DNA of 55,689 nucleotides, taken from the NCBI GenBank assembly GCA_938034415.1, contig CALHLE010000037.1:1-55689 (forward strand), read 5' to 3'. Of this stretch, positions 1-55,689 are shown in pieces. How positions within the stretch are numbered: the stretch's first letter is position 1; the number at the start of each line of letters is the position of its first letter. A model generated the notes under the pieces. It made no database searches. It had not been told where the DNA came from and was given only the letters and a program-made list of their open reading frames with translations. Made by a program: the position numbers and the translations under genes. Source of the stretch: an uncultured Anaerolineae bacterium (lineage in GTDB: Bacteria; Chloroflexota; Anaerolineae; J036; Brachytrichaceae).

Positions 1-129
1 GATCGCGATGTGCAAATCAAGATGGTGGACATCTACATCTCTTACCTGCGCCGCAAGCTGCAAACCCAGCCGACGAGCCGCGACCTCATCGAAACCGTGC
101 GCGGCTTCGGCTATCGGCTCAAGCCATGA
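1..129 (+). CDS. Response regulator, C-terminal winged helix (partial, 5' end missing)
   Basis: The window opens inside this gene; only the last 42 codons are present. They read as the end of an OmpR/PhoB winged-helix DNA-binding domain: the helix containing YISYLRRKL, followed by the beta hairpin ending in VRGFGYRL. The receiver domain lies outside the window. Its stop codon overlaps the start of the next gene (ATGA at 126-129), so it is translationally coupled to the histidine kinase and the two should form a cognate two-component pair. The signal is unknown. Confidence 0.9.
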   Translation, partial: DRDVQIKMVDIYISYLRRKLQTQPTSRDLIETVRGFGYRLKP

Positions 130-1514
130 CCACCGAACAGCACCTGTTGCAACGCCTGCGCCTGCAACTCACCCTCACCTACGCCGCGGCGGCCTTGGCT
201 TTTATCACCCTGCTCGGCGGCCTATCCTATGGCCTGCTCAACTTTTACTTCCAAACCAGCACCGATCTGGCGCTGCGCAGCCGCATGGCGATGGAGTTCG
301 TCCAGCTCGGCCAACTGCTGCCGGAGGAGCTGCAACGCGCCAACCTGGAATGGCTGCGCCTGAGCCAACTCACGCAGCTTGAAGTGGAGGATCTCTTCAA
401 GCGCAAGGAAAGGGAAGAGGACGACGATGAGCACAAGGGCTTCGCTAAGGCCGCCGGCGCGCGGGGCAATGCGCTCGAAGTACTGAGCAACACCTTCTTG
501 CTCTGGCTGGACGAGGAGGGGCGCTACCGGGTGTTGCCGGCGTTCACCCCACCCGGTTTCGTCCCCAGCGTAGAGGCCATCCGCGCTGTGCAGCGCGGCG
601 CCCCTTATGACCTGCGGACTGTATACACCAGCAGGGGCGAGCCGGTGCGCCTGCTCACCTACCCTTCGCGCAGCGAGGGCCTAACGCTGTACTTCCAAGC
701 CGGCCGCCCGCTTATTGAGCAAGCGCTGATCCTGCGCCGATGGTTGATCGGCCTGCTAGCAGTGGGCAGCGGCATGGTCGCTTTGGCCGCTTGGGTGAGC
801 TGGGTCATCGCCGGCCGGGCGATCCGTCCGGTGCAGGCGACCTGGGCGCGGCAGCGCGAGTTCATCGCCAACGCCAGCCACGAGCTGCGCGCGCCGCTGA
901 CGCTGATCCAGCTCAGCGCAGAGGTGGCGCTGCGTCAGGACACGTCCGAGGACGAGCGCCGAGAGCTGATCGCCAGCGTCATGCAGGAGACGCGCCACAT
1001 GAACGCGCTCATCAGCGACCTGTTGCTGCTCTCGCGCGCTGACGCCGGCCGGCTGCCGCTGGAGATCAAGCCGCTGGCGCTCGGCGCGCTGTTCGACGAC
1101 TTGCGGGAGGCATGGGCGCGAGCTTGCGCGGAGCGCGGGATCGCCCTGCGGGTCGAGCCAACCACAGCGGTTGTGCGCGCCGACGCCACGCACCTGCGCC
1201 AAGCGCTGATCGCGTTACTAGACAACGCCGCGCGCCACACGCCGGCCGGCGGGCGCATCACGCTGCGCGCAGACACCAGCGGTCGCCGCGTGACGCTCAG
1301 CGTGAGCGACACCGGCGAGGGCATTGCGCCGGAACATCTACCGCGCGTGTTCGAGCGCTTCTACCAGGCCGACGCTGCCCACTCGCGCAAGGGCAACAGC
1401 GGGCTAGGGCTTTCCATCGTCAAGGCGCTGGTGGAGGCGATGCAGGGCGAAGTGAAGATCGCCAGCCAAGTTGGGGTGGGCACCACCGTGACGCTCACGC
1501 TCCCCGCCGCGTAG
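126..1514 (+). CDS. Membrane sensor histidine kinase
   Basis: This is a 462-residue class I histidine kinase, the partner of the preceding regulator. A transmembrane helix lies at about residues 17-40 and a second at about 200-225. They enclose an extracytoplasmic region of about 160 residues that contains a very acidic/basic segment (KREREEDDDEHK). The HisKA box has the phospho-accepting His near residue 252 (ANASHELRAPLTL). The ATPase domain has an N box (DNAARHTP), a G1 box (DTGEGI) and a G2 box (GNSGLGLSIV). No clear HAMP domain is visible between the second helix and the H box, where a short VIAGRAIRPV linker is all that remains. The sensed signal cannot be read from the sequence. Confidence 0.93.
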   Translation: MTTEQHLLQRLRLQLTLTYAAAALAFITLLGGLSYGLLNFYFQTSTDLALRSRMAMEFVQLGQLLPEELQRANLEWLRLSQLTQLEVEDLFKRKEREEDDDEHKGFAKAAGARGNALEVLSNTFLLWLDEEGRYRVLPAFTPPGFVPSVEAIRAVQRGAPYDLRTVYTSRGEPVRLLTYPSRSEGLTLYFQAGRPLIEQALILRRWLIGLLAVGSGMVALAAWVSWVIAGRAIRPVQATWARQREFIANASHELRAPLTLIQLSAEVALRQDTSEDERRELIASVMQETRHMNALISDLLLLSRADAGRLPLEIKPLALGALFDDLREAWARACAERGIALRVEPTTAVVRADATHLRQALIALLDNAARHTPAGGRITLRADTSGRRVTLSVSDTGEGIAPEHLPRVFERFYQADAAHSRKGNSGLGLSIVKALVEAMQGEVKIASQVGVGTTVTLTLPAA

Positions 1515-1616
1515 CCGGAGACGTTTGCAACCGCGTGGCCGGGTCGAATCTCAGCCTGAGTTGACGCCGAGGGCCGTCGCTGCCCGCCGACGCGCGATGG
1601 CATGGGGAACCAGGGC

Positions 1617-1653
1617 GCATGGGCCTCATCGGCAGAGCCGGCGAAGCCCATGC
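1617..1653. terminator. Hairpin between convergent genes (possible bidirectional terminator)
   Basis: GCATGGGC (1617-1624) and GCCCATGC (1646-1653) are perfect inverted repeats with a smaller CGGC/GCCG stem inside. The site lies between the convergent kinase and YceI genes. There is no T-tract on either strand, so the terminator role is inferred from position and stem only. Confidence 0.35.
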
Positions 1654-1667
1654 AGGCCCGTCATACG

Positions 1668-2408
1668 TCACCGGCGCGTCGCCACGAACTTCAACGTCAG
1701 CGTCACCGCCTCCGATACGTTTGCCACAATCGGCACGGAGGGGATGGTGAGGCCAAAGTCGCGATGGGCGACGACCGCCTGCGCCTCGCCGCTGAGCTGC
1801 GCCTCATCGCCGGTCACTGAAGTATCAAAGGTCACCGGCTTCGTGACATCGCGGATTGTCAAGTTGCCCACCACTTTGAAATTTAGCTTATCGCCGGGCT
1901 TCGCCGACGGCGGCAGCCCTTCGATGGCCGTTGGCTCGAACGAGATCTTGGGATATTGGCCGGTCTGCAGAATGAAGCGATGGATGGCGCCGTTGCGACG
2001 CTCGTTATCCGTCTTGAAGTCCGTCGCGTCTATCTCCAGCTTGCCGATCTTGGAGTTGGACGGGTTGCCCCAGTCCACGGTGATCGAGCCGGCGACCTTG
2101 GGCGTCACGCCTACGACGACAGTGGGAACGCCCATCAGTTCTTCGTTAAGCGCAAAGCTGGCTTCCGATCCGCTCTCGCTGATCTGATATTCCACGATCT
2201 GCGCGGCGGGGGCCTCTGCTGTCGGCGCCTCGGTGGGCGCGGGCATCTCAGCAGCCGGCGCAGGCGCCTCCGTTGGAGCAGGCGCTTGAGTTGGAGCAGG
2301 CGTTGCAGTGGGCGCAGCGGTCGGCGCCGGCGCAGCCGGCGCGGCGCTGCATGCGGCAACCAGAAGCGCCATGGCGGTAAACAGCGCAGGGATAGTCGGT
2401 GATCTCAT
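1668..2408 (-). CDS. YceI-family lipoprotein
   Basis: A 246-residue exported protein. The N-terminus is a lipoprotein signal with a lipobox ending LLVAAC at about residue 20, so it should be anchored on the outer face of the membrane. Next comes a low-complexity linker of Ala, Pro and Thr (about residues 22-68). The rest (about 70-246) is a YceI-like domain, with motifs such as TDNERRNGAIH and FVVGNLTIRDVTKPVTF-like strands. YceI proteins are lipocalin-like barrels that bind isoprenoid or amphiphilic ligands. The start is supported by GGAGGA about 8 nt upstream. The ligand here is unknown. Confidence 0.85.
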   Translation of the reverse strand: MRSPTIPALFTAMALLVAACSAAPAAPAPTAAPTATPAPTQAPAPTEAPAPAAEMPAPTEAPTAEAPAAQIVEYQISESGSEASFALNEELMGVPTVVVGVTPKVAGSITVDWGNPSNSKIGKLEIDATDFKTDNERRNGAIHRFILQTGQYPKISFEPTAIEGLPPSAKPGDKLNFKVVGNLTIRDVTKPVTFDTSVTGDEAQLSGEAQAVVAHRDFGLTIPSVPIVANVSEAVTLTLKFVATRR

Positions 2409-2485
2409 AGATTCGTCCTCCTGACAGTCTTTGACTAAATTAACGCCCCAGGTGAAATCTCGCTCAAATGCAACTGAGAAGCGGC

Positions 2486-3841
2486 TTAAAGCGACGCCCT
2501 CTCGATCGCTTCCTCAACGACGTCCAGCCCCTCATGCAACTGGGCTTCGCTGATCACGAGCGGAAAGAGGAAGCGCAGGCCGTTCGAGTATAGCCCGCAA
2601 CGGATGGCGAGCACGCCGTTGCGCGCCAAGTCGCGAACGATAGCGACGGTCTTCTCCGGCGAGAGCGGCCGCCGGGACGCGCGATCCTCGACGAACTCGA
2701 TGGCCAGCATCGCCCCTAGGCCGCGCACGTCGCCGATCAGCGCAAACCGCTCCTGCATGCGCTTTAATCGTTCGCAGGCAATGCCGCCCAGATGAGCCGC
2801 GCGCGCGCACAGGTCATTGCGTTCGATAAGTGCGATGGCCTGCAGCGCCGCAGCGCAGGCGACCGGGTTGCCGCTGTATGTGCCACCCAAACCGCCCAGG
2901 TGAACCTTGTCCATTATTTCGGCGCGGCCCACCGTCGCGGCGATCGGCATGCCGGCGCCCATGCTCTTGGCCATGACGACGATGTCCGGCTCGACCTCAT
3001 AATGCTGGATGGCGAACAGCTTGCCGGTGCGGGCGAAGCCACACTGCACTTCGTCGGCGACGAGCAAGATGCCATAGCGCGCGCACACCTCGCGCAGCCG
3101 GCGCATGAACTCGCGCGGCGCAGGGATGAACCCGCCCTCGCCTTGCACCGGCTCGATGATCACCGCCGCTACGTGCTCCGGCATCACATGCGCCACCAAG
3201 AAGCGCTCGAACGCCTCCCAGACCAACTCGACCTTCTGCGCTTCGCTCAGGTCGGCGCCGATGGCGGTGCGGTAGAGATAGGGGAATGGGGCGCGATAGA
3301 CCTCCGGCGCAAACGGCCCAAAGCCTTTTTTGAACAACGCGTATTTGCTGGTCAGCGTTTGGGTGAGCAGCGTGCGGCCGTGATATGCGCCCTCGAAGGC
3401 AATGATGGCCTGCCGGCCGGTCGCCGCACGCGCAATTTGGATGGCCTGCTCCACGGCTTCGGCGCCAGTATTGGTGATCATGGCCTTCTTGGCCCCGCTG
3501 ATTGGCGCGATGGCGTTCAACTTTTCGGCCAATTGCACATGCGGCTCGGTGGTGGCGACTAGGCCGCAGACGTGGATCATCGCCTCGGCCTGCGCTTGAA
3601 TCGCCGCGACGACCTCCGGCGGGGTATGGCCGACGTTGAGCACGCCGATGCCGCCAGCGAAGTCAATCAGCACGTTGCCGTCCACGTCCTCCACCAACGC
3701 GCCATGCGCGCGTCGCACAGCGATGTCGGTAGCTTTGCCATAGCCCGCCGGCATGGCGGCTTCGCGGCGCGCGATCAGCGCGCGGCTGTTCGGGCCGGGC
3801 AACTCAGTCTTGAGCTGGATGAATTGGCGTGTGCGCGTCAT
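2486..3841 (-). CDS. gabT: Class III aminotransferase, 4-aminobutyrate transaminase type
   Basis: A 451-residue PLP-dependent aminotransferase of class III. It most resembles GabT, which moves the amino group of 4-aminobutyrate to 2-oxoglutarate, giving succinate semialdehyde and glutamate. Visible features are the N-terminal DFAGGIGVLNVGH region, the PLP phosphate-binding GAEAVEQAI segment, the VADEVQCGFARTG motif with the PLP-pyridine Asp, and the Schiff-base Lys near residue 291 (MAKSMGAGMP). Length is normal for the family. No gabD is adjacent, so a related omega-amino acid (for example 5-aminovalerate) remains possible. Confidence 0.85.
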   Translation of the reverse strand: MTRTRQFIQLKTELPGPNSRALIARREAAMPAGYGKATDIAVRRAHGALVEDVDGNVLIDFAGGIGVLNVGHTPPEVVAAIQAQAEAMIHVCGLVATTEPHVQLAEKLNAIAPISGAKKAMITNTGAEAVEQAIQIARAATGRQAIIAFEGAYHGRTLLTQTLTSKYALFKKGFGPFAPEVYRAPFPYLYRTAIGADLSEAQKVELVWEAFERFLVAHVMPEHVAAVIIEPVQGEGGFIPAPREFMRRLREVCARYGILLVADEVQCGFARTGKLFAIQHYEVEPDIVVMAKSMGAGMPIAATVGRAEIMDKVHLGGLGGTYSGNPVACAAALQAIALIERNDLCARAAHLGGIACERLKRMQERFALIGDVRGLGAMLAIEFVEDRASRRPLSPEKTVAIVRDLARNGVLAIRCGLYSNGLRFLFPLVISEAQLHEGLDVVEEAIERASL

Positions 3842-4099
3842 GGGGCATAGCTTACTCGAACAATCTCGAACGATAGAGGGGCAGGTAACAGAGGCTGATA
3901 GAGGGCAGCGAGCGGCTCAGTTCACCGCTTGCTCAGCGAACGCTTGCGCAACGCTCTACAAGCGCGCCTTCGGCCTAAGCCCTGTCTCAGTTTCTTATAG
4001 ACAATGCGGGCAGTGTGAGGCAGGGGTCGCCCATGCAACTAGAGCTGCCTTATCGGAAAAGAAGCGCCGAGCGCATATTTGACTTGAGGTGAAGGAATC

Positions 4100-4660
4100 G
4101 TGAAGTTCCCAAGTGTAACCGTTACTGGGTTGATTACAGCGCCATGTGAGACGCTGTTTGAAATTGTGAGCGATCCAACCCGCCATCCGCAAATAGCCGG
4201 CAGCGGTGAGGTGATGGAAGTGGAATGGATCACGCCGCCACCGGTGGGTGTGGGATCGGGCTTCCGGTCGCGCCAATGCATTGGCTGGTATCAATACCCG
4301 ACGCGATCATACGTGCAGGTCTACGATCCACCCCATCGCTTCATTTGGCTCTCCGGCCCGGGTTTCAAAAAGCCGCCCTTCGGCCAACTGTGGGGCTTCG
4401 ACCTGCAACCGCTGGACACGCGCGCGACGCTGGTGTCGCACCTGATGCGCTGGCCGCTGATGCCAGTGCCGGAGATCCCGCCCTTCTCGTGGCTTATGGC
4501 GCGCGGACTAAAGCATGAGTTGAACAACATGAAGCCGACGCTCTACAAGCTGGCTAAGCTCGCCAACGCAGAGGTCATCGGCGACCTGCAGGTGGAATTC
4601 GATTGGTGCGAACGCACATCGCCATGCGGCCAACGCCGCCGCGCGCTCGTCCAAGCGTAA
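4100..4660 (+). CDS. SRPBCC-fold protein
   Basis: A 186-residue cytosolic protein whose first 150 residues have the pattern of the SRPBCC (START/polyketide-cyclase-like) helix-grip fold. It opens with a strand ending in APCETLFEIVSDPTRHP, followed by alternating strands and a long C-terminal helix (MARGLKHELNNMKPTLYKLA). Such proteins bind hydrophobic ligands and the specific ligand is unknown. It starts at GTG, preceded by AGGTGAAGGAATC, which supplies a Shine-Dalgarno sequence. The last 30 residues, rich in Arg and Cys, lie outside the fold and overlap the promoter region of secG. Confidence 0.6.
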   Translation: MKFPSVTVTGLITAPCETLFEIVSDPTRHPQIAGSGEVMEVEWITPPPVGVGSGFRSRQCIGWYQYPTRSYVQVYDPPHRFIWLSGPGFKKPPFGQLWGFDLQPLDTRATLVSHLMRWPLMPVPEIPPFSWLMARGLKHELNNMKPTLYKLAKLANAEVIGDLQVEFDWCERTSPCGQRRRALVQA

Positions 4661-4670
4661 GCGCACCCTC

Positions 4671-4676
4671 TATAAT
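4671..4676 (+). promoter_or_regulatory. -10 box for secG, leaderless
   Basis: A perfect TATAAT lies 10 nt before the secG ATG and there is no Shine-Dalgarno sequence, so transcription should begin at or within a few bases of the start codon. It sits just after the end of the SRPBCC gene. Confidence 0.6.
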
Positions 4677-4686
4677 CTTGCCCGCC

Positions 4687-4914
4687 ATGAACGTGTTTCT
4701 TAGCATCGCACAAATCTTGCTCGGCGCTGCGCTCATCGCCGGCGTGCTGTTGCAGTCGAAGGGAGAGGAGCTTGGCGGCGTGTTCGGCGGCGCGCAGGGC
4801 ATATACCAGACGCGTCGCGGCATTGATCGCGTGCTCTTCACCATCACAATCTTCATTGCCATCGCATTCTTCGCACTCGCGCTGCTCAACGTCATCTTCT
4901 TCTCGGCAAACTAA
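4687..4914 (+). CDS. secG: Protein-export membrane protein SecG
   Basis: A 75-residue small subunit of the SecYEG translocon, which helps SecA-driven export through the cytoplasmic membrane. The two expected membrane helices are at about residues 4-22 and 50-72. Between them is the conserved cytosolic loop, beginning GVLLQSKGEELGGVFGG and reaching RRGIDRVLF. Length and layout are typical of bacterial SecG. The ATG follows a TATAAT box by 10 nt. It is not with other sec genes, which is usual for secG. Confidence 0.92.
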   Translation: MNVFLSIAQILLGAALIAGVLLQSKGEELGGVFGGAQGIYQTRRGIDRVLFTITIFIAIAFFALALLNVIFFSAN

Positions 4915-4990
4915 GTAGATCTGGCGTCCGCCGCCACCCAAATCTCCAACACGTCGGCGCTTCTTTCGCTCTTTTGACCGGACTTCCGAG

Positions 4991-6673
4991 ATGCGCACGC
5001 TCCGGCTTTCCCTGCTCTTTATCATGCTTGGGATTGCGGGGGTCGCCTTCCTAATCTACCAATTCATCGCCTCGCGCGACACCGTCCTCGTCCCGGCCGA
5101 GGGCGGCACCTACATCGAAGGGGTAGTCGGCGCGCCAAAGCACATCAACCCGCTGCTGTGCCCGCTGAACGAGGCCGACCGCGACCTATGCAGCCTGGTG
5201 TTCAGCGGGCTGACTCGACTGAACGAGTTCGGGGAAGTCGTGCCGGACCTAGCCGAGACTTGGTCTATTGCTGACAACGGCCTCACCTACGCTTTCAAGC
5301 TGCGGCAGAATGCGCGCTGGGAAGACGGCGCGCCGGTGACGGCCGACGACGTCCTCTTCACGATCAGCCTGATCAAGCAATCCGACTTCCCCGGCCGCAG
5401 GGACATCAGCGAAATGTGGCGACGGGTGGAAGTGACCAAGCTGGACGACTACACCGTCCAGTTTAGGCTCAATCAGCCCTACGCGCCATTCATGGACTAC
5501 ACGACCATCGGCCTGTTGCCGAAGCACATTCTGGAGGGGACATCGGCGGCCAACTTGGACAAGCTCTCGTTCAATCAGCAGCCCAAAGGCAACGGGCCGT
5601 GGCGCGTGGCCGAGCTGAACACTGCCGGCGGGCGGATCTCATCCATTACGCTGGAACCATCCTCGACCTACTTCGGCCTTCGGCCTAAGCTCGGCCGGTT
5701 CGTGCTGCGCTACTACCCCAACACGCAGAGCCTGCTCGAGGCGTTCAGAAACGGCGATGTGGACGGCATGGCCGACTTCAGCTCGACTGCCGAGGCAGCC
5801 GAGGCGTCAGGGCTGCCGAATGCGACCACCTACAGCATGCCCAGCGCTCGTTTCGTCGCGCTGATGATCAACCTGCGCAAGGACAGCGGCGCGCTGGCGC
5901 TCACCGAGCTGCCCGTGCGCCGGGCGTTGATGCTAGCGCTCGACCGGGAAGCGATCATCCGCGACGTGCTCAAGGGCCGGGGCATCCTCGCCAACACGCC
6001 GTTCATCCCCGGCACATGGGCGCACAATGCCGACGTTAAGTCCTATGGCCGCGACCTGGAACAGGCCAAGCAACTGCTGCGCGACGCCGGCTACGAAGTC
6101 GCCGTGGTTGCGCCGTCCAACGTCGAAGTCTGGCAAAAAGGCGGCGAGCCGATCGCCTTCACCCTGCTTACGCCGGAAGGCGGCGTCTACCCGCAAGTTG
6201 CCGAAGCCGTCGCCAGGCAGTGGCGCGAATTGGGCGTGCAAGTGACGGTGATTCCGGTGCGGAACATTGTGCGCAACTTCCTCGCCACGCATCAGTTCCA
6301 GGTCGCCCTCGCCGAAACCTTGCTCGACGGCGACCCCGATCCCTTCCCGCTCTGGCATCAGAGCCAGGCAAACACCGGCCAGAATTTCACCGGCTGGGAA
6401 AACGCCGAGGCCAGCCAATGGCTAGAGCAGGCGCGCGCAATCACCGACCGCGCGCAGCGCTTCGAGCTGTATCGGCGCTTCCAGGAGAAATTCGTCGAGG
6501 AGCTGCCGGCCATCATGCTCTACCATCCGGCCTTCGACTACATCATCGCCTCGCGCGTGCGCAACGTGCAGGTCGCGCCGATTGTCTATCCGAGCGACCG
6601 CTTCCGCAACCTGAGCGAGTGGATGATCAACACACGGCGCGTGCTGGCCAGTGAAGCGCCCCTTCAGCCGTGA
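4991..6673 (+). CDS. Extracellular solute-binding protein, family 5 (peptide ABC transport)
   Basis: A 560-residue family-5 solute-binding protein of the type that delivers oligopeptides, nickel or other solutes to an ABC importer. It shows the family signature near residues 80-115 (LAETWSIADNGLTYAFKLR, then WEDGAPVTADDVLFT) and the later RRALMLALDREAII and HQSQANTGQNFTGW segments. The N-terminus has an uncleaved-looking helix at about residues 7-27 with no lipobox Cys, so the protein is probably held by a membrane anchor. No permease or ATPase genes adjoin it. Confidence 0.85.
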   Translation: MRTLRLSLLFIMLGIAGVAFLIYQFIASRDTVLVPAEGGTYIEGVVGAPKHINPLLCPLNEADRDLCSLVFSGLTRLNEFGEVVPDLAETWSIADNGLTYAFKLRQNARWEDGAPVTADDVLFTISLIKQSDFPGRRDISEMWRRVEVTKLDDYTVQFRLNQPYAPFMDYTTIGLLPKHILEGTSAANLDKLSFNQQPKGNGPWRVAELNTAGGRISSITLEPSSTYFGLRPKLGRFVLRYYPNTQSLLEAFRNGDVDGMADFSSTAEAAEASGLPNATTYSMPSARFVALMINLRKDSGALALTELPVRRALMLALDREAIIRDVLKGRGILANTPFIPGTWAHNADVKSYGRDLEQAKQLLRDAGYEVAVVAPSNVEVWQKGGEPIAFTLLTPEGGVYPQVAEAVARQWRELGVQVTVIPVRNIVRNFLATHQFQVALAETLLDGDPDPFPLWHQSQANTGQNFTGWENAEASQWLEQARAITDRAQRFELYRRFQEKFVEELPAIMLYHPAFDYIIASRVRNVQVAPIVYPSDRFRNLSEWMINTRRVLASEAPLQP

Positions 6674-6782
6674 AGTCGCACGGCGCAAGTTGCGTCGGGC
6701 TGTCTGATCCGGCCGGCTGCGCCCAACTTGCTCGACCAGGCGAGCCGCGCTCGGCAGCTCCCGTCGCGCAGAACGCGCGTGC

Positions 6783-6805
6783 TATATTAGTTCGATTCGA
6801 TTCGA
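6783..6805 (+). promoter_or_regulatory. uvrA promoter -10 with three TTCGA repeats
   Basis: TATATT (6783-6788) is followed at once by three tandem copies of TTCGA (6791-6805), placing them at the expected transcription start. The 5' untranslated region would be about 55 nt. The repeats could be a regulator site, for example for damage control, but this is inferred only from position. Confidence 0.4.
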
Positions 6806-6851
6806 CGCAGCCTCATATTTGAAAGGGCACGTACGGGTTGGGCGAAAGGAT

Positions 6852-9920
<3,069 letters not shown>

Positions 9921-9951
9921 CGCCCGAAGCGCTGCGGCGAGGCTGCGCGCT

Positions 9952-11205
9952 TCACGTCACACGCCCGCGCTGATGGAACTCTGGGCGGTCCCAGGCGCGC
10001 GATTCGAGCACCTCGGCCAGGGCGTGCGCAGCATCCCACACGTCAACATAGCGCAGATAGAGCGGCGCAAAACCAAAGCGCAGGATGTCCGGCGCGCGAA
10101 AGTCGCCGATCACCCCGCGCGCAATCAGCGCCTGCACGATGGGGAAGGCGTCGGGGTGCGCAAAGCACACCTGGCTGCCCCGGCGGTTGTGCTCGCGCGG
10201 TGTGACCAGCCGCAAGCCATGCGCGGCGCACCGCTGCTCGACCCGCGCAATAAACAGATCGGTCAACGCCAGCGACTTCGCCCGCACCATCTCCATCGGC
10301 GCCTCCAGCGCTATGTCCACGCCGCACTCCAGCGCCGCCAGGCTGAGGATGGGCGGCGTGCCGCACAGCGCGCGGGCGATGCCCGACGCCGGCCGATAAT
10401 CCGGCTCGAAGGCGAACGGATGCGCGTGTCCCATCCAGCCGGCCAACGGCTGACGAAAGTCCGCATGGTGGCGCTGCGCGACGAAGATAAACGCCGGCGC
10501 GCCCGGGCCGCCGTTCAAGTACTTGTAGCCGCAGCCAACTGCGAAATCGGCTTGGGCGGCGTTCAAATCCACCGGCACGGCGCCCGCCGAGTGCGCCAAA
10601 TCCCAGATCGTCAACGCGCCGCTGGCATGAGCGCGCCGCGTGACCTCAACCATGTCGTGCATCCGACCGGTGCGGTAGTTGACATGGGTGAGCATCACGA
10701 CCGCCGCATCTGGGCCGATCGCGTCGGCAATCTCATCGGCCGCCGCCAGACGCAGGGTATAACCGCTGCCCAGCAGCTCGATCAGCCCTTGCGCCATGTA
10801 AAGGTCGGTGGGGAAGTTGTCGCGCTCGGATACGATGCAGCGCCGCTCCGGCCGCAGCGCCAGCGCAGCAGCCAAGGCCTTGAACAGGTTAATCGAGGTC
10901 GAATCGCCCACGACCACTTCGCCGGGTTGCGCGCCAAGCAGGCGAGCCAACTTGTCGCCGATGCGCTCCGGCAGCCCAATCCAGCCGGCAGCGTTCCAGC
11001 TTCGGATCAGCCCCTCGCCCCATTCGGCCTCAACCACCTGCGCCAAACGCTGCCGCGCCTGGCGCGGCAACGGGCCGAGCGAGTTGCCGTCGAGGTAAAT
11101 CACGCCTTCCGGCAAGTAGAAGCGAGCGCGGAACGCAGCCAAATGGTCATGCGCGTCCAGCGCGACAGCCGCCGCGCGCGAGTCCGGCAAATCGGATTGC
11201 GTCAT
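9952..11205 (-). CDS. kynU: Kynureninase
   Basis: A 417-residue PLP enzyme matching kynureninase, which cleaves kynurenine to anthranilate and alanine in tryptophan breakdown. Features are [12 protein letters not shown] near residue 38, the [10 protein letters not shown] phosphate-binding segment, [13 protein letters not shown] with the PLP-pyridine Asp, and the Schiff-base Lys at about residue 228 ([14 protein letters not shown]). Length is typical. The other kynurenine genes (kynA, kynB) are not nearby. A TAGATT box about 9 nt before the ATG is a possible leaderless promoter. The 3' end overlaps a short hairpin (GAAGCGC/GCGCTTC, 9926-9953) shared with the end of uvrA. Confidence 0.93.
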
Positions 11206-11404
11206 ATCTGCGCTAATCTAGCAGAACCCGAGAGCCGGGCGAGCGCTGCTGGGGGCATTTCTCGCAGAGGATGGGCGCAGGCAGTGCCCTGCGCCTGCCC
11301 TGCTCGCGCCACAGCGTATGCACTCGCATCGCTGCAAGTGACTCGGTCTGCATGGTATAGTCGCGCTGCATTCAACTCTCAAGCCAAAGTGGAGCTAAAT
11401 CAAC

Positions 11405-11935
11405 ATGTTGGGTCAACAGCAAGTAGAACGCACCGGCGAACTGACGCTCAAGGGTCAGCCGCTGACCGTAATCGGGCCGAAGTTGAAGCCCGGCGACAAG
11501 TTCCCGGCCGTCACCCTGACGGCGACCGACTGGAGCGCCGTGGACTTAGGAACGATGCGCGGCACCGTTCGACTGATCAGCGTGGTGCCCTCGCTGGACA
11601 CAGGCATTTGCGACGCGCAGACCAAGCGCTTCAACGAAGAAGCGGAGCAGTTCGGCGACAAGGTGAAAGTCATCACCGTCAGCGCCGACCTTCCCTGGGC
11701 GCAGCGGCGCTGGATGAACGACGCCGAAGTGAAAAACATCACCGTGCTGTCCGATCACAAGGACATGGCGTTTGGCGACGCGGTCGGCACACACGTCAAG
11801 GAGATGCGCATCGAGCAGCGCGCCATCTTCGTCGTGGATAAGGACGACACAGTGACCTATGCTGAGTATGTGCCAGAGATCGCCCAGCACCCTGACTACG
11901 ACGCCGCTATCGAGGCAGTCAAGAAACTGATCTAG
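11405..11935 (+). CDS. tpx: Thiol peroxidase (Tpx), resolving cysteine absent
   Basis: A 176-residue atypical peroxiredoxin of the Tpx group, which reduces hydroperoxides. The peroxidatic Cys is at residue 69 in PSLDTGICDAQTKRF. In E. coli Tpx the resolving Cys follows DLPFAQSRF; here the matching place reads DLPWAQRRWM, with Met104 instead of Cys, and the protein has no second cysteine. It would therefore have to work as a one-Cys enzyme. GGAG lies 11 nt before the ATG and TATAGT at 11356-11361 is a likely -10. It is 3 nt upstream of moxR and probably cotranscribed with it. Confidence 0.9.
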   Translation: MLGQQQVERTGELTLKGQPLTVIGPKLKPGDKFPAVTLTATDWSAVDLGTMRGTVRLISVVPSLDTGICDAQTKRFNEEAEQFGDKVKVITVSADLPWAQRRWMNDAEVKNITVLSDHKDMAFGDAVGTHVKEMRIEQRAIFVVDKDDTVTYAEYVPEIAQHPDYDAAIEAVKKLI

Positions 11936-11938
11936 AGA

Positions 11939-12882
<944 letters not shown>

Positions 12883-12886
<4 letters not shown>

Positions 12887-14148
12887 CCCGCTATCGCGTC
12901 GTCTGGGGCCTCTTCCTCATTGCGCTCGTCGGCGCGCTGAGCACCGGACGCAGCCTATGGTGGACGTTCGCCGGCGCGCTCTTCACGCTGATCGTCATCC
13001 CGGTCGCCTGGGCCTGGCTGGGCGTAAATTGGCTGCGCGTCGCGCGTCGCACGTTTACGCGCGTGGCGCAGGTCGGCGAGACTCTTGAGGAAGAGTTCAG
13101 ACTAACCAACCTCAGCCGCATCCCCAAGCTATGGGTCGAGGTGCGCGACCAGTCCACCCTGCCGGGGCATTGCGCCAGCCGCGTCGTCAGCCTGATCGGC
13201 GGCCGGCAGTGGCGCGGCTGGCGCGTGAAGACGCGCTGTGCGCAGCGCGGACGCTACACGCTCGGCCCGCTGATCGTGTGCAGTGGCGACCCGCTGGGCA
13301 TCTATCAGATGCAACGCCGGCTCGGCGTCGCGCATCCGATCCTCGTCTATCCCGCCACGTTCGACTTCCACGACTTCCCGTTGCCAGCCACCATCCTGAA
13401 CGGCGGCGACGCATTGCGCCGCCGCACGCATTACGCGACCACCAACGCGGCCGGCGTGCGCGACTACGTCGTGGGCGACAGCATCAACCGCATCCATTGG
13501 CCCACCAGCGCCCGGCGACAGCGCCTGATCGTCAAAGAATTTGAACTCGACCCGATCTCGGACGTCTGGGTCGCGTTAGATCTGTTCCGCGAGGCGCACT
13601 TTGGACCGGAGCAGAGCGAGGAAGATTCGCCGATGGAACAGCAACCGCCCATCGCTGCCGATGGCGAACCACCTATATCTGCTCTGCTGCCGCCGCGCAC
13701 CGAGGAATATGCGATATCGGTCGCCGCATCCGTTGCGAAGCACTTCTTGCGGCAGGGGCGCGTGGTCGGCCTCATCGCTCATGGCGCGCATCGTGAGGTC
13801 ATCCCGGGTGAACGCGGCGAACGCCAACTCACCAAGATCCTGGAGACGTTGTCCGTAGTGCGCGCGCAGGGCGAGATCCCGTTCGACCGCGTGCTGAGTG
13901 CGGAGTCGGTGATGCTAGCACGCGGGACGACGCTGATCGCCATCTCCGCTTCGCCCGACACCACCTGGGCGCTGGCAGTTCAGCAGATCGTTCACAACGG
14001 CGTTCGCGTGGTCGCCATCGTGCTTGATAGCCGTTCGTTCGGGACAGCAGCGTCTAGCGACGACTTGATCGCTGCGCTGGCAAACGCCGGCGCAATCGTG
14101 CGTATAGTGCGCTGCGGATCGTCAATTCCACAGGCGATTGAAACGTAA
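12883..14148 (+). CDS. DUF58 domain-containing membrane protein
   Basis: A 421-residue protein with two membrane helices at about residues 5-50 and a DUF58 core. The hallmark REF-type stretch reads [22 protein letters not shown] (described in two parts, about residues 188-209). The C-terminal part resembles the VWA-like fold typical of the family but has no clear MIDAS motif. DUF58 proteins work with MoxR ATPases, and the ATGA overlap with the upstream moxR supports a joint role. An Asp/Glu/Pro-rich insertion at about residues 240-270 is not part of the usual domain. Confidence 0.9.
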
Positions 14149-14184
14149 GACCCAGCGGCTGCCCACGCGCGCCGGCTAAGCAGA

Positions 14185-14964
14185 CTAAGGCGCGCGCGCG
14201 GTCAACGGCGCGCCGATGCGCCGCAGCGCATAGCCCTGACCGCGCAGGTTGGCGATGCGCCAACGGGCGTTTTGAACCAACTCGAATTTGCGACGCAAGC
14301 GAGCGATGTGCGGCCGCAGCAATCGAAGGGCATGCTCCATGTCGGTAACGGACGGGAAGGCCGCCTGCGACATCTCTTCGTAGGTCACCAAGTTGGGCGC
14401 GCATCGGATGAGCAGCTCGATCAAACTTAGCTCAATTGCGGAGAGCAGGATCGGCGTGCCCTCAAGGATTAACAAGCGTCGCGCCGTGTTGAGTTCTAGG
14501 CCGGTCGACTCCTGCGTCACACCGTTGCTCTGCTCTTTGCCGTGTAGCGCCGATTCTTGACGCGCCACCGCCGAGTGAGCGGCGACTCGAGCCTTATCCA
14601 GATGAGTCGTTAGCCGATGCGTAATCTCGTCTTCGTCATCAGAGAGGGAAAGGTAATCTGCAACACCAATGCGCAGGGCAGCAACGACGCGCTCCACAGT
14701 CGGTTCCCGGTCCAGCACAACTATCGGTGGACAAGATGGCAATCCCATCAACGTATCGGCCAGCTCAAGGGTGACCCGACCGGTGGTGAGATCGAGCAGG
14801 ATCACGCTCGCTTCCCCAGCGCTCACGCGCGATACGGCATCGCGCGCTCCTAGGGTTTGCGCTACGTGATAGCCGCGCTCCACAATCCGCTTGGCGATTC
14901 GGTCGCTGGTTTCGCTTGCACCGATAATTAGCAGTGTCTCTCCAGCGCCATTGTAGTGTGTCAT
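14185..14964 (-). CDS. Response-regulator-like protein with degenerate receiver and winged helix
   Basis: A 259-residue protein with a receiver-like N-terminal half and a C-terminal OmpR/PhoB-type winged helix (about residues 160-250, ending ANLRGQGYALRR). The receiver keeps an Asp in VILLDLTTG but lacks the acidic pair after strand 1 (LLIIGASETS instead of a DD motif). It also lacks the conserved Lys after strand 5 (DYLSLSD instead of the usual D-Y-x-x-K-P). Phosphorylation as in normal regulators is therefore doubtful. A linker at about 125-155 is hydrophilic. No kinase is adjacent. Confidence 0.75.
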   Translation of the reverse strand: MTHYNGAGETLLIIGASETSDRIAKRIVERGYHVAQTLGARDAVSRVSAGEASVILLDLTTGRVTLELADTLMGLPSCPPIVVLDREPTVERVVAALRIGVADYLSLSDDEDEITHRLTTHLDKARVAAHSAVARQESALHGKEQSNGVTQESTGLELNTARRLLILEGTPILLSAIELSLIELLIRCAPNLVTYEEMSQAAFPSVTDMEHALRLLRPHIARLRRKFELVQNARWRIANLRGQGYALRRIGAPLTARAP

Positions 14965-15186
14965 TTCGGTTTAACCTCTTTGATGATTACTTTTGGGGCT
15001 AATATTTTATCTAACTCAGGCTCTCGCACAAAGTTAGCATTGAGTTGGGAAACGGAACAATAGGCTGGCGCATTTGCGTCCAGCATTCGCCGGCCGCAGT
15101 TAGCGCGAAATTATACTCAAACAACAAAAAGCGCTACGGAGTACGGAGCAAATAGACAACTGTAGTGATTTCGGGTTTTCGCCGCG

Positions 15187-16080
15187 TCAGCAGATCTCGT
15201 CCTTGATCTCGCCGTCCGCCACCAATACCGCGCGCGTGACGCGCCGGGCGAGATCCTGGTCGTGGGTGACCATCAAAATCGTTTTACCTTCTTCAACAAG
15301 CCGAGTGAAAAGCTCGAATACCTGGTTGGCCGTCTTTGAATCGAGGTTGCCGGTAGGCTCATCCGCCACGATGACAGGCGGATCGTTGGCTAGCGCGCGG
15401 GCAATGGCGACACGCTGTTGTTGTCCGCCCGAAACCGCGGATGGCAGTTTGTGCGCATGCTGAGCCATATCCACATGCGCCAGAAGTTGCATCGCGCGCT
15501 CATAGCGCTCACGCGGCGGATACGTATTGCAAAAATCCATCGGCAGCATGACATTTTCAACAAGCGTGAGCGTCGGCAGCAGTTGAAAGAACTGAAAGAT
15601 CACGCCCACATGTTTGCCGCGCCAGACCGCCATCTGACCCTCACTCAGCTTATGCACAGCCGTATCGCCCACGAAGACTTCTCCAGAGGTTGGCCGGTCA
15701 ATGCCCGTGATCATGTTGATCAGCGTGGACTTGCCGCTGCCGCTCTTGCCGATCACAGCGACGAATTCGTGCGTATCCACGCGCAAACTCACGCCGCGCA
15801 GGGCGTGGAACTTGCCCGCCGGCGTGTCGTAAACCTTCACCACGCGCTTCAGCTCAATCAGGTGGCAATTGCCGTGCCGGTAGGGATCTTCGCAGGCTGT
15901 CTCGTCCGGCGCGTTGCTTTGAAAGGCTTGCGCCTTGGTGTGGTTGTGTGCTCTGAACAGCGCTAACACGGGCTGAATGTTACCGCTCAAGTTTAGAAGA
16001 CGATGAAATAGGGGAGATGTTTGTGTTGGATAAGTTGAATGCAGACGGATGCCTCCGTTGGAGGATAATTTGCGGCGCAT
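15187..16080 (-). CDS. ABC transporter ATP-binding protein (LolD/MacB type)
   Basis: A lone ABC ATPase of the LolD/MacB group. It has Walker [14 protein letters not shown]-loop [12 protein letters not shown], signature [15 protein letters not shown], Walker [13 protein letters not shown] and the switch His in LMVTHDQD. The ATPase domain starts at about residue 74 of the longest frame. The 73 preceding residues have no family match, so the true start may be internal (for example the GTG before LALFRAHNH, or a CTG just before [10 protein letters not shown]). No FtsX-like permease is next to it, which is unusual for this group, so the partner must lie elsewhere. Confidence 0.8.
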
Positions 16081-16088
16081 TGACTGCC

Positions 16089-16442
16089 ATGATGAAGATC
16101 ACGCGCATCTATACCGGTCCCGATGGCGAATCGCATTTTGAGGACCTCGAGATCGAGTATGTCAACAGCGAACCGATCGGCAAGCTATCCGCCTGGCAAC
16201 CGGTGACCCGGCTCGCTTTTCGCGAAACGGGGGCGGACTACGATTGCGACTGGCACGTTGCCCCACGCCGCCAATACGTCGTGATGCTCGATGGCCACAT
16301 TGAGGTCGAGGTAGGCGACGGGACGAAGCGCGAGTTCCGCGGCGGGGATGTGTTGTTGGTAGAAGACACCACCGGACGCGGTCACCGCACGCGCGAACTG
16401 AGCGGCAAACCGCGCCGATCGCTGTTTATCGCCCTGGAGTGA
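16089..16442 (+). CDS. Cupin-domain protein
   Basis: A small cytosolic protein of about 117 residues with one cupin barrel. It has strand pairs around [24 protein letters not shown] and the later [20 protein letters not shown] segment, where the residues normally binding metal are a His in each motif (WHVAP and GRGHRT). The reaction is unknown. Two in-frame ATG codons (16089 and 16092) are possible, and GATAAT at 16064-16069 is a plausible -10. It is divergent from the ABC ATPase and convergent with the response regulator on its other side. Confidence 0.65.
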
Positions 16443-16516
16443 CTCACAGGGACGATCTACTTAATGCGCGCCATTCGGTCGGCTTGGTTAACGCGCGCCA
16501 AGCGCGCAGCCGTTCG

Positions 16517-17293
16517 TCAACCTGGTCCTGCAGCCCCTTTCACCTCTTCTTCTTGCTTGTCACGCTCGCGCTGTTCGCGCTCCCTCTTGCGGAAATCCAC
16601 GAAGCGGTAGCCAGTGCCGCGTTCGGTCAGGATGTATTGCGGATGGGCCAGATCTTTCTCGATCTTTTGGCGCAGATAGGTGATGTAGAGGCGCAGATAT
16701 TGCGTCTCGTCGCGATACTCCCAGCCCCACACCTTGCTGAGCAACGTCTCGTGCGGCACCACCCATCCGGCGTTTTGCACCAGGTGATAGAGCAGCCGCC
16801 ACTCGGTAGGGCGCAACTTGATCGGCTTGCCCTCCACGATCACCTCGCGCCGGTTGAAGTCAATCGAAAGCCGATCGTCCACCTTGATGGGCGCTTTCTC
16901 CACCATAGCCGGCAGCTCGGCGCGACGAATAACAGCCTTGATGCGCGTGACCAATTCGCGCGGGCTGAACGGCTTGGTGACGTAGTCATCGGCGCCGAGC
17001 GAGAGGCCTTTCACCTTGTCATCTTCTTCGCCTTTAGCCGTGAGCATGATGACCGGCACATTGCTCTCCTCGCGGATCATGCGCAACGTCTCGAAGCCGT
17101 CCATGTCGGGCATCATGACATCGAGCAACACACAATCGGGCAGCAGCTCGCGCACTTTGCGCACCGCTTCCAGGCCGTCTTGGGCTTGCACAACCCGGAA
17201 GCGCTCCAGCTCCAGGTTCATGCGGATGAAGTTGATCATGCGCGGCTCGTCGTCTACCACAAGCACCAGCTTCGAGTCTTCGTTAGCCATCAT
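16517..17293 (-). CDS. OmpR/PhoB-family response regulator
   Basis: A 258-residue response regulator with a complete receiver. The acidic pair is in LVVDDEPR, the phospho-accepting Asp is in [11 protein letters not shown], the Thr in VIMLTAKG and the Lys in [11 protein letters not shown] full winged helix follows (about residues 140-235, ending [10 protein letters not shown]). The last 20 residues are a charged tail. A TATAAT box only 5 nt from the ATG suggests a leaderless mRNA. No kinase is adjacent; the orphan GAF-PAS kinase at 36.4-38 kb is one possible partner but nothing here proves it. Confidence 0.92.
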
Positions 17294-17298
17294 ACGGC

Positions 17299-17350
17299 AT
17301 TATAAGTAAGCTGCGCGGATTATCGTCAACGGCCGTTGCGTCGTTACAAT
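17299..17350. promoter_or_regulatory. Divergent leaderless promoters (response regulator / yqeB)
   Basis: On the minus strand TATAAT (17304-17299) lies 5 nt before the regulator ATG. On the plus strand TACAAT (17345-17350) lies 6 nt before the yqeB ATG. The two genes share a 63-bp divergent intergenic region with no Shine-Dalgarno on either side. Confidence 0.6.
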
Positions 17351-17356
17351 CGCCGC

Positions 17357-18193
17357 ATGACTCGTCGCGACATCCCCATCGCCGTCGTCAAAGGCGCAGG
17401 TGACCTGGGCACCGGCGTCGCATATCGTCTGTGGAAATGCGGGTTTCGCGTGCTGTGCACCGACCTAGAGAAGCCGCTCGTCATCCGGCGCGCGGTCGCG
17501 TTCGCCTCGGCGCTCTACGAGGGCCGCATTACGGTCGAGGGCATACAGTGCGAGCGAGTGTTCTACGCCGACGAGGCGATCTACCTGTGGCAACGCAACA
17601 CCCTAGCCGTAGTCGCCGATCCGGTCGGGCGCGTGGTCGAGTCGCTACAGCCGGAAATCGTCGTAGACGCCATCATGGCCAAGCGCAACGTCGGCACGAC
17701 GATCCACGACGCGCCATGCGTGGTCGCGCTAGGCCCGGGCTTTGTCGCCGGCGAGGACTGCCATGCGGTGATCGAAACCCAGCGCGGGCATGATTTGGGG
17801 CGCGTGATCTGGTCGGGCAGCGCCTCGCCGAATACCGGGGTGCCCGGCAAGATCGGCGGCGAGGATGCGCAGCGCGTCGTGCGCGCGCCGTGCGACGGCT
17901 TGTTCTATGGCCGGCGCGCCATTGGCGACCACGTAACGGCGGGGGAAGTGCTCGCCCAGATCGGGGACGTGCCGGTTCACGCGACGCTCAACGGGGTGTT
18001 GCGCGGGCTGTTGCATGACGGCGTGCAGGTAAGCGCGGGGCTGAAAGTGGCCGACATTGACCCACGCGGCGAACCGCGCTACTGTTTCTCGATCAGCGAC
18101 AAGGCGCTGGCGGTCGCCGGCGGCGTGCTGGAGGCGGTGTTCAGCATGCGCGAGCGGTGGCAAACAACGCGCGGCATTGGCTCAGGGCGATGA
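17357..18193 (+). CDS. yqeB: YqeB/EF2563-family molybdenum hydroxylase accessory protein
   Basis: A 278-residue protein of the EF2563/YqeB family, known from the selenium-dependent molybdenum hydroxylase system. It has an N-terminal Rossmann-like nucleotide motif (VVKGAGDLGTGVAYRL), a second conserved part around VVDAIMAKRNVGTT, and the central VALGPGFVAGEDCHAVIET segment. The C-terminal third (RAPCDGLFYGR onward) resembles a biotinyl/lipoyl-like barrel. No xdh, selD or other molybdenum hydroxylase genes are in the window, so the target enzyme is not identified. A TACAAT box 6 nt before the ATG fixes this start. Confidence 0.85.
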   Translation: MTRRDIPIAVVKGAGDLGTGVAYRLWKCGFRVLCTDLEKPLVIRRAVAFASALYEGRITVEGIQCERVFYADEAIYLWQRNTLAVVADPVGRVVESLQPEIVVDAIMAKRNVGTTIHDAPCVVALGPGFVAGEDCHAVIETQRGHDLGRVIWSGSASPNTGVPGKIGGEDAQRVVRAPCDGLFYGRRAIGDHVTAGEVLAQIGDVPVHATLNGVLRGLLHDGVQVSAGLKVADIDPRGEPRYCFSISDKALAVAGGVLEAVFSMRERWQTTRGIGSGR

Positions 18194-19315
18194 CGAGAAT
18201 GCCGGCATCTCCGCATAGGGCGTGAAGCACGGCGGGCCGGCGGCATAGCGGATGCGCTTCGTCGTCAACTCGGCCACGCATGACCACAGCGTCGTGAGTG
18301 AGCCGTTCAGGCCGCACATCGGCGCGCTCCGATCGGCCATGACCGCTTGGGCATGCTCGAGCAGCGCATCCACCGATAAATCAGCGCGATGCGCCAGGCG
18401 ATTCCCCTGCCCCAGCAGAAAGGCTAGCCGGCATTCCGAGTTCGCGAACGTGCGGCTGCCTTGCAGGGGACGCATATCGGGATGTCGGAAGTGGTTCGTG
18501 ACTGCGCAGATGTCCTGTGCGCCCGATGCCGGGTTGCGCTCGATCACCCGCACGCGGCGCGGGTCGGCCTCGATCACGAAGGCGTCGCGCGCATCGGCCA
18601 CCAAGTAGTTCAGCGAGCTGAGGTGCGGGATGCGCGTCAACAGGTCGCGCGCCTCGCGCGCCGTGCGGCATAGCTCCAGCGCGATGCGCAGCACGAGGTG
18701 AAACGGCACGCCCGGCTTCACCTCGTCCTCGGCCGGCGTCTCGGTCATCACGACGTGAAGCGAGGCGAACAGGCCATAGCGGTTCAGCCCATCGTATCGG
18801 CCGCAGGGCACGCTGCCGCGCGCGCCGATGCTGGGATTGGCGCAGCAGTCCGGCACAAAGCGAATGCGTTGCCGACGGGCCTGTTGTGGCAGGTAGTCAT
18901 AGTTGCGGCCGACAACCACGCGGCGCACTTCCTCGCTGGCGGTCGTCCGGCTGGAGATGAACCAGACGAAGGTCGAACAGCCCTCGGCCAGCTCGCGGCC
19001 GGCGGTCTGCGTCGGCGACAGCCGGGCCTTCAGGTTCACTCGACAGCACTTGCGCCACAGCTCACGGGCCGGCAGGCGCTGGGCGTCGGCGTAGGCACGC
19101 AGCTCGTCCACCAGGTGAGGGTGAATGTCGTGCACCACATCGAGACAGGCATCCGCGAAGCGCGCCGACGGCGGCGGCCACCACCAGAACTGCATGCGAA
19201 AGGGCGGATCAGCCTTGCCTAGCGCATAACCGAGCTGGGCGTGGCTGCCATGCAGGTCGAAGAGGCGATAGTCGGGCACTTCGTCCGAAGGCGGCAGGCC
19301 GACAGAAGGCTCCAT
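18182..19315 (-). CDS. C45-family Ntn-hydrolase (acyltransferase/peptidase-like)
   Basis: A 377-residue protein resembling the C45 family (penicillin acyl-coenzyme A:6-APA acyltransferase-like, linear amide hydrolases). Members cleave themselves to expose an N-terminal Cys nucleophile. Here the likely nucleophile is the Cys in AEGCSTFVWF at about residue 109, followed by the conserved VVGRNYDY motif. The natural substrate is unknown. GATAAT lies 8 nt before the ATG within an extended TGCGATAAT element. The 3' end overlaps yqeB tail-to-tail by 12 nt. Confidence 0.75.
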   Translation of the reverse strand: MEPSVGLPPSDEVPDYRLFDLHGSHAQLGYALGKADPPFRMQFWWWPPPSARFADACLDVVHDIHPHLVDELRAYADAQRLPARELWRKCCRVNLKARLSPTQTAGRELAEGCSTFVWFISSRTTASEEVRRVVVGRNYDYLPQQARRQRIRFVPDCCANPSIGARGSVPCGRYDGLNRYGLFASLHVVMTETPAEDEVKPGVPFHLVLRIALELCRTAREARDLLTRIPHLSSLNYLVADARDAFVIEADPRRVRVIERNPASGAQDICAVTNHFRHPDMRPLQGSRTFANSECRLAFLLGQGNRLAHRADLSVDALLEHAQAVMADRSAPMCGLNGSLTTLWSCVAELTTKRIRYAAGPPCFTPYAEMPAFSSSP

Positions 19316-19429
19316 CGGCGCAAATTATCGCATCGGCGGCAGCTCACCGGCCGAATCGAGTCCTGAGCAGATAGCGCCGCCGCCGTTTAGCCCGCCGATA
19401 GCCTCTGGAACGCGGACAAACGCACATTC

Positions 19430-20683
19430 CTAAACCAGCCCCAGCCAATACAGCGGGTAGAGATACTTAGCGGACTGCGCCGTGTAGCCGTAAGGCGTGA
19501 GCGCGAGGTTGACGAGCGCGACGGCGCACAGCAACAGCGCGCTGCGCAGCAACGGCGGCGCATCCGGCCAGCCGTGCCGGATGCGCAGGCGGTTCCATCC
19601 GTGCTCGGCCACCAATATCAACCCCAATCCGAAGCCCCACGCAGCGCCGAATACACTCACCGAATGCCACAGCCCACATGCCGTCATGGTCAGCAGCACA
19701 TTGCGCAGTGGATGGCGCCGGTGGCCGCCTAGCGGTTGATACACGTAATTGTTCAACCAGCGCGTCGTGGTGATGTTCCAGTTGCGCCAGAAGTCGCGCA
19801 TGCGGCTAATGCGCACCATCTTGAGCACAGGCGCGAAGTTCTCCGGCAGCGTGATGCCGTATAGGCTGGCCGCGCCGATGCCCAGGTCCATGAACGCCGA
19901 AAAGCCGATGTAGTAGGCGATGGCCGAGACGATCGCTGCGACGAAGAGTTCGAGGAACGGCCGTCCGGCGGGGCTGAGCAAAATCGCGTTCGGGTTGAAT
20001 GCGATGAAGACGAGCGCCAAGCAGACGCCTTTGAACAACGCCTGCGCGATACGGAAGATGCCCTTGCACAGGCGCGCAACCTCCAAGCGCCTCGGCAGCG
20101 CGGTGAACTGCGCCGACCAATCCTGGTAGCGGATGAGCGGCAGATGCACGAAGGTCGGGAAGAACAGACACCACGCGGCATAGGTGAGCGGATGCGGCGG
20201 AATCGGCGCGCGCGGCGTCGCTCCATCGGGCCACGGCCCGGCTCCATAATCCACGCTGAAGTGCACTAACCGCAGGAAGGTGAACGCCGTCGTGAGGCCA
20301 ATGGTAGGTAGCACGTACTCCGGCGTCAGGCCCGACCAGTCCAGCCAGGGCGTGAATGTGAGCAAACCGAACAAACCGTGCAGCGCGACATAGAGCGCGA
20401 CGACGCCGGCGACGATCCACGCCCGAGGCGCGCCCCGGCAAACGGCGAGATAGATCAGCGCGCAGATCGCCGCAGTGGCCATAACCAGCATCACCGGCCG
20501 TTGATAGCCCAACAGCACGATCGCGATGCTGATTAGGATGAGTGCTTTAGGCCGATGCGCATGCGGAATCAGCCAGTAGACGATCGCGCCGAGGCCGATG
20601 GCCGCCAGCGCGCGAAACGACACCAGCACCTGCAGCGCGCTGGCGGCATAGGGCCAAAGCTGCTCGAATGACGCGATGCTCAT
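19430..20683 (-). CDS. MBOAT-family O-acyltransferase
   Basis: A 417-residue integral membrane protein with about ten hydrophobic segments. It fits the MBOAT family, which moves acyl groups onto sugars, lipids or proteins at the membrane. The conserved residues are the Asn-rich segment FWRNWNITTTRWLNNYVY at about residue 296 and the likely catalytic His in TACGLWHSVSVFGAAWG at about 340. The family partner protein (AlgJ/DltD-like) is absent here. The gene is divergent from the ParB/SbnI-like gene with only 22 bp between start codons, so their promoters overlap. Confidence 0.8.
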   Translation of the reverse strand: MSIASFEQLWPYAASALQVLVSFRALAAIGLGAIVYWLIPHAHRPKALILISIAIVLLGYQRPVMLVMATAAICALIYLAVCRGAPRAWIVAGVVALYVALHGLFGLLTFTPWLDWSGLTPEYVLPTIGLTTAFTFLRLVHFSVDYGAGPWPDGATPRAPIPPHPLTYAAWCLFFPTFVHLPLIRYQDWSAQFTALPRRLEVARLCKGIFRIAQALFKGVCLALVFIAFNPNAILLSPAGRPFLELFVAAIVSAIAYYIGFSAFMDLGIGAASLYGITLPENFAPVLKMVRISRMRDFWRNWNITTTRWLNNYVYQPLGGHRRHPLRNVLLTMTACGLWHSVSVFGAAWGFGLGLILVAEHGWNRLRIRHGWPDAPPLLRSALLLCAVALVNLALTPYGYTAQSAKYLYPLYWLGLV

Positions 20684-20690
20684 GCCTGCT

Positions 20691-20696
20691 TACAAT
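20691..20696 (+). promoter_or_regulatory. -10 box for the ParB/SbnI-like gene
   Basis: TACAAT 9 nt before ATG 20706, with no Shine-Dalgarno sequence, in a 22-bp divergent gap. Confidence 0.5.
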
Positions 20697-20705
20697 CGGC
20701 AGTCT

Positions 20706-21530
20706 ATGCAACTCCCTGACCTGCGCATTTTGCCGCTCGATTTGCTCATCCCGCACGAGCGCACCGACCCGCGCCGCGTCAACCCGCTGCTTGCGCGCAT
20801 CCGCGACGAAGCCATCCTGCGCAACCCGCCCATCGTCGCACCGTTCGGCGACGGCGACAAGCAGTTCGTCGTGCTCGACGGCGCAAATCGCATCACAGCT
20901 ATGCGCACACTCGGGGTGCCGGATGCGCTCGTCCAGGTCGTGGACTATAGCCAGGTGCAGTTGTTCGTGTGGCATCATGCTGTCACTCAGTGCAGCGCGG
21001 AGGAACTACTGGCGCAAATCCGAAGCATCCCCGGGCTGCGCATCTGCGAAGGCGACCTCACCCACGCGCGCGCTATGCTGGCGCGGCGCGAGGCGCTGGC
21101 CTTCATCTCATGTGATCACACCCACAAGACCGACATTGTGTGCGGCGGCGGCGATGTGCGCGAACGCACCGAGCTGCTCAACCAGTTGGTGGATATGTAT
21201 GAGGGCTGCGCCAGGGTGCAGCGCACCACCAGCGACAACCTGCGCGAGGTGCAGCAGACGTTCTCCGACGCCAGCGCGGTAGTGGTCTTCCCGCGTTACG
21301 AGCCGGCGGAAATCATCGAGCTGGCACGCACCGGCGTGATGCTGCCCGCCGGCATCACGCGCCACGTGTTGCCGCTGCGCGCCCTGCGCGTGAACTACCC
21401 GATGGCGATCCTGCGCAGCGACATGCCGTTGGCGCAAAAGCAGGGACACTTGAGCGAGTGGATTCACGAATGCGTCATGAACCGGCGCGTGCGGACTTAC
21501 GTCGAGCCGACGGTGCTGTTCGACGAGTGA
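20706..21530 (+). CDS. ParB/SbnI-like nucleotide-binding protein
   Basis: A 274-residue protein with an N-terminal ParB-like domain. It opens IRDEAI.LRNPPIVAPF-like, then LDGANRITAMRTLGVPDALVQVVDY, which matches the ParB/Srx box where DGxHR is usual and DGANR is seen here. The size and the single N-terminal ParB domain without a DNA-binding helix-turn-helix resemble the SbnI/SerK group, whose members bind nucleotide and phosphorylate free serine. This is a family inference. Cys residues near FISCDHTHKTDIVCGGGD could bind a metal. No siderophore or serine genes adjoin it. Confidence 0.6.
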   Translation: MQLPDLRILPLDLLIPHERTDPRRVNPLLARIRDEAILRNPPIVAPFGDGDKQFVVLDGANRITAMRTLGVPDALVQVVDYSQVQLFVWHHAVTQCSAEELLAQIRSIPGLRICEGDLTHARAMLARREALAFISCDHTHKTDIVCGGGDVRERTELLNQLVDMYEGCARVQRTTSDNLREVQQTFSDASAVVVFPRYEPAEIIELARTGVMLPAGITRHVLPLRALRVNYPMAILRSDMPLAQKQGHLSEWIHECVMNRRVRTYVEPTVLFDE

Positions 21531-21565
21531 GGGCGAGAGTCATCCGCCTCGTCGTCCGTCGTTGG

Positions 21566-21571
21566 TAGAAT
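21566..21571 (+). promoter_or_regulatory. -10 box for the M23 peptidase gene
   Basis: TAGAAT 12 nt before the GTG at 21584, again with no ribosome-binding sequence. Confidence 0.4.
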
Positions 21572-21583
21572 CCGCGCGTCATC

Positions 21584-22969
21584 GTGTCCGGGGTCAGAAC
21601 GTCGTTGAACTACTTCGCCCGCCGCGCTATTGTCGCGCTCCTATCTGCGGCGCTCATACTGGTAGCACTTCCTTGCTGGGCTTCCTACGCGCAAGGTCAG
21701 CCGCCTGCGCCGACTGAGGATCCCAATGCGCCATCTCAGCCGTCGGTCGAAGCCCAACCGGTCGAACTGCCCACGGCAGTGATCGAGGTGGTGGCGACGC
21801 CGGAGCCGACGGAGCCCCCCATCATGTTGCCCCGCAGCGACGACCCGCTGGTGCACTTCGTCCAAGTGGGGGAGACGCTGCACAGCCTCGCGGCGCAGTC
21901 CGGCTTCTCGGTCGGCGACATCGCCCAGCGCAACCGGCTCACCAGCCCCTATCTTTTGCTGACCGGTCAGCAGATCCGCCTGCCGGCGCTGCCATCGAAC
22001 AACATCCGGTTGTACCGCGTGTCAGCCGGCGACACCTTGACGAGCATCGCAGCGCAATATGGCGTCTCGCCCTATGTGCTGCGCCGCGTCAACGATCTGC
22101 CGTGCAGCGCGTGCCTCGTGTTCGGCCAAACGCTGCGCGTCCCGCAGGCCGGCGCACCGAGCAACCTACCGGAGCCGTTCGAGCGGATCGAGGTCGCGCC
22201 GATCGTGCCGCGCCAGGGCGAAGTGGTCGTCGTGCGCGTCGCCGCGCGCGCGCCGCTGCAACAAATCACTGGCATGTTGGCCGACCAGCCCATGCGCTTC
22301 GCTCAGAAGGAAGGCGAATACATCGCGCTGAGCGGCATAGCGGCGTTGCAAGAACCGGGGGTCTACCCGATCGTCATCCGCGCCATCACGCAAGACGGCC
22401 TGGCCAGCGTCGCACAAGGGAGACTGCAGGTGGCCGCCGGCCGATTTGGCTACGAGACCCTCAACCTCAGCGCTAGGTTGATGCCGCTGCTCGAACCCCA
22501 GGTCAACCAGGAAGAGCGCGCCGAGCTTGACGCGATCTTCAGCGACTTTTCGGGCACGCAGTGGTGGCAGGGGCCGCTCCAGTGGCCGATCAACAGCAAG
22601 ATTGTGTCGTACTACGGCACGCGGCGCAATTTCAATCGCGGCATGCTGAACACCTTCCACAGCGGCATAGACCTCTCGGCGCGCATCGGCACCCCGGTCA
22701 AAGCCGCTGCGCCCGGGCGGGTCGCCGCCGCGCAGACGTTCCCGATTCGCGGCAACGTCATCATCCTGGATCACGGGCGCGGCGTGTTCACCGCGTATTG
22801 CCACCTGTCGAAGTTCGAGGTCGAAGTCAACCAGATCGTCAACGCCGGCGATGTGATCGGCTATACCGGCAACACCGGCCGCAGCTTAGGCCCACACCTG
22901 CACTTCGAGCTGGCCGTAGGCGGCGTAACCGTCAATCCGCTGGCGTGGCTAGAGCGCGAGTTGCCCTGA
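21584..22969 (+). CDS. LysM-M23 peptidoglycan endopeptidase
   Basis: A 461-residue exported cell-wall protein. A signal peptide (residues 1 to about 40, ending near ASYAQG) is followed by a Pro/Glu-rich spacer. Two LysM repeats bind peptidoglycan (HFVQVGETLHSLAAQSG and LYRVSAGDTLTSIAAQYG), and an immunoglobulin-like part follows. The C-terminal M23 zinc peptidase domain has the HSGIDLSA ligand pair (His, Asp) and the HLHFEL motif. It should cleave cross-links in the wall and may help cell division or elongation. It begins at a GTG; an internal TTG is possible. proS begins directly after it. Confidence 0.9.
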   Translation: MSGVRTSLNYFARRAIVALLSAALILVALPCWASYAQGQPPAPTEDPNAPSQPSVEAQPVELPTAVIEVVATPEPTEPPIMLPRSDDPLVHFVQVGETLHSLAAQSGFSVGDIAQRNRLTSPYLLLTGQQIRLPALPSNNIRLYRVSAGDTLTSIAAQYGVSPYVLRRVNDLPCSACLVFGQTLRVPQAGAPSNLPEPFERIEVAPIVPRQGEVVVVRVAARAPLQQITGMLADQPMRFAQKEGEYIALSGIAALQEPGVYPIVIRAITQDGLASVAQGRLQVAAGRFGYETLNLSARLMPLLEPQVNQEERAELDAIFSDFSGTQWWQGPLQWPINSKIVSYYGTRRNFNRGMLNTFHSGIDLSARIGTPVKAAAPGRVAAAQTFPIRGNVIILDHGRGVFTAYCHLSKFEVEVNQIVNAGDVIGYTGNTGRSLGPHLHFELAVGGVTVNPLAWLERELP

Positions 22970-22970
22970 G

Positions 22971-24737
22971 ATGCGCCTATCCTCACTGTTCGGCGCTACG
23001 TTGCGCGAGGTGCCCGCCGGCGCAGAACCGGCCGGCCAACGGTTGCTGTTGCGCGCCGGCTTCATCCGTCCGCTCGGCGCGGGCCTGTTCGCCTACCTGC
23101 CGCTCGCCCATCGCGCGCTGGCCAGGGTCGAAGGCGTGCTGCGGGAAGAGTTGACCGCCATCGGCGGACAAGAGATGCGCCTGTCGGCGGCGCTGCCGGC
23201 CGAGATGATCAAAACAACTAACGGCGATGCGGCGCGCTTCGCCGACCGCAAGGCGCGCGACCTGGCGCTGGGGGCGTCCTGGGAAGCAGCCATCGCCGAG
23301 ATAGTCCGGAAGGAGATTCGCTCACATCGCCAACTGCCGCAATTGCTATTCCACATCCAGCCGCAGTTTCGCGACGAGCTGCGCCCACGCGCCGGCCTGC
23401 TCGACGCGCGCGAGTTCACAGCGCTGGAGGCGTTTGGGGTTTGCGCAGACGAAGCCGGCGCGCGAGCGCAAGCAGACGCGCTGCGCGGGGCATTGCAACG
23501 CGCCTTCCGACGTTGCGCGCTGCCGGTGAGCATCGTCGAAGCCGGCCTGGGCAGCGCAATCGCACACCGGTTCGTCTATCTTATGCCGGAGGGCGAAGAT
23601 GAGATCGTCACGTGCGACGGATGCGGTTATGCCGCCGACCGCCAAATGGCGACCTTTCGCAAGCCTCCGGGGGAAGCCGAGTCACCCCGACCGATGGAAA
23701 GGGTCGCCACGCCCGACGCCAGGACAATTGAGGCGCTAGCGCGCTTCCTCGACATCCCCAAGCGCAGGACGGCCAAGGCAGTCTTCCTCGTGGCGGCACA
23801 TCCGGCAGCCGAGGACCGACAACCCCGCTTCGTCTTCGTCGTCATTCGCGGCGACCTAGAGGTAAGCACAGCCAAGCTAGCCGCCGCGCTTGGCGCAGCC
23901 GAGCTGCGGCCGGCGACCGACGACGAGATCCGCGCCATCGGCGCAGCGCCGGGATACGCTTCACCGATCGGCCTGGCGGAGCGCATCAGGCGCGCGCCGT
24001 GGCCGGTGATCGTCGTCGTGGATGATAGCGTGCCGGCTTCGCCGAACCTGGTCGCCGGCGCGAACGAAGTCGGCTATCATCTGCTCAATACGAACTATGG
24101 CCGAGACTATGCTGCGGACATCGTGGCCGACATTGCCGCCCCCAAAGCGGGCGACGCTTGCCCGCGCTGCGGCGCGCCGCTACAAATTGCGCGCGGCGTC
24201 GCGATCGGCCACCTGCGCCGGCTCGGTGCGCAGGGCGCAGAAGCATCTTCAACATATGTGGCGAGCGACGGTGCATCGCGGCCGGCGGTAATGCTGAGCG
24301 CCGGAGTCAACATCAGCCGATTGATGGCGTGCATCGCCGAGCGGCATCGCGACGGCGGCGGGCTGGTCTGGCCGCCGAGCGTCGCGCCGTATTCCGTGCA
24401 TCTCGTCGCATTGGCCGGCCGCGACGGCGACGCCCTGGCTCAAGCCGAGGCGCTCTACCAAGCGCTACAGCGCGCCGGGGTCGAGACGCTCTTCGACGAC
24501 CGCGCCGAATCGCCCGGCGTGAAGTTCGCCGACGCCGACCTGATCGGCCTTCCGCTGCGCGTCACCGTTGCGCCGAAATCGTTGGCCGCCGGCGGCGCCG
24601 AGTTCAAGCGCCGCGACGCCGACACGCGGGAGATCGTGCCGCTCGGCGAGGCGGTCCAACGCGCGCAGGACGTGCTCGACCGCATGGCCGCCGAAGTCCA
24701 GGCCGGCACATGGCGCGCTCAGACAAATGCCGAATAG
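22971..24737 (+). CDS. proS: Prolyl-tRNA synthetase, divergent bacterial type
   Basis: A 588-residue class II protein with the architecture of bacterial ProRS: catalytic core, inserted INS editing domain (about residues 235-390) and C-terminal anticodon-binding domain. Motif 1 (GAGLFAYLP), the motif 2 RDELRPR loop and motif 3 Arg ([11 protein letters not shown]) are recognisable. Active-site residues differ from E. coli: GPTHEE is GASWEA, KDAYSFH is LEAFGVC, GTKYSE is GAQGAE, and CYGIGVTR is SAGVNISR. The editing domain keeps its Lys (RRTAKAV) and His (VGYHLLN). It may be a weak synthetase or an editing-only paralogue. The gene starts 1 nt after the M23 stop. Confidence 0.8.
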
Positions 24738-24900
24738 CCGGTGATGGCCTTGCCCACGATCAGGCTGTTGATCTCGTATGAGCCTTCATAGGAATACACC
24801 GCCTCGGCATCGGCGAACAGGCGCGCGACGTCATGCTCCAGCAGAACGCCGTTGCCGCCCAGCATGGCGCGGGCGATAGCGAACGTCTCGCCGACGGCGC
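24719..24900 (-). pseudogene. 3' remnant of an acyl-CoA dehydrogenase gene
   Basis: About 60 codons on the minus strand read as the C-terminal end of an acyl-CoA dehydrogenase close to the glutaryl-CoA dehydrogenase type: [37 protein letters not shown] and [10 protein letters not shown], then a stop. The reading frame continues as a fragment into the MFS stop region and has no start or FAD-binding part, so most of the gene has been lost. The fragment also overlaps the last 19 bases of proS. It marks a deletion or rearrangement junction. Confidence 0.75.
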
Positions 24901-26139
24901 TTAGCCCATGTTGCGTCGAGTTCTCGGCTGTTCCGGCACAAACAGGCTCATGAAGAAGACCAAGATGGGCAGCAAGGTGATCAGCGTCATCACCGCAGGC
25001 AAGCCGGCCACGTCGGCCATTCCACCGAGCAGGCTAACGCCCAACCCGCTGGCGCCGTAGGCCAAACCGAGCGTCAGGCCGCCGGCCAGGCCAAGATGGT
25101 TGGGCATGGCCTCCTGCACCATCACCACGCTGATCGGCCACGGCATGGTGATGAACGCGCCGGCGATGCTAATGGCAATGAGTTGAGCCAGGCCCTCGCT
25201 GCGCAGGAAGATGAACAGCGCAGCCAGCACGATCAACATCGCCAGGCACAGGGTGTTGCGCCGACCGATGCGTTCGCTGATCGGGCCGCTGAGGAGCGTG
25301 CCGAACGCGCCGCTGAAGATCAGCACCGATACCATCGCGCCGATGCGTTCCTTCGACAAGTCGCTATAGCCAGTGAAGTAGAGCGGGATGAACGTCTGCA
25401 GGCCGCTCAGGATCAGCGAGCGGGCAGCGATCAACGCGAGCAGGAAGACGACCAGCCAGAACGCGCGCCGCACGTTTGCCGGCGTCGTTGCGCCGGTCAG
25501 TCGGCTGCCGGCAGCATTAGCGCGCGCGCCAAACGCCCGCCGCTGCGCGAACAATGTGCCTGTGGCTAGCAGGGTCGGCGCGATCATGCCCAGCGCGCCG
25601 GGCGCGCCATAGGCGGCGATCAGCAGCGTGGCCAGAAACGGGCCAAGGGCGAAGCCCAGGTTGCCGCCGAAGAAGAAGAACGACGTACCGCTGGCCGGCT
25701 TATCACCGCTCACTGCGCGGACGGCGGATAGCCCTTCGGGATGGAAGGCTGCCGAGCCAAGCCCGCTCAACACCACGGCGACCAACACCAGCCAGTAGCT
25801 GGGCAGCAGCGTCACGCTCACCATCGCCACGCCGCATAGCAGCGCGCCGGCGAACATCAACCAACGCATCGGTTTCCGGTCACCGAGGATGCCGAACAGC
25901 GGCTGCGCCACGGCGATCACCAGGTTGTTCACGCTGACGATCAGCGCAGCCAAGCTGTAGTTGAGGCCGAACGAGGCCAGCAGCAACGGCAGCAGCACAG
26001 TCAGCGAACTGGTCTGCATGTCCACGCTGATATGCGCCAGGAAGACGGAGAACAGCGGAAGCCTTTTGACGGCGGAGGACGGCGACGCAGCCGAATCGGA
26101 CACAAAGGGTTTAGCTTGGGCGGGGACTGAGGTGGCCAT
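24901..26139 (-). CDS. MFS transporter, fosmidomycin-resistance type
   Basis: A 412-residue permease with 12 predicted helices of the major facilitator superfamily. It has the loop [11 protein letters not shown] (MFS motif A-like) and the [12 protein letters not shown] segment typical of the Fsr/fosmidomycin-resistance group of drug exporters. The first 30 residues are a polar tail rich in Ser and Ala. The substrate is unknown. Its stop codon abuts the acyl-CoA dehydrogenase remnant, which suggests the neighbourhood was rearranged. Confidence 0.82.
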
Positions 26140-26230
26140 TGGACAATGAAAAGGCGAATAGGACGATTGCCGTTTACTTTACCGCACGTGAGGCTTAACG
26201 CGCCTTGAGCACCGAGCGCGAAATCTGCTC

Positions 26231-26236
26231 TAGAAT
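26231..26236 (+). promoter_or_regulatory. -10 box for the ThuA gene
   Basis: TAGAAT 6 nt before ATG 26243, without a Shine-Dalgarno sequence. Confidence 0.5.
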
Positions 26237-26242
26237 CCTCGC

Positions 26243-27034
26243 ATGTCCACCTTCAACGCGATTAACGTCACGATTTGGCACGAGTACCGCCACGAGAAGA
26301 CGCACAGGGTCGTCGCCGACCTATATCCTCAAGGCATGCACCAAGCGATCGCCGAGGGGTTGCGCCAAAATGACCGCGGCGGCGAGTTCATCATCCGCAC
26401 CGCCACGCTGGACGAGCCGGAGCACGGCCTGCTGCCGGATGTGCTGGACGCCACCGATGTGCTGATCTGGTGGGGTCACGCGGCGCATGGCGAAGTGCGC
26501 GACGACGTGGTCGAGCGCGTCGTCAGGCGCGTGTGGGACGGCATGGGGTTGATCGTGCTGCACAGCGGCCACTTCTCCAAGCCGTTCAAGCGACTGATGG
26601 GCACGGATTGCGCGCTGCGCTGGCGCGAGGCCAACGACAAGGAGCGCCTCTGGGTCGTCAACCCCGCGCATCCAATCGCCCAGGGCCTGCCGGATTACTT
26701 CGAGCTGGATTCTGAGGAGATGTATGGCGAGTTCTTCGGCGTCCCACAGCCGGACGAGCTGGTGCTCATCAGTTGGTTCACCGGCGGCGAGGTGTTCCGC
26801 AGCGGCTGCTGTTGGCATCGCGGCATGGGCAAGGTGTTCTACTTCCGCCCCGGCCATGAAACCTATCCAACCTACTTCAATCCGCTGGTCCGACAGGTCA
26901 TCGCCAATGGCGCGCGCTGGGCCGCGCCAACGCGCGTCGCCTCGTTCACGCGCGATGTGTCACGGCCCTCGAAGCCGCTCGAAGACCTGGGCGTAAGCGA
27001 GCTGACCAAGGACCCATCGCTGCACGGCCATTGA
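26243..27034 (+). CDS. ThuA-domain protein (glutamine amidotransferase-like fold)
   Basis: A 263-residue ThuA-family protein. It contains the flavodoxin-like class-I amidotransferase fold, with [16 protein letters not shown] near residue 72, [17 protein letters not shown] near 101, and [16 protein letters not shown] near 196. ThuA proteins occur in trehalose and other sugar breakdown. A related function here is a guess, since no sugar genes adjoin it. The protein starts with no signal peptide. It is convergent with the sortase-like gene, 15 bp apart. Confidence 0.85.
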
Positions 27035-27049
27035 GGCCGAACTGCGCGG

Positions 27050-28561
27050 TTAATCGCAAGGCTGCGCCGGCTCGCAAATGCGATAGCTCTGCCCGAACAA
27101 CGTAAAAACGACCGGCTGTGAGGTCTGCGGCCTGGCGAAGGAAAGCTGGAACACCAACGTATCGCCCGGCGTGATATTCCATGGGAAGGCCGGCAGGCTG
27201 GAGTTGAGCGGGTATAGCTGGCCGCCCGGCCCGCTCAGCGACACGTCGCGCAACGAGCCGGAAAGGAACTGACCGGTCAGGTTGCGCACGTTGCCGACGA
27301 TGCGCAGCTCATTGCCCTCCGGCGAGATTTGCGCGTTGAGAATCGTGACTTCGGCGACCGGCGCGCTGGTGGGCGTCGGCGTCGGCGGCAGCGCAATTGG
27401 GCGATACGGGATGACCACCTTGGCGATGTAGGGGCTTGTCTTATCCAACGAGAAGCGCCACTCCAGGCTGGGGCCGGAGAGCGTGTTCGGCACTTCAAAC
27501 CCGGCGGTCGCGGTGATGGTCTCGCCGGGCTGCAACGCCCCCTGAGTGAAGCCCCGACCGCCGGCAGCCGCAGAGGCCTCGCGCGAGAACGGGATGGCTA
27601 CGCCGGTGGCGTCGGCAATCTCGCTGAAAAACTGGCTGGCATCTAGGATTCGCGTGACCACGTTGGTCACCTCGAAGTCCACCTGCAAATAGCTCTTGCC
27701 CGCCGGCAAGCCGACCGTCGAACCCGGCAATAGCCGCTGGTTGATCACGCGGACGCGCGCATCGCCCAGGTTGATCGGCGTGCCGATTGCGGTGAGCTGG
27801 TTGGGAGTACTTTCGTCGGTGAACGTGGCGATTACAATCCGGCGTTGGTCGCCGCCCTCACCCAGCAACACCAACGTGAGCCGCGGGCTGTTCTGCGCGA
27901 GCAGCGCCCCGACGTCGTCGTTGCGGATGGTGTCCTTCTGCGCGACGCGGTAGCGCTGCGTGCCCAGGTTGGTGTCCAGCAGGATCAAATCGCCGGAGCT
28001 GAGCGACTCTATGACTTCGCGATTCTCCGGCGACGCATGTAGGCCGATCACGTAATTCACAAACGTGCCAGGCACCCAAAACGCGGTCTTTTGCGCGCCT
28101 GGGTCATACTGCCATCGCGCGCCCTGCACGTCCATCGGCACAAGACGGTAGGCGTTGACGCCGATGTTGAGCCGGCTTGGGACCGGCGCCGGCTGGATCG
28201 CGTCGTTGACGCGGATGACGAGCGCGTCAGTGGCGCGAACGGTAGGCTCATCTGTAACCGGCGCTTGCGTCGCTTCGGCAATTTCCGGGCCGGGTGGGAA
28301 GGGACCTGGGCGCTCCGAGAGCAACACCAGGCTCAGGATGAAGCACGACAGCGCGCAAATGCCCAGTAACGCCAGGCCGCTGATCAACAGCAGAGGACGC
28401 CCGCGAGGGTCGTTCCACAGCGGGCTGACAACCGCGCTGAGCGCGCTGGCCCACCGCTTGCGCGCGCTGCTTGTTCCCTCGTCGTCTTCCCAACGACCGG
28501 CGGCGCTCTCCGGCGTCCCCCAATCATCCGGGTCGTCCTGCGGCGTCGTAGTGGGTGCCAT
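27050..28561 (-). CDS. Membrane-anchored sortase-like protein without catalytic Cys
   Basis: A 503-residue protein. A polar cytosolic start is followed by one transmembrane helix at about residues 55-85 and a large outer part. Residues of about 165-255 have the pattern of a sortase barrel, with a His in NYVIGLHASPEN, the GDLILLDTNLGTQRYRV strands and the LTLVLLG strand followed by RRIVIATF. In active sortases the Cys follows LTLVT; here it is Leu, so transpeptidation seems impossible. DUF4352-like strands follow (YLQVDFEVTNV), then a Pro/Thr-rich linker and a second beta domain. TAAAAT (28573-28568) lies 6 nt before the ATG. Confidence 0.55.
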   Translation of the reverse strand: MAPTTTPQDDPDDWGTPESAAGRWEDDEGTSSARKRWASALSAVVSPLWNDPRGRPLLLISGLALLGICALSCFILSLVLLSERPGPFPPGPEIAEATQAPVTDEPTVRATDALVIRVNDAIQPAPVPSRLNIGVNAYRLVPMDVQGARWQYDPGAQKTAFWVPGTFVNYVIGLHASPENREVIESLSSGDLILLDTNLGTQRYRVAQKDTIRNDDVGALLAQNSPRLTLVLLGEGGDQRRIVIATFTDESTPNQLTAIGTPINLGDARVRVINQRLLPGSTVGLPAGKSYLQVDFEVTNVVTRILDASQFFSEIADATGVAIPFSREASAAAGGRGFTQGALQPGETITATAGFEVPNTLSGPSLEWRFSLDKTSPYIAKVVIPYRPIALPPTPTPTSAPVAEVTILNAQISPEGNELRIVGNVRNLTGQFLSGSLRDVSLSGPGGQLYPLNSSLPAFPWNITPGDTLVFQLSFARPQTSQPVVFTLFGQSYRICEPAQPCD

Positions 28562-28633
28562 ATCGAGATTTTATCCGGCGCGGGCGTCGCATATGCTGAG
28601 AGTGGGCCATTGACGCGCTTGACCCTGCGCCGT

Positions 28634-30085
28634 TTACCCGCCGCCGGCAGGCCCGCCCAGCCCGCCTTCGGTCAAGCGGCGCAGGTCAGATAGAACAGCG
28701 TCCACTTCCTCAAGCGTGAGCGGCGAGCCGTCCTTCTTGGTCAACAGGCCGCCGGCGATGCGCTCCGCTGCCACCTCGCGAATGGTGACGTTGCGCTTCA
28801 TGGCTTCTTTCACCAGCTCTGCGCCGGCCAGATAGCCGATGATGGGGTTGAGCGCTGTGACCACGATGGCGTTCTTCGCCAACCAGCCGGTCGCCTTCTC
28901 CGGCTGCGCCACAATGCCGACGACGCAGAACTTGACGAAGGCGTTGATCGAGCCGATCGCCACCTGCATCATCTCATTCAGGTTGTGGGCGATGATGGGC
29001 ATCATCACGTTCAGCTCGAGCTGGCCGGCCTGCGCCGCCAACGCCACGGTGTGATCGCAACCTTGGATGTGGAACATGGCCATGTTCAGCATCTCGGCCA
29101 ACACCGGGTTGACCTTGCCCGGCATAATGGACGAGCCAGGTTGCACGGCAGGCAGCCGAATTTCATCCAGGCCGGTGGTGGGGCCGGAGCTGAGCAGGCG
29201 CAGATCGTTGGCGATCCGCGTGAGCGTAATAGCCAGCGTGCGCATACTGGCGCTGAAATCCGCCGGATCGGCCATGCTCTGCATCCCCTCGAACAAATTA
29301 TCGCTTTCGTAAAGCGGCTGGCCGAGCAGGCGCGAGAGCGCCTGGACCATGCGCCGATGGTATTCGGGATGCGCGTTCAGGCCGGTGCCGACAGCCGTGC
29401 CGCCGATCGGCATGCGTCGCAGTGCATCGGCAGCGCGATTGATGCGCTCCAAGTCACGCTCCACCGCGCGCGCGTAGCCGCCGAATTCCTGGCCCAGCCG
29501 GATGGGCACAGCGTCTTGCAGGTGGGTGCGGCCGGACTTTACGATTGGATCGAACTCCTTCGCCTTGGCCCATAACGCGTCAATCAACCCTTGCACTGCA
29601 GCCTGCAGCTCTGGCAAACGCCACAACACGCCCAGGCGAATCGCTGTAGGTGTGGTGTCGTTGGTGGACTGCGCCATGTTCACATGGTCGTTGGGGCTGA
29701 CCGGCTTCTTTTCGCTGCTGTTCAGCGGCGCGCCGAGGATCTCGCTGGCGCGGTTGGCGATGACCTCGTTGGTGTTCATGTTGTGGCTGGTGCCCGCGCC
29801 GGCTTGAAACGGGTCTACGACGAAATGTTCGTTGAACTTGCCGGCCATGACTTCTTCGGCAGCCTGGATAATGGCGTCGGCGATGCGCGGCTCCAGCAAG
29901 CCCAGGTCGCGATTCACCTCGGCGGCGGCGCGCTTGATGGCGGCCATGCTCCACACAAACGCGAAGTAGGGTCTGCGCCCGGTGATGGGGAAGTTGTTGA
30001 CCGCGCGTTGCGTCTGAGCGCCGTAATACGCATGCGCCGGCACGCGCACCTCGCCCAGCGAATCTTTCTCGATGCGGTATTCCAT
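28634..30085 (-). CDS. aspA: Aspartase/fumarase-family lyase, aspartase-like
   Basis: A 483-residue member of the class II fumarase/aspartase family, with the signature GSSIMPGKVNP and the GRTHLQDAVP and VGTGLNAHPEY motifs. The substrate-binding motifs fit aspartase better. FQAGAGTSHNMNTNEV replaces the fumarase-type QTGSGTQ, QSTND replaces QSSND, and AYYGAQTQRA is followed by FPITG. The likely reaction is aspartate to fumarate plus ammonia, but fumarase is possible. The start is ATG 30085, and a longer frame upstream is not supported. upp lies upstream, 44 bp away, on the same strand. Confidence 0.78.
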   Translation of the reverse strand: MEYRIEKDSLGEVRVPAHAYYGAQTQRAVNNFPITGRRPYFAFVWSMAAIKRAAAEVNRDLGLLEPRIADAIIQAAEEVMAGKFNEHFVVDPFQAGAGTSHNMNTNEVIANRASEILGAPLNSSEKKPVSPNDHVNMAQSTNDTTPTAIRLGVLWRLPELQAAVQGLIDALWAKAKEFDPIVKSGRTHLQDAVPIRLGQEFGGYARAVERDLERINRAADALRRMPIGGTAVGTGLNAHPEYHRRMVQALSRLLGQPLYESDNLFEGMQSMADPADFSASMRTLAITLTRIANDLRLLSSGPTTGLDEIRLPAVQPGSSIMPGKVNPVLAEMLNMAMFHIQGCDHTVALAAQAGQLELNVMMPIIAHNLNEMMQVAIGSINAFVKFCVVGIVAQPEKATGWLAKNAIVVTALNPIIGYLAGAELVKEAMKRNVTIREVAAERIAGGLLTKKDGSPLTLEEVDAVLSDLRRLTEGGLGGPAGGG

Positions 30086-30129
30086 ACGACTCTGCTTTGT
30101 GAGATTGTGTAAGCGCAAAGGATTATCGC

Positions 30130-30759
30130 TCAAGCCGTGCCGAACTGCCGGTCGCCGGCGTCGCCCAGGCCGGGCACGATGTAGCCGATGTCGTTCAGGT
30201 GATCGTCCAGCGCCGCCAGGTAGATCTGCACGTCGGGGTGCGCTTCGCTGAGCTTCTTCACCCCTTCCGGCGCGCCGATCAGGCCGACGAACTTGATGCG
30301 CTGCGCCCCCCAACGCTTCAGGATGTCCACAGTCGCCACGGCGCTGCCGCCGGTGGCCAGCATCGGATCCAGCACCAAACACACCTGAACCGTCGGGCTG
30401 ACCGGCAGCTTGTTGTAGTACTCCACCGGCCGCAAGGTGCGTTCGTCGCGATAGAGGCCGATGTGCCATACTTCCGCAGATGGCAGCATCTCCAGCGCGC
30501 CCTCAACCATGCCCAGGCCGGCGCGCAAGATCGGAATCAGGCCGACGTTCTCGGCCAACTTGTGGCCGGTCGCTGCGCCCATCGGCGTCGTGATCGGCAG
30601 CTCGGTCAACGGCAAGTCGGATGTCGCCTCGATGACGAGCATCATCGCCAGCTCGCGCACGACTTCGCGGAACTTCTTCGGTTCGGTCTTCTGGTCGCGC
30701 AGGATGGTGAGCTTGTGCAGTGCGAGGGGATGGTGGCAAATGTGCAGTTGTGTCGTCAC
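30130..30759 (-). CDS. upp: Uracil phosphoribosyltransferase
   Basis: A 209-residue Upp, which salvages uracil with PRPP to UMP. The PRPP-binding loop is [18 protein letters not shown], and the uracil-binding part near the C-terminus reads [17 protein letters not shown]. Length and motifs are standard. It starts at GTG, with GAGG 8 nt upstream. TAGAAT at 30795-30790 is the likely -10, so it has its own promoter rather than depending on the puf genes. Confidence 0.95.
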
Positions 30760-30869
30760 GATTGTCGCCTCAACCTTTTGACTCGCCTGATTCTACCGGA
30801 GGCGGCCGGTGCCTTGCGCATGGCCAGAGGCGCTGGCCGACGCAGCGGCGGCAGAGGACGTGACACAGA

Positions 30870-30905
30870 GACGCGCTGTGGGGCAGTCCGGTCACACAGC
30901 GCGTC
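30870..30905 (-). terminator. Strong hairpin after the puf cluster (possible terminator)
   Basis: GACGCGCTGTG (30870-30880) and CACAGCGCGTC (30895-30905) form a perfect 11-bp stem with a 14-nt loop, 17 bp after the stop of the small membrane gene. No U-tract follows on the minus strand, so it may be a stability element or a Rho-type stop. Confidence 0.5.
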
Positions 30906-30921
30906 CCTGCGGTCTAGCCGG

Positions 30922-31083
30922 CTAACGAGCAGCTTGCTCGTCGCGCTTCTCGGTGGCGTGCTGCGGCAACTGGCTCTCTTCAACGGCGTTTCGGTCGGTC
31001 GCCAGAAAGAGCACAAACAGCCCGGCTGAGCCGAGCAGCAACAGCACTACACATAACAGCGCTTCCGTGCTTGGGATGAGCAT
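30922..31083 (-). CDS. Small one-helix membrane protein at the end of the puf operon
   Basis: A 53-codon gene. GGGAGG lies 6 nt before its ATG, the strongest ribosome-binding site in the cluster. The protein starts MLIPSTEALLCVVLL, with one transmembrane helix at about residues 8-30 (ending in the GSAGLFVLFLA segment), and has a charged, Glu/Gln/His-rich tail. I do not recognise a family. It is 75 bp after the PucC-like gene on the same strand and ends just before a strong hairpin, so it appears to be the last gene of the puf transcript. A role in the reaction-centre or antenna complex, or its assembly, is inferred from position. Confidence 0.6.
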   Translation of the reverse strand: MLIPSTEALLCVVLLLLGSAGLFVLFLATDRNAVEESQLPQHATEKRDEQAAR

Positions 31084-31158
31084 GTTCAACCTCCCACTTC
31101 AGCGATTAGTTGCTGTCGCCAGTCGTCAGCCACCAATCGCCGCTCATGAGTCATACAC

Positions 31159-32484
31159 CTATGCGCCAGGCACATCCGTCAACCCAGCGAACGCCGACTG
31201 GCCTTTCTCCCGAGTGACGAACGCCTCGCGCGGCATCGCGATCAACAAAGCCAGCGCCACGGCGATCAACCCCATCTCAACTGCGTACACGGTCGTATAG
31301 CCTCGCGCCAGGTCGCCGGTGACGCGCGAGACAACATCGCGCAGGTTGCTGCCGGCCAACGCAGCCAGCCCGGCCGCCGACGTCTGCGCCAATCCCCACA
31401 TGCCGACGTACATGCCGGCCGTCTTGATGTCGGCCAGAGAAGCGACCAGCGAGAGCGTGGAGATCAGGAATAAGCCGGTGGCGATGCCGATCACGCCCGT
31501 CCCGCTGATGAACATCGCCACCGAGTGGTTCGCGCTGGCCATGGTGATCAGGCCAAAGCCGACCAGGCCGACCAGGCAGGCAGCCAGCGTGACCGGGATC
31601 GGCGAATCCAGGCGGGGAATGACCTGCCAGGCGATCAGCATGGCGATCAGCATGCCGATGCCCCACATGGCCGTAAGCCGAGTCGTCTCTGCGACGCTCA
31701 TGCCGAGCACCTGTCCGCCATACGGCTCCAGCAGGACATCCTGCGCCGTCAGCCCCAGCGTGCCGAAGAACAGGATGGCAAAGAACAGGCGCATCTTCGG
31801 CGTCCCCAGCACCGCCCAGATTTGGCTGGAGAAGTCTTCTGCATCGTCCTCCAGTTCCACGGGCTGATCCTGCTTCCAGATGGCCGCGATGGCCAACACC
31901 AGGAAGATCACCGAGGCCGATTGCATCACTTGGATCAGCTTCATCGGATGGAAGTCCTGCAAGAAGAAACCGATGACGAACGCGCTGATGATCTGGCCGG
32001 TGATCAGCGCAATCCACAGCAGCGCCATGGCGCGGCTGCGCTCGTGCTTGGGGGTGAGGTCGGTGACCAGCGCCAGGTAGCCGGTCTGCCCGACATGCGT
32101 CCCGACGGCATACAGCAGGAAGATCAGCGTGCAGAAGAAGACGGCGATGGGGAATGGCACATCGCTGTTCAACTGGGACGCTTTGCTCAGCAGCAACAAC
32201 GAGAAGGGCGCGGCAGACAGGCCACAGAACACGAACATCGTGCCATACCAAGCGTAGGGCAGGCGCCGGTAGCCGAAGGTCTTCTTCTCCTTATCAGAGC
32301 GGAAGCCCATCAGCGCGCGCACAGGAGCGACAAACAAGCTGAGGCTGAGCAGCCAGCCGACGATGCCGGCCGGGATGCCCTCTTCCGCGATCAGCACGCG
32401 GTTCAGCGCGCCGTTGAACACGACCACGCTGAACCCCAAGCCGAGCTGAAAGAGGCTGAGTCGCAGGAGCCGCTTGTTGATCAC
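31159..32484 (-). CDS. PucC/LhaA-family antenna assembly transporter
   Basis: A 441-residue MFS-fold membrane protein of the PucC/LhaA (bacteriochlorophyll delivery) group, with about 12 helices. Recognisable motifs are LGLGFSVVVFNGALNRVLI at the start, the VAPVRALMGFRSD loop and YRRLPYAWYG. PucC and LhaA help assemble light-harvesting complexes in purple bacteria and Chloroflexota, probably by shielding or delivering pigments. Its place directly after pufC, same strand, fits that role. A hairpin separates the two genes. Confidence 0.88.
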   Translation of the reverse strand: MINKRLLRLSLFQLGLGFSVVVFNGALNRVLIAEEGIPAGIVGWLLSLSLFVAPVRALMGFRSDKEKKTFGYRRLPYAWYGTMFVFCGLSAAPFSLLLLSKASQLNSDVPFPIAVFFCTLIFLLYAVGTHVGQTGYLALVTDLTPKHERSRAMALLWIALITGQIISAFVIGFFLQDFHPMKLIQVMQSASVIFLVLAIAAIWKQDQPVELEDDAEDFSSQIWAVLGTPKMRLFFAILFFGTLGLTAQDVLLEPYGGQVLGMSVAETTRLTAMWGIGMLIAMLIAWQVIPRLDSPIPVTLAACLVGLVGFGLITMASANHSVAMFISGTGVIGIATGLFLISTLSLVASLADIKTAGMYVGMWGLAQTSAAGLAALAGSNLRDVVSRVTGDLARGYTTVYAVEMGLIAVALALLIAMPREAFVTREKGQSAFAGLTDVPGA

Positions 32485-32503
32485 GATGCTCTCGAATGGG
32501 AGA

Positions 32504-32562
32504 TTAGAGATTGGCTGATTGGTAGGTCAATTGCTATTTCCCCGCCAATCGCCAATCTCTAA
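32504..32562 (-). promoter_or_regulatory. Intercistronic hairpin between pufC and the PucC-like gene
   Basis: TTAGAGATTGGC (32504-32515) and GCCAATCTCTAA (32551-32562) are perfect inverted repeats. An inner GATTGG/CCAATC pair (32517-32522, 32545-32550) extends the stem to 18 pairs with one bulged base and a 22-nt loop. No T-tract follows, so an RNA-stability or partial-termination role is likelier than a full terminator. The sequence could also be a member of a dispersed palindrome family. Confidence 0.6.
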
Positions 32563-32571
32563 CCTCTTGAA

Positions 32572-33795
32572 CTACTGCGGCGGCAACTTGGGCGCAGGCA
32601 TCGGCAGATCCACCAACGGTTTGATCTGCGGATCGCTCACCTTCTGCGGCACCTCGCCTTCGCCGGGCAGGTAGGCGCCGGGCGGCACGACGTTGCCGCG
32701 GTGGCACATCCAGCAGTTCGGCTGCGCCAACGCGCCGCGCGTCGGGTCGGCCTTCGGCATCTGCGGGAACCAGTTGATGGCGATGTCTTGCACCATGCCG
32801 AGCATATGGCGAGACTGCGACTTAGGCCACTTGAACGTGCCGTCTTCCAGCACGTACGACTTGAAGTAGCCGCCGTAGTGGCAGAAGTCGCAGCCGACGC
32901 CCAGCGCCGTGTTCATGTGGTACATCGCCGCCTGGTTGCGGTAGGTGTCGTTCAGGCCGGCGGGCGTATCCTTGTTGGCAGTCACCTGGAAGTAGTTGAT
33001 GTTGCCTTGTGCGTCAGGCCGGGCCGCCAGCAGTTTGTCGTCCACGATCTCGTAGCTGGCAGGTGGCTTGCCGTTCAGCGTGATGCCGTAGTGCTTCATG
33101 TCGTACTGCGTCGGGTTGCCGCCGCCGGCGATGCCGAACATCGCCAGGTTCTCGATCGTGGGCACGTTCTTCTGATCGGTGTTCCAGAACTGCGCCTTGC
33201 CATAGTGACAGGTCGCGCACTGCAGTTGATACAGCGGCTGACCCTGCGGCCGCGGGATGCTGCTGATCCACTTGTTCTGCAGTTCAAACTGCATGATCAG
33301 CATCGCCTTGGCCACGGTCTTCTGCGGCTTTTCATAGGCGGCGAAGTTCTGCAGGTTGTGGCAGTACTCGCAGCTCTGGCCAACGCCAGGCGTGAAGTAC
33401 TTGCTCATGTACTCGAACACCTTGGCCGTGCTGTTGTATTGCGGCCCGAGATACTGGGTGAGCACCTGCACGTTGACCGTCTGCGGATTCTGCTGTTGCC
33501 AAACGTTATACGCTTGAAGCGCCTCGGCGCTCGGCTGCGCAATCGGCTGCTTTAGCCGGTTGAGGTACTCGACGTAGTCAATCCGCTGCACGCCGGCGTA
33601 GTTGTAGGTGCTCTCGGCGCGGAATCCCTCAAACTCGCGCCAGTCGGCAAGCGCCATGGACAGGGCGATCACGCCGCCGAGCGCGAGGATGGTCATGGCC
33701 ACCAGGCCGACCAGCTCGCCGCGCAGAATCTCGCGTTGTTTCTCGTCGTAAACGGCGATTGCGCCAGGAGGAGCGGGATTATTCTCAAGGGACAT
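32572..33795 (-). CDS. pufC: Photosynthetic reaction-centre tetrahaem cytochrome c subunit
   Basis: A 407-residue cytochrome subunit that passes electrons to the special pair on the outer face of the membrane. Four CxxCH haem sites are present: CEYCH, CATCH, CDFCH and CWMCH. An N-terminal cytosolic part is followed by one helix at about residues 28-50, with no lipobox, so the protein is membrane-anchored rather than lipidated. The ribosome-binding sequence GGAGG overlaps the pufM stop codon. The gene order pufM-pufC, 9 nt apart, indicates translation from one mRNA. Confidence 0.95.
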   Translation of the reverse strand: MSLENNPAPPGAIAVYDEKQREILRGELVGLVAMTILALGGVIALSMALADWREFEGFRAESTYNYAGVQRIDYVEYLNRLKQPIAQPSAEALQAYNVWQQQNPQTVNVQVLTQYLGPQYNSTAKVFEYMSKYFTPGVGQSCEYCHNLQNFAAYEKPQKTVAKAMLIMQFELQNKWISSIPRPQGQPLYQLQCATCHYGKAQFWNTDQKNVPTIENLAMFGIAGGGNPTQYDMKHYGITLNGKPPASYEIVDDKLLAARPDAQGNINYFQVTANKDTPAGLNDTYRNQAAMYHMNTALGVGCDFCHYGGYFKSYVLEDGTFKWPKSQSRHMLGMVQDIAINWFPQMPKADPTRGALAQPNCWMCHRGNVVPPGAYLPGEGEVPQKVSDPQIKPLVDLPMPAPKLPPQ

Positions 33796-33804
33796 GACAG
33801 CCTC

Positions 33805-34695
33805 CTATGGCACGCAGGCTTTCTGCAAGCCTGGCACGATACCGGCGCGGCAGCCCCAATCGAACCAGTTGGGTTCGACCGGCCCGCTCAGCAACACGCC
33901 GATGGCGCCGGCCACGGCGACTAGCGTGGCGAAGCCCAGAGCCCACTGGTGAATGGTGTAGGCCGTCGCGTTAAACCCCATGACCCAGCGCCACAGCAGC
34001 TGCGCACGGTGCGTCCCTTCGTCGCTCTTCTCGATCTCGTCAATCTCGCGATGCGCGCCGTAGGACAGCGTGGCCAGGATGGTGGCGCCGTGCATGGCTA
34101 GGAGCAACGTGCTGCCGAGCAGCGCGAAGATCGAGACCATGTGGAAGGGGTTGTAGTAGAAGTTGCCGTACTTGACGCTGAAGTGGTTGGTCCACAACAA
34201 GATGCCGCGCAGGCCATGCGGCGGCGCTTCGTTCCACGAGTTCACCCAGATCGGGTGGATGATGTAGATGGCCGCATAGAGGAACAGCGCCGCGCTGAAG
34301 GCGATCGGCACCATCGGGCGCAGGCCGTTGGCCACGGCGCGCGTCCAGATGCGGATCGTCCAGAACACCAGCGTCAACGAGAGGAACAACGTGGCGAGCT
34401 GCCAGTAGCCGCCCTCCTGCAGCGGCGCCATCTGCAAGCCGGCCGATGGCGGCGGCGGATAGAGCGTGAGCACCGGCAGTTCGCGCAGGAAGCGAATTGG
34501 GTTGTAGCCCACCTGCTCGCCAAAGCCAATGGCGGTGATGAACACGCACAGCAGGTAGGAGAAGAACGCCAGCGCACCCCACATCCCCAGGTAGATCGGG
34601 CCGATCTGCGTGTCGGCCAGACCCTCCAGGAAGCGGAGATACCTTACGGTTTTGGTGCGCCGCTCGAAGCTCTCACGATACACTTCTGTAGCCAT
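33805..34695 (-). CDS. pufM: Photosynthetic reaction-centre M subunit
   Basis: A 296-residue type-II reaction-centre M subunit with five membrane helices. Ligands seen are the special-pair His in YNPFHMVSIF, iron-site His in LLAMHGATIL and in YTIHQW, a Glu in REIDEIEKS, and the quinone-pocket WRWVMGFNAT. In the place of His M182 (purple-bacterial SHLDW) the sequence reads ILLW, so this site should hold bacteriopheophytin, as in known Chloroflexota centres. The start ATG 34695 has GGAGAG before it; an upstream in-frame TTG at 34707 lacks support. It is separate from pufL, with 105 bp between them. Confidence 0.95.
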   Translation of the reverse strand: MATEVYRESFERRTKTVRYLRFLEGLADTQIGPIYLGMWGALAFFSYLLCVFITAIGFGEQVGYNPIRFLRELPVLTLYPPPPSAGLQMAPLQEGGYWQLATLFLSLTLVFWTIRIWTRAVANGLRPMVPIAFSAALFLYAAIYIIHPIWVNSWNEAPPHGLRGILLWTNHFSVKYGNFYYNPFHMVSIFALLGSTLLLAMHGATILATLSYGAHREIDEIEKSDEGTHRAQLLWRWVMGFNATAYTIHQWALGFATLVAVAGAIGVLLSGPVEPNWFDWGCRAGIVPGLQKACVP

Positions 34696-34800
34696 ACGTC
34701 TCTCCAAGAGTCAGATGGTCGGCGCTCAGCATCCGAAGTCGTTCATCTGAAGCCTTAGTTGGCTCAAATCCCAACCCGAACCTGAGTCCCACCAGCCGAG

Positions 34801-35658
34801 CTAGTTGAACGGGAAGGCCTTCCAGAACGGCGCGTAATCCCAGAAGTTCCAGAAACCGCTCCAGTCTTGGACCACCGTGCCGGACAGCACGAAGCACAGG
34901 TTGCTCATCAGCACGCACATCACCGCTGCCCAGAAGGCCAGGCGATGAATGCCGATCTCGCCAATGCTGTAGCCGAAGAAGTCCCAGTAGAAGCGGTTGA
35001 CGTTCTCCTCCGTCACGCCCTCGCTCTTCTTGCGCGCAGCGCTCAGGATGGTGGCACCGTGCAGGGAGAGCACGAACGCGCTGCCGAACAGCAGGGTGAT
35101 GCCGATAGCGTGGAAGGGGTTGTAGAAGAAGTTGTAGTAGCGATAGCCGAAGGCCGAGAGCCAATCCAGGTGAGCCATTACACCAAGCGGGAAGCCCTCG
35201 GACCAACTGCCGAGCAGGATGGGGCGCACGATCTGGATCGTCACCCAAGAGGACAACACCGCTCCGAAGGCAATCGGCACCTGATACCCGATCTTCAGCA
35301 GGCGCGAGATATCTATCTGCCGCATCATCCAGGCGAAGAACGTGACGGTCGCGCAGAAGACTACGAAGAGCCACCAGAAGCCCTTGTCCGGGTCGAAGGT
35401 TATGGATAGGCCAACGCTTGGCGGCGGCGGCGCAATTTGCCCGCGGATGAAATTCAGCAGTGGGTTATTCGTCCGATTGGGGTCAACGAACAACACCTGC
35501 CAGAACCATACGCCTGATCCGAGCACGCCGAAGAACAGCGCCACCACGCCCCAGAAACCGAGGTAGAAGCGGCCGATCCAAATCTTCAGCAGACCGAACG
35601 AGGCACGCGCAGGGACAGCCATCGCCTCTTGGCGATATTTCGCCTCGAATGACAACAT
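34801..35658 (-). CDS. pufL: Photosynthetic reaction-centre L subunit
   Basis: A 285-residue type-II reaction-centre L subunit with five membrane helices. Conserved ligands are His in MAHLDWLS (accessory bacteriochlorophyll), His in NPFHAIG (special pair), and iron-site His in LSLHGATIL and in EIGIHRLA. The purple-bacterial His L168 is replaced by Phe in NFFYNP. The N-terminal 20 residues before the first helix are longer than in purple bacteria. GGAGAC lies about 8 nt before the ATG. It is not fused to pufM. Confidence 0.95.
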   Translation of the reverse strand: MLSFEAKYRQEAMAVPARASFGLLKIWIGRFYLGFWGVVALFFGVLGSGVWFWQVLFVDPNRTNNPLLNFIRGQIAPPPPSVGLSITFDPDKGFWWLFVVFCATVTFFAWMMRQIDISRLLKIGYQVPIAFGAVLSSWVTIQIVRPILLGSWSEGFPLGVMAHLDWLSAFGYRYYNFFYNPFHAIGITLLFGSAFVLSLHGATILSAARKKSEGVTEENVNRFYWDFFGYSIGEIGIHRLAFWAAVMCVLMSNLCFVLSGTVVQDWSGFWNFWDYAPFWKAFPFN

Positions 35659-35859
35659 AAGCCTGTCTCCTCGGAGCCAGGGCTGCGGGCATTTGGGCTT
35701 GTCGTCGCTGATGCGGTCGTCCGTGTGGAGGCGGGGCGAATGATGGATAAAAGGATGATGAAAACACTCGCAGCGTCGCTAACCCGAACACGGCCCACCG
35801 CACTCACACGCGCCTCAACAACCCAACAGCCCGGACTCAACCATTTGACCGATAAGAAA

Positions 35860-35936
35860 CCGGCGGAGGGTGCATCGCCGCGCTATCCAACTGCTCTCGC
35901 TCGTTCGGCCTTTCTAGCGCTGCAGCCCTCCACCGG
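35860..35936 (-). promoter_or_regulatory. Intercistronic hairpin between pufA and pufL
   Basis: In the minus-strand RNA, CCGGUGGAGGGCUGCA (35936-35921) pairs with UGCACCCUCCGCCGG (35874-35860), giving about 15 pairs including one G-U, with one bulge and a loop of about 46 nt. It lies 18 bp after the pufA stop. In Rhodobacter a hairpin at the same place protects the antenna part of the puf mRNA, so the same is inferred here. The other 200 bases of the 296-bp pufA-pufL gap show no gene. Confidence 0.65.
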
Positions 35937-35954
35937 CGAATGATGACTAACGCT

Positions 35955-36083
35955 TCACTTCAGCCAGAACGTGTTCCAGCTTGAACTCAGTAGCACAAAG
36001 TGGATCAACAGCGTCGTCAGCACCGCTGTCACGACGTAGATCCCTAGTGCCGTCTTGAAGTCTATGAACTTCGGATCTCTCAT
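35955..36083 (-). CDS. pufA: Light-harvesting complex alpha subunit
   Basis: A 42-residue antenna alpha polypeptide, too short for usual gene-calling limits. It has a polar N-terminus (MRDPKFIDFKTALG), one transmembrane helix, and the bacteriochlorophyll-binding His in TLLIHFVLLSSS, ending WNTFWLK. GGGAGGTGA precedes the ATG with good spacing. It follows pufB by 36 bp in the same operon. Confidence 0.92.
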   Translation of the reverse strand: MRDPKFIDFKTALGIYVVTAVLTTLLIHFVLLSSSWNTFWLK

Positions 36084-36119
36084 GTTTGCTCACCTCCCGT
36101 GTTGAGAACATAAGCACGA

Positions 36120-36281
36120 TTACGGATTTGGCGAGATCCAGGGCTTGTACATTGCGATGATGATGTGAATCAGCCCGGCCAGGATGAAGAAGATCCACGA
36201 ACCCAGCACGACGAGTTGGTGTTGCAACCACTCCTCGTTGGTGAACAGTGGCCTCCATCGCTCTGGAACCTTATCGTTCAT
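36120..36281 (-). CDS. pufB: Light-harvesting complex beta subunit
   Basis: A 53-residue antenna beta polypeptide, first gene of the operon. It has a polar N-terminus (MNDKVPERWRPLFTNEEW), a membrane-surface His in LQHQLVVLG, and the pigment-binding His in LAGLIHIIIAMYKPW, the usual two-His beta pattern. A strong GGAGGTGA site lies 9 nt upstream. The 5' untranslated RNA would be about 70-75 nt from the predicted promoter. Confidence 0.92.
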   Translation of the reverse strand: MNDKVPERWRPLFTNEEWLQHQLVVLGSWIFFILAGLIHIIIAMYKPWISPNP

Positions 36282-36363
36282 CTGTTCTGTCACCTCCTTT
36301 GTTTAGAGATAGCGCACGGCTGCAGCCACGCGCTTCGAGCGAGCAGATGGATATTGCACTTAC

Positions 36364-36404
36364 ATTGTATGATGGGTCGCCTCTATGTCAACTAGTCAGT
36401 TGAC
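36364..36404 (-). promoter_or_regulatory. puf operon promoter with palindromic operator
   Basis: TTGACA (36391-36386) and TACAAT (36369-36364) form a near-consensus promoter with a 16-bp spacer. A perfect 7-bp inverted repeat, GTCAACT-AGTC-AGTTGAC (36387-36404), covers the -35 box, where a bound protein would block or reshape RNA polymerase entry. An outer 7-bp repeat (GGTCGCC 36375-36381, GGCGACC 36423-36429) frames it. The regulator is unknown; a copy of the half-site GTCAACT lies at 38006-38012, just before the kinase gene. Confidence 0.65.
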
Positions 36405-36436
36405 GAGAATTTAACAAGGAAGGGCGACCAGTTGAG

Positions 36437-37996
36437 TCACGCCGCGCGCGGCAGGCTAAAGCTGAAGCGCGAGCCGGGCTGCCCATCGCTGTTGCCTTCC
36501 ACCCAGATGCGTCCGCCGTGGGCTTCGACGATGGCTTTGCTCAGGTACAGCCCCAGGCCGGCGCCGGGAGTGCCGCGCCGGATAGCGCTCTCCGACCGGT
36601 AGAAGCGCTCGAAGATTTTGTCTCGCTCCTCCGGCGGCACGCCTACGCCCTGGTCGGCCACGGTAATAATCACTTCGTTCGGCGTAGCGCGGCCGGTGAT
36701 GCGGATCTCGCTGCCCGGCGGGGAATATTTCACTGCATTGGAGATCAGGTTGCTGAGGACCTGCGTAATGCGCGCCTCGTCGGCGAACACCAGCGGCATG
36801 TCGGACGCAATATCAGCGATGATCTTGTGTGATGGCGTCTGTGCCTCAAACTTCTTCGCCACCCGCACCACCAAATCGTCAATATCTAATTCAACCGGCG
36901 TCAGCTTAAAGTTGCCGGCCTGAGCGCGCGATGCGTCGAGCAGGTTTTCGATCAACTCGGCCAGGTGATCAGCTTCCTCTTCGATGACCTTCAGGCTTTC
37001 GCGGACCGTTGCTTCATCCCATTGCGCGTCGGCGCGGCGCAGCGTGCTGGCGTAACCCTTGATCAGTGCGACGGGCGTCTTCAACTCATGGGACACGGCC
37101 GAGATGAAGGTGGCCTTCATCTCTTCTGCAGCGCGAAACCGAGTGAGGTCGTGCACGTCGGCGATGATGTTCACCAGCCGCCCCTCGCGGTTAAGCAAGG
37201 CGGCAAAGGCTATCTCGACGCTGATCACGCCGCCGCCGCGTCGTTGTAGATCGCCCTCGACAAACAGCGCCGGCGACGTTCCCACCATCGGCCAGCCTTG
37301 CGCCTCGGCCTCTTCGAGCGTCGCACCGGCACGCTTGTTCTTCAAGATAAGCACCTCCTCGAACCTTTTGCCGATCGCCTCGGCCGCCGGAACGCCGATG
37401 AGATTTGACATGGCGCGGTTGAACACCTGAATGCGGTGCGCGCCATCCATGATAACCACGCCGTCGGCGCTGAACTCGAGGATCGCGTCCAGCCGGCGCT
37501 TTTCATGGGTGAGTTGCTCATACAGGCGGGCGTTGTTTACGGCGATGGCGGCCTGATCGGCGAAGCTCTGCAATATCCGTCGGTCGTCGCGGCTGAATCC
37601 GCCGCCTCGCATGCGGAAGACGTAAAGCGCCCCTAGAAACTCGTCCCCTTCCACCTTCAGCGGCAACGAGACCACCTCCCAAAACCCTAGCCCTACTCTC
37701 TCGGCGATGGCGACGAGGTTGCGCTCCAGCGCCGTTACGGCCTCGTCTACATCCTCTATCCGATGCAGAATCGGCCTGAGCTGATCTAACAGTGGTTGAG
37801 GGATGCCGTAGGACTGTCGAATGGTGTAACGCGCGTCTGGCTCAACCAGCGCGATCAGCGCCGCCTGGCCGTTCAACATGTCGGTCGCCTGTTGCAAGAT
37901 CAGTCGCAACACCTCATTCAGGTTGAGCCGCGAGGTCAGCGCGCGGCTGATCTCGAGCAGGTAATCGCGCTGGCGGACGCGGTAATCGGGCAGCAT
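36437..37996 (-). CDS. GAF-PAS sensor histidine kinase upstream of puf
   Basis: A 519-residue soluble kinase. Residues of about 15-165 form a GAF domain, about 175-290 a PAS domain (DAILEFSADGVVIMD). HisKA follows with the phospho-accepting His in AVSHELKTPVALIKGY, then the ATPase domain (NLISNAVKYSPPG, DQGVGVP, GAGLGLYLSK). No conserved chromophore Cys is seen in the GAF domain, so it is not an obvious phytochrome. It lies upstream of puf on the same strand and could sense redox, light or a ligand, but no pairing with a regulator can be shown. The start chosen is ATG 37996, with AGGAGG 3 nt upstream. Confidence 0.88.
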   Translation of the reverse strand: MLPDYRVRQRDYLLEISRALTSRLNLNEVLRLILQQATDMLNGQAALIALVEPDARYTIRQSYGIPQPLLDQLRPILHRIEDVDEAVTALERNLVAIAERVGLGFWEVVSLPLKVEGDEFLGALYVFRMRGGGFSRDDRRILQSFADQAAIAVNNARLYEQLTHEKRRLDAILEFSADGVVIMDGAHRIQVFNRAMSNLIGVPAAEAIGKRFEEVLILKNKRAGATLEEAEAQGWPMVGTSPALFVEGDLQRRGGGVISVEIAFAALLNREGRLVNIIADVHDLTRFRAAEEMKATFISAVSHELKTPVALIKGYASTLRRADAQWDEATVRESLKVIEEEADHLAELIENLLDASRAQAGNFKLTPVELDIDDLVVRVAKKFEAQTPSHKIIADIASDMPLVFADEARITQVLSNLISNAVKYSPPGSEIRITGRATPNEVIITVADQGVGVPPEERDKIFERFYRSESAIRRGTPGAGLGLYLSKAIVEAHGGRIWVEGNSDGQPGSRFSFSLPRAA

Positions 37997-38152
37997 CTTC
38001 CTCCTGTCAACTGTCACTGAACGACGGCTAAGTGATTTATACTGGCAGCCGCAATCTCACGCTTGACTAATATACCCGTGATACTCATACGAGTCTGAGA
38101 CTGGATCGGTTACGCGGGTGATCATCCGGCTTTTTAATAGAGGTACAGAGCG

Positions 38153-40030
38153 ATGCCTAAGAGTCTGCGAAATAACATTATTCCGATCATCCTGATTACG
38201 CTGGTGATCGCATACGCGGTGATGCAGTTTGCGAGCACCACGCGGCGAGCCGAGAACTCCGACCTGACTGAACTCGTTCGACAGATTAACGCCGGCAACA
38301 TCACCGAGCTGACGATCTCCGCCGACGGCTCAACCATCCGCGCGCGCCGCAAAGATGCGCCCACCATGCCGATCATCGTTAACAAGGAGACGAACGTGGA
38401 CGCCAGCGCGCTGTTGAAGAACTTCGGCGTGCCCACTGAAGCGCTGAACAGCCTGACCTACTCCGTCGAGTCCGTTCCCTTCATCACCCAGATCTCCAGT
38501 GTGCTGCTGTATTTGCTGCCGGTGCTGCTGATCGGCGGATTCTTCCTGTTCACCATGCGCCGGGCGCAGAGCGGCGCAGATCAAGCATTTTCATTCGGGC
38601 GCAGCCGCGCGCGCCGCATAACCAGCGAGAACCCGGTCGTGACATTTGCCGACGTAGCCGGCTGCGACGAAGCCAAGCAAGAGTTGGTTGAGATTGTGGA
38701 GTTTCTGAAGAATCCGGAGAAGTTCATCCAACTTGGCGCGCGCATCCCCAAGGGCGTGTTGCTCGTCGGCCCGCCCGGGTCGGGGAAGACGCTGCTGGCG
38801 AAGGCAGTGGCTGGTGAGGCCGGCGTGCCGTTCTTCAGCCTGTCCGGCTCGGAGTTCGTCGAGCTGTTCGTCGGCGTAGGTGCCAGCCGCGTGCGCGACT
38901 TGTTCGACCAGGCCAAGAAGGCGGCGCCCTGCATCGTGTTCATTGACGAAATTGACGCCGTCGGTCGCCAGCGCGGCGCCGGCCTGGGCGGCGGCAACGA
39001 CGAACGCGAGCAGACGCTCAACCAGATGCTGGTCGAGATGGATGGCTTCAACACCGACACCAACGTGATCATCACCGCGGCCACCAACCGGCCTGACATC
39101 CTCGACCCAGCGCTGCTGCGCCCGGGCCGCTTCGACCGGCGCGTCACCGTGGACGCCCCTGATGTCAAAGGGCGCGAGGCGATCTTGAAGGTGCACACCC
39201 GTGGCAAGCCGCTCAAGTCCGATGTGGACTTGGCGCTGATCGCGCGTCAGACCCCCGGCTTCACCGGCGCGGACATCGAGAACCTCGTCAACGAGGCGGC
39301 CATCCTCGCCGCGCGCAGCGGCAAGACTGAGATCGGCCAGGCCGAACTGCAGGCCGCTATCGAGAAGGTCGCCCTCGGCCCGGAGCGCCGCAGCCGCCTG
39401 ATGACGCCGCGTGAGAAGGAAATCGTCGCCTATCACGAAGCCGGCCATGCTGTCGCTGCGGCGCTGACGCCGGAGGCAGAGATCGCCGTGCAGAAGGTGA
39501 CGATCGTGCCCCGCGGCATGGCCGGCGGCGTGACCTGGCTCACGCCGGAGAAGGACGAAACAGCGCTCTCGATGACCAAGAAACGCATGGAGGCGCAACT
39601 GGTCTACATGCTTGCTGGGCGCGCTGCTGAGGAAATCGTGTTTGAGGACGTGACCGCCGGCGCAGTCAACGACCTGGAGCGCGCGTCGAACATTGCGCGT
39701 AACATGGTGCGCGCCTATGGCATGAGCGATGAGCTTGGGCCGGTGTCTTTTGGCGAGCGCAGCGACCTGGTGTTCCTCGGCCGTGAGATCGCGGAAGGCC
39801 GCAACTACAGCGAGAAGGTCGCCGAGAAGATTGATAGCGAAGTCAGCAAGATCATCTGGCGGGCCTACAGCCGGGCCAAGCAGTTGCTGATTGACAATCG
39901 CGACAAACTGGTGGCCGTCGCAAAGGCGCTGCTCGAGCGCGAAACGCTGGACGCCAATGAATTTAGAGCCATCATCGGCTTAGGGGCGTTGCCGGCCCCC
40001 GCGCCTTCGCAGAACGGCATGCCGGCCTGA
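38153..40030 (+). CDS. ftsH: ATP-dependent zinc metalloprotease FtsH
   Basis: A 625-residue FtsH, a membrane-bound AAA+ protease that removes damaged and short-lived proteins. Two membrane helices lie at about residues 8-25 and 115-138, with a periplasmic domain between them. The AAA module has Walker [13 protein letters not shown], Walker [13 protein letters not shown] and the second region of homology [11 protein letters not shown]. The zinc site is HEAGH at about residue 428. GAGG lies 9 nt before the ATG. A strong terminator follows. Confidence 0.97.
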
Positions 40031-40057
40031 GCCGGACTGCCTACGCCAAGCCGATTC

Positions 40058-40096
40058 CGCTGCGGCGCTTCGACGAAAGGCGCCGCAGCGCTTTTA
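40058..40096 (+). terminator. Rho-independent terminator after ftsH
   Basis: CGCTGCGGCGC (40058-40068) and GCGCCGCAGCG (40080-40090) form a perfect 11-bp GC-rich stem with an 11-nt loop, followed by CTTTTA. It lies 28 bp after the ftsH stop. Confidence 0.85.
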
Positions 40097-40175
40097 TCGA
40101 AAGCTGTGGCGATGGGCGAAGGGAGCGCCCTCGTTCAACGCAACGAGCTTTTAGGCGCGCTCAGAGGCGCGCCGA

Positions 40176-41066
40176 TCATCCTTGCTCGAACCGGCGAAAG
40201 CCCTCGCCGTACACCTCCTGCGCCTGGCCGATGACCATGAACGCCTGCGGATCCGTCTGCGCCACCAGCGCCTTGAGCACCGAGGTCTCGGCGCGGCTGA
40301 TGACGACGAACAGGATAGGACGTTGCGCGCCGGTGTAAGCCCCGATTGCCGACCAGCGCGTCACGCCGCGCCCCATTCGGCTCATCACCGCCTGCGCCAC
40401 TTCCTCCGGCTTTTGCGTAATGATGAGCGCCGTGCGCCCAATTTGCACGCCTTCGCTGACCGTCTCGGCAGCGACGCCGCCCACATACAGCGCAATGACG
40501 GCGTAGAGCGCTTTCTCCCAGCCAAAGATGAGGCCAGCTAGCGCGATGACGATTGCATCGGTGAACAGGTAGCTCTGGCTGAGCGGGATGGAGCGCCAGC
40601 GCACCAGCAACAGGGCCAGGATATCGGTGCCGCCGGTGGTGGCCTGAGCGCGAAAGACCAGGCCCATCCCAATGCCGCCGATGATGCCGCCGAACAGCGT
40701 GTTCAGCACGATGTCATTGGTCACGCCGCCCACGCCGGCGCGTTCGAGCAGCGCCGTCGCTCCGCCGTAGAGCACAACGGTCACCATCGTGCGAATGAGA
40801 AAGCGCCATCCGCCCAGATAGCGCATGCCCAAGGCGAATAGGGGCAGGTTGAGCAGCAGCACCCAGACACCGATGGCGACGGCAAACGGCAGGGCGCGGC
40901 TGAGGATGAGCGCCAGTCCGCTCACGCCGCCCGGCGCCAGGTCGGCGGGCGCAAGAAAGACCGCGACCGAGATCGCCTGGATGATCGCGCCGACAACGAT
41001 GAGCGCATAGTCGCGCGAGAGGAGCAACCAGCGATGTGAGGCAAGGGACACAAAGGGCGATTGCAC
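40176..41066 (-). CDS. YitT-family membrane protein
   Basis: A 296-residue protein with five to six hydrophobic segments in residues 15-200 (DUF161/YitT) and a C-terminal DUF2179 domain (about 210-290, with the RGVTRWSAIGAYTG turn). The function of the family is not known. The GTG start at 41066 has TACAGT (41079-41074) only 7 nt upstream, so the mRNA is probably leaderless. Confidence 0.8.
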   Translation of the reverse strand: MQSPFVSLASHRWLLLSRDYALIVVGAIIQAISVAVFLAPADLAPGGVSGLALILSRALPFAVAIGVWVLLLNLPLFALGMRYLGGWRFLIRTMVTVVLYGGATALLERAGVGGVTNDIVLNTLFGGIIGGIGMGLVFRAQATTGGTDILALLLVRWRSIPLSQSYLFTDAIVIALAGLIFGWEKALYAVIALYVGGVAAETVSEGVQIGRTALIITQKPEEVAQAVMSRMGRGVTRWSAIGAYTGAQRPILFVVISRAETSVLKALVAQTDPQAFMVIGQAQEVYGEGFRRFEQG

Positions 41067-41247
41067 AGGCCAAACTGTATCGCACTATTGCACACAGGGG
41101 CTGGCGGGGAATAGCGCCTTCGTCCACGAGCGCTTCTCGCTGCAGAGGTCGGACAGGGGGCGAAGGCAATGCCTTCGCCTGCCCCCTAGCCCTTCGTATG
41201 TCGCGCCTAAGCCCAACGAGAAACGCGCTTGGGCAAAATGCGAATGT

Positions 41248-41295
41248 TAGAATGCCGTCGCATGGAAACCGGGCTTCTCGGCGAAGCCTGGTTTC
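41248..41295 (+). promoter_or_regulatory. ettA leader: -10 box and start-codon hairpin
   Basis: TAGAAT (41248-41253) lies 8 nt before ATG 41262. Immediately after that ATG, GAAACCGGGCTTC (41265-41277) pairs with GAAGCCTGGTTTC (41283-41295), a 13-bp stem with one G-U and a TCGGC loop. If translation starts at 41262, the hairpin lies in the first codons. If it starts at 41304, the hairpin ends 8 nt before it. Confidence 0.55.
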
Positions 41296-42953
41296 ATTCG
41301 GCTATGGCAGAAACCAACAAAGTCATCTACTCGATGGTGCGCGTGGGCCGCATCTACCCGCCCAACAAACAGGTATTGCGCGATATTTCGCTCGGCTTTT
41401 ATTACGGCGCGAAGATCGGCGTGCTGGGCTTGAACGGCGCCGGCAAGAGCACACTGCTGCGCATCATGGCCGGCGTGGATCAGGACTACATCGGCGAGAC
41501 TGTCCTCTCGCCGGGCTACACCCGCGGCTTGCTGGAGCAGGAGCCTCAGCTCGACCCGACCAAAACCGTCAAACAGGTGGTCGAGGAAGCCGTGCAGCCG
41601 CTGGTGGACTTGATGAAACAGTACGAGGCGATCAACGAGAAATTCGCCGAGCCGGACGCTGACTACGACAAGTTGCTCGAGGAACAATCCCGGCTTCAGG
41701 AGGAGCTGGACAAGCATGACGTTTGGACGCTGGATCAGCGGCTGGAAGTGGCGATGGACGCCCTGCGCTGTCCGCCGCCCGACACGCCGGTCAGCGTGCT
41801 CTCCGGCGGCGAGCGCCGGCGCGTAGCGCTTTGCCGGCTGCTGCTCACCGAGCCGGACATCCTGCTGCTCGACGAGCCGACGAATCACCTGGACGCCGAG
41901 TCGGTAAGCTGGCTGGAAAAGCATCTGCGCGACTACAAGGGCACGGTCATCGCCGTCACCCACGACCGCTACTTCCTGGACAACGTGGCCGAGTGGATCC
42001 TCGAACTCGACCGCGGCCACGGCATTCCGTGGAAGGGCAACTATTCGTCGTGGCTGGAGCAGAAGAAGAACCGGCTAGCCCTAGAGGAGAAAGCCGACCT
42101 CAAGCGCCAACGGACGTTAGAGCGCGAGCTGGAATGGATTCGCATGTCGCCCAAGGCCCGACAGGCGAAAAGCAAAGCGCGCGTCAACGCTTACGAGAAG
42201 CTCCTCTCTCAGGAGACTGAGAAGCGCCGCGAAGACCTGGAAATCTACATCCCACCCGGCCCGCGTTTAGGCAACGTGGTGATCGAGGCGCGGAACGTGA
42301 CCAAGAAGTATGGCGACCGCGTGCTCTATCAGGGTCTGAGCTTCGAGGTGCCGCCCGGCGCAATCGTCGGCATCATCGGCCCCAACGGCGTGGGCAAGAC
42401 CACGCTGTTCCGCATGATCATCGGGCAGGAGAAGCCGGACGCCGGCGAGATCATCGTGGGCGAGACGGTCAAGCTCGGCTATGTGGACCAGAACCGCACG
42501 CTCGATCCCAACAAGACCGTGTGGGAGGAAATCAGCGGCGGCGAAGACTTCATCCAGCTCGGCCCGCGCAAAGTGCAAAGCCGCGCCTACGTGGCCAGCT
42601 TCAACTTCCTCGGCAGCGACCAACAGAAGAAGGTCGGCGCGCTCTCCGGCGGCGAGCGCAACCGCGTGCATTTGGCCAAGATGCTGAAGGAAGGCGCTAA
42701 TGTGCTCCTGCTCGACGAGCCGACCAACGACTTGGACGTGAACACCCTGCGCGCCCTGGAGGACGCCATCGAGGAATTCGCCGGCTGCGCGCTGATCATC
42801 AGTCACGACCGCTGGTTCCTGGATCGCGTGGCCACCCACATCTTGGCCATTGAGGACGATGGCGAAGTGCGCTGGTTCGTGGGCAACGTGAGCGATTACG
42901 AGGCGGCCTACCCGCGTCCGGTGCGCCGCAAACAGCGCAAGTTGCAGTTATGA
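41262..42953 (+). CDS. ettA: Energy-dependent translational throttle protein EttA
   Basis: A 563-residue (or 549, if ATG 41304 is used) soluble ABC-F protein that binds the ribosomal E site and gates early elongation according to the ATP/ADP state. Two ABC modules carry Walker A GLNGAGKSTLLR and GPNGVGKTTLFR, signatures LSGGERRRVALC and LSGGERNRVHLA, and Walker B LLLDEPTNHLD and LLLDEPTNDLD. Between them is the EttA linker, with LEWIRMSPKARQAKSKAR. The homologous part begins at MAETNKVIYSM (41304). The extra residues before it are encoded by the hairpin. Confidence 0.95.
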   Translation: METGLLGEAWFHSAMAETNKVIYSMVRVGRIYPPNKQVLRDISLGFYYGAKIGVLGLNGAGKSTLLRIMAGVDQDYIGETVLSPGYTRGLLEQEPQLDPTKTVKQVVEEAVQPLVDLMKQYEAINEKFAEPDADYDKLLEEQSRLQEELDKHDVWTLDQRLEVAMDALRCPPPDTPVSVLSGGERRRVALCRLLLTEPDILLLDEPTNHLDAESVSWLEKHLRDYKGTVIAVTHDRYFLDNVAEWILELDRGHGIPWKGNYSSWLEQKKNRLALEEKADLKRQRTLERELEWIRMSPKARQAKSKARVNAYEKLLSQETEKRREDLEIYIPPGPRLGNVVIEARNVTKKYGDRVLYQGLSFEVPPGAIVGIIGPNGVGKTTLFRMIIGQEKPDAGEIIVGETVKLGYVDQNRTLDPNKTVWEEISGGEDFIQLGPRKVQSRAYVASFNFLGSDQQKKVGALSGGERNRVHLAKMLKEGANVLLLDEPTNDLDVNTLRALEDAIEEFAGCALIISHDRWFLDRVATHILAIEDDGEVRWFVGNVSDYEAAYPRPVRRKQRKLQL

Positions 42954-42976
42954 GCCTCGCGCGCTCGCCTCAGTTC

Positions 42977-42982
42977 TACAAT
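42977..42982 (+). promoter_or_regulatory. -10 box for the CapA-like gene
   Basis: TACAAT 9 nt before ATG 42992, no Shine-Dalgarno sequence. It overlaps the first bases after the ettA stop and favours this start over the earlier in-frame ATG at 42950. Confidence 0.55.
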
Positions 42983-42991
42983 CGCCGCTCG

Positions 42992-44707
42992 ATGATTGCC
43001 CGAATGCCCAAGCGCATCGGCTGCTGTGCGTGCGCCGCGCTCATCCTGGCCGCGTGCGGCGGCACGCCCCAGCCCGAACCGACGCCCGCGATCACCGTCA
43101 TCTTCTACGCAACGCCCACGCCGACGCCCGAACCTACACCGACGCCTATCCCGGTCGAGACGATCTGGATAGACCCGGCGCTGCCGGAGAGCTGGCGCGA
43201 GTCGCTGGGGCAGCAGGTGAGCGACTTTGCTCGGCGAGCTACGTCATCACAGCGGCGGGTCGCCATGACCGACAACCCGAACGCCGACGCGCGCATCAGC
43301 GTAGGCGACGCCGGCGCGCCGCTCATCACCCACACCCTCGCGGTTGCCGCGCCCTTCCCCACAGTGGCCGACGGCATTGCGTCCGCCGACTTCATACGCT
43401 TTTGGCGTGGGGAGCCGGCCGCGCTGGCCGGCCTCTCGGACGACGGGCAGACGCCCCCGACGCTTTTCGTAGACGCGGAGACGCACGCCGCATTGACGCT
43501 GCTGTTCGGCCCGGCCGCCGAGTCGCCCAACATTCAAATCGTAGCAGCCGACGACGTGCTCGCGGCTACCTGGGCAGCTCGTCCGGCCTCGTTCGCCGTC
43601 GTGCCTTTCGACCGGCTGGAGGTGCGCTGGAAGCTGCTGCATGTGGACGGCGTCAACTTATTCGAGCGCGAGGCCGACATGGGCGCCTATCCGCTCACGC
43701 TGAGCGTGCGCGCGCAGGGCAAGCCGGCGCTGATCGCCGAGATCGCAGCGGCCGTGCCGACGGCCAACAACCGCGACCTGGACAAGATGGCCATCGTCGC
43801 CATGACGGGCGTCACCGCTCTCGTGCGCGGCACGGCTGTGCGCATGGAGGAGAAGGGCATCACCTATCCGGCCGAGAAAATCCGCGACTGGTTAACCACC
43901 GCCGACGTCACCCACATCAGCAACGAGGTCTCGTTCTGGGAAAACTGCCCGCCGCCCTCGTTCAAATCCGGCGTGGTGATGTGCTCCGACCCACGCTACA
44001 TCGAGCTGCTGCGCTACGTCGGCGCCGACGTGATCGAGCTGACCGGCAACCACCTCTGGGACTACGGCTACCAGCGGTTGATCCCCACGCTTGAGATGTA
44101 TGAGCAGGAAGGTTGGCGTTACTTCGGCGGCGGACGCGACCTGGCCGACGCGCTGAAGCCGCTGACGATGACGGTGAACGGCAACCGGATCGCTTTCATC
44201 GGCTGCAACTACTTCGGCGCAAATTGGGCCACCGAGCGGCTGCCGGGGTCGGCGCCGTGCAGCCCCAACGACCCGAAGGACTTGACCTACCAGATCGAGA
44301 CCATCCGCCAACTGAAGGCCGAAGGCTACAACGTGATCGCCACGCTGCAATACGAGGAGTACTACTTCTACCAGTCCACCCCTCAGCAGCGGCGCGACTT
44401 CGCCGCGTTGCGCGACGCCGGCGCTGTGGTGGTCAACGGCAGCCAGGGCCACCACGTGCAGGGCTTCGATGTGAACGCCGACGGCTTCATCCACTGGGGC
44501 ACCGGCAACATCTTCTTCGGCGATCAGACCTTCTCAGTCGGCGCGCTGACGACGATGGTGGATCGCCACGTGTTCTACGACAACCGCTACCTCGGCGCCG
44601 ACCTGCGCACAGCGTTCATCGAGGACCTATCGCAGCCGCGCCCGATGACGCCGGAGGAGCGCGCCGAGCTGTTGCGCACGCTGTTCGCGGTGAGCCGGTT
44701 TCAGTAA
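42992..44707 (+). CDS. CapA-family lipoprotein (capsule-synthesis metallophosphatase-like)
   Basis: A 571-residue exported lipoprotein. The lipobox Cys lies at the end of the signal (ALILAACGG), then a Thr-Pro-Glu-rich linker (about residues 25-50). The first part, about 50-265, resembles a solute-binding-like module with no clear family. The C-terminal part (about 270-540) is a PGA_cap/CapA domain with the conserved EVSFWENC, ELTGNHLWDYG and NGSQGHHVQGF motifs, containing residues that could bind a metal. CapA proteins act in poly-glutamate or capsule handling. The true substrate is unknown. Confidence 0.82.
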   Translation: MIARMPKRIGCCACAALILAACGGTPQPEPTPAITVIFYATPTPTPEPTPTPIPVETIWIDPALPESWRESLGQQVSDFARRATSSQRRVAMTDNPNADARISVGDAGAPLITHTLAVAAPFPTVADGIASADFIRFWRGEPAALAGLSDDGQTPPTLFVDAETHAALTLLFGPAAESPNIQIVAADDVLAATWAARPASFAVVPFDRLEVRWKLLHVDGVNLFEREADMGAYPLTLSVRAQGKPALIAEIAAAVPTANNRDLDKMAIVAMTGVTALVRGTAVRMEEKGITYPAEKIRDWLTTADVTHISNEVSFWENCPPPSFKSGVVMCSDPRYIELLRYVGADVIELTGNHLWDYGYQRLIPTLEMYEQEGWRYFGGGRDLADALKPLTMTVNGNRIAFIGCNYFGANWATERLPGSAPCSPNDPKDLTYQIETIRQLKAEGYNVIATLQYEEYYFYQSTPQQRRDFAALRDAGAVVVNGSQGHHVQGFDVNADGFIHWGTGNIFFGDQTFSVGALTTMVDRHVFYDNRYLGADLRTAFIEDLSQPRPMTPEERAELLRTLFAVSRFQ

Positions 44708-44795
44708 GGCCGAGCGGCGCAGATGCGCAGCCATTCACACCAAGCGGTATAACTCCCTCCTGGGGTCACTACCGCAAGCTAAAACGGCTTCCGCC

Positions 44796-45953
44796 ATGAA
44801 GATCACCGATATTAAGGTCTATCCCACCTGGGTGGGCAGTCGCAACCAACTGATCGTCAAGATCGAGACCGATGAGGGCATCTACGGCTGGGGCGAAGCG
44901 GGACTAAGCGGGCGCGAGCTGGCCGTGGAAGGCGCCCTCCGGCACTACCGCGAGCTGTTGATCGGTCAAGACCCGCTGCGCATCGGATTTATCTGGCAAC
45001 TGCTCTACCGCTCGCAGTACTTCGAGGGTGGACGCGCGCTGACCGCGGCTCAGAGCGCCATAGACATTGCGCTCTACGACATCAAGGGCAAAGCGCTAGG
45101 CGTGCCGGTCTATCAACTGCTCGGCGGCAAGCAGCGCGACTACGTGAACTGCTTCGCCACTACTGGCGCGGACAGCGTCGAGCAGCTCATCGAGCGCTGC
45201 CGGCAGCTGCTCGACCAGGGCTGGCGCATCATCCGCATGTTGCCAGCCTACGCCGGTCCGCATGATGAAAGCGTCTGGGAGCCGTGGGCGTCCATCGGCA
45301 TCACCGCCGAGTGGTTCGCCCAGGTGCGCGCAGCCGTCGGCAGCGGACCGATGTTGGGCGTGGACTATCATCATCGGCTGAGCGTAGCCGAAGCAGCGTC
45401 GTTCTGCCAACGCATGCCGAGGGGCACGCTGGATTTCCTAGAAGAGCCAATCCGCGACGAGTGTCCCGAGGCTTACGAGCAATTGCGGCGCATGACCGAC
45501 GTGCCGATGGCCATCGGCGAAGAGTTCAGCAGCAAATGGCAGGCGCTGCCCTACATCGAACGCGGCCTGACAAACTACATGCGGCTGGACATTTGCAACA
45601 TCGGCGGCTTCACCGAGGCGATGAAAGTGGCCGGCTGGTGCGAGGCGCACTACATTGACCTGATGCCACACAACCCGCTCGGCCCGATCTGCACCGCCGC
45701 CACGGTGCACCTGGCTGCGGCCGTTCCCAACTTCTTCGCGCTCGAAGTGCGCCATTCGCCCACCGAGAATTTGCACTTCTACGACGAGGCCATCTTCCCT
45801 GTGCAGCTCAAGCTGGAAGGGACGCGCTTCTGCGTGCCGGACGGCCCCGGCCTGGGCGTCGAGTTCAACGAGAAAGACTTTGCCGGCCAACCGTTCAAGT
45901 TCTGGGAAGCGCCCAAGCTATATCGCAGCGACGGGAGCGTGCAGAACTGGTAA
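44796..45953 (+). CDS. Mandelate racemase/D-galactonate dehydratase-family enzyme
   Basis: A 385-residue enolase-superfamily enzyme close to D-galactonate and other sugar-acid dehydratases. Metal ligands are in GVDYHHR (Asp), LEEPIRD (Glu) and GEEFSS (Glu). The general acid-base His residues are in VDYHHR and LMPHNPLGP. The N-terminal capping domain opens KITDIKVYPTWVG. The likely reaction is removal of water from a sugar acid, giving a 2-keto-3-deoxy product. The substrate cannot be fixed here, and no sugar-acid pathway genes adjoin it. Confidence 0.85.
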   Translation: MKITDIKVYPTWVGSRNQLIVKIETDEGIYGWGEAGLSGRELAVEGALRHYRELLIGQDPLRIGFIWQLLYRSQYFEGGRALTAAQSAIDIALYDIKGKALGVPVYQLLGGKQRDYVNCFATTGADSVEQLIERCRQLLDQGWRIIRMLPAYAGPHDESVWEPWASIGITAEWFAQVRAAVGSGPMLGVDYHHRLSVAEAASFCQRMPRGTLDFLEEPIRDECPEAYEQLRRMTDVPMAIGEEFSSKWQALPYIERGLTNYMRLDICNIGGFTEAMKVAGWCEAHYIDLMPHNPLGPICTAATVHLAAAVPNFFALEVRHSPTENLHFYDEAIFPVQLKLEGTRFCVPDGPGLGVEFNEKDFAGQPFKFWEAPKLYRSDGSVQNW

Positions 45954-46016
45954 CGGAATCCAACAAGGACTCACCAAGCAAGCCAAAAGGCGCGCCCTCT
46001 CCCTATCAAACTTCAT

Positions 46017-46061
46017 TTGACAGTTAAACTGTGTCCGCATAAAATTTAACAGAGGTTAAAT
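46017..46061 (+). promoter_or_regulatory. DtxR-family promoter with two palindromic operators
   Basis: TTGACA (46017-46022) and TAAAAT (46040-46045) with a 17-bp spacer form a consensus promoter. ACAGTT-A-AACTGT (46020-46032) overlaps the -35. A perfect 18-bp palindrome, ATTTAAC-AGAG-GTTAAAT (46044-46061), covers the -10 edge and start. This fits autoregulation by the metal-responsive repressor encoded next. Confidence 0.75.
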
Positions 46062-46083
46062 CACAAGTTTCTAATACTCGAAG

Positions 46084-46767
46084 ATGTCGAAAGCGACCTA
46101 CACCGACCCGGCTGGCGTAAACGATGCGACGTTGCATTATCTAGATGTCATCTACCGCCTGACCCAACAATCCGACGCCGCGAACACCACCGAGATCGCG
46201 GAGAAGCTGGGCGTCACGCCATCGGGCGCGAGCGTGATGCTCAAGCGGCTGGCCGAACGCAAGCTGGTGCAGCTCACACCGTACAAGGGCGCGACGCTCA
46301 CCTCGGAGGGGCGGCGCCTGGCGCTGCGCACCATCCGGCGTCATCGCCTGCTCGAGATGTTCTTGCATCAAGTGATGGGGTTCGCGTGGCACGAGGTGGA
46401 CGACCATGCGCATGCGCTCGAGACAGCCATCACCGAACCGCTGGAGGACCGGATGGATGAGATGCTCGGGCATCCCACGCGCTGTCCGCACGGCCATCTG
46501 ATCCCGAGAAAGGACGGCACGTTGCCTAAGGTAAACGACGTGCCGCTCCTCTCACTTGCGCCGGGCGCAACCGGAGTCATCCGTTGCGTGGACACCGACA
46601 ACGGCGAATGGCTCAAGTATCTGGGCGAGCAGGGGCTGCAGCCGGGCGTGCGGGTGACCTTGAGGGGCATCGCCCCGTACGGCGGCCCGGTCACCATCGA
46701 AACGCCCGATGGCGCCGTGGTCATCGGACAAAACCTGGCCGAGATCATTTACGTTGAACCCAACTAA
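46084..46767 (+). CDS. DtxR/MntR-family metal-dependent repressor
   Basis: A 227-residue DtxR-family regulator. It has an N-terminal winged helix (TEIAEKLGVTPSGASVMLKRL), a dimerisation and metal-binding part with RRHRLLEMFL and DDHAHALE, and the CPHGHLIP segment containing likely metal ligands. A C-terminal FeoA/SH3-like domain spans about residues 155-225 (VNDVPLLSLAPGA onward). It should bind Fe(II) or Mn(II) and act on the palindromes upstream. It is 4 nt before the metal-exporting ATPase gene, so they form one operon. Confidence 0.9.
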   Translation: MSKATYTDPAGVNDATLHYLDVIYRLTQQSDAANTTEIAEKLGVTPSGASVMLKRLAERKLVQLTPYKGATLTSEGRRLALRTIRRHRLLEMFLHQVMGFAWHEVDDHAHALETAITEPLEDRMDEMLGHPTRCPHGHLIPRKDGTLPKVNDVPLLSLAPGATGVIRCVDTDNGEWLKYLGEQGLQPGVRVTLRGIAPYGGPVTIETPDGAVVIGQNLAEIIYVEPN

Positions 46768-46771
46768 CCGC

Positions 46772-48850
46772 GTGGCTGCTTCGACACAACCCCAACTAGC
46801 TAGAGTAGGCAACCGGCCCACGCCGACTTCATCGTTGTTTGCGCGCACGCGCGCCTGGTTCACGCCGCTGCGGCTGGAGGCCACCTGCGTGGTAATCACC
46901 TTCATCGCCATGATGGCCGGACTGATCACGTCGAACATGGAGGTGAATCCAACCGTGCCGGCGCTCTTCTACCTAGTCGCCTACGTCAGCGGCGGCATCT
47001 TCGGCGTACAGGCCGGCATCGAGTCGCTGCGCCGCTTCCAAATAGACGTAGACCTACTTATGGTCCTGGCTGCGCTGGGCGCGGTAGTCATCGGCTCGCC
47101 ATTCGAGGGGGCGATGTTGCTGTTCCTGTTCTCGCTCTCGAACGTCTTACAAGCATACGCCCTGGGCCGCACCCGCAGCGCCATCCAGGCGCTGATGAAA
47201 CTGCGGCCAGAGCAAGCGCTGGTTAAGCGCGACGGCGAGACCGTGTTGATGCCGATTGAACAACTCGCCATCGGCGACCGCATCCTAGTACGGCCCGGCG
47301 AGCGCGTGCCGCTGGACGGCATAGTCGTGGAGGGCGAGAGCACACTCGATCAGTCATCACTCACCGGCGAGTCCATGCCGGTCGGCAAGCGCGTCGGCGA
47401 CCTGGTCTTCGCCGGCACGGTCAACCAGTCCGGCAGCCTAGAAGTGAAGGTCACCAAGCTGGCCCGCGACTCGACCATCGCCCGGCTGATTCAGATGGTC
47501 GAAGAGGCGCAAAGCCAGAAAGCCCCCACCGAGCGCTTTCTTGACAAGTTCGAGCAGGTGTATGCCGTCGGCGTGATCCTCTTTACGCTGTTCCTGATGA
47601 TCGTCCCGCCGGCATTCTTCAACGCGCCGTTCGAGGCGTCGCTCTACCGCGCCATCACCGTGATGGTGGTCGCGTCACCCTGCGCGTTGATCATCAGCAC
47701 TCCGGCGTCCATCCTCTCGGCCATTGCCAACGGCGCGCGCCGCGGCATCCTCTTCAAAGGCGGCGCGCATCTGGAGCGCGCCGGCCGGCTCGACATCGTC
47801 GCCTTCGACAAGACCGGCACGCTCACGGTGGGCAAGCCGACCGTCACCGACGTGATGATCATCCCGCTCAACGCGCCGGATTGCGACGATCAAGCCGATG
47901 ACGCAGCCGACGATCCATGTCTGCCGGACATCCCCGAACACATCCGCAGGGAACAAGAGAACATCCTGCTTGCGCTGGCTGCCGCCGTCGAATCCAAGTC
48001 CGAGCACCCGCTGGCGCTGGCCATCGTGGATACCGCCAAGCATCGCGGCCTGAACATTCCTGCAGCGACGGACTTCGTGAATACCACCGGCAAGGGTGTG
48101 CGGGCACGGGTGGCTTTCATGGGCGGGCTAACTATTGCCATCGGCAGCCCGCGCTATTTCGAGGGCTATCAGGTCACCGGCATGACGCGCGCCATGCGCC
48201 AGGTGGTTCAACTCCAGGATGAGGGCAAGACCTCGGTGTTGGTCGCCAAGATAAACGAGGGGCGCGCTAACATCCTGGGCATCATCGCCATCGCCGACGT
48301 CGTCCGCCCCAGCGCCCCCGCTGTCATCAAGCGGCTGCGCGAATTGGGCATCCAGCGCACGGTGATGCTGACGGGCGACAACGAACGCGTCGCGCGCGCC
48401 GTCGCCCGGCAGACCGGCGTGGACGAGTTCTATGCCGACCTGCTGCCGGCGGACAAAGTGGCGCAGATCAAACGCTTGCGCGACGGGGCCGGCAAGCCGA
48501 ACGCAGTGGCGATGGTCGGCGATGGGGTCAACGATGCGCCGGCGCTGGCCAGCGCGAGCCTAGGCGTTGCGATGGGCGCCGCCGGCACCGACGTGGCGCT
48601 CGAAACCGCCGACGTGGTGCTGATGTCGGACGACCTGCGCAACATCCCCTATGCAATCTCGCTCAGCCGGCAGGCGCGCCGCGTCATTATCCAGAATCTG
48701 GCATTCGCCATCGCCGTGATCGCTCTGCTGGTGATCGCTGCGCTGGGATTCGATCTGCCTCTCCCCATCGGCGTCGTCGGGCACGAGGGCAGCACAGTGA
48801 TCGTGGTGTTGAACGGCTTGCGGCTCTTGATGTTTCGGGAGAAGTCGTGA
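46772..48850 (+). CDS. P1B-4-type metal-transporting ATPase
   Basis: A 692-residue heavy-metal P-type ATPase with eight predicted helices and no N-terminal metal-binding domain. The TM6 motif is SPC (ASPCALIIS). The late-helix motif HEGSTVIVVLNGLRLL matches the P1B-4 group, whose members export Fe(II), Co(II), Zn(II) or related ions. Catalytic motifs are LTGES, DKTGTLTV (phospho-Asp), SEHPLA and GDGVNDAPAL. Coupling to a DtxR regulator suggests Fe(II) or Mn(II) efflux. It starts at GTG 46772; an earlier in-frame TTG at 46754, overlapping the regulator, is possible. A strong terminator follows. Confidence 0.88.
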   Translation: MAASTQPQLARVGNRPTPTSSLFARTRAWFTPLRLEATCVVITFIAMMAGLITSNMEVNPTVPALFYLVAYVSGGIFGVQAGIESLRRFQIDVDLLMVLAALGAVVIGSPFEGAMLLFLFSLSNVLQAYALGRTRSAIQALMKLRPEQALVKRDGETVLMPIEQLAIGDRILVRPGERVPLDGIVVEGESTLDQSSLTGESMPVGKRVGDLVFAGTVNQSGSLEVKVTKLARDSTIARLIQMVEEAQSQKAPTERFLDKFEQVYAVGVILFTLFLMIVPPAFFNAPFEASLYRAITVMVVASPCALIISTPASILSAIANGARRGILFKGGAHLERAGRLDIVAFDKTGTLTVGKPTVTDVMIIPLNAPDCDDQADDAADDPCLPDIPEHIRREQENILLALAAAVESKSEHPLALAIVDTAKHRGLNIPAATDFVNTTGKGVRARVAFMGGLTIAIGSPRYFEGYQVTGMTRAMRQVVQLQDEGKTSVLVAKINEGRANILGIIAIADVVRPSAPAVIKRLRELGIQRTVMLTGDNERVARAVARQTGVDEFYADLLPADKVAQIKRLRDGAGKPNAVAMVGDGVNDAPALASASLGVAMGAAGTDVALETADVVLMSDDLRNIPYAISLSRQARRVIIQNLAFAIAVIALLVIAALGFDLPLPIGVVGHEGSTVIVVLNGLRLLMFREKS

Positions 48851-48940
48851 GTGATCCGTTGAGCCGTGAGGTGAAAGCTAGCGCGCGTTTGTGGCAGACG
48901 CGTCGGCGCGGCTCGCTCTCTGGAGACGGAGTACAACGTG

Positions 48941-48983
48941 AGGCCCTGATGTTCTCGTGCAGAACATCAGGGCCTGGCTTTTT
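48941..48983 (+). terminator. Rho-independent terminator of the DtxR-ATPase operon
   Basis: AGGCCCTGATGTTCT (48941-48955) and AGAACATCAGGGCCT (48961-48975) form a perfect 15-bp stem with a CGTGC loop, followed by GGCTTTTT. It lies 90 bp after the ATPase stop and points the right way. Confidence 0.92.
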
Positions 48984-49025
48984 GCCTCTGCGCAACTACG
49001 CGATCAACGCAGTGGCGCCCAACGC

Positions 49026-49313
49026 TCACGACTTCTTCGCCGCAGCTGCCGCGACAGCCTTGTTGTAAAGCTTCATCAAACGCGACTTGCGTCGGGCAGC
49101 GTTGTTCTTGTGAATTACGCCCTTGCCGGCGGCGCGATCGAGATAGCTGATCGCCTTGACCAGCTCGACTTTTGCCCGCTCAAGGTCTTTCGACATGATC
49201 GCCAGGCGCGTCTTCTTGATCGCAGTGCGCGAGCGCGAGCGATGCAAACGGTTAAACTGCGCCTTGCGCGCGCTATTCCGAATGCGCTGCTTTGCCGATG
49301 CAGTATTAGCCAC
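49026..49313 (-). CDS. rpsT: Ribosomal protein bS20
   Basis: A 95-residue small-subunit protein that binds 16S rRNA. The first 12 residues read ANTASAKQRIRN and the Lys/Arg-rich helices follow. The C-terminal region has GVIHKNNAARRKSRLMKLYN. The start is GTG 49313 (the reading frame is open further upstream, but the family start is here). GAGAGG lies 7 nt upstream. The 3' end has a poly-Ala stretch (AVAAAAAKKS). Confidence 0.95.
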   Translation of the reverse strand: MANTASAKQRIRNSARKAQFNRLHRSRSRTAIKKTRLAIMSKDLERAKVELVKAISYLDRAAGKGVIHKNNAARRKSRLMKLYNKAVAAAAAKKS

Positions 49314-49421
49314 TGGAATCCCTCTCCGATTCGGTTGAAAGTTGGGCCAATTTGCGCGCCTCTTGCCGGCGCGCAACACGCCTACATTCTACCCAGGTTC
49401 GGCCAGGCCGTCCAGCGGTGA

Positions 49422-49427
49422 TACACT
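49422..49427 (+). promoter_or_regulatory. -10 box for the NuoL/N-like gene
   Basis: TACACT 8 nt before GTG 49436. It is one of the weaker members of the leaderless promoter set. Confidence 0.35.
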
Positions 49428-49435
49428 TCGGCGTC

Positions 49436-51079
49436 GTGTTGCCCTTTGTGCTGCTGATCGCGCTCACGGCATCGCCATTGCTCGGCATTCTGCTTGCTGC
49501 CGCCTTCGCCCAGCCCCCTTGCCAGACCGCGCGGCTCGCATTGCCAACCCGGCTGCCGGTCATCGCCGGAGCCGGCGGCGCGCTGATCGCGGCTTGGATG
49601 CTGCTCGGGCAGGCCGACTGGGAAACCGTCGTCGGGAACTGGTCGCCCGTGTCATTCACCGGCTTGCCTTTGGCAATGGCCGGGTTCGCACCCTCTGCCG
49701 GCATCATCATCGCTTGGACCACACTCTACTTTCTGCGCAGCTTGCAGTCACCGAACGCGGCGCACCTAGAAAGCGCCCCGGCCGCGCCGGCGTTCCTCAT
49801 CGCTTCGCTGGCGCTTGTTGCATTTGCCAACAACCTGGTGACGCTGCTGGTCGGACTGGGCCTCACCGATCTGCTCACGGCATATTGCGCGCTGCGGCAA
49901 CAAGACAACGAGCGCAACGCGCTAATCGGGCTGATGCTGAGCGGCTTATCTGTTGCGCTGCTAACCCTCATTGCCGCCGCGCATATCTCCGCGGGCAACA
50001 GCCCACACCTTCCCCTCGTCCGCCTAGACGCATCCGCAGCAACGCCGCTGGCGCTGGCCATCGCGCTGCGATTGAACTTTGCGCCGTTTCGCGCATCATC
50101 TGATGCGTGGGGCGACCTGCGGATGGCTGCCGGAGCGGTGGGCGGTCTGCTCACACTCACCCGCCTGCCGACGCTGGGCATCACGCGCTTGCCGGAATGG
50201 TTCTACGGGCTTGCGCTTGCGAGCGCGCTGCTCACACTCCTCATCGCGCTCTTGCGGGCCGAAGACCGGGCCGATGCGCTTGCGCCGGCTGTTGCGACGG
50301 TCGGCGCATATCTCGCCGGCGCGAGCGCCGTCCTAGCCTCACCAGGCGCAACGGCGGCTGCGACCATCGCCTGGCTTGTCGGAGCGGCGTCGATCGGCCA
50401 GCCGCAATTCACCGATGCGCCGTTATGGGCCAGACGAGTCCGGCGCGCCGTGCGCGCCGCTGGCGCGCTGTGTCTGATCGGCGCGCCGCTCACAGTGGGG
50501 TTCGTCGGACAAGCCGGCGCCGTCGCAACCTGGACAGAGCGCAGCGTAGGCGGATGGCCGTTCGCCCTCGCCTGGAGCGTCGTTTTCGCGCTGATGACCT
50601 ACGCCTTGCTCAGGCTAGTTGTCAGGTCGGCCGACGGGGAGGCGCAGACGGTGCGCTTCACCGCGCATCCTCTTCGCCCCAGCGTGTGGGTCGCGCGCGA
50701 AGCGATCGGCGGGCTGACGGTGCTGGCGCCCATCCTGACATTTGGCATCGCCCCGGCATTGCTCACAGCCGGCTCCCTGGCCGATGCGTTGGCGCGCAAC
50801 AGCGCAGCCGGCTGGGTCGGCTGGGGTATCGCCGTTGTTGCCGGCGCCCTGATCTGGCGGCTGGAATCGCGTTGGCGGCCTGCCATCCGCTCGATCAGCG
50901 ATCGCGTCATCGGCGCGCTGGAACTCGGCTGGTGCTACAGCCTGCTGGGCGGCGCAGTGGCGCGGTTGCGTCGCCCGTTCGGACAGGTGTTCGCGCTGCT
51001 GGAGAGCGACGGCATGTTGCTATGGGCGATCATCGCCGTGTTGCTGACCGTGCTGATCGCGCGGCCAGGCGGACCATAG
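49436..51079 (+). CDS. Polytopic membrane protein, distant NuoL/M/N-like
   Basis: A 547-residue protein with roughly 14 hydrophobic helices. Some segments resemble proton-pumping NuoL/M/N and Mrp antiporter subunits: VGLGLTDLLTAYCALRQQ and the LNFAPFRASSDAWGD turn, which recalls their broken-helix motif. The Lys and His residues needed for proton transfer are not obvious in these places, so a pump role is doubtful. The gene begins at GTG (49418 is another possible GTG) and runs 3 bp from the next membrane-protein gene, so the two are probably coexpressed. Confidence 0.5.
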   Translation: MLPFVLLIALTASPLLGILLAAAFAQPPCQTARLALPTRLPVIAGAGGALIAAWMLLGQADWETVVGNWSPVSFTGLPLAMAGFAPSAGIIIAWTTLYFLRSLQSPNAAHLESAPAAPAFLIASLALVAFANNLVTLLVGLGLTDLLTAYCALRQQDNERNALIGLMLSGLSVALLTLIAAAHISAGNSPHLPLVRLDASAATPLALAIALRLNFAPFRASSDAWGDLRMAAGAVGGLLTLTRLPTLGITRLPEWFYGLALASALLTLLIALLRAEDRADALAPAVATVGAYLAGASAVLASPGATAAATIAWLVGAASIGQPQFTDAPLWARRVRRAVRAAGALCLIGAPLTVGFVGQAGAVATWTERSVGGWPFALAWSVVFALMTYALLRLVVRSADGEAQTVRFTAHPLRPSVWVAREAIGGLTVLAPILTFGIAPALLTAGSLADALARNSAAGWVGWGIAVVAGALIWRLESRWRPAIRSISDRVIGALELGWCYSLLGGAVARLRRPFGQVFALLESDGMLLWAIIAVLLTVLIARPGGP

Positions 51080-51082
51080 CTC

Positions 51083-51871
51083 ATGGGTGAGAGATTGCCG
51101 CTGCGCGTCTTTCCGCTCGCCGCCTTCGTCGTATTGGCGCTGCTGGCCACGGCAGCGCCGGCGGAATGGTTGCGCGCTTTTGATTGGGTCGGGAACGCCG
51201 TATGCCATCGCATCCCGGCGCGGTCGTTCTTCGTCGCCGGACGGCAACTGCCGGTGTGCGCCCGCGATACCGGCATGTTCTCTGCCGCGCTGCTCGGGGT
51301 CATCAGCTTCACATGGACTTTGCGCAGCCGCGCTTCTGCCTTCCCGTCCCGCCCTTACGCCTACGTCTTCGTCGGGAGCTTCGTCGCCTGGGCGTTCGAC
51401 GGCTTCAATTCCTACTGGCTGCTGGCGACCGGGCGGACGCTGTTCTACCAGCCGCACAACTGGTTGCGCTTAACCACCGGCGCATTCATGGGCGTCGCGC
51501 TCAGCGCCTACGTGACGGCGATGGCCAATCAGGCAATCTGGCAGACGGCGGACGCCGCGCCGGTAGTTCATTCGTGGCGGGATGTGCTGCGGCTTATCGC
51601 CATCGCCTTCGTCGTCGTGGTCGTCGTGCTTTGGCGTCCCGATTTCTTGCTCGGGCCAATCGCGCTCACCAGCGGCCTCGGGGTGCTGGCGCTGCTGACG
51701 CTTGTGAACGGCTTGATTGCGCTGGTGGCGATGCAGCAGCACGGGCGCGTGGAACGGTGGCGACAGCTCATTCTGCCGGCGATCATCGGCCTTATCCTCA
51801 CGCTGGCGCAGATCGGCCTGATCAACCTAGTCCGCGCGGCGCTCACCCAGCAGCTCGGCATGCCGTTCTGA
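51083..51871 (+). CDS. DUF2085 membrane protein
   Basis: A 262-residue membrane protein with about seven helices. It contains the DUF2085 pattern: AVCHRIPARSFFVAGRQLPVCARDTGMF, which can be split into CHRIP at about residue 41 and LPVCARDTG at about 56, with conserved Cys, His and Arg residues that look able to bind a metal or redox group. The family function is unknown. It is directly downstream of the NuoL/N-like gene. Confidence 0.75.
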   Translation: MGERLPLRVFPLAAFVVLALLATAAPAEWLRAFDWVGNAVCHRIPARSFFVAGRQLPVCARDTGMFSAALLGVISFTWTLRSRASAFPSRPYAYVFVGSFVAWAFDGFNSYWLLATGRTLFYQPHNWLRLTTGAFMGVALSAYVTAMANQAIWQTADAAPVVHSWRDVLRLIAIAFVVVVVVLWRPDFLLGPIALTSGLGVLALLTLVNGLIALVAMQQHGRVERWRQLILPAIIGLILTLAQIGLINLVRAALTQQLGMPF

Positions 51872-51879
51872 GCGCCGCC

Positions 51880-52339
51880 TCATGCGCCCAATCTGCCGAG
51901 GATGCGCTCGGCGAACAGGCGCATGCCGCTATCGTCCGGCGCATCCACGAACCACAGCATGAAGTGCGTCACGCCCAATTCGGCGAAACGGCGGATCTGC
52001 GCTTCAATTTCATCCGGCGTGCCGATCAACCACGTTTCGCGCATCCAGGCCGGCGGCTCTGCCGCCTCGCCCCGCGCGAACGCCACCACGTCGGCCGCTC
52101 CGCTCGCCAGGCGGGATAAGCGCCAGCATCGCGTCGCGCTTACGGCGCAGTTCATCGCGGTCCGACGCGATCAGGATTTGCGCCTCGTAGGTCTTGGCGA
52201 TGGCGTCGTAGTCGCGGCCAACGCGGACGCAGGCGGCGCGCAGATCGCTCAATCGCTACCGCAGCGCTTCCAGTCCCTCGACTGTCGCGTTCAAGTCGCA
52301 CCATTCACCCCAGTTGCAAGCGAAGCGAAGGGAAGGCAT
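51880..52339 (-). pseudogene. Broken LLM-class flavin oxidoreductase (C-terminal part)
   Basis: The minus strand encodes the end of a luciferase-like flavin or F420-dependent monooxygenase: FACNWGEWCDLNA and GLEAL, then ACVRVGRDYDAIAKT, then MRETWLIGTPDEIEAQI and VTHFMLWFVDAP. Two defects are seen: an in-frame TAG at about 52257 (likely from CAG) and a frameshift near 52108, where the reading frame moves from ALIPPGERS to GAADVVAFARGE. The N-terminal two-thirds are missing. Confidence 0.75.
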
Positions 52340-52382
52340 GGGTGAGGATTAAGTGGTCTGCGAAGGTTCATCGAATGCGACC

Positions 52383-52425
52383 TTGACGGATTTCACTATG
52401 CGCATACAATTCAACGCGTGTTGAA
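52383..52425 (+). promoter_or_regulatory. arsR promoter and operator
   Basis: TTGACG (52383-52388) and TACAAT (52405-52410), 16 bp apart, place transcription at or beside the GTG start at 52418. A perfect palindrome TTCAAC-GCGT-GTTGAA (52410-52425) begins at the last base of the -10 and overlaps the start codon. Bound repressor would block initiation. Confidence 0.7.
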
Positions 52426-52795
52426 CTATTCAGCGACGGCTCAGACGGAGACGATAAGCCTTGAGCTGTTAGCCGAACGGCTGAAAGCCTTAGCAGAGCC
52501 AAACCGCCTGCGCATCTTCAACTTGTTGATGGATGGCGTGCAATGCAACTGCGAACTCAGCGAGGCGCTGGCCATGCCGCCCAACTTGATCTCGCACCAC
52601 CTGAGCAAGCTGCGCTCAGTCGGTTTGGTGGACGTAGAGCGCGACGAATGGGATTCGCGTTGGATTTACTACTCCATCAACCGCGCCGCGCTTGAAGAAC
52701 TCAACGCAGCGTTTGGCTCATTCTTCGACCCCAATCGCATCCAGCCCCGCCGGCTGACCTGCGGGCCACAGCACGCGATCTGCCGGCCCGAGTAG
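52418..52795 (+). CDS. arsR: ArsR-family arsenical-responsive repressor
   Basis: A 125-residue winged-helix repressor. The DNA-binding part has the SHHLSKLRSVGLV recognition helix. A CNC motif (GVQCNCELSEA) near residue 46 is the likely As(III) site, with two more Cys at the C-terminus (CGPQHAIC). The gene starts at GTG 52418, or possibly at the TTG next to it, inside its own operator. It leads an operon with arsC and acr3. Confidence 0.9.
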   Translation: MLNYSATAQTETISLELLAERLKALAEPNRLRIFNLLMDGVQCNCELSEALAMPPNLISHHLSKLRSVGLVDVERDEWDSRWIYYSINRAALEELNAAFGSFFDPNRIQPRRLTCGPQHAICRPE

Positions 52796-52806
52796 CAGGG
52801 CCTGGC

Positions 52807-53238
52807 ATGCAAAAAGCTCAAGCATTGAAGACTATGAAACGCAAGGTGCTCTTTCTCTGCACGGGAAATTCCTGCCGTTCACAGATGGCCGAAGCTATCG
52901 TCAACGCGCGGCTCGGCGACACGTGGGAGGCAGTCAGCGCAGGGACGAAGCCTGCCGGCTACGTCCACCCCAAGGCGCTGGCCGTGCTAGCGGAAATCGG
53001 AATTCAGCATGAGGGTCGGTCGAAACAAGTAGACGAGTTTCTGAACACAGATTTCGACTTGGTCATCACCGTCTGCGATTCGGCAGTGGAGGAGTGCCCG
53101 AACTGGCCGGGAAAGGGGAAACACGTCCATTACAGCTTTCCCGATCCGGCGCCGACCGATGACATCGTCGAATTTCGCAAAGTGCGCGACGAAATCGAGC
53201 GCACGATTCTTCCGTTACTGCGCGAGAACAGCGGGTGA
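52807..53238 (+). CDS. arsC: Arsenate reductase, thioredoxin-coupled type
   Basis: A low-molecular-weight phosphatase-fold enzyme that reduces arsenate to arsenite. The CX5R loop reads LCTGNSCRS, with the nucleophile near residue 18 (residue 9 if ATG 52834 is the start). The second and third Cys are in VCDSAVEECPNW. The DP loop is FPDPAPTD. Either ATG 52807 or ATG 52834 could be the start; neither has a strong ribosome-binding sequence. It is 12 bp after arsR. Confidence 0.93.
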   Translation: MQKAQALKTMKRKVLFLCTGNSCRSQMAEAIVNARLGDTWEAVSAGTKPAGYVHPKALAVLAEIGIQHEGRSKQVDEFLNTDFDLVITVCDSAVEECPNWPGKGKHVHYSFPDPAPTDDIVEFRKVRDEIERTILPLLRENSG

Positions 53239-53325
53239 TTCGCTTCATCACCGTTCACTGTAGGTCTCTTCAATCGGCGAAGCAAGTTAGAAATTGAATG
53301 AAGATTCTCACATTTGGAGGCGTGT

Positions 53326-54474
53326 ATGTCTGAAACTGTTGTGCTCAAAGCGCCGGCGCAAAGCCTGAGCAAGCAACTGTCCTTTCTAGACCGTTATCTG
53401 ACGCTGTGGATTTTCCTGGCGATGGCGGTAGGAGTCGGGATCGGCTTTCTGTTTCCGACGGAGGTCGAGCGATTCAACGCCGCAGTCTCGATTGGGACGA
53501 CAAACATCCCGATCGCGATCGGGCTGATCCTGATGATGTATCCGCCTTTCACCAAGGTGAAGTACGAAGAGCTGGGCGACGTCTTCCGCAACAAGAAGGT
53601 GCTGTCGCTTTCGCTGATCCAGAACTGGGTCATCGGCCCGGTGCTGATGTTCGCGCTGGCGGTGATCTTTCTGCAGGGCTACCCAGAGTATGCAGCCGGC
53701 TTGATCATGATCGGCCTGGCGCGCTGCATCGCGATGGTGATCGTGTGGAACGAACTGGCGCGCGGCGACACAGAATACGCGGCCGGCCTCGTGGCGTTCA
53801 ACAGCGTCTTCCAAGTGCTGTTCTACAGCGTATACGCCTACATCTTCCTGACAGTTCTGCCCACCTGGTTCGGCTTGACGGCGGTCACAGTGGACATCAC
53901 GATGGGGCAGATCGCCGAGAGCGTGTTCATTTACCTGGGCGTGCCATTCCTGGCCGGCTTTTTCACGCGCCTCATCCTGGTGCGCGCGAAGGGCAAGGAG
54001 TGGTACTACAAGCACTTCGTCCCCAAGGTCAGCCCGCTGACGCTGGTCGCCTTGCTCTTCACGATCGTGGTCATGTTCTCGCTCAAGGGCAACCTCATCG
54101 TCCAAATTCCGCTGGACGTCGTGCGGATCGCCATCCCGCTGCTGCTCTACTTCGTGATGATGTTCCTCGTTTCATTCGTTATGGGACATCGCCTCGGCGC
54201 AGACTACTCGAAGACGACCACGCTTTCCTTCACTGCCGCCAGCAACAACTTTGAACTGGCGATCGCGGTAGCCGTGGCGGTCTTCGGCATCAACAGCGGC
54301 GCAGCATTCGCTGCGGTCATCGGGCCGCTGGTGGAAGTGCCCGTGATGATCGGGTTGGTCAATGTGGCGTTCTGGCTGCAGAAACGCTGGTACCCACAAG
54401 CCGCATCCGCGCCGGCGATGGTCGCCGCGGCGCAAGAGGCCTGCCCGCCGAACGAGGCGCTGCTCCGCAAATAA
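53326..54474 (+). CDS. acr3: Arsenite efflux transporter ACR3
   Basis: A 382-residue membrane protein with ten helices, of the ACR3 type that exports arsenite. The conserved Cys is in [16 protein letters not shown], and the later [13 protein letters not shown] segment fits the family. The start is ATG 53326, with GGAGG about 5 nt upstream. An 87-bp gap from arsC holds no gene. The C-terminal tail is polar. Confidence 0.93.
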
Positions 54475-54483
54475 GCACGCTCG

Positions 54484-55389
54484 ATGTTCACCCGCGCCCT
54501 TTTCCCAACCGACCTTTCTTCTTACGCAGATTCCGTCCTGGCATGTCTTCCGGATCTGACATCCGCAGGCTTGCGCGAGGTGATCTTGCTCAGCGTGATC
54601 CGTCCCAGCGACGTGCCTCTGCCGGAGACGGTCAACCGCGAGAGCATGGACTACTGGCGCTGGAGCCTGGGCGAAAAGCTGAATATCGCCAAGATGGCGC
54701 TGGAGGGAAAGGGGCTGCGGGTGTGGACGCGGGTCGAATACGGCAATCCTGCCGAGCAAATCGTCCGCGTGGCGGAGGACGAGCGCGTCGAGATAATCAT
54801 CATGGGCGCGCAAGGCGCCACCGCTGCTCAGGAATTGTTGATCGGCAGCACCGCCTACGAAGTCATCCGCCGCGCCACCGTCCCAGTGCTCTTGCAAAAG
54901 TTCGAGGTGGTGCGCGAGCTGGGACACGTGAAATGCCGGCAGGCATGCGCAAGTGTTTTCGAGCGGATTTTGCATCCCACCGACTTTTCCGAGTGCGCCG
55001 ACGCCGCCTTTCAAGTGGTTAAACGCTTGAGGGCGGCCGGCACGAAGGAAGCCATCGTCTTGCACGTGCAAGATGAACGCGTGATGAAACTGCGCCCACG
55101 CGAACAATTGGCCGAGTTCGACCGCCAGGACGCCGAACGCCTGGAGGCGCTGTGCAGGGCTCTGCGCATGTTCGGTCTGCAAGCCACATCTGTTCTACGA
55201 CACGGGATCCCATTCAAGGAGGCGCTGGCTGTCGCGGACGAAATGAAGGTGTCGCTCATTGTTCTGGGTTCACACGGACGCAGCGCCGTCCGCGAAATGC
55301 TGGCCGGCAGCACCTTCGAGAATGTGGCGCGCCTCAGCCGCCAACCCGTCCTGGTAGTAAGACCGGGATTACACCAATTGCCTATCTAG
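54484..55389 (+). CDS. Tandem universal stress protein
   Basis: A 301-residue protein made of two Usp domains (about 1-140 and 155-297). The ATP-binding loop pattern G-x-x-G-x9-G-S/T is visible: IMGAQGATAAQELLIGST and VLGSHGRSAVREMLAGST. Usp proteins act in stress survival. It starts 9 bp after acr3, so it may belong to the arsenic operon transcript, but it has no known arsenic role. Confidence 0.88.
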   Translation: MFTRALFPTDLSSYADSVLACLPDLTSAGLREVILLSVIRPSDVPLPETVNRESMDYWRWSLGEKLNIAKMALEGKGLRVWTRVEYGNPAEQIVRVAEDERVEIIIMGAQGATAAQELLIGSTAYEVIRRATVPVLLQKFEVVRELGHVKCRQACASVFERILHPTDFSECADAAFQVVKRLRAAGTKEAIVLHVQDERVMKLRPREQLAEFDRQDAERLEALCRALRMFGLQATSVLRHGIPFKEALAVADEMKVSLIVLGSHGRSAVREMLAGSTFENVARLSRQPVLVVRPGLHQLPI

Positions 55390-55421
55390 AAAATCCGTGC
55401 TTTCGTCGTCCATTGCCCGTC

Positions 55422-55689
55422 TCATCGCCCTGCTATCCCGTTCACCACCACGCCCACCGGTTCGTAAATATAGGTTAGGCGTTTATTATTGGAATCTTCG
55501 GTAACATTGGGCAGGGTCATGCCGCGGTAGGATTTTATATTGGCAGCCGCAATGGGAAAATTACCCCAGCTATAGCCGTCGATGGTGCTGCCCTCCCAGA
55601 TGGCCTGCTGGATGGGCTTGCCGGATTCCAAACAGGTGAGACGCGATGATTCTTCATCTCTTTTTTTTGCGAGCTCCGTCGCCTTGTGC
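55422..55689 (-). CDS. Unidentified protein, incomplete at the right edge
   Basis: The last 268 bases hold an open reading frame that runs in from the right edge and ends at 55422 (stop TGA). It reads HKATELAKKRDEE, then ESGKPIQQAIWEGST, and continues to SYRGMTLPNVTEDSNNKRL and GVVVNGIAGR. There are 88 codons before the stop. I do not recognise it. Base composition is clearly lower in GC than the rest of the window, with long A and T runs. It could be a transferred gene, a mobile-element part or a contig-end artefact. Confidence 0.45.
   Translation of the reverse strand, partial: HKATELAKKRDEESSRLTCLESGKPIQQAIWEGSTIDGYSWGNFPIAAANIKSYRGMTLPNVTEDSNNKRLTYIYEPVGVVVNGIAGR

Follow-up and report, generated by a model that had tools for sequence, protein, structure and literature searches.

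A 53-codon frame at the end of a Roseilinea-type puf operon as a probable counterpart of the Roseiflexus Z/h subunit

The window, the whole 55,689-nucleotide stretch of contig CALHLE010000037.1 that was analysed, comes from an uncultured Anaerolineae bacterium; of its relatives that bear a name, MAGs of Candidatus Roseilinea are the nearest. Its minus strand carries, in order, pufB (LH-beta, 36120-36281), pufA (LH-alpha, 35955-36083), pufL (34801-35658) and pufM (33805-34707; both PF00124), pufC for the RC cytochrome subunit (32572-33795; PF02276), a pucC-like gene (31159-32484; PF03209), a small frame (smORF, 30922-31083) predicted to encode a single-helix RC-LH subunit of the Z/h/N family, a hairpin, and upp; pufB and pufA each have a weak NCBIfam match to the family of that name. 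The promoter-like sequence upstream of pufB, TTGACA-N16-TACAAT (36364-36391, minus strand), is a match to consensus only. The ORF next to pufB on its upstream side, also on the minus strand (36437-38000), was judged by eye to be sensor histidine-kinase-like and is a possible regulator of the operon. Separately, a long gap of some 300 bases lies between pufA and pufL (35659-35954) and by coordinates is also found in relatives.

The smORF is read from 31083 to 30922 (minus strand), and its 53 codons give the product MLIPSTEALLCVVLLLLGSAGLFVLFLATDRNAVEESQLPQHATEKRDEQAAR, within which lies the peptide NAVEESQLPQHATEK. All of the local features named in the original prediction are present: a small frame downstream of the PucC-like gene, a GGGAGG ribosome-binding site, one membrane helix, and a hairpin just after the frame. 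The binding site (31090-31095, minus strand, 6 nt 5' of the ATG) was read directly and is retained in close relatives. An in-frame TTG at 31089 was considered as the start and ruled out, because in relatives such as G400 this TTG is out of frame and the ATG is kept. The smORF protein has one membrane helix; a single-sequence AlphaFold model gives a lone helix over residues 4-52, with block-mean pLDDT of 95-97 across residues 11-30. In this the product fits the Z/h/N family, whose members have a single membrane helix and about 48-68 residues. The hairpin (30867-30908, minus strand; core 30870-30905; fold z -3.6) lies between the smORF stop and upp, and its stem, 13 pairs in the genus alignment, is retained across 7 genomes, both bases having changed at 2 of the pairs; it has no T-run and is a possible end of the puf transcript. 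The proposal that the smORF is the last gene of the puf operon holds for the conserved block, with the qualification that in close relatives, and only there, upp follows on the same strand.

A search of related genomes for the same frame after pucC, as had been suggested at the outset, found it intact and directly following pucC in 15 of the 16 Roseilinea-family genomes with a type II RC (source genome counted; an RC-bearing genome being one in which the PufL/M family, PF00124, was found). The exception is G403, whose contig (apparently identical with L007) stops about 40 bases beyond pucC. None of the 12 Roseilinea-family genomes without PF00124 has the smORF. Pairwise differences fall mostly at third codon positions (385/117/843 by position), mean pN is 0.086 against a mean pS of 0.54, and 14 positions of the protein do not vary within the family; G404 encodes exactly the protein of the source genome, yet the two genes differ at 35% of their synonymous sites (pS 0.35). 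That the smORF is merely open by chance and yields no protein would be in keeping with its shortness and with the fact that no family model covers it: Pfam and NCBIfam gave no significant match, the best noted being FtsL_Actino at E 0.048, far below its cut-off. That explanation is contradicted by the codon-position pattern, and by strong purifying selection on a frame conserved in 15 genomes, and its probability is negligible. The smORF is a real gene under strong purifying selection.

A direct search with the single protein found nothing in the PDB, and the family profile found only weak matches there, to 8ydm_N (E 0.94) and to a cytochrome bo3 subunit (E 0.19). Of these two, 8ydm_N alone kept the invariant columns, and the cytochrome bo3 subunit was set aside.

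The original prediction pointed to small extra helices in the Roseiflexus RC-LH complex whose genes had not been assigned. This is now outdated: in 2023 two papers gave the genes of three Roseiflexus castenholzii polypeptides, named X, Y and Z in one and TMx, I and h in the other (PMC10516601, PMC10432797). The last of the three, Z in eLife 2023 and h in JBC 2023, lies between PufM and LH-alpha 11, contacts both and has its N-terminus in the periplasm, and the helix at the ring gap is X; the two papers disagree on whether Z/h occupies the place of the H-subunit helix or is a mismatch with that helix (PMC10516601, PMC10432797). That h and Z are the same is inferred from their shared PDB sequence and from the 10 kb distance to puf. 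In Roseiflexus sp. RS-1, presumably the genome used to locate the Z, X and Y genes, a 63-residue ORF about 10 kb from pufLM is 8hju_Z/8iug. X and Y were located in RS-1 by length and marker residues, confirmed against the PDB chains and then used for negative comparisons. The two (X, 32 aa, L161:18034, plus strand; Y, 39 aa, L163:7360, minus strand) are about 30 kb apart. Among the conserved hydrophobic small ORFs near puf in Roseilinea, no counterpart of X or Y was found.

All Chloroflexaceae RC genomes tested, G118 among them, encode chain N of 8ydm. In C. aurantiacus the gene for chain N begins a few bases after a DUF169 gene, between bchX and bchI (L122:9144-10186). The product of this DUF169 gene may also be related to photosynthesis. 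Psh1 is the name of a Chloroflexus RC-LH subunit.

Profiles were made of the Roseilinea smORF (A1), the Chloroflexaceae N family (A2), the Roseiflexaceae Z family (A3) and all of these combined (A4). With hhalign, A1 scored 31.5 against A2 (P 7e-6) and 32.5 against A3 (P 3e-6); the maximum of the null set, more than 200 membrane-segment profiles of PucC, PufL, PufM and PufC plus 300 column shuffles, was 19.1, and reversed profiles gave 9-12. The three profiles align without gaps and in one register over about 30 residues, placing C11 of the smORF protein with C23 of Z and C21 of N, and share the core (L)-C-x3-L-x5-G-x7-T-[D/N]-x2-A. Their conserved faces, at 10, 20 and 14 degrees from the Cys, are on nearly the same side of the helix. 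The more distant Roseiflexaceae sequences of G142 and G385 have T-N as in Chloroflexaceae and are otherwise Z-like, and so appear to bridge Z and N. Between lineages, single sequences are only 15-33% identical to the smORF protein in the core, and the claim of homology therefore rests on profiles and controls.

When one lineage was left out of the model, the search still recovered that lineage's gene, ranked at the top of thousands of ORFs. With the N+Z model the smORF takes ranks 1-5 among 5324 ORFs (best E 1.9e-4), with the R+Z model N takes ranks 1-6 among 6725, and with the R+N model Z takes ranks 1-2 among 9612. The first of these signals comes from more distant family members, the source genome's own copy scoring poorly (E 2.4). 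In whole-genome searches the smORF came first in three Roseilinea-family genomes, G413 and G276 with A3 and G405 with A2; at phylum scale, A1 alone recovered neither Z nor N. One unrelated ORF in RS-1 (L167:3102-3359), probably a non-coding frame, reached E 8e-4 with the Roseilinea model and was taken as chance. Since a chance ORF can reach this value, single E-values near 8e-4 are not proof, and what counts is that several independent searches arrive at one locus. These comparisons identify the smORF as a homologue of Z/h and 8ydm N, and not of X or Y.

The suggestion that the smORF encodes one of the small extra helices of a Roseiflexus-type RC-LH complex is thus supported and narrowed to Z/h (scores of 27-32). 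The accompanying analogy with PufX, PufW or PufY found no support. PufX, PufW and PufY belong to the opening of the LH1 ring, and pufX stands at the end of the Rhodobacter puf operon; a small single-helix protein encoded at the end of puf could on those grounds be a ring-gap helix, X-like or functionally PufX-like, that forms a quinone channel. The smORF profile, however, scored 8.6 against X and 8.4 against Y, with two sequences in each of these comparisons, and 27.3 against just two Z sequences; and in a PDB search with A4 up to E 10 no PufX, PufW or PufY chain was matched. The Roseiflexus gap helix being X, which the smORF protein does not resemble, a ring-gap role is disfavoured and must be considered very unlikely.

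Another possibility is that the product is an assembly factor, working with PucC to build the antenna or the RC from outside the finished complex. In every smORF-bearing genome the pucC-like gene is directly upstream, always so in the Roseilinea family, and in Chloroflexaceae a pucC-like gene also lies within about 3-6 kb of the N gene. Against this, no pucC-like gene was found beside Z in the Roseiflexus stretches examined, and the smORF homologues are resolved as chains of finished RC-LH complexes (PMC10516601, PMC10432797), so that a purely assembly-related role seems improbable. The reading we prefer, with a probability of about 0.87, is that the smORF encodes the Roseilinea version of Roseiflexus Z/h and 8ydm chain N, an integral RC-LH subunit.

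The likenesses to the named systems are of different degrees. R. castenholzii Z/h (PDB 8hju, 8hjv, 8iug, 8iun, 8j5o, 8j5p) shares with the smORF protein its size, single helix and gapless core, a gene location among photosynthesis genes, and an RC without PuhA; the Roseilinea protein has a shorter N-terminus and a different cytoplasmic tail, and its gene is last in the puf operon, whereas that of Z is about 10 kb away, upstream of bchY-bchZ. The Chloroflexus-type chain N likewise has one helix, with C-x3-L, F and T-[DN]-x2-A in the same register, and occurs once per RC genome; it differs in its basic tail (ARRxR..RKPxAGS), in some ten extra N-terminal residues in most members, and in a gene placed between the DUF169 gene and bchI. 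Thus the gene is found at the end of puf in Roseilinea, near bchX/bchI in Chloroflexaceae and upstream of bchYZ in Roseiflexaceae. R. castenholzii X and Y (I) are also unannotated single-helix RC-LH polypeptides, but they occupy other places in the complex and have no sequence similarity to the smORF protein; PufX, PufW and PufY of purple bacteria resemble it only as small puf-linked or RC-LH1-bound helices.

If the solved complexes are a guide (PMC10516601, PMC10432797), the smORF protein would sit at the site between PufM and LH-alpha, as a single helix running from a periplasmic N-terminus to a cytoplasmic C-terminus. One conserved face would pack against PufM, the most likely partner, and against the LH-alpha helix. 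By homology the role would be a fixed, structural one: keeping an RC that lacks PuhA (H) in place within the ring of its antenna. On the cytoplasmic side, a capping or stabilising role may fall to the protein's tail, which is lineage-specific and reads S-x-[LM]-P-[QED]-H in Roseilinea, and the last place in the pufBALMC-pucC operon would let the protein be made together with its partners.

The distribution of the family bears on its wider role. Like Z/h/N, the smORF lies among photosynthesis genes and is present only with a type II RC. Among 400 Chloroflexota genomes, A4 matches all 37 that carry PF00124, once each and at E <= 4e-14, and none of the remaining 363 falls below E 0.002 (the best of the rest is at 0.002). 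The 37 of 37 is partly circular, A4 having been built from many of the genomes it was matched to: only a minority are independent, with seven (G024, G061, G094, G230, G260, G295 and G375) used in no profile. No phototrophic Aggregatilineales (Anaerolineae) were seen in the 400-genome sample. PuhA (PF03967) had no match over its cut-off in the 18 genomes checked.

The Roseiflexus structures did not settle whether the small extra helices belong to the core or are local ornaments. The same helix turns up in all three type II RC lineages sampled, in 37 of 37 RC genomes and in no genome that lacks an RC, which speaks for Z/h as part of the core. A broader and more tentative proposal, which we hold at somewhat less than even odds, is that Z, h, N and the smORF protein are one ancient subunit, universal in the core of Chloroflexota type II RCs, which takes the membrane-anchoring part played in purple bacteria by the PuhA helix and was present before the photosystems of Chloroflexaceae, Roseiflexaceae and Roseilinea diverged or were exchanged. 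The smORF itself adds to an already known kind of subunit, Z/h; its apparent universality is the interesting part. The family provides a marker for annotating and expressing Chloroflexota type II RCs, and as a candidate stand-in for the H-subunit helix the smORF/Z/h protein bears on the evolution of type II RCs.
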